A stretch of 39,067 bases of DNA from Frankia torreyi. Its GTDB lineage: Bacteria > Actinomycetota > Actinomycetes > Frankiales > Frankiaceae. The position numbers and the translations under genes are program-made. Each line of letters begins with the position of its first letter. Within the stretch, counting starts at the first letter, position 1. A model generated the notes under the pieces. The model was given only the letters and a program-made list of their open reading frames with translations. It searched no databases and was not told where the DNA came from. The stretch spans positions 23,004 through 62,070 of the forward strand of contig NZ_JYFN01000027.1 of the NCBI RefSeq assembly GCF_000948395.1, in the 5' to 3' direction. Positions 1 through 39,067 of this stretch are shown one piece after another.

Positions 1-3000
1 GGGACCGGGCACAGGGTACGGCCGGCCGCTGGCGATGGCGAGGGTGTGTCCGTCGGGGCTGACGGCGACCGCGGCGACCCGCTGGTCGTCGGCCAGGTCG
101 GCAAGCAGACGGGGGGTCCGGGCACGGGTGACGTCCCACAGCCGCACCCGGCCACCGATGCCACCGTCAGCCATGGCACTCGCGGTGACGAGGGTGCGGC
201 TGTCGGGGCTGAACGCGAGCGCGGTGAGCTTCTGCTCTTCGGGCAGGTCGACGAGCCAGCGGGGCGAGCGCGGCGATGTGACGTCCCACAGCCGTCCCCG
301 AGTTCCGGCCGTGCCTTGAACAGCCACGGTGGCGAGCAGCCGGCCGTCCGGGCTGAACGTCACGGTCGTTGTCGTCGCCCCGCCGGCGTTGACGGTGCTG
401 GTCCGGACCGGATGGCGGACGTTGGCGGCGTTCCAGAGCGTGATCCAGCCGGTGCGGCCGGCGGTGGCCAGGGTGTAGCCGTCGGGGCCGTACGCGACCG
501 CGTTGATGCCGCCGTCGGTTCCCATGTCCAGAACGCGCCCCGGCCGGCCGAGGTCGGTGAGATCCCAGCGTCGCCAGCGCCCGCCGTCGCCCGTGCCCGG
601 CGGGTAGGCACCGGCGGTGATCAGGTGGTGGCCGTCCTGACTGAACGTCAGGGTGGTCAGGAGCTGGTCGTCGTCAAGGCTGGCGACGGGTCTGGGACGG
701 CCTGGATCGGCGAGGTCCCACAGCCGCAGCCGGCCGCCGGTGCCATTGCCGATGTCGCCGGCGGTCGCGACGGTCTGTCCGTCGGGGCTGACCGCGACCG
801 CGGTCGGGGGCTGGTCGTCGTCGACCTCGGCCAGCAGAGACGGGCGGCGCTGGCCGGTGGTGTCCCAGATTCGTAACCGTCCGCCGCCGGCGGCGTCGCC
901 TCGGCCGACGGTGGCGAGCCGGCCGCCGCCGAAGCTGACGCCGATCAGAGCCTGGTCGTCGTCGACCGAGGCGAGCGGATCGAGGCGGACAGTGGAGCCG
1001 GGACGGAGGCGGTCGGCCCCGGAGATGGCCCACAGGCGCAGCAGTCCGCCCCGGCCGTCGCGGCGGCGGCCCGTGGTGGCGAGGAAGCGTCCGTCGGGGT
1101 CGCTGGCGACCGAGGTGAGGAACTCCCTGCCGTCGTCGGCGGAGACTGCCAGGCGCAGGGTGCCGGGGCTGGTGAAGGACCACAGGCGAAGCCGGCTGCC
1201 GCCGCCGTCGGGGAGTTGGCCGGCAGACAGGAGGCGACCGTCGGGGCCGAACGTCAGGGCGGCGGGTGTCTCCCTGGGGATCTCGACCTTGGCGGCGAGG
1301 GCGGGCGGGCGGGTGTGGGCGAGGTTCCACAGCCGCAGCCAGCCGCCGGGCCGGTCGACGTTTCGGCTGAGGACGGCGAGCATCCGGCCGTCGGGGCGGA
1401 ACGCCAGCGCGGCGGGTTCCTGGTCATCGTCGACGCAGCCGGCGGTGACCGGGACGTCGACTCCGATCGACCCGCCAGGTGCGGCAACGGCGGGGGAGGA
1501 CAGTCGGGCCGCGGGCATCCAGCAGATCCGCCCGCGTCGTCGCGGCTCGCTGAGATCGGAGCGGTACCGGCCGCCGGTGGCGAGGACGTCGCCGTGCGGG
1601 CTGACGACTGCCGCCGTGGCGGTCACCTCGTCGCCCATGCCGGCGTCGACGCTGGCTGCCCAGGACGTGCCCGCGACCGTACCCGCGAGGCTCTGTCGGT
1701 TCTCCGGGGTGTCCTGTAGCGCGATGGCGGCGAGTCCCAGGCGCAGCGCTCGAGGCAGGTCGCCGTCGTCCACCTGCTCGGCGCGAGCGGCCAGCAGGCG
1801 GGTCATGGCGGACCGCTCGCGGGCGAGGGCGACGCCGTGCTGTTCGGCCGCGATCAGGCCCGCCGCGAGGAGTGTCGCGGCGAGAACGAGGGCGACCCGT
1901 CGCCGTTGAATCCGCCTGCGCCGCCGGCTCGCGGCCAGGAACATCCGGGTGAGTTCGGGAACGTCGCGCGGCCGCCGAGGGTGTGTTCGGCTCGTCGGGC
2001 CCGGTCGGCGTCCCACAGGTGGCTGGCCGGGTGGCCTTCCTGCGCCCAGTGACCGGCGGCGTCGAGTGCCTGCGCGCCCAGCCGGAGCCGGGCGGTGGAT
2101 GCCTGGATGACGTCGGCCAGCGGCGGCCACGCCGTGACGATCTGCTCGTGGGCGATGGCGATGACCTGCCCGGTGTCCGCGGCGTCGCCGGTCGGCTGCG
2201 CCGCGCCGGCCCCGGGTGCCCGCCGTCGACCGAGGATGCCCCGAGCACGCCACCCCGTGGTCCCGGTTTGCAGCCCTCGACCGGGCCCGGCGCCGATGGC
2301 GCTCCCCCCGTCATCGCCTCGGCCGGGCCGGCCGTCCTCTCCGGCCTCGCCGCCGGACCTGGCCTCGCCGCCGGGTGGGTCGCTGGCCGGTCGGTGGATG
2401 GTGAGCAACCGCCGGTTGACGAAGAATCGCAGGTCAGCCCTGATCAGAGGGGGAAGGTCGTCAAGAGGGACCCGTCGACGGGTGAACTGGCCGTGGTCGT
2501 CGATGGTGATGAGCTGCAGCAGGCTGTCGAGGACCTCCCGGCGGGTGCGCCCGCCCTCCCGGGCCGCGTCGGACAGCGCCCTGTTCGCCTGCTGGACGAG
2601 GGCGCCCCGAACCCCGCCGAGCCGCTCGTAGTGCTGGGCGGACAGGGCCCCGCCGCGGGGCACGCCGGCGGCGAGTTCCCCCAGGACGAAGGCGAGCAGG
2701 GGCAGGGCGTCGCCGCTTCCGGTGTCCGCGACCAGGCGGGCCACCAGCTCGTCGTCGACCTCGATGCCGGCATGCCGGGCGGGTCCGGTGACGATCAGCG
2801 GGAGCGTCTGCGGGCTCAGCGGCCTGACCGAGAAGGTGTCGACGGGAAGGCGGGTACGGGAGGCCAGCGACATCAGCGGGTGGACGAACTCCGACCGGGC
2901 GGTTGCGACCACCCGAGCCGGTCCCCGCACCGCCTCCCGCAGCACCGAGGCGAACAGGATCTGCTGCTCCTCGCTGGTCTCGACCAGCAGTTCCTCCGCC

Positions 3001-4031
3001 TGGTCGACGATGAGCAGCAGCCGGCGCGCCCCGGCGGCGTCGAGGAGGACCTCCAGCAGGCGCGTGATCTCCCCCGGGTCGTCGAGCGCATCGACGAGGG
3101 CGTCGGTCCGCCAGGCCAGGCCACGGCGGCCTTCGACGGCGAGCAGGCTGGCGAGGGAGGACAGTGCCGTCGCCTTCTCGCGCGCGGCGGGGACCAGCGG
3201 CGGCAGGACGAGCCACTGTGGATCCGCGGCCAGGTGCGGCGCCAGCCCGGCCCGGACGAGCGACGACTTCCCGCAGCCGGACGGGCCGATGACCAGGACA
3301 AGCTCGTCCGTGCGCGGCCCGGCCTGCGCACGGACCCGTTCGGCGAGCTGGCGGCTTTCCGCCGCCCGGCCGAAGAAGATCCGAGCCTGGCCCGCCGTGA
3401 ACGCGGCCAGGCCCGGGTACACGGTCAGGTCCGCCGACCACGGCCCGCTGTCCACACCGTCGAGTCGCCGCAGGGCTTCGAGGAGGGCCGCGCGCGCCGA
3501 CTCCCCATCGCCGTCGAGATCGGTCCACTGGATCTCGTTGGAGATCAGCCGGTGGTCGACGTGCGTGTCGACCCGGACCGGTAGCAGCCGCAGCCGGTTG
3601 GCCAGGGCGATGCCCACCTCCGCCGCGCACCAGGGCGACTGCCCGAAGGCGTCGGTGACGACGGCGACGAGCGCGTCCGCCTCGTACAGCTCCTCGAACA
3701 GTCGTCTGGCCCAGATGTCACCGACTCCGAGACCGCTTTCCAGGTCGTGATCGAGAAACGTCCGGTGACCAGCTGCCCGCAACCAGGCCGACAGCCGCTC
3801 CGCGATGGCGAAATCGACGCTGGCGTGACTGATGAAAACCTGTGCCACCTGCACCGCCCCAAATGCGCCTACGGCGGTGGAACCACCGGCGAGATGGCAT
3901 GGTAACGCCTCGGTGGAAGCCGTGGTCGCGGGCGGCGGCAAGCCGACAATCGGTTCCGCCGTTGGCGGGTGCGGCGGTATTGGTGGCCCCGGCGGTCGAT
4001 AGGGATCGGGGGACGGCTGCCTGGTCGCCAT
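1..4031 (-). pseudogene. TIR / STAND NTPase / WD40 protein, frameshifted and truncated by the window edge
   Basis: The N-terminal frame (4031 down to a stop at 1854, 725 codons) has a Pro-rich leader, a TIR domain at residues ~64-190 (starts QVFISHAS; SPWCAAE places the usual catalytic Glu at 138), an FFGR motif at 219, Walker A GPSGCGKSS at 249 and a Walker-B-like IVDQAEELL near 341. From ~1957 to position 1 the neighbouring minus frame is open. It continues the expected STAND text (ELTRMFLAASRRRRR), then a hydrophobic segment (VALVLAATLLAAGLIAA), then at least ten WD40-type units such as AVAVSPDGQTVATAG followed by RLRLWDLA. One missing base at ~1957 explains the break: FP-EL needs one extra G. 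The C-terminus lies beyond the left edge. Known family role: bacterial TIR domains often cleave NAD, and STAND-WD40 proteins act as sensors in programmed cell death or anti-phage defence. The function here is inferred. A GTG just before QVAQVF (near 3852) is an alternative start. It may be a pseudogene or an intact gene with a sequencing error. Confidence 0.85.
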
Positions 4032-4417
4032 GCCCCCGCGTATCGCGGGCTGGATGTGCCCCGGGGAATGGGGCCGTCCGGGAATTCATGCGGGTGGGAT
4101 TGGCCGGCTGGCGTCGGCGCCGGCTGGAATGCGGCGAGAAAGAACTCATGCTCAGATTGGGTGTCATGTTCGACGACGGTCAAGACGGTGTTACCCGTCG
4201 GGCGTCATCATCCGGTAGGCGCCGGTAGCAGCATCGGGATGCCTCTGGACGGTCCGCGGCGAGCCGCCTGGAATGGTCCTCAGGCACGAGCGCAGGGAAG
4301 TCGATGATGAGCGTAACGCGGTCCGGGGTGGCCGTTGCGTCGGCCCCCATCCGCGACCCCCACCACCCGCCCCCGGCGGTGCCGCCGGGTTCCGACCAGC
4401 ATCCACGAGGTGTCTCC
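4032..4417. other. Intergenic region between divergent TIR-STAND and oxidoreductase genes
   Basis: No reading frame here shows protein-like composition. The region must hold both divergent promoters, but I see no clear -10/-35 pair or operator. A GAGG-type ribosome binding site at about 4407-4411 precedes the ATG at 4418. Confidence 0.5.
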
Positions 4418-5524
4418 ATGACCGAGGTTCGTTTCGGCGTCACCCTGCCGTTGCCCGGCATTCCGTTGCGGGAGCACCGCCGCATCGTCACCGGACTCGT
4501 CGACGCCGGCTACAGCGACGTGTGGACGGCCGAGGGCGGGGGAGCGGACGCCTTCACCCCGCTCGCGGCCGCCGCGGCGTGGGATCCTCGGCTGCGCCTG
4601 GCCAGTGCCATCGTGCCCGTGCACACCCGCGGGCCGGCGGTGCTCGCCCAGACCGCGACGACGCTGGCCGATCTCACCGCCGGCGGGCTGGTCCTCGGCA
4701 TCGGCTCGTCCGTGCCCGCCCACGTGACCGACCTCAATGGCATCCCGTTCGACGAGCCGTTCCGCCGGACCCGGGACACGCTGCGTTTCCTCACCCGAGC
4801 CCTGCGGGGGGAGGTGGTGTCGGGCGCGTTCGACACGTTCACCGTTCGCGGCTTCGCGCTGCCCGAACCGCCGGCCGAAACCCCCAAGGTCATCCTCGGT
4901 GCGCTGCGGCCGGGCATGCTCCGTCTCGGCTTCACCGAGGGAGATGGTGCGGTCACCAACCTCCTGTCCGCCGAGGACCTGGCCACGGTGCGCGCCACCG
5001 TGGGCCCGCAGCCGGCCGGCAAGGAACTGGTCGTCAAGGTGTTCGTCAGCCCGACCGCGGACGCCGACGCGGCCCGCCGCGGCAGCCGCCCGTTCCTCGC
5101 CTGGATCCTCAACCAGACGCCGTACCACGCCTTCCACGCATGGCTCGGCAACGGGGACCTGCTCGCCGCCTCCCACGAACGCTGGCGCGCCGGCGACCAG
5201 CACGGCGCAGCCGCGGCCCTGCCCGACGACGTCATCGATCGGCTGTTCATCCACGGCACGCCGCAGCAGTGCCGCGACCAGATCGCCGCCTTCGTTCAGC
5301 CGGGCGTCACCGCGGTCCAGCTCTACGTCCGGCTGGAGCCGTCGTTCGTCCGGGGGACGACGCAGGCCGGGGCAGGCGGCGGGTTGACGTGGCGCTCCGA
5401 GGAGTTCACCGAGCGTGCCCTCGATCTGCTACGTGCCCTGCGTCCCCGGTCGGCTCAGGGTGCTCCGTCGGGTCAGGGCGCTCCGTCGGGTCAGGGTGCT
5501 CGGTCGGCTCAGGGCGCTCGGTGA
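4418..5524 (+). CDS. LLM-class F420-dependent oxidoreductase
   Basis: A luciferase-like (bacterial luciferase / F420-dependent reductase) TIM-barrel protein of 368 residues. Family features include FGVTLPLPGIPLREH at the N-terminus, YSDVWTAEGGGADAF, the strand LRLASAIVPVHTRGPAVLAQ, LTAGGLVLGIGSS and the late motif LFIHGTPQQCRDQIAAF found in F420-type members. Such enzymes move hydride with cofactor F420 (or FMN); the substrate cannot be read from sequence. I chose the ATG at 4418, not the in-frame ATG at 4304, because it follows a ribosome binding site and the upstream 38 codons are Pro-rich and unlike the family. The last 25 codons are four 18-bp tandem repeats encoding six-residue Ser/Gln/Gly/Ala units, probably a disordered tail. 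The downstream neighbour is convergent. Confidence 0.85.
   Translation: MTEVRFGVTLPLPGIPLREHRRIVTGLVDAGYSDVWTAEGGGADAFTPLAAAAAWDPRLRLASAIVPVHTRGPAVLAQTATTLADLTAGGLVLGIGSSVPAHVTDLNGIPFDEPFRRTRDTLRFLTRALRGEVVSGAFDTFTVRGFALPEPPAETPKVILGALRPGMLRLGFTEGDGAVTNLLSAEDLATVRATVGPQPAGKELVVKVFVSPTADADAARRGSRPFLAWILNQTPYHAFHAWLGNGDLLAASHERWRAGDQHGAAAALPDDVIDRLFIHGTPQQCRDQIAAFVQPGVTAVQLYVRLEPSFVRGTTQAGAGGGLTWRSEEFTERALDLLRALRPRSAQGAPSGQGAPSGQGARSAQGAR
5447..5518. repeat. Four 18-bp tandem repeats inside the oxidoreductase C-terminus
   Basis: Units 5447-5464, 5465-5482, 5483-5500 and 5501-5518 differ at only a few positions and encode RSAQGA, PSGQGA, PSGQGA, RSAQGA. The array stops one codon before the stop codon. 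Copy number could vary by slippage without a frameshift because the unit is a multiple of three. Confidence 0.9.
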
Positions 5525-5531
5525 TGTCGCG

Positions 5532-6092
5532 CTACTCGGCGGCGCCGAGGACGCTGGCGAGGACGAGCAGCAGCAGCACGATAACGGCCACACCCGCCAG
5601 CCACGCCCGGCGCGCTCGCAGCCAGGCGCATCCGGCCGCGGCGACGCCGGCGGCCGGCGTCGCCGCCAGGACGAGCATGCCGAGCAGGATGACGGCGCCG
5701 GCCCGCCCGTGGCGCAGCCCGCCACCCAGGTCGGACAGCCGCATCGCCGCGCCGCCGCCGAGCGGATCCCCGCCCGCGCCGTGCAGCCAGCCCGCGCCGC
5801 CCTGGGCGACGGCGACCGCGAGCCCGGCGAGCACCAGGGCGGCACCGAGCGCCCCACCGATCCGCAGCACCAGCGCGACCTGACGGGCCCCCGTCTCGGA
5901 TGCCCCCGTCTCGGATGCCCCTGTCGGGGATGTCGACGTCGGGGATGTCGGCGCCGGGACCATGGCGGGAACTGCCTCTCCGGGAACTGCCTCTCCGGGA
6001 ACTGCCGGCGAGGGGCCGCGGCCCGGGGGGTGGGGCCCGGGGGCGGTGAACCGTTGGCCGGACCGCCGGCCGGGCCACCGGACCGCCCTCAC
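5532..6092 (-). CDS. DUF1634 family membrane protein
   Basis: The start GTG overlaps the stop of the TauE/SafE gene by four bases (GTGA), so the two are translationally coupled; the product is 186 residues. Residues ~1-70 are a Pro/Glu/Ser-rich cytoplasmic-type leader with short repeats (GEAVP twice, GASET twice). Three hydrophobic segments follow: one from ALVLRIGGALGAALVLAGL, one around AGAVILLGMLVLAATP, and one at the C-terminus, LAGVAVIVLLLLVLASVLG. The motif RLSDLGGGLRHGRAG between segments 1 and 2 fits DUF1634. DUF1634 genes are commonly found next to TauE/SafE permeases, so it is probably an accessory subunit. An internal ATG (AMVPAP) is an alternative start that would drop the long leader. 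Confidence 0.82.
   Translation of the reverse strand: MRAVRWPGRRSGQRFTAPGPHPPGRGPSPAVPGEAVPGEAVPAMVPAPTSPTSTSPTGASETGASETGARQVALVLRIGGALGAALVLAGLAVAVAQGGAGWLHGAGGDPLGGGAAMRLSDLGGGLRHGRAGAVILLGMLVLAATPAAGVAAAGCAWLRARRAWLAGVAVIVLLLLVLASVLGAAE
5967..6006. repeat. 15-bp tandem repeat in the DUF1634 leader
   Basis: The unit CGGGAACTGCCTCTC occurs about 2.7 times in a row. It encodes the GEAVP repeat in the N-terminal leader on the minus strand. Confidence 0.75.
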
Positions 6093-6937
6093 GCGAGGCC
6101 CCGCAGCAGCATCTGGACGCTGATGACGAGCAGGACGACGAGGAAGATCACCCGCAGCGCCCCCACGGGCACCACGGCCAGCAGCCGCGACCCGAGGCGC
6201 GCGCCCACGACGGTCCCGAGCGCCACCGCGCCGGCCAGAGCCGGCACGACGTCGCCCCGCTGCAGGTAGACGACGGCGCTCGCCGCGCCGGTCACCCCGA
6301 TCATGAGGTTGCTCGTCGCCGTCGACACCTTGAGTGGTAGCCGCATCGCGAGGTCCATGGCCGGCACCTTCATCGCCCCCGAGCCGATGCCGAGCAGGCC
6401 ACTGACCGCCCCGGCGGCGGTCATCATGGTCAGGCCGGTCGCGGTGCGAGTGACTCGGTAGGGCCGGACGTCGCGGACGGCCGTGCCGGCGGCTGTGTGG
6501 GTGCCGGTGCCGTGCAGGCTCAGGGTGTCGGCGATGCGGTCGGCCGGCACGGCCGTGCCGGCGCGGTCCTGCCGGTTGCGCAGCATCTGCACCGCGCTGA
6601 ACACCAGCACGACACCGAACACCGTGTAGAGCGTGCGGGCGCTGAGGTGCCCGGCGAGCAGCGCCCCGGCGACGGCACCGATCACCGTCGCCACCTCCAG
6701 GGTGACCGCGACGCGCAGGTTCGCGAAGCCCTCGTCGAGGTAGCGCGGTGACGCCGCGGCGCTGCCGGCGACCACCGAGATCACCGAGGCGCCGATCGCC
6801 AGCCGCACGTCGAGACCGAAGGCCAGCGTCAGGATCGGGACGACGAAGGTGCCGCCGCCGAGTCCCAGCAGGCTGCCCAGGCAGCCGGACGCCACGCAGA
6901 CGGCGGTGATGGCGACGATCTCGGCCAACGGGCTCAC
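6089..6937 (-). CDS. Sulfite exporter TauE/SafE family permease
   Basis: A polytopic membrane protein of 282 residues. The first half has LGSLLGLGGGTFVVPIL, the Gly-rich motif of the family, and GASVISVVAGSAAA. The second half repeats this layout with SGLLGIGSGAMKVPAMDLAM and KVSTATSNLMIGVTGAAS. Roughly eight hydrophobic segments are visible, with a hydrophilic loop near residues 120-160. The family (DUF81) exports sulfite, sulfoacetate or related organosulfur anions; the substrate here is not shown. The gene is coupled by a GTGA overlap to a DUF1634 gene. A 31-bp palindrome lies 25-55 bp upstream of its ATG and may be an operator or the terminator of the upstream stress-protein gene. Confidence 0.92.
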   Translation of the reverse strand: MSPLAEIVAITAVCVASGCLGSLLGLGGGTFVVPILTLAFGLDVRLAIGASVISVVAGSAAASPRYLDEGFANLRVAVTLEVATVIGAVAGALLAGHLSARTLYTVFGVVLVFSAVQMLRNRQDRAGTAVPADRIADTLSLHGTGTHTAAGTAVRDVRPYRVTRTATGLTMMTAAGAVSGLLGIGSGAMKVPAMDLAMRLPLKVSTATSNLMIGVTGAASAVVYLQRGDVVPALAGAVALGTVVGARLGSRLLAVVPVGALRVIFLVVLLVISVQMLLRGLA

Positions 6938-6961
6938 GGCGCCTCACAGGTCAGAAAATTA

Positions 6962-6992
6962 GTTCTGGTACAGAGAATATCTGTATCAGAAC
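6962..6992. promoter_or_regulatory. 31-bp palindrome upstream of the TauE/SafE operon (operator or terminator)
   Basis: The arms GTTCTGGTACAGA (6962-6974) and TCTGTATCAGAAC (6980-6992) match at 12 of 13 pairs around the spacer GAATA. This sits in an AT-rich island unlike the surrounding DNA. Read on the minus strand, the hairpin follows the stress-protein stop and is trailed by TAATTTTC, which also fits an intrinsic terminator. Position and symmetry equally suit a dimeric repressor site. Confidence 0.6.
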
Positions 6993-7024
6993 GATCCTGC
7001 TGGCGCGAGTGACGTAGCCGGCTG

Positions 7025-8080
7025 CTAGCGGATCACGGCCACCGGGCAGGGGGCGTGCGCCACGCACTGGTGGCTGACCGAGCCCAGCAGCAGCTCGGCG
7101 AACCCGCCGTGGCCGCGGCTGCCGACGACGAGCAACTGCGCGTCCGTGGCGCTGCGCAGCAGTGCCCGGGCGGCGCCGTCGGCGACGGCCTCCTTGACCA
7201 CCGGGACCGGCAGCCCGCCGCCATGCTCGGCGATGATCGTGTTCACGGCGTCGTCGAGGGTGCGTTGCGCCTGCTCGGCGAGCGCGGAGCCGAAGTCCGC
7301 GTAGATCCCCGGGTACACCGGCACGTCGAGATGCCAGGCATGCACGGCGCGCAGGGCGGTCTTGCGCGCGGCGGCGGCCTCCACCGCCCAGCGCAGTGCC
7401 CGCAGCGAGCCGGCCGACCCGTCGACGCCGACGACGACCGGGCGTTCGTCCACCGACGTCGTGTCCGCGCCCACCGCGTCTGTCGCCCCTGTTGCCCCGC
7501 CGGACCGGTCGGCGCCGCCGCGCACCACGACGACCGGCAGTGGCGCGTGGTGGACGACTCCCTGGCACACCGACCCGGCCACCAGCCGGTGCAGCGCGCC
7601 GGGCCCGCGCTCGCCGACGACGACGAGCTGCGCGCCGGTCGCGATCCCCAGGAGCTCGGGCACCGGGCTGCCCTCCTCGACGCGTTCGGTCACCGTGACC
7701 GCCGGGTCGTGGACGCGCACCGCCGCCACCGTGTCCGCCAGGACCCGCCGTGCCGCCTGCTCCAGCCCCGCGCGGTCGGCGCCGGCCGCCCTGTCGAAGA
7801 CCGCGCGAGGTTCCCCGACGGCGTCCCAGACCAGCGCCGCCGTCACCGGCAGCCGGCGCCGCGCACCCTCGTCGACGGCCCAGCGCAGGGCGGCGATCGA
7901 CTCCGGGGAGCCGTCGACCCCCACCACGATGCCGCCCGTGCCGGCCGCGTCCGGCTGAACCGCGTCTGACCGAACCACGCCCGGCTGAGCCGCGGCGGTG
8001 CCCGACTGGCCCGCAGTGTCCGACTGGCCGGTGACGTTCGACTGGTCCGCCCCGTCCGTGCGGCCTGTGGTCTGCGCCAT
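7025..8080 (-). CDS. Tandem universal stress protein (two UspA domains)
   Basis: 351 residues from the ATG at 8080, which has GAGAAGGG nine bases upstream; an in-frame ATG 84 bases further up has no such site. A Gly/Ser/Thr/Gln-rich N-terminal stretch of ~45 residues precedes two Usp domains. Domain 1 starts GGIVVGVDGSPESIAALRWA and ends with VVGERGPGALHRLVAGS. Domain 2 starts PVVVGVDGSAGSLRALRWA and ends with VVGSRGHGGFAELLLGS. Both carry the G-x2-G-x9-G(S/T) ATP-binding pattern, so both are predicted to bind ATP. Actinobacterial tandem Usps are often induced under hypoxia or stationary phase. The low-complexity leader is unusual. It is followed downstream on the same strand by the TauE/SafE pair across the palindrome. 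Confidence 0.93.
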   Translation of the reverse strand: MAQTTGRTDGADQSNVTGQSDTAGQSGTAAAQPGVVRSDAVQPDAAGTGGIVVGVDGSPESIAALRWAVDEGARRRLPVTAALVWDAVGEPRAVFDRAAGADRAGLEQAARRVLADTVAAVRVHDPAVTVTERVEEGSPVPELLGIATGAQLVVVGERGPGALHRLVAGSVCQGVVHHAPLPVVVVRGGADRSGGATGATDAVGADTTSVDERPVVVGVDGSAGSLRALRWAVEAAAARKTALRAVHAWHLDVPVYPGIYADFGSALAEQAQRTLDDAVNTIIAEHGGGLPVPVVKEAVADGAARALLRSATDAQLLVVGSRGHGGFAELLLGSVSHQCVAHAPCPVAVIR

Positions 8081-8306
8081 CGTTGTCACCCTTCTCGCCA
8101 CCGTGATTCCCGACACCGTCCACCATGCCCGTGCGGTGACCTGCGGCGACACGCCGAACGCCATCCGAGGGACGGCCGGGTGGCCGGGCCGGACAGGGCC
8201 GGAGGGCCCTTGACCCGGTCCCGGTCCTTGCCTTGCTGGGGAAGGACAGCGGGGACCACGGGTGGTGGCCGGTGACCGAGGGCGTGAGGTGGTGAGCAGG
8301 GGCAGG

Positions 8307-9425
8307 TCAGTGACCGAGAGCGCGGGAGAGGAAGGCGAGGACGGCGGGCATCCGCTCGGCGGTCGGAAACGCGCCGCCGTGGCCGGCGCCGGGCACGATC
8401 GTGACCTCGACGGCCGGCGCGCCGGCGGCCCGCAGCGCGTCGGCGAGCTCGAGGGACTGGCGGTGCGGCACGGTGCAGTCGGCGTCGCCGTGCTCGATGA
8501 GGAACGGCGGCAGGGGGGCGCGGCCGAGGTAGTTCAGGGGGCTCGCGACCCGGACGAGCTGGGGCACGGCGGCCACCGTGCGGCCGAGGAAACGGGACTC
8601 CGGCGAGTCGGGGCGGCCGTGCCCGGCGTCGGACGCGGCGCAGCGCTCGTTCGCGCGGAGCTGGTCGTCCATGGAGCTGAAGTTGACCGGGCCGTAGAAG
8701 TCGACGACGGCCTGCACGGCGCTGGAGACGCCGGGGTTGCCCAGCGCCGGGTCGTCGTACATCGTGACCCCCGGCGTCGTCCCCAGCATGACCGCGAGGT
8801 ACGCCCCGGCCGACGCCCCGCTCGCCGCGATCCGGTCCGGGTCGAGACCGTGGTCGGCGGCGTGCGCGCGCACCCAGCGCACCGCGGCCTTGACGTCCTG
8901 GACCGCGGCGGGGAAACGGGCCTCACCGGAGAGCCGGTAGTTCAGGCTGGCGACGGCATAGCCGGCGCGCACCAGAGCGCGAACCACGGGCAGGTCGTCG
9001 TGCTTGTCGCCGAGCGCGAACGCGCCGCCGTGGATGGTGATGACCACCGGCAGCCCCGTCCCGGCGCGGGATGCGTCGGCGGCGGACGGTGCGTCGGTGG
9101 CGGGTGGTTCCTCGGGCAGGTAGAGATCCAGACGCTGGGCGGGCGAGACCGGCGCGTAGGGCACATCCCGCAGCACCCACATCCCGTCAACCTTGTCGGG
9201 CGTCCCCGCCGGGCCGTCCAGCCGGACGGGGCCGCTGGTCGGCGTCGACGTTGCCGGTTGGGTGGTGTCAGACCGGGAGCAGGCAGCGACGGCGAGGCCC
9301 AGGACGAGCAGGCCGCCCGTGGCCGCGGCCATGAGGCGGTGCGGGACGTGGTGGATGGCGGCGGTCCTCTCGGGGGCCGGGCGGCGGCTGGCGGTCCCGG
9401 CGACTGGCTGGTCGCGTGCCATCAT
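8307..9425 (-). CDS. Alpha/beta hydrolase, carboxylesterase-like lipoprotein
   Basis: The start is taken at the tandem ATG near 9425; further upstream the frame runs through the regulatory region and is not protein-like. A basic N-terminus precedes the hydrophobic segment GGLLVLGLAVAAC, whose last Cys fits a lipobox, so the protein is probably a membrane-anchored extracellular lipoprotein. The catalytic domain has the HGGAF oxyanion motif, the nucleophile elbow GASAG (Ser nucleophile), the acid-bearing EHGDADCTVP and the His-bearing GAGHGGAF. This is the alpha/beta hydrolase pattern of the BD-FAE / hormone-sensitive-lipase-like esterases. The gene is divergent from a TetR regulator with a palindrome between them, which suggests shared control, possibly by that regulator. 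The substrate is unknown. Confidence 0.88.
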   Translation of the reverse strand: MMARDQPVAGTASRRPAPERTAAIHHVPHRLMAAATGGLLVLGLAVAACSRSDTTQPATSTPTSGPVRLDGPAGTPDKVDGMWVLRDVPYAPVSPAQRLDLYLPEEPPATDAPSAADASRAGTGLPVVITIHGGAFALGDKHDDLPVVRALVRAGYAVASLNYRLSGEARFPAAVQDVKAAVRWVRAHAADHGLDPDRIAASGASAGAYLAVMLGTTPGVTMYDDPALGNPGVSSAVQAVVDFYGPVNFSSMDDQLRANERCAASDAGHGRPDSPESRFLGRTVAAVPQLVRVASPLNYLGRAPLPPFLIEHGDADCTVPHRQSLELADALRAAGAPAVEVTIVPGAGHGGAFPTAERMPAVLAFLSRALGH

Positions 9426-9533
9426 GCCTGCCCGGATATGCGCGATTGCCGCCAGTCCGACCCGGGATGAGAGCTCGAGGTGCCGGCGGGATGTGAGCGA
9501 CGCCATGCGAGTTCGTGGGACGACTTTTTCGGT

Positions 9534-9548
9534 ACAGTACGGTACTGT
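9534..9548. promoter_or_regulatory. Candidate TetR operator between divergent esterase and regulator genes
   Basis: ACAGTAC-G-GTACTGT is a perfect 7-bp inverted repeat around one base, sitting in an AT-rich patch (TTTTTC before, TTTTC after). It lies about 110 bp upstream of the esterase start on the minus strand and about 90 bp upstream of the TetR gene on the plus strand. The overlapping direct repeat GGTACAGTAC / GGTACTGT adds to its operator-like character. Confidence 0.65.
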
Positions 9549-9639
9549 TTTCATGGTCGCGCGGAAGTCCCTGGTGGGGCCTGCGACCCGCCCCGGAGTG
9601 TCCGCCGGGCGTTGATCCGAAGGAAGGGGGTGGCGAGTT

Positions 9640-10269
9640 ATTTCGCCGCCGGCCGCCGCCGGTCGGGGTCGGCCCCGGGACGAGTCCCGCGAGCAGGCGA
9701 TCCTGGACGCGGCGCTGGAGCTGCTCATCGAGGTCGGCTACGAGCGGATGAGCATGGTTGCTGTCGCGGCCCGGGCCCGGGCCAGCAAGGCGACGATCTA
9801 TCGTCGGTGGTCCTGTAAGGACGAGATGGTCGTGGAGGCGCTGCGTCGGCATGGTCCCGCCGATCACGTCCCCGCGGATACCGGCTGCCTGCGAGACGAC
9901 GTGGCCGCCGAGGTCCGCCTCATGATCGATACCGTTTCGGGTCAGGACGGGGCGCTGCTCGTCGGCGTCCTGCGGGCGGCCAGCGAGTCCCCTCGGCTGG
10001 CCGCGGTGATCCAGGCCAACATCCTGCAACGCAAGGTGGAGCTCGGCCGCTGCCTGCTCGAGCGGGCGGCGCAGCGGGGAGAACTGCTCGCGAAGACCGA
10101 ACCCGAGGTGCTCGTCGAGGTCATCCTCGCCATGATCTTCACCCGTCTGCTCGTCACGGGGGAGCCGCTGGACGAGGCGTTCGCCGGCCACGTCGTCGAT
10201 GACGTGGTGCTTCCGCTGCTCGCCGGTCGATCGACCCCGCCCGCGATGGGGATCGAACGTCTGAGCTAA
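9640..10269 (+). CDS. TetR/AcrR family transcriptional regulator (non-canonical start)
   Basis: The N-terminal helix-turn-helix is clear: GRGRPRDESREQAILDAALE, LLIEVGYERMSMVAVAARA, then RASKATIYRRWSCKDEMV. The C-terminal ligand domain (LRAASESPRLAAVIQANIL, VEVILAMIFTRLLVTGEPLD) resembles TetR C-terminal families of AcrR-like repressors. The first canonical start in frame is ATG 9742, which would delete half of the DNA-binding domain. An in-frame TGA at 9613 limits the N-terminus. A strong AAGGAAGGGGG site at 9619-9629 points to an ATT codon at 9640; the GTG at 9630 is in another frame. So the gene either uses a rare ATT start or has an indel just after GTG 9630. It probably represses the divergent esterase and/or the downstream exporter. 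Confidence 0.82.
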   Translation: MSPPAAAGRGRPRDESREQAILDAALELLIEVGYERMSMVAVAARARASKATIYRRWSCKDEMVVEALRRHGPADHVPADTGCLRDDVAAEVRLMIDTVSGQDGALLVGVLRAASESPRLAAVIQANILQRKVELGRCLLERAAQRGELLAKTEPEVLVEVILAMIFTRLLVTGEPLDEAFAGHVVDDVVLPLLAGRSTPPAMGIERLS

Positions 10270-10631
10270 TATTGTCTCGAACACCCGAGCGAAGGTGGAG
10301 TGGTCTGGGCGTGCCGCCCAGCGGACCTGAAAACGAGTGGAGAGATCGACCAGGGGCGGCGAAGATGGCGCCGACCCAGCCCGCGTGTCACACCCGCCCC
10401 ACCCCGCCGCGTCCCACCCTGTGCGGGTTCCATCACCTGCTGCCGGCCCGATGTGGGCGGCCTGCATCCGCGTCCGCTCGCCGCCGCGTCGCTGTCCCGC
10501 GCGCCGGTCGCCCCTGCCCGCGCGGGACTGACGTCCCGCTCGTCAACGCCCGCTCGATGTGAACGCCCCGCTTGATGTGAATGTCTCGCTCGATGTCCCG
10601 GCAGCTCGTCTTCCTCGGCAAGGAGCCTCCT
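10270..10631. other. Intergenic region between the TetR gene and the MFS exporter
   Basis: No protein-like frame is present. At 10552-10595 the sequence CTCGATGT or CTTGATGT recurs three times (each after CG), an imperfect direct repeat whose role is unknown. I do not see a second copy of the ACAGTAC palindrome. A ribosome binding site AAGGAG (10620-10625) belongs to the exporter. Confidence 0.5.
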
Positions 10632-12131
10632 GTGACCACAACTGTCGACCGCAAGGCTGGGGATCCCCCGGTGGGCGTGGCCGACGGCGAGCCCGATCCC
10701 CGGCGGTGGCTGGCGCTGTGCATCATCGCCGTCGCGCAGCTCATGGTCGTGCTCGACGCCTCGATCGTGAACATCGCGATGCCGCACGCCCAGGCAGACC
10801 TGGGCATCTCCACCGCCAACCGGCAGTGGATGGTCACCGCGTACACCCTCGCCTTCGGCGGCCTGCTGCTGCTGGGCGGGCGCATCGCCGACTACCTGGG
10901 CCGCAAGCGGGCCTTCGTCTGGGGGCTGATCGGCTTCGCGCTCGCCTCGGCGCTCGGCGGGCTGGCGCCGAACGCCGCCATGCTGTTCGCCGCCCGGGCC
11001 CTGCAGGGGGCGTTCGCCGCGCTGCTCGCGCCGGCCGCGTTGTCCCTGATCACCGTCGCGTTCACGGAGAGCCGCGAGCGGGCCAAGGCGTTCGGGGTGT
11101 ATGGCGCGATCTCCGGCGGCGGTGCGGCGATCGGGCTCATCGTCGGCGGCCTGCTCACCGAGTACACCTCCTGGCGTTGGTGCCTGCTGGTGAACGTGCC
11201 GATCGCGCTCGTGGCCGCGTCCTTCGCGGTGCCTGTGGTGCGGGAGAGCCGCGCGCAGGGCGAGGCCCGCTACGACCTTCCCGGCGCGGTGACGGTCACC
11301 GCCGGCCTCGTCGCCCTCGTCTACGGCTTCACGGTGGCCGCCGAGGACGGCTGGAGCGACGTCCGCACCCTCGGGCTGCTCATCGGCTCGGTGGCGCTGC
11401 TCGCCGCGTTCGTCGTCATCGAGGCGCGCTCCACCGCGCCGCTGCTGCCGCTGCGGGTCGCCTGGGAACGTAACCGCGGCGGGTCGTTCCTGGCCTCGCT
11501 GCTGATCGGCGCCGGGCTGTTCGCGATGTTCCTGTTCCTGACCTACTACTTCCAGCAGACCCTGCGTTACAGTGCGTTGAAGACCGGGTTCGCCTTCCTG
11601 CCGTTCAGTGCCGGGATCATCTTCTCCGCGGGCACGGCCAGCCAGCTCCTGCCGCGGATCGGTCCGCGGGTGCTCGCCGGCGTCGGGACGGCGATGGCCG
11701 CGGTCGGCATGGCGCTGCTCATGTCCATCGGGGTCGACTCCAGCTACGTCGCCCACGTGCTGCCGTCGGAGCTGCTCATCAGCTTCGGCATGGGTTTCTC
11801 GTTCGTCCCGCTGTCGAACCTGGCCCTCGTCGGCGTCGCCGCGCACGACGCCGGGGTCGCGAGCGCCCTGGTCAACACCACCCAGCAGATCGGCGGCTCG
11901 CTGGGCACCGCCCTGCTCAACACGGTCTACGCGACCGCTGTCGGCAGCTACCTCGACGGCCACGGCCACGGTCCGGCCGCCCTCGCGCAGTCGCAGATCG
12001 AGGGATACACCACGGCGTTCCTCTGGGGCGCGATCCTCATCGCGATCGCCGCGGTGGTGATCTTCGTGTTCATCCGCGCCGGGCGGGAGTCCGCGGTGAA
12101 CGTGGAGGGTGCCCCGGCACACGTCGGCTGA
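10632..12131 (+). CDS. MFS drug exporter, DHA2 family (14 TM, EmrB/QacA type)
   Basis: 499 residues from the GTG at 10632, six bases after AAGGAG; an in-frame ATG at 10581 lacks a site. Diagnostic motifs are LDASIVNIAMP in TM1 (DHA2 motif D1), GGRIADYLGRKRAF (motif A), RALQGAFAALLAPAAL, and SGGGAAIGLIVGGLLTEYTSWRW (motif C and the following loop). Later segments include TYYFQQTLRYSALKTGFAFLP and VNTTQQIGGSLGTALLNTV, typical of the 14-TM group. These are proton-driven exporters of hydrophobic drugs or natural products in the cytoplasmic membrane. A TetR regulator lies directly upstream in the same direction, a common exporter/repressor arrangement, so induction by an exported compound is likely. 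Confidence 0.93.
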   Translation: MTTTVDRKAGDPPVGVADGEPDPRRWLALCIIAVAQLMVVLDASIVNIAMPHAQADLGISTANRQWMVTAYTLAFGGLLLLGGRIADYLGRKRAFVWGLIGFALASALGGLAPNAAMLFAARALQGAFAALLAPAALSLITVAFTESRERAKAFGVYGAISGGGAAIGLIVGGLLTEYTSWRWCLLVNVPIALVAASFAVPVVRESRAQGEARYDLPGAVTVTAGLVALVYGFTVAAEDGWSDVRTLGLLIGSVALLAAFVVIEARSTAPLLPLRVAWERNRGGSFLASLLIGAGLFAMFLFLTYYFQQTLRYSALKTGFAFLPFSAGIIFSAGTASQLLPRIGPRVLAGVGTAMAAVGMALLMSIGVDSSYVAHVLPSELLISFGMGFSFVPLSNLALVGVAAHDAGVASALVNTTQQIGGSLGTALLNTVYATAVGSYLDGHGHGPAALAQSQIEGYTTAFLWGAILIAIAAVVIFVFIRAGRESAVNVEGAPAHVG

Positions 12132-12145
12132 TCCCGCCGGTCGCC

Positions 12146-12177
12146 GGTGCGGGCCCCCGGACGGGCTCGCACCGGTC
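12146..12177. terminator. Bidirectional hairpin between convergent exporter and ParA-partner genes
   Basis: Arms CCGGTGCGGGCCC (12146-12158) and GGGCTCGCACCGG (12165-12177) pair at 12 of 13 positions around a six-base loop. It lies in the 96-bp gap between converging genes. There is no T-tract, which is common in high-GC actinobacteria. Confidence 0.6.
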
Positions 12178-12227
12178 CGGCGTGACCTCCGAGTGGCCTG
12201 CTCGCGCTGAGGCCGGTCTCCTCTCGT

Positions 12228-12815
12228 TCAGAGGTCGGCCTCCTCACTCAGCATCGCCTGTGAGCTGAGCCGGAAGCCGACGGTCCCGTCGACGATCTTG
12301 CGGATGACGGTCGCCTTCGGGTCCTTTCCGCCGACCCCGTCGACTCCGAGGGCGCCGGCCAGCGCCCGCAACTGCGGCACCGACACCCGGCCGAGGGCGG
12401 CCAGGCGCTCGGCGGCCTCCTCCCGACTCGCCGCGCCGAGCAGCGCCGCCCGCAGAGCCTCGACGTCCACCGAGGCCGGAGGCGCCGCCCCCGTCTTCGG
12501 GCCCGTCTCCGTCTTCGAGCCCGCCTCCGGGCGAGTCGTCCGCCGCCGCGTCGCCGGTGTTGCTTTCGACGCCGGCGTCTGCCTCGCCGGCGTCTGCTGC
12601 GTTGGCGTCGCCCGTGTCGGCGTCGATCTCGCCGGGCGACCGGGCGCGGCCGTGACGGTCAGCCGCGCCCGCCCGGCCAGCAGTTCGCCGATCTGCTGCT
12701 CGTCGAGTCCGGCCACCAGGTCGGCGAGTTGGCGCAGGAGCAGTGTGCTCAGTCGGGCGGCTTCGGGGGCGTGGGGGGTTTCGGGGGTTTCGGGGGCGTT
12801 GCGGGCGTCGGTCAT
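12228..12815 (-). CDS. ParA-associated protein with C-terminal SAP-like helical domain
   Basis: 195 residues; the ATG overlaps the ParA stop (ATGA, 12812-12815), so the two genes are translationally coupled. The N-terminal helix is LLLRQLADLVAGLDEQQIGELL. The middle (~65-115) is a Pro/Thr/Arg/Lys-rich disordered linker with repeats of TP, such as TPTQQTPARQTPASKATPA. The C-terminal ~85 residues are helical: ASREEAAERLAALGRVSVPQ, then LRALAGALGVDGVGGKDPKA and TVIRKIVDGTVGFRLSSQAM. The LRALAGALGV...KATVIRKIV stretch looks like a SAP or Rho-N type nucleic-acid-binding helix pair. It is not ParB: no ParB box or HTH is visible. Pairing with ParA suggests an adaptor or DNA-binding partner. I do not recognise a named family. 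Confidence 0.75.
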   Translation of the reverse strand: MTDARNAPETPETPHAPEAARLSTLLLRQLADLVAGLDEQQIGELLAGRARLTVTAAPGRPARSTPTRATPTQQTPARQTPASKATPATRRRTTRPEAGSKTETGPKTGAAPPASVDVEALRAALLGAASREEAAERLAALGRVSVPQLRALAGALGVDGVGGKDPKATVIRKIVDGTVGFRLSSQAMLSEEADL

Positions 12816-13747
12816 GGCTGAGGCGTCCTGATCCGCTTGAGGAACTCCTCGACGAGGCGGTGCAGCTCCCAGGCGAGAGCGGGGGTGACCTGGTCGGAGA
12901 GGATGACGGGAAGCTGGGTGCGCGCCGCGCCGGCGAAGTGGTGATTGCTCTCGCGGACCATCGCCTCGAAGACCGGCAGCCCGAGCTGCCGGGTCTGCGC
13001 GATGTAGGGGCGCAGGGCCGCGATCGGCTTGCCCGAGTAGTACTGCACCATCGTGAAGACGACCCCGAGGATGATCGGCTCCAGCTTCTTCACCGCCGGA
13101 TGCAGATCCGACTGCAGGTCGACGATCCGGTTGAACTCCCAGATGAACCGGCGCAGCCGGGACTGCAGGTGCTCGATGCCCAGGGTCGACAGCTCGTCCG
13201 GGCGGGCGGGGATCAGCAACTGGTCGCTGGCCGCGACCGCCGCGCGGGTGATGACGCCGAAGTTCGGCGGGCAGTCCAGCAGGACCAGGTCGTAGGTGGT
13301 CGGGGGGAGGGTCGCCAGCCCGGCGGCGAGCCGCAGGTAGACGTCGAAGTAGTGGCGGGTCGAACGGTGCACCTCCGCGCCGCCGAGGCGCGCGGCGAGG
13401 TTCATCTCGACGTCGCCGAGGGAGAGATGGGAGGCGATCAGATCGAGCGCCCCGCTGCCCTGCGCGATCCGGGAGTTCACCACCGCCGGCGACGTGATCA
13501 GCGGGGCGAGCGGCGGCACCGGGCCGTCCATCCGCCACGCCTCGAACCACTGCTTGATCGTCCGGTTGTCGGCGAGCCCAGCCCGCCACTGTTCGGGTCG
13601 GTAGAACGAGAAGGTCAGGCTGGCCTGCGGATCCAGGTCGAGGAGCAGGACCCGCTTCCCCCAGGCGGCGATCTGTGCGCCGATGTTCGCGGTCAGCGTG
13701 GTCTTCCCGACGCCGCCCTTGTAGTTCACGACCGAGATCACCCGCAC
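12812..13747 (-). CDS. ParA family ATPase (orphan, chromosome-partitioning-like)
   Basis: Deviant Walker A ATPase. The chosen GTG start gives MRVISVVNYKGGVGKTTLTA, the classic ParA/MinD N-terminus with the signature Lys before GG and the KGGVGKTT loop. Further motifs are RVLLLDLDPQASLTF (switch region), YDLVLLDCPPNFGVI (Walker B) and LIPARPDELSTLGI. The frame is open upstream to an ATG at 13948, which would add 67 Gly/Thr/Arg-rich residues; I prefer 13747 because the conserved fold begins there. ParA proteins dimerise with ATP, bind DNA non-specifically and position cargo such as chromosomes, plasmids or protein complexes. No parB or parS repeats are visible nearby. The partner is the overlapping SAP-like gene, so cargo positioning or a plasmid-derived remnant are both possible. 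Confidence 0.9.
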   Translation of the reverse strand: MRVISVVNYKGGVGKTTLTANIGAQIAAWGKRVLLLDLDPQASLTFSFYRPEQWRAGLADNRTIKQWFEAWRMDGPVPPLAPLITSPAVVNSRIAQGSGALDLIASHLSLGDVEMNLAARLGGAEVHRSTRHYFDVYLRLAAGLATLPPTTYDLVLLDCPPNFGVITRAAVAASDQLLIPARPDELSTLGIEHLQSRLRRFIWEFNRIVDLQSDLHPAVKKLEPIILGVVFTMVQYYSGKPIAALRPYIAQTRQLGLPVFEAMVRESNHHFAGAARTQLPVILSDQVTPALAWELHRLVEEFLKRIRTPQP

Positions 13748-14136
13748 GGCGATCCGCTCCCGTGCTCCGTCGTTGACCGGGCCATCCGTCTCCCCCGTCG
13801 CTGCGGTGCCACCCGTTCCCGCGCCCTGCGTGACCCGTGCCGGCGGGGATGCCGGACAGCACATCACGAGATGCTCGGGCGGCCTGAGCGTGGATCCGTG
13901 CCGGGTGGCCGCGATGCGTACACCTTGACCGGTAGTGGTGCGTTCCACCCCGTATTGGGGGCACGGTGGGTGATGTTGGCGCTACCACCGTCGCGGAAGT
14001 CGCAGGTCTCCAGCGTCGTCCTGCCCGCTTTCCAGTACCGGACGGTCACGTTCGGGTGGTTCGTCGCGGGAGCAATCGAGCGGCGGTTTATCGTCTCGGC
14101 GACCATGTGCCGTTACTGTCACCACCTCGGGGGACG

Positions 14137-16194
14137 ATGCCATACATGAGTAGCTCCAGCGGGGCCGGACCCGGCACGGAACTCGGCCGACGGCGTGCGC
14201 GGGGGCGCACGCCGCTCACCGCCCGGGTGCCCGGGTCGGCCGTGGCCCGTGCGGCCCAGCCGGGCCCGGACGCCGCCGGCGACACCGGCGGGCTCCCCGG
14301 CGCCGTCCGGCCGGGTCCGCGGGACGCCCGCAGGCGCCGGCGTCCGGGTCTGCCGGCGTGGGGCCGGCCGTGGGTGCCGCGGGTCGCGGCGCTGCTCACC
14401 CTGACCGTCGGGCTGGGCGACGTGGTGTCCGCGCTGACCCCCGAATGGCGGAGCCGACTGGCGGATCTGCGGGTTCTGCTGCCGGCGGCGGCCTCCCGGC
14501 AGGCGGCGGCCTTCACCGTCGTCGTCGGCATGCTGCTCGTCCTGCTCGCCGCCGGGCTGCGTCGGCGCAAGCGGCGGGCGTGGCGAGCCGTCGTCGTCCT
14601 GCTCGGGCTGGGCGTCCTGCTGCACGTCGCCAAGGGGCTCGACTACGACGAGGCGGCGGCGTCGGCCGCCCTGCTCGGCGCGCTCGTGCTGGTGCGCGGG
14701 GAGTTTCGAGCCAAAGGCGACCCGACGACCCGCTGGCGGGCACTCGGCGCCGGCCTGCTGCTCACTGTCGTCTCGATCGCGATCGGCTTCCTGCTGCTGC
14801 ACCTGCGCGAGCACCGCATCGCCGGCCCGCACGCCTGGTCGGCCCAGCTCGAACAGATCGTGCTGGGGCTCGTCGGCGTCCCCGGCCCGTTGCACTTCAC
14901 CTCCGACCGGTTCGCCGACCTTGCCGACCGGGTCTTGCTCACCCTGGGCGTGGTGACCATCGGGACCACCGGCTACCTGGCGCTGCGTCCACCCCGGCCG
15001 CAGCCGCGGCTGACCGAGGAGGACCGGGCGCGGGTGCGGACGCTGCTCGGCCGGCACGGCGACGCCGACTCGCTCGGCTACTTCGTGCTGCGTTCCGACA
15101 AGTCGGTGATCTGGTCGCCGTCCGGCAAGGCGTGCGTGGCCTACCGGGTGGTCTCCGGCGTGATGCTCGCCAGCGGCGATCCGCTCGGGGACCGGGAGGC
15201 GTGGCCGGGGGCGATCCGCGAGTTCCTGCGCGAGGCCGCCGATCATGCCTGGACTCCGGCGGTGATCGGCTGCTCGGAGGCCGGCGGCACGGCGTGGACC
15301 CGCGCCGGACTGAGCGCGCTGGAGTTCGGCGACGAGGCTGTGGTCGACGCGGCCACCTTCACCCTGGACGGCCGGGCGATGCGCAACGTCCGGCAGGCCG
15401 TCGCGCGGGTGGAACGCGCCGGGTACACGGCCGTCGCCCGCCGGGTCCGCGATCTTGCCCCGCCCGACGTCGCGCGGCTGAAGGCGCAGGCGGCGGCGTG
15501 GCGCGGCAGCGAGACCGAACGCGGCTTCTCGATGGCACTCGGCCGGCTGGGCGATGCCGAGGACGGTGACTGCGTCGTCGTCCTCGCCTACGAGAACACG
15601 GCGCAGGACAGCGGCGCCGCGGCTTCGCCCGACGGGTCGGCGTCGTCCGGCGGGGGGCTCCCGTCCGACGCCGAGTCGCGGCTGCGTGCGCTGCTGCACT
15701 TCGTGCCGTGGGGGCGCGACGGGCTGTCCCTCGACGCCATGCAGCGCGACCGTTCGGCCGACAACGGTCTGAACGAGTTCCTCATCGTCAGCACCCTGCG
15801 CCAGGCGCCGCAGCTCGGCGTGACGCGGGTGTCGTTGAACTTCGCGTTCTTCCGTTCCGCCCTCGAACGCGGCGAGCGCCTGGGCGCGGGGCCGGTGGTC
15901 CGCTCCTGGCGCGGCATGCTGCTGTTCCTGTCGCGCTGGTTCCAGATCGACAGCCTCTACCGGTTCAACGCCAAGTTCCAGCCCACCTGGCAGCCCCGCT
16001 TCGTCTGCTATCCGGCGACGGCCGAACTGCCGCGGATCGCCCTGGCGATGCTCGAGGCCGAGGCGTTCCTCGTCTGGCCCCGCTGGCGCGATCATCTTCC
16101 TCGCCCCGGCGCGCTGCTCGCCGCCGCCCGCCGCCCCCGCCGTGAGTGCCACCTGCCTGAGGAGGACCGGACGCAGGCGCCGGGCGCGCCCTGA
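14137..16194 (+). CDS. Phosphatidylglycerol lysyltransferase-like membrane protein (DUF2156, MprF/LysX type)
   Basis: 685 residues; the ATG at 14137 follows GGGGGAC, and a second in-frame ATG at 14146 is possible. The N-terminal ~85 residues are Arg/Pro/Gly-rich and cytoplasmic. About six hydrophobic segments follow (PRVAALLTLTVGLGDVVSAL, AAFTVVVGMLLVLLAAGL, AVVVLLGLGVLLHV, LLLTVVSIAIGFLLLHL, VLLTLGVVTIGTTGYL). The C-terminal DUF2156 domain (~290-650) has SLGYFVLRSDKSVIWSPSG, SGVMLASGDPLGDREAW, GLNEFLIVS and the terminal WQPRFVCYPATAELPRIAL. The family transfers Lys (or another amino acid) from aminoacyl-tRNA to phosphatidylglycerol, lowering surface charge and giving resistance to cationic peptides. 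Unlike mycobacterial LysX there is no fused lysyl-tRNA synthetase. A Gly/Ser-rich insert (SPDGSASSGGGLPSD) sits inside the catalytic domain. Confidence 0.9.
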   Translation: MPYMSSSSGAGPGTELGRRRARGRTPLTARVPGSAVARAAQPGPDAAGDTGGLPGAVRPGPRDARRRRRPGLPAWGRPWVPRVAALLTLTVGLGDVVSALTPEWRSRLADLRVLLPAAASRQAAAFTVVVGMLLVLLAAGLRRRKRRAWRAVVVLLGLGVLLHVAKGLDYDEAAASAALLGALVLVRGEFRAKGDPTTRWRALGAGLLLTVVSIAIGFLLLHLREHRIAGPHAWSAQLEQIVLGLVGVPGPLHFTSDRFADLADRVLLTLGVVTIGTTGYLALRPPRPQPRLTEEDRARVRTLLGRHGDADSLGYFVLRSDKSVIWSPSGKACVAYRVVSGVMLASGDPLGDREAWPGAIREFLREAADHAWTPAVIGCSEAGGTAWTRAGLSALEFGDEAVVDAATFTLDGRAMRNVRQAVARVERAGYTAVARRVRDLAPPDVARLKAQAAAWRGSETERGFSMALGRLGDAEDGDCVVVLAYENTAQDSGAAASPDGSASSGGGLPSDAESRLRALLHFVPWGRDGLSLDAMQRDRSADNGLNEFLIVSTLRQAPQLGVTRVSLNFAFFRSALERGERLGAGPVVRSWRGMLLFLSRWFQIDSLYRFNAKFQPTWQPRFVCYPATAELPRIALAMLEAEAFLVWPRWRDHLPRPGALLAAARRPRRECHLPEEDRTQAPGAP

Positions 16195-16510
16195 CCGCAG
16201 CTGGCGAGCAGACTCGGACGGCGGTCGAACCCGGACGGCGGTCGACGATTCGTCGCCCCACGGCACTCCGCCCGGGCATCCGGGTCGCCACGGCGGCCTG
16301 ACCTCGGACGCGGCCGGCGGACTGGACTGGCGCGCGGGCGTCGTCGGCGCGGACCGGCCAGGCGGACGGCGCGGTCTGTCGCCCGTCGTCTGCCGCGGGC
16401 GAGGTGTGGCGGTGGGCACATCCACGCGGCCGCAACACGTGGCGGGGAATGCCGTGGCAGGTCACGATGTCATGAAGGTGACAGTGATCCTCGTGGGGCG
16501 GGGGTGTTCC
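16195..16510. other. Intergenic region upstream of the rhomboid-like gene
   Basis: No convincing gene. It contains a 14-bp direct repeat CGGACGGCGGTCGA near 16215-16245. The frame of the next gene stays open through much of the region and includes an in-frame ATG at 16472, but its composition is not protein-like before about 16511. Confidence 0.45.
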
Positions 16511-17617
16511 GTGATGCTGCCGGGTGGATGCCATGGCGCTCAGCACCTGAGAGTCGCTGCGCTGCGCAGCACCGCCCTGCCACCGCGACCGGCATCGCCA
16601 CCGCGACCGGCATCGCGCCATGGGTCGGCTGCCCGCCGGACTGCGGCGAGGGCGACGTCGTGGCTGCATTCGGAGCTGCGGCGCTTCCCGGTGACGACCG
16701 TCCTGCTCGCAGTGCTCCTCGCGGCGCGCGTGCTACGCGGGGTTGACCCGGATCGCGCCACCCGCTGGCAGTGGGCGACGAGCACGACGCTGCACCAGAT
16801 GCTGCACCACCCCCTCGGAGTCCTCGCCGGCAGCATCCCCTGGGTGACCGACGGGCCGGTGGCGCCGTGGCTGGCGTTCGCCGCCCTGGCCGTCGGCGGC
16901 TTGGAGGCCACGGTCGGGAGCGTGGCGGCGCTCGCGGTCGCGTTCGGCGGTCATACCGCGGCGACGCTGATCTCCGAGGGGATCCTGGGGCTTCGGGTCG
17001 TGACCGGCGACCTGCCGTCCAGCGCGCTGCACGTGCTCGACGTCGGCCCGAGCTACGCCGCCGGTGCCGCCCTGGCCGCCCTGGTCGCGCTGCCCACTCC
17101 CCGCCGGCTGCGCACCGTCGCCGGCGTTACCCTCGTCGCCATCGCCCCGGCGATGATGTACGGAGTGACCGACGGCGAGCTTGACGGGATCGGCCATACC
17201 GCAGCCCTCGCCCTCGGCGCGCTCGCCGCCACCATCCCCGCCCTGCGCCGCCGCGCCGCCCGCCCGGCCCCGTCCCTCGCCGCTCGTTCATCCCGGTTCG
17301 CCCGAAGCGTCGCCCTCCGGCGGCCGGCGCCTCGGGCACGCTCGGCAGACGCGGTCGGGCTGGTAGTGCCGGTTGTGGTGTCGTCGGCGGCTTCCGCGTC
17401 CGCCGATTCCCCGGCCCGCATGCCGCCGCCCGTCGCGTCGTCGCCCGCGGCGCCTTCGTCTGCGACGCCCGTGCCACCGTCACCGTCACGACCGAGCTTG
17501 TTGCGCTGGGCGCAGAAGGCGCGGCGTACAACGCCGGCCGCTCTGACCGGCACTGCCGAGACAGCCCTGGGCCGGCACCAGATCTGGTGGTCCAGCCCGC
17601 GCGGCCTGCACCACTAG
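16511..17617 (+). CDS. Rhomboid-like membrane protein (probable pseudoprotease)
   Basis: Start taken at GTG 16511 (ATG 16514 follows directly), after a G-rich site; ATG 16472 is a possible longer start. The core has LRRFPVTTVLLAVLLAARV, then TTLHQMLHHPLGVLAGSIPW, WLAFAALAVGGLEATVGSVA, ALAVAFGGHTAATLISEGIL, and further hydrophobic segments around GPSYAAGAALAALVALP and LGALAATIPAL. This matches the actinobacterial rhomboid-like family. The HQMLHHPL motif is retained, but I do not see the GxSG/His catalytic dyad of true rhomboid proteases, so it may be inactive. The C-terminal ~120 residues are Ala/Pro/Ser-rich and disordered. Near the start there is a perfect 18-bp tandem duplication. It is downstream of, and possibly functionally linked to, the lipid-modifying enzyme. 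Confidence 0.78.
   Translation: MMLPGGCHGAQHLRVAALRSTALPPRPASPPRPASRHGSAARRTAARATSWLHSELRRFPVTTVLLAVLLAARVLRGVDPDRATRWQWATSTTLHQMLHHPLGVLAGSIPWVTDGPVAPWLAFAALAVGGLEATVGSVAALAVAFGGHTAATLISEGILGLRVVTGDLPSSALHVLDVGPSYAAGAALAALVALPTPRRLRTVAGVTLVAIAPAMMYGVTDGELDGIGHTAALALGALAATIPALRRRAARPAPSLAARSSRFARSVALRRPAPRARSADAVGLVVPVVVSSAASASADSPARMPPPVASSPAAPSSATPVPPSPSRPSLLRWAQKARRTTPAALTGTAETALGRHQIWWSSPRGLHH
16581..16616. repeat. Perfect 18-bp tandem duplication near the rhomboid-like start
   Basis: CACCGCGACCGGCATCGC occurs twice back to back (16581-16598 and 16599-16616). It encodes the PPRPAS-PPRPAS repeat in the N-terminal leader. Confidence 0.9.
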
Positions 17618-17777
17618 CTGACGTGTCCGTAGTCCGGGCCGCCGCGTCGGCAGCGCCGGTCTCGATCGGACCGTGCCGCCGGAGTGACGCGGCACCTGGT
17701 TGCACGGCGAATTGCTGGAGGCCGATGCCGATCGTGGGGCGACAAACCGGCATCAAGCTCCTGCAATTCCTGGCCGC

Positions 17778-19140
17778 CTGCCGGCCACGGTGGCGGAGCG
17801 GGAGGTGCCGACGCGGGCGGGGCTGGCGTCGGCGCGGGGGAGTGGCAGGCGACCAGAGCGCGGATGATCGCATTGCAGGAGGAGCTGGACTGGCAGGTCT
17901 ACCGGCTCTACGACCTGCTGGCCGACGAGTTGACCGCGCCGGCCGAGGTCGTGCCGGAACTGAAGCTGGGGGAGCGGGCGTTCGAGATCGTCCTGGCGCG
18001 GCGGATCGCGGCGGGGGAGGCGGAGTCGGAATGGTTCGTCCGGCACAGGTCGACGCCGATCACCGAGCTGCCCGAGCACTGGCCGGCGGAGTACCGGGCG
18101 GTGGTCGAGAAGCGGATCGCCGTCATCGAGTCGAATCGGAGCCTGGCGCTCATCGAACGGCCGGAGTGCAAGCGGCGCTGGTCCACCGAGGGCTGAGACA
18201 TCCTGCAGGAACGGGCGATCCAGGGCTGGCTGCTCGATCGGTGTGAACGCCGCTAGCTGTGGTTCCACCAGATCGACGGGATGGAGCAGCCGCGCCTGCT
18301 CACCACCGCCCAGTTGGCCGACGAGCTGCTGCGGGACGTCGTCGCCGTCGCCGTCGCCGAGCTCTATCGCCCGACCCAGGACCTGACCCGGACCATCGCC
18401 GAACTGGTCGCCTCCGAGCACGTCCCCTATCTCGCCGCGCTGCGATACGCCGATACCGGGCTGGTGACGCGCGCGGTGTGGGAGAACGTCTGGGCATTGC
18501 AGCGGATCGAGGATCCGTATCTCGCCCGGGTCGAGGAGCTGCGGGAGGAGAAGAAGTCCGCGGAGGCGATCGCACGGGACGCCGGTGCCGACGCGGCGGC
18601 GAAGGCGGCCGCGGAGGCCACGCTGATCCGGCTGAAGCACGAGCTGCCCGGGGCCGAGGAGGTGCACCGGCCCTACCGCGAGGCGATTCCGCTGCCGCCG
18701 AAGTATGCCCCGGCGGACTTCCGCCGACCCAGCTTCTGGCGCCAGCGGGGCAAGCTCGACGTGCCGAAGGAGCGGTTCATCTCCTACCCGGAGGCCTCCC
18801 GCGACGGCGATCCCCACCTGCTGCTCGGCTGGGCCGGCTGGGACCATCGCGAGCAGGCCCAGGCGCTGGCGATGCTGATCACCGAGCGGGAGCAGACCGA
18901 CGGCTGGGGGGCGCAGTGGCTCACGCCGCTGCTCGCGGGCCTGCGCGAACTCCTGCCGTGGGTGTACCAGTGGCACGGCGAGTTCGACCCTGACTTACGA
19001 CGGCAGCCCCGTCGAGGTGTACGACTCCACTCCTCGCCGACTACACCAACCGCTTCCAGCTCACCGACGACGCCCTCACCACCCGGCGCCCCACCACGGC
19101 GGCCCGAGGACGCCGCAAGAAGGCGCCCTCGGCCACCTGA
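17778..19140 (+). pseudogene. pglX: C-terminal remnant of BREX-2 DNA methyltransferase PglX
   Basis: Conserved PglX C-terminal text is readable but broken. The frame with EWQATRARMIALQEELDWQV, LGERAFEIVLARRIAAGEAE and PITELPEHWPAEYRAVVEKR runs to TGA 18194, where EG-stop-DIL implies Trp to stop. The same frame continues through a TAG at 18254 (Glu to stop in RR-stop-LWFHQIDGMEQP). It then reads AELYRPTQDLTRTIAELVAS, KLDVPKERFISYPEASRDGD and LLLGWAGWDHREQAQALAML. Near 18992 a one-base change shifts the frame (FDP-TYDGSPVEVYDS), and a second shift near 19030 gives LLADYTNRFQLTDDALTT up to the stop at 19140. A further shift lies near 17840. The N-terminal methyltransferase half with its NPPY-type motif is absent. 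PglX is the adenine methyltransferase of Pgl/BREX-2 phage resistance; this copy cannot work. Confidence 0.88.
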
Positions 19141-19299
19141 AACCCGTTACCGCAGCTCCTGGCCGCCGCACTGCCGGGCTGCGGTCGCCGCCCGGCGACG
19201 TGCGGCCGCCCTCCGCGGAAATCTGAGGCCGCCGCCCGCCACTTGCCTGCTCAGGTCCCGAGGAAAAAGTGCGATATGCGTGGCGTGAGCTGCGCGAGA

Positions 19300-19315
19300 G
19301 TGACCATAATGTCAC
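19300..19315. promoter_or_regulatory. Palindrome directly upstream of the toxin-like gene
   Basis: GTGAC-CATAAT-GTCAC is a perfect 5-bp inverted repeat with an AT-rich centre, ending 11 bp before the ATG at 19327. It could be an operator overlapping the translation start region. Spacing does not fit a CRP site. Confidence 0.4.
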
Positions 19316-19326
19316 GGTGAGCGCTG

Positions 19327-20535
19327 ATGGCCCGTGATCTCCCCACGGGCAGTTCTGACCTGCCCGAGTCCGCAGGCTCCCCGGTCGAACGTTCCCCCTC
19401 GTCCGCGGTCGAGGCGAAGCTTCGGCTGCTGGACCGCCGTGCCGCAGACGACGATCCCAGCGGGAGCGGCGATCTCACCGGGAACGGCAAGGCCGAGCGG
19501 GACGGCCGCGTCGCCGGAGCCGATCGTGCCGCCGGAGCCGACCGCGTTACCGGCCACGACCAGGGAGCCGGCCACGACCAGGGAGCCGGTCGCGAACCGG
19601 GCGCCGTCCGGCCAGAACGAACGTCGGTGGAGGCGAAGCTCGATGCGCTCGAACGGCGGGCATTTGGACGAGACCAGACCACGTCGCCCCCCGAACGCGG
19701 CGCCGCCGAGGCCACCGCCGTGGCGCCGACGGCCATGGACCGCACACTCGCGCTCCTCGACCGCGCGGCGGAACGGACAGACCTCGGCTCGGCGCAGCGA
19801 CGGGTGCAGACCTGGGGCGAGCCGACCGCTCCGGTTCGCGACACAGTACCGGAGAAGACCCACTCCGTTCCGGGGGCGGACACGTCCGAGACGCCGCTGG
19901 CCGACGGGCGAGAAGGGGAATCCGCACAGGAGGCGGAAACAGACGAGACCTCGGCGGACGCCCCTCCGAATCCTGAACCTTCCGATAATCATGCACCGGA
20001 AGAAAGAGCCCAGGAGAAGGCCGCGCCGGCCGACTACGATTCGGGCCCGTCGGACAGCCCCGAACCTCTTGACGCGAGACTGGCCGCAGTCTACGAGACG
20101 AGCGTGCCGACTCCGGCCGGCCGCGCCTTCTTCGAGAAGGGCGATTCAATCATCGTGTCGTCGCTCAGGGCGAGGCCAGAATCCGGCTACTACACCGTCG
20201 ACCTTCACGGTAGTCCGTCGTCCTTCCACGTCGGCGATCAGACGCTGGACGCGCGCGATCTCAGCCGGCTGATCCGCGCGGATGACCGATGGGCCAGCCA
20301 GCCGGTCCGGCTGCTCTCGTGCGAGACGGGTCAGGGGGAGGATCCTGTGGCGAGAGAGGTTGCGCGAGAGCTTGACGTCGACGTGCTCGCTCCGACTGAG
20401 CTGGCCTGGGTCGATCGGAGAACCGGCGAAGTATATACGACCTCCGGTGACGTGGACCCAGATGGACTCGTGTATCCATCGGTACCCTATGATGGATCTT
20501 GGATTAGATTTAGCCCCGGTGAGGAAGAGCAATGA
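19327..20535 (+). CDS. Polymorphic-toxin-like protein with candidate His/Cys clan-CD-type C-terminal domain
   Basis: 402 residues. The N-terminal ~250 are hydrophilic and low in hydrophobics, with a recurring coiled-coil-like unit: VEAKLRLLDRRA (28), VEAKLDALERRAF (101) and MDRTLALLDRAAERT (137). There is also a GHDQGA tandem repeat and a long acidic Glu/Ala/Pro linker (190-245). The C-terminal ~130 residues form a compact domain with SGYYTVDLHGSPSSFHVGD and QPVRLLSCETGQGEDPVARE. H294 (VDLHG) and C332 (LLSCETG), each at the end of a predicted strand, resemble the His-Gly / Cys arrangement of clan CD cysteine proteases. Domains of this type occur at the ends of actinobacterial secreted polymorphic toxins. 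No signal peptide is seen. The 3' end is markedly lower in GC than its neighbours, and it overlaps the next gene by four bases (ATGA). The toxin role is inference. Confidence 0.7.
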   Translation: MARDLPTGSSDLPESAGSPVERSPSSAVEAKLRLLDRRAADDDPSGSGDLTGNGKAERDGRVAGADRAAGADRVTGHDQGAGHDQGAGREPGAVRPERTSVEAKLDALERRAFGRDQTTSPPERGAAEATAVAPTAMDRTLALLDRAAERTDLGSAQRRVQTWGEPTAPVRDTVPEKTHSVPGADTSETPLADGREGESAQEAETDETSADAPPNPEPSDNHAPEERAQEKAAPADYDSGPSDSPEPLDARLAAVYETSVPTPAGRAFFEKGDSIIVSSLRARPESGYYTVDLHGSPSSFHVGDQTLDARDLSRLIRADDRWASQPVRLLSCETGQGEDPVAREVARELDVDVLAPTELAWVDRRTGEVYTTSGDVDPDGLVYPSVPYDGSWIRFSPGEEEQ

Positions 20536-20936
20536 CATCGAATTTTCCAGCGCCGAAGATCGCTGGGGTTTACGGCACGGTCGACGGTCGTCCCGACTTC
20601 GGTGATCGTGAAACGCTTCCCGTTGGGGAGGAAAGAATCGCGGTTCTCGGCTATTTGAATTCCGGAGAGTTTCTGCTGCGAACCACCGGCCGCACCGAGG
20701 ATGTTGTAGATCCTTCGCGTGGAAAGGTGGTTCCGATTAGTTTCCGGACGGATGGGAACTGGATCTGGACGGACTCGATCGCCTACTATCTCGAAGCGTA
20801 CGGCTTGGCGCCCCAGCCCGAATTTCTGGCGCACATCCGCGATCGTGAATACCGTTACGTGCGGCCGGTGGAGGAACAGATTGGCCTCGCGGGCGACGTC
20901 CTCCAGGAAAGGATCAACGGCCGGCAGTTGCGGTGA
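20532..20936 (+). CDS. Putative immunity protein paired with the toxin-like gene
   Basis: 134 residues starting at the ATGA overlap with the upstream stop. It is a soluble, acidic, mixed alpha/beta protein: KIAGVYGTVDGRPDFGDRE, EERIAVLGYLNSGEFLLRTT, VVPISFRTDGNWIWTDSIAY and YLEAYGLAPQPEFLAHIRDR. The GNWIWTDSIAYYL...GLAP...EFLAHI stretch recurs in small actinobacterial proteins encoded beside toxin-like genes. Its GC content is clearly lower than that of the window, like the toxin 3' end, suggesting joint horizontal arrival. Size, coupling and context fit an immunity protein that neutralises the upstream C-terminal domain. No characterised family is recognised with confidence. Confidence 0.68.
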   Translation: MTSNFPAPKIAGVYGTVDGRPDFGDRETLPVGEERIAVLGYLNSGEFLLRTTGRTEDVVDPSRGKVVPISFRTDGNWIWTDSIAYYLEAYGLAPQPEFLAHIRDREYRYVRPVEEQIGLAGDVLQERINGRQLR

Positions 20937-21518
20937 CATGCCGAGCCGTCCGAGGAGCGGGTCGCTGCCGCGTCTCGGGCGCTCGGGGAAGACTGACCGC
21001 GGATCGGCCGTCGGGTGTTCCGGGCACGTGCCTGGCCGGGTGCGGTGGGCGCCGTACGCGACGTGCTGCTTGGCGCCGACCCACCGGTGAAGACGACATC
21101 GCGCGCCGCCGAGCGCCTCGCGCGGCTACGCGAGGAGTACCTGGACCGCGCACATCTCGGTGGCACGGTCATCCAGCGGAAGCGGACCGGCGATGTGCAC
21201 TGGTGGACCTGGGCCGGCAGTCGCGCCAACGCGACGCTCATCGCTACCCTGGGTGATCTTGTCGACCCTCGTGGTCGGGCGGCGGACGACCGGATTCGGC
21301 TGCGCTCCGACCTGACCGCAGCATCGTGGCGTGCGGCCACGGGGGACCTCGCCGAACGGCTCTGCCTGCCCGAGGTGGACAGGGAGGCCCTGGCCGGCCT
21401 GAAGTTCAACGCGGCTCTGCCCCCGCGCCTCGCCGAAGCCACGCTCGCCGCCCGCCTCGCCGACCTCGATGGCGCCGCCGCCGTCCTGAGCGAACCCGTC
21501 CGCTTCGTCGTTCACTGA
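20937..21518 (+). pseudogene. C-terminal fragment of an Lhr-like DEAD/DEAH helicase (BrxHI-type candidate)
   Basis: The frame reads PSEERVAAASRALGED, an in-frame TGA at 20994, then IGRRVFRARAWPGAVGAV, RDVLLGADPPVKTTSRAAER, RKRTGDVHWWTWAGSRANAT and LAGLKFNAALPPRLAEATLA up to the stop at 21518. The WWTWAG-RANATL and LCLPEV-LAGLKF-LPPRLAE strings match the C-terminal region of large Lhr-like helicases. The helicase motifs I-VI are absent, so only the tail (~170-190 codons) remains; it starts right after the immunity gene stop. BREX-2 systems encode an Lhr-like helicase (BrxHI), and a PglX remnant lies 2 kb upstream, so common origin is plausible but not proved. An independent start at ATG 21015 is unlikely to make a functional protein. 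Confidence 0.7.
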
Positions 21519-21536
21519 TGGCGGGATGGCAGTGTT

Positions 21537-22082
21537 GTGGAGATGGCCATTCCTACGCTGACGACGGCGCGGCTGATCCTGCGGCCGATCGAGAACGGTG
21601 ACGTCGACGGGTTCACCCGGATCTGGTCCGACCCCGAGTTCGCCCGCCATGTCGGCGGGCCGGTCACGTCGCCGGATGCCGTGTGGCACCAGATGGCGGG
21701 GTGCATCGGGTGTTGGCTGCTCACCGGGGTCGGACCCTGGTCCGTGGTGGAGCGGGAGAGCGGGACGCTCGTCGGGCGGGCGGGATTATGGGACGAACCG
21801 GGCTGGCCGGGCGTGGAGGCGCTCTGGTACATCGGTCGGCCCTGGTGGGGACGTGGCTATGCGGCGGAGGCGGCCGCCGCGGCGATCACCTGGGTGCTCC
21901 GGGTGCGGCCCGAACTCGACCGAGTGTGTGCGGCCATCGTCCCGGCGAACATCCGATCGGTCCGGGTCGCGCAGCGCCTCGGGATGCACCGGACGGGCGC
22001 CGAGTATCTCCACGAGGAGACGCACGCCATCTATGCCGTCAGCCGCGCCGACTGGTCCCGTCGATCCGGCGCCGGCTCGTGA
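21537..22082 (+). CDS. GNAT family N-acetyltransferase (RimJ/RimL type)
   Basis: 181 residues from GTG 21537 (ATG 21543 is an equally possible start; neither has a strong ribosome site). The N-terminal TARLILRPIENGDVDGFTRI is the standard RimJ/RimL opening. LWYIGRPWWGRGYAAEAAAA gives motif A with the acetyl-CoA pyrophosphate loop RxxWGRGYA. PANIRSVRVAQRLGMHRTGA is the motif B region, where a conserved Asn-x-x-S supports catalysis. The family acetylates N-terminal amines of ribosomal proteins or small molecules; the substrate is unknown. It follows a helicase remnant and precedes a kinase-like gene in the same direction. Confidence 0.9.
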   Translation: MEMAIPTLTTARLILRPIENGDVDGFTRIWSDPEFARHVGGPVTSPDAVWHQMAGCIGCWLLTGVGPWSVVERESGTLVGRAGLWDEPGWPGVEALWYIGRPWWGRGYAAEAAAAAITWVLRVRPELDRVCAAIVPANIRSVRVAQRLGMHRTGAEYLHEETHAIYAVSRADWSRRSGAGS

Positions 22083-22174
22083 CCCGATCTGCCGGCACGG
22101 CCCCAGCGTTGAGGGGAACCTCGTCAGGAACGGGGTGGGTCGGCGGGGAGGCGATCGGCGAGGGGAGCTGCGGC

Positions 22175-22813
22175 GTGGTGGACAGCGGTGTGGTGGACAG
22201 CGGCGCGGGAAGGGGCGTCGGGGCGACTCCGGCGGCGGCTGTGAACATCGCGCTGTGGGTGGCCGGTCGACGGCCGAGGGCGGGGGACACCCGGGTGCTC
22301 GCCGTCGACGGTCGTTCCGGCGCGGGTAAGACGACGCTCGCACAGGCCGTCGCAGCACGCCTCGACGCGCCCGTGTTGCGGATGGACGACCTGTACGACG
22401 GGTGGGACGGACTCGCCGCCGGTATCGACCAGTTCGTCGCGCGGGTCCTGCGGCCGTTGGCTCGCGGGGAGCGGGCGTCCTGGCGTCGCTACGACTGGCA
22501 CCAGGGATGCTATGGCCCCGACCAGATCCTGGACCCGTCGACCGCGATCCTCGTCGTTGAGGGTGTCGGCGCCGGTGCGCGGGCCGCGGCGCCCCTGCTC
22601 GGCGGGCTGGTCTGTGTCGCGGCGCCGGTGCAGGTGCGGCGGCGGCGCGCGCTTGCCCGGGACGGGGACATCTTCGCCCCGCACTGGGAACGCTGGGCCC
22701 GCCACGAGGACCGGTACTTCGCCGACGAGGACGTCGCCGGCCGGGCCGATATCCTCGTCAACGGCGCGCCCGCAGGAGATGGTTCGGCAGTGGACGGGAC
22801 GACCGACGCCTGA
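22175..22813 (+). CDS. Uridine-kinase-like P-loop NTPase
   Basis: 212 residues from GTG 22175, seven bases after AGGGGAG; a second GTG follows directly, and a 15-bp direct repeat encodes VVDSG twice at the N-terminus. Walker A is AVDGRSGAGKTTLAQAVA. The substrate-side motif VLRMDDLYDGWDGLA and the later RRYDWHQGCYGP are typical of the actinobacterial uridine kinase-like / (d)NMP kinase-like family. ILVVEGVGAGARAAAPLL is the Walker-B-type strand, and RRRRALARDGDIFAPHWERW fits the lid/Arg-rich region. It probably phosphorylates a nucleoside or similar small molecule in the cytoplasm. The exact substrate is not evident. Confidence 0.85.
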   Translation: MVDSGVVDSGAGRGVGATPAAAVNIALWVAGRRPRAGDTRVLAVDGRSGAGKTTLAQAVAARLDAPVLRMDDLYDGWDGLAAGIDQFVARVLRPLARGERASWRRYDWHQGCYGPDQILDPSTAILVVEGVGAGARAAAPLLGGLVCVAAPVQVRRRRALARDGDIFAPHWERWARHEDRYFADEDVAGRADILVNGAPAGDGSAVDGTTDA

Positions 22814-22849
22814 TCAGCTGTCAGGTGGCCGCGCACTTCACAGCCAGGG

Positions 22850-23674
22850 ATGGCATCGCCGTACAGTCAGGCGGTGACAGTGCCGGAGAGTGCCGCGGTC
22901 AACGGTCCCGCCTCCCCGCCGCCCCCGCTGGCGGGGGTCTCGTCTGCGGGGAGATCCCCGACCGACCCGGTCTCCCGCCTCGCCGCCGACGCGGCGGCGC
23001 CGGGAGCCGCCAGGAGCCTGACGGCGGCCGCACCGTACACGCCCGGTGAGGTGGTCGTGCACCGGTCGTTCACCACGAAGCGGCTGGTGTTCGTCCGTAC
23101 CGGCCATGTCGTCGGCCATGACGAGCGCGGCCTGCGGCTGTGGATTCCGCACGGCTGCCCGATGGCCGTCGAGCTCAGCGCGGACGGCCGCGGGCTGCGG
23201 GACATGCCCTTTGCCGAGTGGGTCCGCCAGCCGACGGTGATGACGACGACCGTCTGGCGCGGGCCGAACATCTTCATGCTGGTCCCGCCGCAGGGAGCCA
23301 ACTCGGTGTGGTGGTTCTGGGACTGGCAGGGCCGGTTCGTCCGCTGGTACATCAACCTGGAGGAGCCCGCCGTCGCCTGGCGCCACGACGGCCTCGTCGG
23401 TGTCGACACCACCGATCATGACCTCGACCTGTGGGTCACGCCGGAGCGGACCTGGGAGTGGAAGGACGAGCACGAGCTGGAGGAACGCCTCGCCTTCCCC
23501 GAGCACTACTGGGTGCCCGATCCGGACGCGGTGCGGGCCGAGGGGGAGCGGCTGCTGCGGCTGGTGGAGGCCGGCGCGTTCCCCTTCGACGGCACCTGGA
23601 CCGACTTCCGCCCGGAACCATCCTGGCAGACCCCCGACGCGCTGCCCACCGGCTGGGACCGTCCCCGCGTCTGA
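22850..23674 (+). CDS. DUF402 domain protein
   Basis: 274 residues. The N-terminal ~65 are Pro/Ala-rich and variable. The DUF402 core follows: YTPGEVVVHRSFTTKRLVFV, NSVWWFWDWQGRFVRWYINL, EEPAVAWRHDGLVGVDTTDHD, LDLWVTPERTWEWKDEHELEE. The spaced acidic residues in D-x-D-x-D and the E/D-rich WEWKDEHELEE match the metal-dependent phosphatase-like fold of DUF402 proteins, some of which hydrolyse nucleoside di/triphosphates. The specific reaction is unknown here. The C-terminal WTDFRPEPSWQTPDALP is a family-like tail. The stop codon is the first TGA of a 13-bp tandem repeat array. Confidence 0.85.
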   Translation: MASPYSQAVTVPESAAVNGPASPPPPLAGVSSAGRSPTDPVSRLAADAAAPGAARSLTAAAPYTPGEVVVHRSFTTKRLVFVRTGHVVGHDERGLRLWIPHGCPMAVELSADGRGLRDMPFAEWVRQPTVMTTTVWRGPNIFMLVPPQGANSVWWFWDWQGRFVRWYINLEEPAVAWRHDGLVGVDTTDHDLDLWVTPERTWEWKDEHELEERLAFPEHYWVPDPDAVRAEGERLLRLVEAGAFPFDGTWTDFRPEPSWQTPDALPTGWDRPRV

Positions 23675-23736
23675 TCCCGGGGCCTGATCCCGGGGCCTGA
23701 TCCCGGGGCCTGATCCCGGGGCCTGATCCCGGGGCC
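23672..23736. repeat. Five perfect 13-bp tandem repeats starting at the DUF402 stop codon
   Basis: TGATCCCGGGGCC is repeated five times (23672, 23685, 23698, 23711, 23724). The unit is not a multiple of three and its first TGA is the stop codon of the DUF402 gene. The embedded CCCGGG and GGCC palindromes allow hairpins. It lies between converging genes. Confidence 0.95.
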
Positions 23737-23759
23737 TGGGCGGACGAACCCGGCGCGGT

Positions 23760-24251
23760 TCACGGGGCCGTGGGGGATTCGGAGTAGGCCCAGCCGGACC
23801 AGCGGGTCACGGCCACGACGATGGCCGGACCGGTCGGTGGGACCTGCCGGTACTGGCGGTAGCGCGCGGTCAGGGCCGCAGCGGCCGCGGCGTGCCGTGG
23901 ATCCCCGGCCTCGACGATGCGGGCCAGCCCGTCGGCCCGGGCCCACCACAGCCGCGCCCACTCGTCGTCATAGTGGTCGACCAGCAGGCTGACCAGCGGG
24001 TTGGCGCGGATGTCGCGCAGGCGTCGCAGCTCGGTGCGGGTGCTTTTCGGTTTGTGGTCGACGATGGTCACGATCGTCGCGGGTGGGTCCGCACCGCCGC
24101 GAGCGTCGCCGCGGTCGCCGCCGGCGCCCCCCGTTTCGACGGCGAAGGTCACGGGCACCACGAGCGGCTGACCGTCCGCGCCGGCGGTGGCCAGCCGGGC
24201 CACCCGGGCCGCCGCGAACCGCTTCCGGGCCTCGAGCCCACTGAGCCGCAT
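23760..24251 (-). CDS. F420-dependent PPOX-class oxidoreductase (TIGR03668-like)
   Basis: 163 residues from ATG 24251, preceded by GTGAAGGG; the longer upstream start is unsupported. The start MRLSGLEARKRFAAARVARL and ATAGADGQPLVVPVTFAVE form the split-barrel entry strand of the pyridoxamine-5'-phosphate-oxidase-like fold. TIVDHKPKSTRTELRRLRDI (cofactor-phosphate-binding KPKST region), NPLVSLLVDHYDDEWARLWW and ARADGLARIVEAGD follow, and the C-terminal RYRQYRQVPPTGPAIVVAVT closes the barrel. This composition fits the F420-class PPOX subgroup. It would use F420 (or FMN) for reduction of an unknown substrate. A Gly/Ala/Asp insert sits after the first strands. It is divergent from the SOS-box radical SAM gene. 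Confidence 0.88.
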   Translation of the reverse strand: MRLSGLEARKRFAAARVARLATAGADGQPLVVPVTFAVETGGAGGDRGDARGGADPPATIVTIVDHKPKSTRTELRRLRDIRANPLVSLLVDHYDDEWARLWWARADGLARIVEAGDPRHAAAAAALTARYRQYRQVPPTGPAIVVAVTRWSGWAYSESPTAP

Positions 24252-24273
24252 CCCTTCACTATCCCCGCAGCCT

Positions 24274-24303
24274 CCCCAAGTCCGCCTGCCCCAAGTCCGC
24301 CTG
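24274..24303. repeat. 15-bp tandem duplication upstream of the radical SAM gene
   Basis: CCCCAAGTCCGCCTG occurs twice in tandem (24274-24288, 24289-24303) between the divergent PPOX-type and radical SAM genes. A related partial copy (CCCGAGG) follows. Confidence 0.85.
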
Positions 24304-24389
24304 CCCGAGGTCAGCGCCCGTCGCAGGCCGGCAGCCTTGCGGGCTGCGGCCTGCTTGCGGGCGGGACCTCGCTCGGACTGGACAATCTG

Positions 24390-24405
24390 TCGAACACATG
24401 TTCCC
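24390..24405 (+). promoter_or_regulatory. LexA-type SOS box
   Basis: TCGAAC-ACAT-GTTCCC matches the actinobacterial SOS-box consensus TCGAAC-N4-GTTCGA except for the last two bases. It ends only seven bases before the ATG at 24413 of an Rv2578c-type radical SAM gene. The position suggests LexA would block transcription initiation or elongation directly, with induction after DNA damage. Confidence 0.7.
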
Positions 24406-24412
24406 ATAAGGC

Positions 24413-25513
24413 ATGCGTTGGGACAACCTCCGGCTCGCCGCCACCGAGCAGCCCGTCGCGGCCGGCGCGAGTGCGCCGTCGCTGCTCGCCCGGGGCGCCG
24501 TCACCCGTACGTTCAACACCCCTGGGTTCGCCGGTCTGACCTTCTACGAGATCCACGCCCGGTCCGTGCTCAACCGGGTTCCGCCGGCGTCGCGAATGGC
24601 GTTCCGCTGGACGGTGAACCCCTACCGTGGCTGTTCCCACGCCTGCCGGTACTGCTTCGCCCGGGGCACCCATGCCTACCTCGATCTCGACACCGGGCGC
24701 GACTTCGACACCCAGATCGTCGTCAAGGTCAACGTCGCCGAGCGGCTGCGCTCGGAGCTCGCCGCGCCCCGCTGGCGCGGCGAACACGTGGCGATGGGCA
24801 CGAACGTCGATCCCTACCAGCGGGCCGAAGGTCGTTACCGGCTCATGCCGGGGGTCCTCGCCGCCCTGCGCGACGCCCGCAACCCCTTCTCGGTGCTCAC
24901 GAAGGGCTCGCTCATCGTGCGCGATCTCGATCTGCTTGCCGCTGCCGCGGAGGTGACGCAGGTCGGCGTCGCGCTGTCCGTCGGCTTCGTCGACGACGAG
25001 CTGTGGCGGCTCGTCGAGCCCGGGACCCCACATCCCCGGCGGCGGCTGGAGGCGTGCGCGGCGCTGGGCGAGCGCGGGGTCCCCACCGGGGTTCTCATGG
25101 CGCCGATCCTGCCGTATCTCACCGACTCCCCTGCGGCGCTCGCCCGGGCGGTGGAGCAGATCGCACAGGCCGGCGCGTCGTCGGTCACGCCGCTGGTGCT
25201 GCACCTGCGGCCCGGCGCCCGGGAGTGGTACCTGGCCTGGCTTGCCGAGCACCATCCCGCGCTGGTCGGCCCGTACCGCCGGCTCTACGGGTCCGGGGCA
25301 TACGCGCCGCGCGTCTATCGGGATCGGATTGCGGCGCAGGTGCGGGAGCTCGCCGAACGGGCCCGCATCGGAGCCGCGGTGCCGCGTCCGGGTGGGCGCT
25401 TCGCGGCGTCCGCGCCGCAGCCCGACGGAGCGGCCGAGCGGGCAGTGCCGGCCGACCCCGCCGGGCCGGGCCGCCGCGACGAGCAGCTCGCCCTGCCCGG
25501 GTTCGGGGGATGA
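24413..25513 (+). CDS. Rv2578c-family radical SAM protein (spore-photoproduct-lyase-like)
   Basis: 366 residues; ATG 24413 gives MRWDNLRL, like the MRW- start of Rv2578c. The cluster motif is CSHACRYC (Cx3Cx2C; the three Cys ligate the 4Fe-4S cluster). Around it lie FRWTVNPYRGCSHACRYCFA, MGTNVDPYQRAEGRYRLMPG, SVLTKGSLIVRDLDLL, PTGVLMAPILPYLTDSP and LVLHLRPGAREWYLAWLAEH. These match the Rv2578c-type family, which shares the SPL-like fold. The C-terminal ~50 residues are Pro/Ala-rich with a final LALPGFGG. An SOS box sits directly upstream, so a DNA-repair or damage role is inferred; the reaction is unknown. The next gene begins 82 bases later. Confidence 0.9.
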   Translation: MRWDNLRLAATEQPVAAGASAPSLLARGAVTRTFNTPGFAGLTFYEIHARSVLNRVPPASRMAFRWTVNPYRGCSHACRYCFARGTHAYLDLDTGRDFDTQIVVKVNVAERLRSELAAPRWRGEHVAMGTNVDPYQRAEGRYRLMPGVLAALRDARNPFSVLTKGSLIVRDLDLLAAAAEVTQVGVALSVGFVDDELWRLVEPGTPHPRRRLEACAALGERGVPTGVLMAPILPYLTDSPAALARAVEQIAQAGASSVTPLVLHLRPGAREWYLAWLAEHHPALVGPYRRLYGSGAYAPRVYRDRIAAQVRELAERARIGAAVPRPGGRFAASAPQPDGAAERAVPADPAGPGRRDEQLALPGFGG

Positions 25514-25595
25514 TCATGCGTGGCCTGGCTGCCCTCGCGGCCGCGGTACGCGGGCGGGCGGCCGACGCGCGCCGGTTATGCGCGAGACTGGCCAG

Positions 25596-27239
25596 GTGTC
25601 CGCAACTCTCGTCGCCTCCGGCCTCACCGTCACCCGCGGTGGGGCGACCGTTCTCGACGGCATCTCGCTCACCGTCGCACCCGGCGACCGGCTCGGGGTG
25701 GTGGGGCCGAACGGCGTCGGTAAGTCGACGTTGCTACGGGCCCTCGCCGGCCTGGTCCCCCTCGACGAGGGGCGGGTCGATCTCGCGCCGCCGACCGCGG
25801 GCGTCGGCCTGCTGCCCCAGGAACCCGACCGGCTGCCCGGCGAGACCCTGCGGGCGTTCCTCGCCCGCCGCACCGGGGTCGGCGCCGCGCAGCGGGAACT
25901 CGACGACGCCGGGGAGGCGCTGTCGGCGGGCGTCCCCGGCGCTGACGACCGGTACAGCGTCGCGTTGGAGCGCTGGCTCGCCCTCGGCGCCGCCGACCTC
26001 GACGTTCGCGCCGAGGAGGTCTGCGCCGAGTTGGGCCTGCCCGCCGATGCCCTCGACAGCCCCACGACCGCCTTGTCCGGTGGGCAGGCCGCCCGCGGCT
26101 CGCTCGCGAGCGTTCTGCTGTCCCGGTTCGACATCACCCTGCTCGACGAGCCCACCAACGATCTTGACTTCGACGGGCTGGACCGGCTCGAACGCTTCGT
26201 CCGTGGCGTGTCCGGCGCGCTCGTCGTCGTCAGCCACGATCGCGAGTTCCTCGACCGCACCATCGACACCGTCGCCGAGATCGACCCGCACAAGCACGGC
26301 CTCACCCTGTTCGCCGGGGGGTGGGCGGCCTACCTGCAGGCCCGCGAGGTCGCCCGGCGGCAGGCCCGCGACCGCTACGAGGACTACGCCGACCAGCGTG
26401 ACGGTCTCACCGCGCAGGCGCAGCGCCAGCGGGAGCAGTCCGTACGCGGCTCGGTGCGAGCCAAGCGGCGGATGTCCGACAACGACCGGGCCGCCCGGGG
26501 CGCGCGCATCGAGGCGGCGACGAAGAGCGCCGCGCGGGTCCGGTCGATCGAGTCCCGCCTCGACCGGTTGGAGGAGGTCGAGGAGCCACGCAAAGAGTGG
26601 CAGCTACGCATGTCGATCGCGGCCGCCCCCCGCTCCGGCGACGTCGTCGCGACCCTCACCGGTGCGGTCGTGCGCCGACCCGCCTTCACGTTCGGCCCGG
26701 TCGACCTCACCGTCGCCTGGGCCGACCGGATCGTCATCACCGGACCGAACGGCGGCGGCAAGACAACCCTGCTCTCAGCCCTGCTCGGCCGGCTTCCGCT
26801 CGACGCGGGGAGCCAGTCCCTCGGCGCCGGTGTGCGGCTCGGCGAGATCGACCAGGTCCGGGGCCTGTTCCGGGGCGAGACCACCGCCCTCGCCGTCGCC
26901 GAGCGGGCGACGACATGGCCCGCGGCGGAGGTCCGCACCCTGTTCGCCAAGTTCGGCCTCGGCCCGGACCAGGTGACCCGCCCCGCCGCCTCGCTGTCGC
27001 CGGGGGAGCGGACCCGGGCCGGTCTCGCGCTGCTGCAGGCCGTCGGGGTGAACTGCCTGGTTCTCGACGAGCCCACCAACCACCTCGACCTGCCCGCCAT
27101 CGAACAGCTCGAACAGGCGCTCGCCGGCTACACCGGCACGCTGCTGCTCGTCACCCACGACCGCCGCATGCTCGACACCGTCGCGGTCAACCGCCGCCTG
27201 CAAGTCGACGGCGGTCTCGTCACCGAGAAGGCGCTTTGA
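25596..27239 (+). CDS. ABC-F family ATPase (ribosome-associated, antibiotic-resistance or translation-factor type)
   Basis: 547 residues, with two ABC domains and no membrane segments. Domain 1: Walker [10 protein letters not shown] (~37), signature LSGGQAARG, Walker [16 protein letters not shown], switch His in VVVSHDREF. Linker region ~215-300 is basic and helical ([39 protein letters not shown]), as in ABC-F P-site-tRNA interaction linkers. Domain 2: Walker [10 protein letters not shown], signature [11 protein letters not shown], Walker [21 protein letters not shown] chose GTG 25596, giving [15 protein letters not shown] at the natural fold start; ATG 25578 adds six residues. The family acts on ribosomes, either protecting from antibiotics or as translation factors. 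The TnpB element is inserted immediately after its stop codon. Confidence 0.92.
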
Positions 27240-27240
27240 C

Positions 27241-27400
27241 ATCCTCCTCCGCGTGAACGCGGAGGATTCCAACATCTACCCGTCCACCAGGAGAGGGGGT
27301 GTGCAGTGTTGAGGTTCGCGGTTCGCAGGCCGCCTACCGGCGTCGCCTCCCCGCGCAGTCACCCACGTGGTTTCCCACTGATGTCCCAGGGCGATGTTGC
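27241..27400 (-). ncRNA. Predicted TnpB guide RNA (omega RNA) region
   Basis: In characterised TnpB elements the guide RNA covers the tnpB 3' end and the right end, with the guide taken from DNA just outside. Here that would be the minus strand across the tnpB 3' end and the 27246-27265 hairpin, with a guide reading into the 3' end of the ABC-F gene (antisense). Position is by analogy only. Confidence 0.3.
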
Positions 27401-28484
27401 GTGCCGCGTTCACGTCCGCGTTCGCCTGCTGCCCGCAGGCCCGGCACCGGAAGACGGCTTGGCTCTCGCGCGCCTCCCCATCCCGGGTCCCGCAGGTGTT
27501 ACAGGTCTGCGACGTCCGCGCAGGGTTGATCTTCTCGACCCGGCCGGGGGCCTTCTGCTCCAACCGGGCGACGAGCAGCCCCCAGCCGTGGGCGAGAATG
27601 CTTCGGTTCAGGCCGGCTTTCTGCCGCACGTTGCGCCCCGGCTCGGCGACGGTACCTTTCGCCGAGCGGGTCATGGCCCCGACCGGCAATGCCTCGACCC
27701 GGATCAGGTCGTACCGGCGGGCAAGACTGGTGCTGGTTTTCTCGACCCAGTCCTTACGCCGGGCGGCTTCTCTGGCTTTCACTCGGGCGATCTGCCCGAC
27801 CAGTCGGGCCCGCCGGTGCGATCCCCGCTTCGCTCGGGCAAGGCGACGCTGCAACCGGACCAGTCGGGTCGCCTCACCGGGGCGCAGCCCGGGGCAGCGC
27901 AGCAACTCCCCGGTGCTCAACGCCGCCGACACTGCCACACCCCGGTCCACCCCGACGATCCCACCGGTACCCGGGGCGGGAATCGGGTCGGGCACGGTGG
28001 CGAACGCGACATGCCAGCGACCCGCACGATCTCGCGTCACCCGATAGGACCTGGCGTCCGGGACGGTGCGGCTGCGGCGGAACCGGACCCAGCCCACCTT
28101 GGGTATCCGCACCTGGGACCAGCGGCGGGTGACCTGCCGCACATCACCCGACCTGACCGCGACGATCCGGAAACCCTCACCCCGCCCGCGTCGGCGCCAC
28201 GTCGGTCGCCGATGCGACCCCCCGAAGAAGTTCGCCCTCGCGGTGGCGAAGTCCCGCAACGCCTGCTGCTGCACGATCACACTCCCAGCAGCAAGCCAGT
28301 CGCACGCGCCGCGCGCCGCGGTCAACTGCCGGTTCCACTCGGCGTAGCCGGGGGCGGGACCACGCCACGGGTTCCACCACGACTGCTGCTCCACACACAG
28401 ATTCCACACGAACCGCGCATGCCCGCAATGCACAAGAAGAGCCTCTTCCTGTGCCACGTCAGGATACAGCCGGAACCTCGACAT
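27276..28484 (-). CDS. tnpB: TnpB RNA-guided nuclease (IS605 OrfB family)
   Basis: 402 residues, a full-length family member. The N-terminal [20 protein letters not shown] and [14 protein letters not shown] are the usual start. The RuvC-like residues are intact: D180 in [12 protein letters not shown]264 in IRVEALPVG, and D357 in [13 protein letters not shown]. The zinc finger is C328/C331 (CNTC) and C347/C350 (CRAC). TnpB proteins are RNA-guided DNA nucleases that keep their element by cutting empty target sites. Intact catalytic residues suggest the protein is active, although no TnpA is present and mobilisation would need one supplied in trans. The C-terminal extension [20 protein letters not shown] is short and common in actinobacterial copies. 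Confidence 0.93.
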
Positions 28485-28848
28485 AAACCGATCCTAACCC
28501 ACCACCAGGGCCGCGAAGAAGACGGGCCCAAGATTCCCGGACTACCCGCGATCCCACATCACCGAAACCATCAAAGAAGACGACTATTCACCGAACAGGG
28601 AAATCATCCACCTGTTACAGGATGCGTTCGCACGGCAGTTCACCTGATGGTGCATCGCCTATCCCTACCCCGCTCCGCGGGTGCGGGTGCGGGGAGCCGG
28701 ATTCCTCCCCGGCCTGAAGGCCGGAGCATCCTCCGGAATTCTCGGTGACGCGGGGCTCCGGCCTCGCGTCGCCGGGACGGAGAGTCCGGTTGGTGTCGCA
28801 GCGGTGACGGTCTGGCCCGGCGCGGGCGGAAGATGCCAGAGTGGCGTC
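28485..28848. other. Left end of the TnpB element and flanking intergenic DNA, with a short ORF remnant
   Basis: Positions ~28536-28647 (plus) read a sensible-looking tail without a start codon: SHITETIKEDDYSPNREIIH then LLQDAFARQFT and a stop. Its codons are lower in GC than the surroundings, so it may be the end of a lost gene. It matches nothing I recognise. The element-end hairpin lies at 28709-28724. The promoter of the next gene must lie in ~28745-28848. Confidence 0.4.
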
Positions 28849-29751
28849 ATGACGCAGACCGTCCCGCCAGGCTGGTACACCGATCCGAGCGGGCAGCACG
28901 GTTCCCGATGGTGGGACGGAAACCAGTGGACCGAGCACACCCAGCCGGCGCCGCTTGCCCAGCGCGGCGGGGCTGCCCAGTACGGCGAGGGCGGGCAGTA
29001 CGGCCAGGGCCAGGTCGCGGCCGTGCCGGGGCAGACGTGGGGCACGCCGCTGGGGGTGCAGCCGGGTGCGGTGCACACCAACCACAGCGCCGAGCAGGTG
29101 CAGCGGCAGGTCCAGGAGCGGGCCGGGGTGCAGCCGACGGGTCCGGGTGGCGGGACGCTGTTCAGCGAGCCCGTGCTCGTGGTCAACCAAAAAGCCAAGA
29201 TCATCGAGGTGACGAACGAGTACGCCGTCTTCGATCAGGGCGGCCACCAGATCGGCTCGGTCGTCGAGGTCGGCCAGAGCGCGCTGAAGAAGGCCGCGCG
29301 GGTGCTCACCTCGTGGGACCAGTTCCTCTCCCACCGCCTGGAGGTCCGCGACGCCGCCGGCACCGTCCAGTTGCTCCTGCACCGCCCGGCGAAGGTGTTC
29401 AAGTCCAAGGTGATCGTCTCGCTGCCGGACGGGTCCGAACTCGGCGTCATCGCACAGCAGAACGTCTTCGGCCGGATCCGGTTCGACCTGCAGGCGGGCG
29501 GCACGACGATCGGCGCGATCAAGGCCGAGAACTGGCGGGCGTGGAACTTCTCGATCGTCGACCACACCGACGTCGAGGTCGCCCGGGTCACCAAGACCTG
29601 GGAGGGCCTCATGCGGACGATGTTCACCACGGCCGACAACTACGTCGTCCAGCTCCACCGGCCGCTGCCGCAGCCACTGCACAGCATGGTCGTCGCCGCC
29701 GCCCTCACCATCGACACGGCGCTCAAGCAGGACTCCCGCGGCCTCGGCTGA
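28849..29751 (+). CDS. DUF2510 plus phospholipid-scramblase-like (LURP-one-related) protein
   Basis: 300 residues from ATG 28849. The N-terminal DUF2510 module is PPGWYTDPSGQHGSRWWDGN then QWTEHTQPAP. A Gln/Gly-rich linker (~30-90) follows. The C-terminal tubby/scramblase-like beta-barrel reads LFSEPVLVVNQKAKIIEVTN, EYAVFDQGGHQIGSVVEV, HRLEVRDAAGTVQLLLHRPA, VIVSLPDGSELGVIAQQN, FGRIRFDLQAGGTTIGAIKA and VVAAALTIDTALKQDSR at the end. Proteins of this type are common in actinobacteria and of unknown function; the name does not prove lipid scrambling. No signal peptide is present. It lies next to the TnpB element. Confidence 0.85.
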   Translation: MTQTVPPGWYTDPSGQHGSRWWDGNQWTEHTQPAPLAQRGGAAQYGEGGQYGQGQVAAVPGQTWGTPLGVQPGAVHTNHSAEQVQRQVQERAGVQPTGPGGGTLFSEPVLVVNQKAKIIEVTNEYAVFDQGGHQIGSVVEVGQSALKKAARVLTSWDQFLSHRLEVRDAAGTVQLLLHRPAKVFKSKVIVSLPDGSELGVIAQQNVFGRIRFDLQAGGTTIGAIKAENWRAWNFSIVDHTDVEVARVTKTWEGLMRTMFTTADNYVVQLHRPLPQPLHSMVVAAALTIDTALKQDSRGLG

Positions 29752-29826
29752 GCCGTCCGGGCGACCGCTCACCTCCCTCACATCCGGTCTCATCCGCTTC
29801 ACATCCGGCGGACCTACCGTCGCCCC

Positions 29827-31101
29827 GTGAGGTCGTCGATGCGGCGGGACACCGCCGGCGCAACCAGGCGGGGTCGTCCGGGGAACTGGTCCGGGACGTA
29901 CCGCGAGAGACCGGTCGGGACGGCGCGTGGCCGGCGGTGGCGTCGGCGGTTCCCGGGTCCGACACGGACCGCGGTGGCCGGACTCGCCGTCGGCGCCGTG
30001 CTGCTTGCGGCCCTCGCCGCGTGCGGGGGCGGCGCGTCGGCCGGCGCGGGGGAGGCCGCAGGCCGCTCGGGGCCGACCGTACCCGACGCCACGCCGAGGT
30101 CGACCTCGCCAGGGACGGCCGGGGGCGCCGGCGGGCCGGCACTGCGCCCCGGCACCACGGGCCACACGCTGACCACCCCCGACGGCCGGCAGCGTACCTA
30201 CCTCGTCCACGTGCCGCCCTCGGTCGCCACCGCGGCCGGCACGCCGCGCTCTCCCGGCACCACGACTCTGGCCGCTACGGCGTCGGCGACCGCCACAGCA
30301 ACGGGGACCGCCACAGCAACGGGGACCGCGGTCGGACACGGGCTGCCGGTCGTGCTCGTCCTGCACGGTGGCGGCGGATCGGCCCGCCAGGCCGAGCAGC
30401 AGACCGGGATGAGCGCCGTCGCCGACCGGGCGGGCTTTCTCGCCGTCTACCCTGACGGCACCGGCCGGCGCCAGACGGCGTTGCTGACCTGGAACGCGGG
30501 CACCTGCTGCGGGTACGCCCACGGCAACGGCGTCGACGACGTCGGCTTCATCGCCGCCCTTCTCGACCGGCTGCCGCGGGACTACCCGGTGGATCCGGCG
30601 CGGATCTACGTCACGGGCATGTCCAACGGCGCCATGATGTCCTACCGGCTGGGCTGCGAACTCGCCGGGCGCATCGCGGCGATCGCCCCCGTCTCCGGTG
30701 CCCTGAACACGACCTCCTGCACGCCGAGCCGGCCCGTGCCGGTCATCGCCTTTCACGGCACCGCCGACGACAAGGTCCGCTACGACGGTGGCGAGTCGTC
30801 CATCGGGCTGCGCGAGGGCGATGAGCGCGCCGACCGGTCCGTGGCCGAGGCGATGGCCTACTGGACCCGCCGCGACGGCTGCCCGGCGACCCCGGTCCGC
30901 TCCCGGCAGGGCGCCGTCGTCCACGACGTCTACGGCCCGTGCGCGCCCGGCGGCGCGGTCGAGCTGTACAGCATCACCGGCGCCGGGCACGCCTGGCCGG
31001 GGGGCAGCAGACCACGCGAGCAGGCCGATCCGCCGCCGCCCGCACCGAACGCCTCCGTCGTTATGTGGGAGTTCTTCACCCACCACACCCTCGCCGGCTG
31101 A
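29827..31101 (+). CDS. Polyhydroxybutyrate depolymerase / LpqC-like esterase lipoprotein
   Basis: 424 residues from GTG 29827 (ATG 29839 is possible). A long basic N-terminus (RGRRWRRRF) precedes the hydrophobic AVAGLAVGAVLLAALAAC; C66 fits a lipobox, so the product is probably an extracellular lipoprotein. After an Ala/Thr-rich linker partly built from an 18-bp tandem repeat, the CE1-type hydrolase begins: LPVVLVLHGGGGSARQAEQQ (oxyanion region). The nucleophile elbow is YVTGMSNGAMMSYRLGCELA, the acid is in VIAFHGTADDKVRYDGG, and the His in GAGHAWPGG. Cys pairs (TCCGY, TSCTPS) suggest disulfides. The family cleaves polyesters or feruloyl-type esters; the substrate here is not shown. Confidence 0.9.
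   Translation: MRSSMRRDTAGATRRGRPGNWSGTYRERPVGTARGRRWRRRFPGPTRTAVAGLAVGAVLLAALAACGGGASAGAGEAAGRSGPTVPDATPRSTSPGTAGGAGGPALRPGTTGHTLTTPDGRQRTYLVHVPPSVATAAGTPRSPGTTTLAATASATATATGTATATGTAVGHGLPVVLVLHGGGGSARQAEQQTGMSAVADRAGFLAVYPDGTGRRQTALLTWNAGTCCGYAHGNGVDDVGFIAALLDRLPRDYPVDPARIYVTGMSNGAMMSYRLGCELAGRIAAIAPVSGALNTTSCTPSRPVPVIAFHGTADDKVRYDGGESSIGLREGDERADRSVAEAMAYWTRRDGCPATPVRSRQGAVVHDVYGPCAPGGAVELYSITGAGHAWPGGSRPREQADPPPPAPNASVVMWEFFTHHTLAG
30288..30323. repeat. 18-bp tandem duplication in the esterase linker
   Basis: GACCGCCACAGCAACGGG occurs twice (30288-30305, 30306-30323) with a partial third start. It encodes the Ala/Thr/Gly repeat just before the catalytic domain. Confidence 0.9.
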
Positions 31102-31155
31102 GGGGAGCCACCGGGCGCGCCCGATCCGGGTGGGCACGGGTGGGTCGAAGCGGCA

Positions 31156-31173
31156 CGTTCCGCACGCGGAACG
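31156..31173. promoter_or_regulatory. Perfect palindrome upstream of the kinase-like gene
   Basis: CGTTCCGC-AC-GCGGAACG, an 8-bp perfect inverted repeat with a 2-bp centre, lies 65 bp before the likely ATG (25 bp before an alternative GTG). It may be an operator, or part of a terminator for the upstream esterase gene. Confidence 0.45.
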
Positions 31174-31237
31174 ATCGCCCCGGTGGGACACTGGCATCGT
31201 GAATGCGCTCGGGAGGGGCCCGCAGGGCCCGCCGTCG

Positions 31238-31807
31238 ATGACCTCCGACGTCCAGCGGGTCCTCGTCGTCGGCAGCGGCGGCGCCGGCAAGAGCACCCTC
31301 GCCCGCGAGCTCGCGCGGCAGGCGGGCCTGCCGGTGGTGCATCTCGACCGGCACTTCTGGCGGCCCGGCTGGGTTGCGACGCCGGTGGAGGAGTGGCGCG
31401 CGATCGTCGCCAGCCTCGTCGCGAAGCCCGCGTGGGTGATGGACGGCAACTACAGCGGCACACTGGACCTGCGCATCCCCGCCGCCGAGCTCATCGTCTT
31501 CCTCGACCTGCCACGGCGGATCACGATGACCCGGGTGCTGCGCCGTTGGGCCCGGTGGCGTGGCCGCAACCGTCCCGACGCCGCCCCCGGATGCCCGGAG
31601 AAGCTGGACCTGGCATTCCTGCGCTGGCTGTGGAACTACCCGCGGGACAGCCGGGTCCGCCTGCTGCGGGCCCTCGACGCGCACGGTGCCGCCGCTCGGG
31701 TGGTGCGGCTGTGCACCGCCCGGGAGGTGCGGCTGTGGCTCGGGGCCGTGGCTGCCCCGAGCCTGCCGATGGTGCGGTCGCTGTCCGCGGGCCCGCTCGG
31801 CACCTGA
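31238..31807 (+). CDS. Adenylate-kinase-like / DNA topology modulation (FlaR-type) P-loop protein
   Basis: 189 residues from ATG 31238; GTG 31199 would add 13 residues. The start MTSDVQRVLVVGSGGAGKST is a P-loop directly at the N-terminus, typical of the family annotated as DNA topology modulation protein. LPVVHLDRHFWRPGWV matches its HLDxxxWxPGW motif, then WRAIVASLVAKPAWVMDGNY, SGTLDLRIPAAELIVFLDLP and RVLRRWARWRGRNRPDAAPG. Close relatives are small kinases or NTPases with no proven DNA role, so the family name should not be read as a function. The C-terminal part is the usual kinase lid-like helices. Confidence 0.88.
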   Translation: MTSDVQRVLVVGSGGAGKSTLARELARQAGLPVVHLDRHFWRPGWVATPVEEWRAIVASLVAKPAWVMDGNYSGTLDLRIPAAELIVFLDLPRRITMTRVLRRWARWRGRNRPDAAPGCPEKLDLAFLRWLWNYPRDSRVRLLRALDAHGAAARVVRLCTAREVRLWLGAVAAPSLPMVRSLSAGPLGT

Positions 31808-31831
31808 TCCGTCGTTCGGCGGCGGCTGTCC

Positions 31832-31873
31832 GGAAGCAGGTGGCCGGAAGCAGGTGGCCGGCAGCAGGTGGCC
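31832..31873. repeat. Three 14-bp tandem repeats between convergent genes
   Basis: GGAAGCAGGTGGCC at 31832 and 31846, and the one-mismatch GGCAGCAGGTGGCC at 31860. It lies in the 86-bp gap between the kinase-like gene and the methyltransferase. Confidence 0.9.
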
Positions 31874-31893
31874 GTCGCCGGCCAAGGGCGTGG

Positions 31894-32679
31894 TCAGCGC
31901 TGTGGTGGCGCGCCAGCGGCGTCCACCAACCGCAGGATCATCGCGTGGGAACCCCGGCCGGCCGGCCGGGGACGGTTCGGGTCGGGCAGCCGGCGCAGCG
32001 CGGCCATGGCCGGCTCGACGATCGTCGCCCACTGCCGATCCGAGAGGTCCCACAGGGTCGACCACACCCGGCTCTCGATCTGCGCGCAGGCCTCGGCCGG
32101 GGTGAGCGTCTCGCGCTCCTCCCGGGCGAAGGAGAACTCCTCGACCAGCCGCAGCCCGCAGCGCTCCGCGGCCGGCAGCAGGAGCTCCGGCCGGTCCCGG
32201 CGGGGTCGCTCGGCTCGCAGCGCCTCGTTGAGGTCCCGTAGCACGGCGGTGACGTCGCTGCGTCCCGCGTGCTGCCCCGCGCCGACGACCGCGAGCCGGC
32301 CACCGGGCCGCAGCACCCGGGCGACCTCGGCGAGGACCCGATCGGGATCCCCGACGAGATGCAGAACGTGCACGGCGAGGCAGGCATCCACGGTCGCGGT
32401 GCGCAACGGCAGGGCCGCCGCGTCGGCGCGGACGATCCGCCCGGGCAGGCGCCCGCGGGCCTGGGCGAGCATGCGGGCCGACAGGTCGACGCCGAGCACC
32501 GACCGGCCCCGCTCGGCGAAGGCGTGCGAGATCAGCCCCGTGCCCACGCCGATCTCCAGCAACCGCTGCCCGGGCAGGCGCGGGGCGACCGCCTCGGCGA
32601 CGAGCCGGCCCCGCTCGTCACCGCCCCGGGTTGCGTCGTACCGGTCGGCGATGCGGTCGAAGCTCACGGAATCCGCCAC
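31894..32679 (-). CDS. Class I SAM-dependent methyltransferase (Methyltransf_11 type)
   Basis: 261 residues. VSFDRIADRYDATRGGDERG is the usual N-terminal cap. Motif I is RLLEIGVGTGLISHAFAE (SAM-binding Gly-rich loop), followed by the acidic strand SVLGVDLSARMLAQA, motif II/III-type AALPLRTATVDACLAVHVLH and the post-III ARVLRPGGRLAVVGAG. The C-terminal half is helical with EEFSFAREERETLTPAEACA. It would methylate a small molecule or lipid in the cytoplasm; the substrate cannot be told. It is divergent from folD across ~190 bp. Confidence 0.93.
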   Translation of the reverse strand: MADSVSFDRIADRYDATRGGDERGRLVAEAVAPRLPGQRLLEIGVGTGLISHAFAERGRSVLGVDLSARMLAQARGRLPGRIVRADAAALPLRTATVDACLAVHVLHLVGDPDRVLAEVARVLRPGGRLAVVGAGQHAGRSDVTAVLRDLNEALRAERPRRDRPELLLPAAERCGLRLVEEFSFAREERETLTPAEACAQIESRVWSTLWDLSDRQWATIVEPAMAALRRLPDPNRPRPAGRGSHAMILRLVDAAGAPPQR

Positions 32680-32868
32680 CCGTCGAGGCTAAGCCCCCTC
32701 GGCGCCCCCTCGACGGGTGGCGGTGACGCCCGCAGGTCACGCCGGGGCGCAATGGCGTAGCGTGCTCGGTCGGGCCGTCGCCGACGCCGGCCGCGTGTCG
32801 CGGTGCACGGCGGCGCTCGGGGTCGCGACGGCGGATCCGACCGGACATCGTGAGGGCGAAAGGCCGAC

Positions 32869-33735
32869 ATGAGCGCAGTGATCATCGATGGTAAGGCCGT
32901 TGCCGCCCGGGTGCGGGCGGACGTGGCCCGGGACGTCGCCGAGTTCCGTGCGGCCACGGGCCGCCAGCCGGGTCTCGCGACGGTCCTGGTGGGCGACGAC
33001 CCGGCGTCCGCCGTCTACATCGGCGGCAAGCGTCGGTCCTGCGTCGAGGCGGGCATGGCCGACCTGCACCAGCACCTGCCCGCCGACACCCCCCAGGACG
33101 AGATCGCCGCGCTGCTGGACTCCCTCGCCGCGGACCCGGCCGTCTCCGGGATCCTGCTGCAGCTTCCCGTCCCCGAGGGACTCGACGGAGCGGCCCTGGT
33201 CGGCCGGATTCCGCCGGAGAAGGACGTCGACGGCCTGACGACGGCCAGCGTCGGCCTGCTCGCCCGCGGCCTGCCCGGCCTGCGGCCCTGCACCCCGTCG
33301 GGGATCATCGAGCTGCTCGACGCCTACGACGTGGAGCTCAGCGGTGCCCCCACCGTCGTCGTCGGCCGTTCCGAGCTGGTCGGCCGCCCGGTCGCCCAGC
33401 TTCTGGTCGGACGCAACGCGACCGTCACGATCTGCCACTCCCGCACCCGGGACCTGGCCGCCGTCTGCCGCGGCGCGGACGTGCTGGTCGTCGCCGCCGG
33501 CAAGCAGGCGATCATCGGCCCGGATGCGGTGAAGCCCGGAGCGACCGTCATCGACGTCGGCATGCACCGCACCGAGCAGGGCCTGCGCGGCGACGTCGAC
33601 TTCGACGCCGTGCGCGAGGTCGCCGGCCGGCTCACCCCGGTCCCCGGCGGTGTCGGGCCGATGACCATCGCCATGCTGCTGCGCAACACCCTGCTCGCCG
33701 CGCGGGCCGCGGCCGAGGTGGGCAGTCTCGTCTGA
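32869..33735 (+). CDS. folD: FolD, bifunctional methylenetetrahydrofolate dehydrogenase / methenyl-THF cyclohydrolase
   Basis: 288 residues, typical length. MSAVIIDGKAVAARVRADVA opens the protein; the catalytic stretch ASAVYIGGKRRSCVEAGM contains the conserved Tyr and Lys (YxxxK). GILLQLPVPEGLDGAALVGR is the folate-side loop. The Rossmann region carries GAPTVVVGRSELVGRPVAQL, HSRTRDLAAVCRGADVLVVA and DVGMHRTEQGLRGDVDF, and it ends with the highly conserved TPVPGGVGPMTIAMLLRNT. It interconverts 5,10-methylene-THF and 10-formyl-THF using NADP, feeding purine and formyl-Met-tRNA synthesis. GAAAGG upstream sets the ATG. A stem-loop follows the stop. Confidence 0.97.
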   Translation: MSAVIIDGKAVAARVRADVARDVAEFRAATGRQPGLATVLVGDDPASAVYIGGKRRSCVEAGMADLHQHLPADTPQDEIAALLDSLAADPAVSGILLQLPVPEGLDGAALVGRIPPEKDVDGLTTASVGLLARGLPGLRPCTPSGIIELLDAYDVELSGAPTVVVGRSELVGRPVAQLLVGRNATVTICHSRTRDLAAVCRGADVLVVAAGKQAIIGPDAVKPGATVIDVGMHRTEQGLRGDVDFDAVREVAGRLTPVPGGVGPMTIAMLLRNTLLAARAAAEVGSLV

Positions 33736-34097
33736 GCCGCCCCGGGTCCGCTGGGCAGATTCTGTCGGAGAGGTGCGTCAGAATCGCCCTCGGCACGGCA
33801 CCTCCTGGGCTGATCGCGCGGGCTTGTCGCCCGGCGAAGATCGGATAATGCGGAGATCCGGCTTTGCGGTGAAGCCCAGGCGGAGCGTCCTCCGCTGGCA
33901 GCAAGACCGGCCCCCGATCTTCTGCGAGATCCCGCGCGACCGATCCAGTATCGGCGTCGGAAGCGCAGCCGCCGCCGACGTCGGGCTCCACCGGCTGATG
34001 GGAACGGAGCCCGACGAAGGACTGCCCCGGCACCCCAAGCGCCAGAGGTTCGGGTGGTCTACACGGACAACGGCCCGATCGTGCCCGCGCCGGCACG
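33736..34097. other. Intergenic region downstream of folD
   Basis: The folD-end stem-loop sits at 33758-33785. I see no reading frame with protein-like composition on either strand. A run of CGTCTCC repeats near 34110 belongs to the end of the next minus-strand gene. It may be relic DNA. Confidence 0.4.
33758..33785 (+). terminator. Stem-loop after folD
   Basis: GATTCTG (33758-33764) pairs perfectly with CAGAATC (33779-33785), with an inner CG/CG pair around an eight-base loop. It starts 22 bp after the folD stop. There is no T-tract. Confidence 0.55.
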
Positions 34098-34673
34098 CTA
34101 CGGCGTCTCCCGCGTCTCCCGCGTCTCGACCTGTATCCGATGTGCCGCCCTCTCCTGGGCGACCAGTATTCGGAGTGTCTCGATATCGGCAACATCCTTC
34201 GGCCGCCATGGCCGGCCATGGCGCAGGCGCGGAAACTGCTCCTTCATGGCGAGCATGCCAGCGGCACTCATGACTAACATCGCCGTGCCATCGAGCGTCA
34301 CACGCTCTTCACCGAAGGACCCCGGTGGGAATAGCCAGTCAGACCATCGGCCCATGGGCTGACTGAATGACCCGTCTGGCCACCTGTCGAAGTACGCGGT
34401 GCTGAACGGAACATCGCCCCAGGTGAACTCGCAGGATTCCGCTGGCGGCTGGGTCGCCAGAGCCATGGCCCCAGCGTCCGCGAGCGCCACCTTCGATCGC
34501 TCGGCGTGGCGGCGCTCGACCCAGAACTCGACGTCACCGTGCTCGCGAGTGATCCGCCCGATCCTCGCGTCCAGTCCCCAACCTCCGAACAGCCAGGCCG
34601 GGATGCTGACTGCCGGCAGCACCGACAGGACCTTGCGAATGACGCGCAGTTGTCCTTCGGCCCTCTGATCCAT
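34098..34673 (-). CDS. Nucleotidyltransferase, aminoglycoside/lincosamide adenylyltransferase-like
   Basis: 191 residues from ATG 34673, with GGAAGG upstream. SIPAWLFGGWGLDARIGRIT then REHGDVEFWVERRHAERSKV is the nucleotidyltransferase signature (GGWGxDxxxGRxTRxHxD) of ANT(2'')- and LinA-type enzymes; here the second metal-binding position is Glu (GDVEF) where Asp is usual. VTLDGTAMLVMSAAGMLAMK (usually a DxxGxxxL-type helix) and the C-terminal LRHGRPWRPKDVADIETLRI, the HGRPxRPKDxADIxxL motif, confirm the family. It would adenylylate a hydroxyl of an aminoglycoside, lincosamide or unknown compound. Whether it gives resistance is not shown. It is divergent from the next methyltransferase gene. 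Confidence 0.85.
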   Translation of the reverse strand: MDQRAEGQLRVIRKVLSVLPAVSIPAWLFGGWGLDARIGRITREHGDVEFWVERRHAERSKVALADAGAMALATQPPAESCEFTWGDVPFSTAYFDRWPDGSFSQPMGRWSDWLFPPGSFGEERVTLDGTAMLVMSAAGMLAMKEQFPRLRHGRPWRPKDVADIETLRILVAQERAAHRIQVETRETRETP

Positions 34674-34806
34674 GGCCTGATCCTTCCAGAGCTCGTCGAG
34701 GGGAAGGTCGGCCGGCGTCCACCGGTGGTAACCGTGTACCCGCGAAGCCCCTCGACGCCACATAATTCGGTGGCCTGTCTGGAGGCGGATCGATAACCTC
34801 CGTCGA

Positions 34807-35706
34807 GTGATGTACGAGGACCCGCGTGCGTACCTGCTCGGGCTTGAGGGCGTTGCGTTGTTGCGAGCGTTCACCGGAGCGTCGGACCGTGATTTCGTGG
34901 AAGCCCGGATCGCGGAGATTCGCAGAGTGCTCGCTGACGAGGCGTTGGCACACGCAGCAGTGGAAGTCGACCGGGTGGACACGGTTACGGGCTATCGGCT
35001 GTGGTCAGCGACGTATGACGGGCCCAACGGGGCGTTCGACGTCGACGAACCCGTGGTCAAGGAGATCGTGGACTCGCTGCCCGTGGGTGTTGCTCTGGAT
35101 GCCGCGTGCGGGACCGGTCGCTACGCCGAGTTTCTGGCCGGGCGTGGCCATCGGGTTATCGGCGTGGACCGCTCGCCCGACATGCTCGCCCGCGCGCGTC
35201 CTCGGGTGCCGCAGGGCGAGTTCCTGCTCGGTGATCTGCACCAGCTCCCCGTGGCCGACGCCGAGGTTGACTTGGTCGTGTGCGCCCTGGCGCTGACCCA
35301 CATCGGGGCGCTCAAGCCGGTCATGGCGGAGTTCGCCCGGGTCCTGCGTCCGGGCGGTCATCTGGTGATCTCCGACATGCACCCCGAGACCGTGGCGCTG
35401 GGCTCGATTCCCTCCGTCCGCGATGCTGATGGCCGACCTGGACATCTGAGTGCCTACCGGCACCTGATCGGGGATTATCTGCGGGCCGCGCTGGCGGTGG
35501 GACTGCGCGTGCGTCGCTGCGAGGAACCTTCCGCGCCGACCAACGAACCGCCGGGGCCGGCCGACCGAAAAGACACGTTCGGAGCGGTAGGACCGTGGGA
35601 GCTGTGGCCGTGGTGTCTGGACGACATGGTGCCCGAAGCAGCACGAGCCGCCAGGGCCGGTGTGCCGGCGCTGGTCATCTGGCATTTCCAGTTGGCTGAA
35701 TCGTGA
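34807..35706 (+). CDS. Class I SAM-dependent methyltransferase (UbiE-like)
   Basis: 299 residues from GTG 34807 (ATG 34810 follows directly). The N-terminal ~75 residues are helical with RDFVEARIAEIRRVLADEAL, then GYRLWSATYDGPNGAFDVDE. Motif I is VALDAACGTGRYAEFLAGRG, followed by HRVIGVDRSPDMLARARPRV, LGDLHQLPVADAEVDLVVCA (motif II) and FARVLRPGGHLVISDMHPET (post-III). It methylates an unidentified small molecule. The promoter region is shared with the divergent nucleotidyltransferase gene (133-bp gap). Confidence 0.92.
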   Translation: MMYEDPRAYLLGLEGVALLRAFTGASDRDFVEARIAEIRRVLADEALAHAAVEVDRVDTVTGYRLWSATYDGPNGAFDVDEPVVKEIVDSLPVGVALDAACGTGRYAEFLAGRGHRVIGVDRSPDMLARARPRVPQGEFLLGDLHQLPVADAEVDLVVCALALTHIGALKPVMAEFARVLRPGGHLVISDMHPETVALGSIPSVRDADGRPGHLSAYRHLIGDYLRAALAVGLRVRRCEEPSAPTNEPPGPADRKDTFGAVGPWELWPWCLDDMVPEAARAARAGVPALVIWHFQLAES

Positions 35707-35905
35707 CACCACCATCAATGCCGGGGCTTTGATCACGACGATGATCGTGGTGTCGTAAGTCCCGTCAGCGGTCGCCATCCCTCGCCATGTGCGACCAAGG
35801 GGTGGTGCTCCTTGCGGTCGCCCATCGACCGGGCGCGGTCGTGCTCCCGTTCGCACTGGACAAAACGGGTTGCCATCGTCACCGGGCGCCCCTACCGTCC
35901 GGTGC

Positions 35906-36469
35906 GTGAATCTTCGCCGCGAACTGGCCTGTGATCGGGAATCGGTGCGGGACGTCGTCACGCAGGCGTTCGGTGGAGAGCACGGAGCGGTCGTGGCAGA
36001 CCTTGTGGACGACCTTCGCGCCACCATCACGCCTGTTGCTGGCCTCTCGCTTGTCGCCGAGCACGATGGCGAGGTCATCGGCCACGCGATGTTCACTCGC
36101 AGCCTGCTCGACGCGCCTCGGCGGCTGGTCGAGGTCCAGGTCCTCAGCCCGTTGGCGGTCGTACGCAAATACCAGAAGCACGGGGTCGGCTCGGCTCTCG
36201 TGCACCGCGGCCTCGACATCCTCGCCGAGTCCTCGGTGCCACTCGTCTTCCTCGAAGGCGACCCCGACTACTACCGCCGCTTTGGCTTCGTGCCCGGCGG
36301 GGACCTGAGCTTCCGCAAGCCGTCGCTGCGTATTCCGGACGCGGCCTTCCAGGTCGTCACGCTTCCCGGCTATCAGCCGTGGATGACGGGGACGCTGGTT
36401 TACTCGGAACTGTTCTGGCGGCACGACGCGGTCGGTCTCCGTGAGCCCGGGACAGCGACGATCCAGTAG
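35906..36469 (+). CDS. GNAT family N-acetyltransferase (YhbS-like)
   Basis: 187 residues from GTG 35906, where MNLRRELACDRESVRDVVTQ starts the fold; the longer frame to 35789 is Arg/Gly/Pro-rich and unlikely. LSLVAEHDGEVIGHAMFTRS and LVEVQVLSPLAVVRKYQKHG are strands 3-4. VGSALVHRGLDILAESSVPL carries motif A in QKHGVGSAL (Q-x-x-G-x-G). VFLEGDPDYYRRFGFVPGGD is the YhbS-type hallmark (GDPxYYxRFGF). The acceptor substrate is unknown. Confidence 0.9.
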   Translation: MNLRRELACDRESVRDVVTQAFGGEHGAVVADLVDDLRATITPVAGLSLVAEHDGEVIGHAMFTRSLLDAPRRLVEVQVLSPLAVVRKYQKHGVGSALVHRGLDILAESSVPLVFLEGDPDYYRRFGFVPGGDLSFRKPSLRIPDAAFQVVTLPGYQPWMTGTLVYSELFWRHDAVGLREPGTATIQ

Positions 36470-36599
36470 TCCCTCTTTGCGGACATCTGCAACCTGGGGT
36501 CGTACCGATCGTGCTCACGCATGCTCACGCCCTGCTCACCAACACCCCCGAGGGGCGTGCCGCCTACCCGCCGAGGGTTGGAAAGCCCTCGACCCGCTC

Positions 36600-36633
36600 C
36601 GGCCGGTCCGGCGCAAAGGCGCCGGACCGGCCG
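36600..36633. terminator. Strong bidirectional hairpin between convergent genes
   Basis: GGCCGGTCCGGCGC (36601-36614) is perfectly paired with GCGCCGGACCGGCC (36619-36632) around AAAG; one more C-G pair extends the stem to 15 bp. It lies between the converging GNAT and Gln/Arg-rich genes. There is no T-tract. Confidence 0.8.
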
Positions 36634-36647
36634 ACCGACGCCCCCTT

Positions 36648-37097
36648 CTATCGAACTATCCCGCCCGGTTGGTAACCCTGGCTCCGCCACTGCGGGTCCT
36701 GGCGACCAGTACCCGGGTTCTGGCGCCGCCAGTCCTGGCGCCACCCGCCCCTGGGGGTCTGGATTTGGCGGCCCCGGTTCTGGCGATCCTGGTCTTGGCG
36801 GCCCTGGTTCTGGCGCCATCTGGCCTGACGATCCGAGCCCTGGCGAGACCCGCTCTGCCGAGACCCGCTCTGCCGAGACCCGCTCTGGCGAGGCCAGCTC
36901 TGCCGAGACCTCTCCGCACCCTCCCTGTTCTGGTTGCTCCGCTCCCAACCGTCCGTGGCGTGCCACTGGTTTGCGGGCCGCGGCGGAACACGGTCGTCGG
37001 CCCAGGCGCCTGAAGCCAACGGTCCCACCGTCACGCAGACCGCCGCCATGGCGGAAAGGCTGGCGACCGCTGCTTTCCCTTTCAGGGATCTTCCCAT
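36648..37097 (-). CDS. Secreted Gln/Arg-rich repeat protein
   Basis: 149 residues with GACGGGAGAATC before the ATG. The signal peptide is clear: MGRSLKGKAAVASLSAMAAV then CVTVGPLASGAWA, probable cut after AWA. The mature part is disordered and rich in Gln, Arg, Ser and Trp: RQSGS three times, then RQNQGRQDQDRQNRGRQ-type units and WRQDWRRQNPG. The DNA behind RQSGS is five 15-bp units (36841-36915). No family is recognised. Such a cationic secreted polymer could bind cell-wall or extracellular polyanions; this is a guess. Confidence 0.75.
   Translation of the reverse strand: MGRSLKGKAAVASLSAMAAVCVTVGPLASGAWADDRVPPRPANQWHATDGWERSNQNREGAERSRQSWPRQSGSRQSGSRQSGSRQGSDRQARWRQNQGRQDQDRQNRGRQIQTPRGGWRQDWRRQNPGTGRQDPQWRSQGYQPGGIVR
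36841..36915. repeat. Five 15-bp tandem repeats encoding RQSGS units
   Basis: Units at 36841, 36856, 36871, 36886 and 36901, with consensus TGCCGAGACCCGCTC, the first three nearly identical. They encode the RQSGS/RQSWP-type repeats in the Gln/Arg-rich secreted protein on the minus strand. Confidence 0.9.
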
Positions 37098-37533
37098 GAT
37101 TCTCCCGTCATCGAGACTATCGATCGGCTACCTGCAGCGGGAAGGTTAGCCGTGCGTAGCTCCCACCGGACGGATTGCGGCCGGCGTGTTCGCGTCAACG
37201 CCGGCCGGAAAGATTGGGTGGCGAGTTCTCTGTGATTACCATGTGACTTCTCTAAGGCTCTCCTGTGATTCTTGGTAAACCCTTAATGAGGCGGTAGAAG
37301 CGTACCGGGAGCATGCGGAAATCGGCGCAGGAATGGACCGATCCGGACCCACTGGCAGAACACCGCATTCTCGGGCCCGGTCCGGTTCTACGTGCGACGT
37401 CGGCGCGCATCCCAGCAGGCCGGGCCCTCCATCCCCACCATCACTGGCTGCAGCGCTGGATCCGGTCACCGATCGCGAAGATCGGTGCGTGGCATCGGCG
37501 ATCCAGGGGCGGGGCGGCACGGGGCCGGGCGGG
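37098..37533. other. Intergenic region, partly lower in GC
   Basis: No protein-like frame. At about 37210-37300 the GC content drops and CTGTGATT or similar occurs twice (CTCTGTGATTACC, CTCCTGTGATTCTTGG). This may hold the promoter of the minus-strand Gln/Arg-rich gene. I see no named riboswitch. Confidence 0.45.
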
Positions 37534-38622
37534 TCAGTTCCACAGGGCGGCGTGGCTTGAGCCGTCGGGCAGGAGCACGGCGCCCACGACCTGGCCGCGG
37601 TTGTTGAGCGCCACCGGTTCGGCGGAGCCGCCGAGCTGCACGGTCCGGCCGTGGTGCCGGCGGAAGGACGCGGTGCTGGTCGCCACGACGATGTCGCCCC
37701 GGTCGTTGAGGGCGATCGGCCGGGCGAAGGAGCCACCGAAGGTTCCCAGATCGGTCCGGTGGCTCGGATCCCAGAGCAGGACGTGCCCTGCGTCGGTCAC
37801 CGGATCGAACGTCGAGCCGACGATCTGACCGGCGTTGTTGATGGCCACTGCCTCGCTGAGGGCCGCGTCCTCGGGGCCCAGGTCGATGGCGCGGTCCCGC
37901 TGCCACAGCATGGCGTGCGTGTTCCCCGCCGGGTTCGTGGCCCAGCCGACGACGTCCCCGCGGTCGTTGATGTCGACAGCACGGCCGTTCGGGCCGGGCA
38001 GCGGCACCCAGCGGCCGTGCATCCAGCGGGCGAAGTAGTCGTCGTGGTGGTCGTTGCGCTGTACCTCACCCAGGACCCACCCGTTGTCGCTGACCGCGAT
38101 GGCCTCGCTGGTGTGGCCCGTGGGAGCGCCGAGATCGACGGTCCGGCCGTCGCGCCAGCTCATCGCGTGCGTTCCACCGGCGACCGGACCCGTCCCGACC
38201 ACCTGGCCGTGCTCGTTCTGGTCGACCGGGGTGAACCCGGGGTCGATCACGGTTCCGTCGGGACGGATCACGAAGCCGGGCGAGGAGAAGCGACCCGGAA
38301 GCTCACCGGCGATCTGCCCGGCATCGTTGATCAGGAAGGGTGCTCGCGCGGTGTCGGGCAGCGCGGTGAAGGTCCCCCGCGACCAGCGGAATCCATGGCT
38401 GTCGAACGAAGAGCTGTAGCCGGAGCCGACGACGTCCCCGTGGTTGTTGATCGAGGTGGCGCTGTTGTGGGTGATGCCCGGCAGGGCGCCGAGATCGACC
38501 GGCTGCACGGGCCCGGCGGGTGACGCCGCCGCCACCCCGGTCGACAGGACGGTACCGGTCACGGTCACCGCCGCCATCACCGTCGTTGCCGCCGCCACCC
38601 TGATCGCCCGCACCGCACCCAT
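37534..38622 (-). CDS. Secreted HAF-repeat (beta-propeller-like) protein
   Basis: 362 residues. The signal peptide is MGAVRAIRVAAATTVMAAVT then VTGTVLSTGVAAA. The body is about seven repeats with the core AINNxGQIVGxS and W-containing strands: SINNHGDVVGSG, LINDAGQIAGE, VDQNEHGQVVGTG, VSDNGWVLGE, INDRGDVVGWA, INNAGQIVGST, LNDRGDIVVAT, LNNRGQVVGAV. This matches the extracellular HAF family; each repeat begins with a DLG-type strand (DLGALPG, DLGAPTG, DLGTFGG). The function of HAF proteins is unknown. Confidence 0.9.
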   Translation of the reverse strand: MGAVRAIRVAAATTVMAAVTVTGTVLSTGVAAASPAGPVQPVDLGALPGITHNSATSINNHGDVVGSGYSSSFDSHGFRWSRGTFTALPDTARAPFLINDAGQIAGELPGRFSSPGFVIRPDGTVIDPGFTPVDQNEHGQVVGTGPVAGGTHAMSWRDGRTVDLGAPTGHTSEAIAVSDNGWVLGEVQRNDHHDDYFARWMHGRWVPLPGPNGRAVDINDRGDVVGWATNPAGNTHAMLWQRDRAIDLGPEDAALSEAVAINNAGQIVGSTFDPVTDAGHVLLWDPSHRTDLGTFGGSFARPIALNDRGDIVVATSTASFRRHHGRTVQLGGSAEPVALNNRGQVVGAVLLPDGSSHAALWN

Positions 38623-38717
38623 CGACGCCTCCCCAGAGGTGGCCGACCGCCGTCATGCCGTCGGACACTCTGAGAAGTCAGGCAATCACTCTTCGAGTCC
38701 CAGGTAGGGGAGCGACG

Positions 38718-38740
38718 CGCCGACACGCGCGGTGTCGGCG
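38718..38740. terminator. Hairpin downstream of the TauD-like gene
   Basis: CGCCGACAC (38718-38726) pairs perfectly with GTGTCGGCG (38732-38740) around GCGCG. On the minus strand it lies ~80 bp after the dioxygenase stop and ~100 bp before the HAF start. Confidence 0.6.
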
Positions 38741-38819
38741 GTGCCGGAACCGTCGATCTCGTCCATCGGACGGGATGGGGACCGTCGGAGCTGGCGGGGC
38801 GGGCCTGCCGCGCCGTGGG

Positions 38820-39067
38820 TCAGCCGCCGATGACCTTGCGATAGACGCGCGGGCCGTCGTAGTCGTTGACCGCGAAGTGCCAGGTGGCCAGGTTGTCCCA
38901 GATGACGAAGTCTCCGGGCTTCCAGCCGAAGCTGACGGTGTAGTTGGGCGAGGATGCGTGTGCCAGCAGGAACGGCAGCAGGGCCTCGCCCTCGGCCGCG
39001 CCGACGCCGGTCAGCCGCAGCGCCGACGAGCTGAGGAAGAGCCCCTTGCGACCGGTATGGCGGTGGG
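38820..39067 (-). CDS. TauD/TfdA family dioxygenase (C-terminal part, truncated by window edge)
   Basis: Only the last 82 codons are present, reading in from the right edge to the TGA at 38820. HRHTGRKGLFLSSSALRLTG and LLPFLLAHASSPNYTVSFGW are followed by KPGDFVIWDNLATWHFAVND and YDGPRVYRKVIGG. The His in TWHFAVNDY is the distal iron ligand, and the Arg in GPRVYRKV the 2-oxoglutarate-binding Arg, of the TauD/TfdA fold. These are Fe(II)/2-oxoglutarate dioxygenases acting on taurine, alkylsulfates or other small acids. The substrate and start are outside the window. Confidence 0.85.
   Translation of the reverse strand, partial: HRHTGRKGLFLSSSALRLTGVGAAEGEALLPFLLAHASSPNYTVSFGWKPGDFVIWDNLATWHFAVNDYDGPRVYRKVIGG

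What the first reader, a model, noticed from the sequence alone, without database searches (positions are those of the whole stretch)
1..4031. TIR-STAND-WD40 protein: probable NAD-depleting defence sensor
A TIR domain with the SPWCAAE catalytic-type Glu (E138) is fused to a STAND NTPase and a long WD40 array of at least ten units, one of the largest sensor arrays visible here. TIR NADase activity linked to a STAND switch is established for some bacterial anti-phage proteins. This exact combination, with a hydrophobic segment between NTPase and WD40, is less characterised.
Basis: partly seen in the sequence, partly recalled or inferred. Interest (0 to 1): 0.6.

Follow-up and report, generated by a model that had tools for sequence, protein, structure and literature searches.

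The report
Membrane-spanning TIR immune-type receptor, frame-broken
A Frankia gene encodes a bacterial relative of plant and animal immune receptors whose TIR end and switch sit inside the cell, while its propeller-shaped sensor probably sticks out through the membrane, so it may watch the cell's outside rather than its inside.

Summary
The gene is real. On the minus strand, window 4031-1854 encodes a TIR domain and an nSTAND1 NTPase. A WD40 propeller tail follows in another frame (window 1944-1, ending 488 bases beyond the window). The Frankia relative G005 has one intact ORF at the same site, so the break is an assembly error or a recent mutation. E138 is in the TIR catalytic position. The architecture itself is known.

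What seems new is topology. The hydrophobic segment looks like a family-wide membrane helix: 117 of 128 nSTAND1-type proteins have it, 110 of those with more Arg/Lys before than after. Of 93 long complete tails behind it, 82 have at least two cysteines in their last 60 residues. Best reading: a membrane receptor with TIR and NTPase inside and a disulfide-capped propeller outside.

The site is filled in 2 of 8 Frankia genomes compared and has no intact defence neighbour that I found. Own and G005 alleles differ more (dS 0.59-1.15) than 11 neighbouring genes (0.10-0.27), and dN/dS rises from TIR (0.15) to propeller (0.85). The same chassis also carries DNA-binding, kinase and cyclase N-termini, so NAD-depleting defence is likely but not shown.

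The parts
1854..4031 (-). ORF A: TIR + nSTAND1 NTPase, 725 aa as an open frame; probable true start GTG at window 3848 (residue 62); coding-like part ends near residue 685
3489..3839 (-). TIR domain (TIR_2, residues 65-181)
   Evidence: AF2 model and VIA-align superposition on SPARTA and SARM1 TIR
3618..3632 (-). W134-C-A-A-E138: putative NADase catalytic Glu and preceding Trp, both invariant in 15 of 15 Frankia TIR-nSTAND proteins aligned
2028..3419 (-). nSTAND1 NTPase (PF20703, residues 205-668)
3264..3287 (-). Walker A GPSGCGKS (residues 249-256)
2991..3020 (-). Walker B region LLLIVDQAEE (residues 338-347)
1945..1980 (-). zone in which the coding frame changes; the G005 relative has one unbroken frame here
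1..1944 (-). ORF B part in the window: Arg-rich juxtamembrane, membrane helix, stalk, WD40 propellers; continues 488 bases beyond the window to L008:12515
1897..1926 (-). Arg-rich stretch RRRRRIQRRR before the membrane helix (positive-inside signal)
1840..1896 (-). hydrophobic segment VALVLAATLLAAGLIAAEQ, predicted single membrane helix
   Evidence: family statistics
1615..1839 (-). stalk after the membrane helix; helical in the AF2 model of relative L067
   Evidence: by analogy
1..1614 (-). WD40 propeller region (part in the window); several blades begin with DDDQ in place of the usual GH
1435..1524 (-). first cysteine pair of the tail (tail positions 140 and 169); the C-terminal pair (783 and 808, spacing 25) lies beyond the window

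Best explanation
The gene, where intact, encodes a single-pass membrane receptor of the nSTAND1 family. The N-terminal TIR domain and the STAND NTPase lie in the cytoplasm. One helix crosses the membrane. A helical stalk carries WD40 beta-propellers, closed by a disulfide-bonded C-terminal cap, outside the cytoplasmic membrane. Ligand binding to the propeller would be passed through stalk and helix to the NTPase, which would exchange nucleotide and oligomerise. This would pair the TIR domains into a composite active site that cleaves NAD+ and stops or kills the cell (abortive response to phage at the envelope, or to non-kin or other outside signals). Shown here: the domains, the Glu position, the hydrophobic segment with positive-inside bias, and the paired cysteines. 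Inferred: membrane insertion and topology, disulfide, ligand, oligomerisation, NAD cleavage and biological role. In this genome copy the frame is broken between NTPase and membrane helix. Unless that is an assembly error, the strain makes at most a soluble TIR-NTPase and, separately, a membrane-tethered propeller.
For: TIR/NTPase: Pfam, alignments, AF2 and VIA-align.

Topology, 128 nSTAND1-type ORFs from three samples: 117 have a membrane-type segment (KD19 >= 1.6). Arg/Lys in the 15 residues before it exceed those in the 15 after it in 110 of 117, are equal in 5 and fewer in 2. Of 93 complete tails of 400 aa or more behind it, 81 have an even cysteine number (NTPase part of the same proteins: 56 of 93; N-terminal part: 52 of 93) and 82 have two or more cysteines in the last 60 residues; below the threshold it is 1 of 8 (Fisher p 1.3e-5, relatedness ignored). 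Spacing of the last two is 25 in 45 of those 82 and 24-26 in 59. After reduction to 80 representatives (73 with the segment): 64 of 73 even, 64 of 73 with the pair (1.8 expected by random placement), 0 of 7 without the segment. The three lowest-scoring of the 8 long tails below threshold, L073, L183 and L202, keep a cap-like end (judged by eye) with no cysteine in the last 60 residues. TIR and NTPase need cytosolic NAD+ and ATP (established knowledge), so one helix puts the tail outside.

Conflict role: site filled in 2 of 8 genomes compared; dS of the gene 0.59-1.15 against 0.10-0.27 for 11 neighbours; dN/dS TIR 0.15, nSTAND1 0.32, TM+stalk 0.44, propeller 0.85. In the second TIR-nSTAND-WD40 gene, TIR is below propeller in 4 of 4 comparisons that reached the propeller (6 tried): 0.12-0.27 against 0.37-0.61.
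Against: No experiment on topology or disulfides; actinobacterial proteins are poor in cysteine in general (recalled). 11 of 93 segment-bearing tails lack the C-terminal pair; 5 of these 11 are WD-rich (68 WD-rich in all), two of them with no cysteine (L209, L239). The intact relative G005 has five tail cysteines (odd). L115, score 1.59 and so just under the threshold, has the pair. L073, L183 and L202 do have 4, 6 and 1 cysteines elsewhere in the tail. The threshold was fixed after samples 1 and 2 had been seen; only sample 3 was unseen. No intact defence neighbours found. The TIR is one of many N-termini on this chassis: 7 of 65 scanned. NADase activity is unproven; a Glu in place is necessary, not sufficient. 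dN/dS of 0.85 could also be relaxed constraint or repeat misalignment; in one of the four control comparisons (G005) the stalk exceeds the propeller (0.54, 0.49). This copy may be a pseudogene.
Confidence: 0.6

Rival explanations
1. Cytosolic anti-phage sensor of the bacterial NLR type (as Avs or TIR-NLR): the propeller reads a phage protein inside the cell, and the hydrophobic segment only tethers the protein to, or lies in, the membrane with the propeller facing inward.
For: TIR-NLR from P4-like satellites protects E. coli against phages (PMC9122126, passages); the NTPase part superposes on Avs4; Foldseek lists EfAvs5 at rank 33.
Against: A single helix with Arg-rich N-flank leads the chain outward (110 of 117). 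Tail cysteines are paired, and the three lowest-scoring long tails keep a cap-like end without them. Neighbours found are not intact defence genes.
Confidence: 0.2
2. General signalling receptor, not a killer: the same chassis carries DNA-binding, kinase and cyclase N-termini, so the TIR may produce a signal or be inactive, and the gene may serve development or symbiosis rather than defence.
For: Of 65 segment-bearing N-terminal parts: BTAD 16, Trans_reg_C 13, HTH_31 12, TIR_2 7, Pkinase 6, Guanylate_cyc 6, Peptidase_C14 4, Trypsin_2 3 (rows can overlap). A second TIR-nSTAND-WD40 gene keeps the same neighbour in 10 of 13 genus genomes.
Against: For this gene: presence/absence, strong allele divergence and a fast-evolving propeller.
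Confidence: 0.15
3. Pseudogene or sequencing error only: the frame change is real decay and nothing works in this strain.
For: Two frames; intact in G005; draft genome with ambiguous bases, one directly beside the window.
Against: No further stop over the 913-codon WD40 frame, and codon usage is coding-like on both sides of the break (+124 and +122), so any break is recent or an error. It says nothing of the family.
Confidence: 0.05

Closest known systems
Bacterial TIR-NLR of P4-like satellites (PMC9122126; passages seen)
   Same: By its name a TIR plus NLR-type protein; shown there to protect E. coli against phages
   Different: The word WD40 does not occur in that text; its sequence was not compared here
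nSTAND1 (named in eLife 2021, PMC8195603, passages; Pfam PF20703) and conflict systems of multicellular bacteria (PMC7159879, passages and section 33)
   Same: The NTPase family itself (E 2e-72); N-terminal effectors including TIR
   Different: In the passages I read I saw no description of an nSTAND1 protein with a membrane helix and outward propeller. Section 33 of PMC7159879 describes a different membrane-associated two-gene system (EACC1)
PknD of Mycobacterium tuberculosis (PMC2877116, passages)
   Same: Extracellular beta-propeller used as a sensor domain of a receptor kinase; cytoplasmic kinase and one helix (recalled)
   Different: Kinase instead of TIR-STAND; one six-bladed propeller; no NTPase switch
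Apaf-1 / CED-4 / plant resistosomes
   Same: Fold of the NTPase (Z 13.1-14.0); Apaf-1 is among the best fold matches of the L067 propeller tail
   Different: Soluble, cytosolic propellers in Apaf-1 (recalled); no membrane helix between NTPase and propeller
TIR NADases SARM1, SPARTA TIR, SpbK, AbTir
   Same: Fold and position of the Glu
   Different: Here fused to STAND, membrane helix and propeller; activity untested
Metacaspase-NACHT-WD40 and metacaspase-CHASE2 proteins (PMC3501461, passages)
   Same: A cytoplasmic death-type domain with an outside receptor domain was already proposed there for a metacaspase-CHASE2 protein
   Different: CHASE2 instead of propeller; no TIR; I saw no statement on propeller topology in the passages

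Membership tests
TIR domain with NADase-type active site | TIR fold | tested here: met
   Pfam TIR_2 E 3.7e-22; VIA-align Z 15.2-15.8 to SPARTA and SARM1 TIR
TIR domain with NADase-type active site | Catalytic Glu in the WCxxE-type motif | tested here: met
   E138 aligns with the Glu of the 7uxr chain (AbTir, recalled) and of SpbK LNEM; invariant in 15 of 15
TIR domain with NADase-type active site | NAD+ cleavage | not testable with these tools
   needs an enzyme assay
nSTAND1 NTPase (PF20703) | Score over curated cut-off with Walker A and B | tested here: met
   245.4 bits against 27.1; GPSGCGKS and LLLIVDQAEE
Known PADLOC / NCBIfam anti-phage systems (Thoeris, SAVED-TIR, retron-TIR) | Full-length match to a system protein | tested here: not met
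   only TIR-part or P-loop matches; NCBIfam 32.8 bits against cut-off 220 and 28.3 against 600
Defence-island gene | Neighbouring defence genes | tested here: not met
   PADLOC on 28 distinct ORFs of the own contig besides the gene found only PglX remnant pieces about 14 kb away beyond superfamily-level matches; Pfam of direct neighbours is metabolic or regulatory. G005 and some direct neighbours not scanned with PADLOC
Single-pass membrane receptor with outward propeller | One hydrophobic helix with positive-inside flank | tested here: met
   own VALVLAATLLAAGLIAAEQ after RRRRRIQRRR; 117 of 128 relatives, 110 of 117 biased. By hydropathy only, no dedicated predictor
Single-pass membrane receptor with outward propeller | Paired cysteines in the outer part | tested here: met
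   own 4 (140/169, 783/808); 81 of 93 tails even. G005 has 5
Single-pass membrane receptor with outward propeller | Propeller located outside, disulfide formed | not testable with these tools

The most novel reading that the evidence does not exclude
The nSTAND1-propeller proteins of bacteria as a family are transmembrane one-component receptors: a disulfide-capped WD40 propeller outside the cell, one helix, and a STAND switch inside that drives interchangeable outputs (TIR, caspase, protease, kinase, cyclase, DNA-binding). They would be NLR-like switches wired as cell-surface receptors, a layout I did not find in the texts I could search.
Probability: 0.6. Interest if true: 0.75.

Novelty: new variant of a known kind. 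Interest (0 to 1): 0.52.

Why it matters
Bacterial STAND/NLR proteins studied so far (Avs, bNACHT; recalled) detect phage proteins in the cytoplasm. If nSTAND1 receptors look outward, they would couple outside recognition to NAD+ depletion, proteolysis or transcription through one protein, joining roles that animals split between Toll-like receptors and NLRs. It would give testable ligand-side hypotheses (phage adsorption, neighbours, plant host in a nodule symbiont) for a family found in 42 of 148 genomes sampled from this class, own included. It also warns that cytosolic phage-protein screens may miss their triggers.

Tried and rejected
Rejected: a programmed frameshift or two-gene design as the main reading. 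The intact single ORF in G005 at the same site argues against it; the ATG at 1944 directly before the Arg-rich stretch keeps it possible. Rejected: the 61 codons before GTG 3848 as part of the protein. Rejected as evidence: weak PADLOC/NCBIfam matches of the gene to ThsB, SAVED-TIR, mad3/mad8 and retron-TIR (TIR or P-loop only), and SspA/DndA matches of the class V aminotransferase neighbour (superfamily level).

Led nowhere: the 50 Foldseek rows shown for the whole TIR-NTPase model are AAA+ or STAND proteins; TIR matches appear in VIA-align. PMC5587647 (prokaryotic WD40 survey, term search) has no TIR, STAND or NB-ARC. My codon-based caller did not list ORF A, because ORF A and ORF B overlap by more than the 60 bases it allows; one search scores them apart.

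Counts and dropped rows: one search was an exploratory pass over 43 of the 70 loci. One search used a stricter motif and found no ORF with both motifs in 10 of 38 loci. In one search, with a looser motif, 9 of 70, 6 of 38 and 4 of 40 loci gave none, and 2 further proteins were too short to judge. The threshold (1.6), tail length (400) and the cysteine window (60) were written down, after searches had been seen, so only sample 3 is an unseen test. Identical proteins across samples were not removed; reduces redundancy, and L115 drops out there as a relative of another row. Of the matches listed, 40 were fetched, mostly in order of E-value and none already in sample 2.
Full report
What is there. 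The window lies in a 7.62 Mb draft genome at contig C73:23004-62070. The genus is Frankia: G012's contig C58 has the same length, 20,762 bases, as the Candidatus Frankia nodulisporulans contig behind L069. On the minus strand, ORF A (window 4031-1854) holds TIR_2 and nSTAND1. The WD40 part is in another frame and runs from the ATG at 1944 through the window edge to L008:12515. Codon scores are coding-like for ORF A residues 62-685 and for ORF B from that ATG, and not for the rest of either frame. The G005 genome holds one unbroken frame, 1,394 codons from the ATG called, at the same site, between the class V aminotransferase and the luciferase-like monooxygenase, with one extra HTH gene. So the frame change is particular to this copy; error or recent mutation cannot be told apart here.

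TIR and switch. Against G005 the TIR is 80.6% and the NTPase part 71.3% identical. S, W, C and E of the SxWCxxE motif are invariant in 15 Frankia TIR-nSTAND sequences. A profile of seven TIRs finds solved TIRs, and E138 falls on the Glu of the 7uxr chain and on the Glu in SpbK's CLNEMGATW. The SpbK paper lists mutants N191R, E192A, G194R and W197A, which fits that string, and names Y188 and E192 among likely NAD+-coordinating residues (PMC12847820, passages). The AF2 model (499 aa, 18 sequences, mean pLDDT 82.8) gives VIA-align Z 15.6 to the SPARTA TIR (8spo) and 15.2-15.6 to SARM1 TIR. The NTPase part gives Z up to 18.2 to ORC/Cdc6 proteins and 13.1-14.0 to CED-4, Apaf-1, plant resistosomes and Avs4.

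Membrane helix and outer cap. A first survey suggested that the hydrophobic segment is general and that tails carry paired cysteines. I then took two further samples, from PF20703 searches over 149 genomes of the phylum (24 with a match at 1e-30) and 148 of the class (42 with a match at 1e-60), and fetched 38 and 40 regions. Sample 2 was looked at; all three were counted with one rule, so sample 3 is the unseen test. Together 128 proteins could be judged: 117 with and 11 without the segment. Arg/Lys before the segment exceed those after it in 45 of 52, 30 of 30 and 35 of 35 in the three samples. Among complete tails of at least 400 aa behind a segment, cysteine numbers are even in 28 of 35, 21 of 24 and 32 of 34, and two or more cysteines lie in the last 60 residues in 27 of 35, 23 of 24 and 32 of 34. 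The last two cysteines are 25 apart in 45 of the 82 with a pair. After removing relatives of 50% identity or more, 64 of 73 segment-bearing tails keep the pair, where random placement expects 1.8, and 0 of 7 others do.

Exceptions. Eleven of the 93 tails lack the pair; 5 of them are among the 68 WD-rich ones, and two (L209, L239) have no cysteine. Of 8 long tails below the threshold, the three lowest (L073, L183, L202; scores 0.91-1.09) end in sequences that look like the cap but have no cysteine in the last 60 residues, though 4, 6 and 1 elsewhere; L115, at 1.59 just under the threshold, has the pair.

The gene and its models. The gene itself has tail cysteines 140/169 and 783/808; G005 has 131/146, 462, 772/797. 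The AF2 model of the tail of a Frankia relative (L067, 722 aa, mean pLDDT 78.0) shows a helical stalk, a long run of beta strands as in propellers, and a C-terminal helical cap that carries C692, with C720 near the end; both are invariant in 13 of 13 aligned tails. Among its best fold matches are a repetitive propeller, Apaf-1 and AIP1. Lentzea relatives L068 and L072 have TIR, nSTAND1, helix and the two cap cysteines but a tail of only 86-87 aa and no propeller, so the cap belongs to the chassis.

One chassis, many outputs. All 65 segment-bearing proteins of samples 2 and 3 were scanned at their N-terminal parts: BTAD 16, Trans_reg_C 13, HTH_31 12, TIR_2 7, protein kinase 6, cyclase 6, caspase 4, Trypsin_2 3 (rows can overlap). 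The TIR form is therefore one output of a signalling chassis.

Site and evolution. Eight genomes were compared at the site, own included, of 13 in the genus sample. The gene is present in own and G005; absent, with flanks present, in G001, G011, G004, G012 and G008; G003 has the monooxygenase but no TIR gene beside it. Between own and G005 the gene has dS 0.68 (TIR), 0.59 (NTPase), 1.15 (TM+stalk) and 0.65 (propeller), whereas 11 neighbouring genes have 0.10-0.27: the two alleles look older than their surroundings, as expected for allele replacement (inference). dN/dS rises 0.15, 0.32, 0.44, 0.85 along the protein. A second TIR-nSTAND-WD40 gene keeps the same neighbour in 10 of 17 loci compared, one in each of 10 of the 13 genus genomes, own included. 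Of 6 comparisons tried for it, 4 reached the propeller, and in these TIR is 0.12-0.27 and propeller 0.37-0.61, with the stalk above the propeller in one.

Defence setting. PADLOC scans of 28 distinct ORFs in the window and to its left, besides the gene itself, found a PglX C-terminal remnant in two ORFs (window 17684-19288) and otherwise superfamily-level matches. Direct neighbours by Pfam are a luciferase-like monooxygenase, DUF1634, TauE, Usp, an esterase-type hydrolase, a class V aminotransferase and a methyltransferase; of these only TauE and the aminotransferase were also scanned with PADLOC.

Known or new. nSTAND1 was named in PMC8195603 (passages). The word nSTAND1 occurs in two papers of the library; in the passages I read of both nothing describes a membrane-crossing nSTAND1-propeller. 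PMC3501461 (passages) proposes an outside receptor for a metacaspase-CHASE2 protein, so the general idea of an outward sensor on a death-type protein is not new. PknD is the closest layout (PMC2877116, passages). Ten library searches did not show the outward-propeller claim in their listings; most subscription papers are not in that library.

Noticed in passing
window 17684-19288: Two adjacent ORFs in different frames match successive parts of the PglX (BREX/Pgl) C-terminal region (profile 809-926 and 955-1149 of 1189; DUF7008), with a rhomboid-like gene upstream: apparently a decayed PglX remnant.
   Followed up: partly
G000:C126:15862-17319 (L010:7881-10880): A second TIR-nSTAND1-WD40 gene (43% identity) keeps the same neighbour gene in 10 of 17 loci compared, one in each of 10 of 13 genus genomes; such a conserved member is unusual for a defence gene.
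   Followed up: partly
L068, L072 (Lentzea): TIR-nSTAND1-membrane helix-cap proteins that lack the propeller but keep the two cap cysteines: natural sensor-less versions.
   Followed up: no
samples 2 and 3 (L165-L242): BTAD, Trans_reg_C and HTH_31 DNA-binding domains sit on segment-bearing nSTAND1 proteins (16, 13 and 12 of 65 scanned): possible membrane-bound transcription regulators.
   Followed up: no
window 1-1614: Several WD40 blades of this gene begin with DDDQ where GH is usual; the G005 relative has DDQ or DDR at several places too.
   Followed up: no
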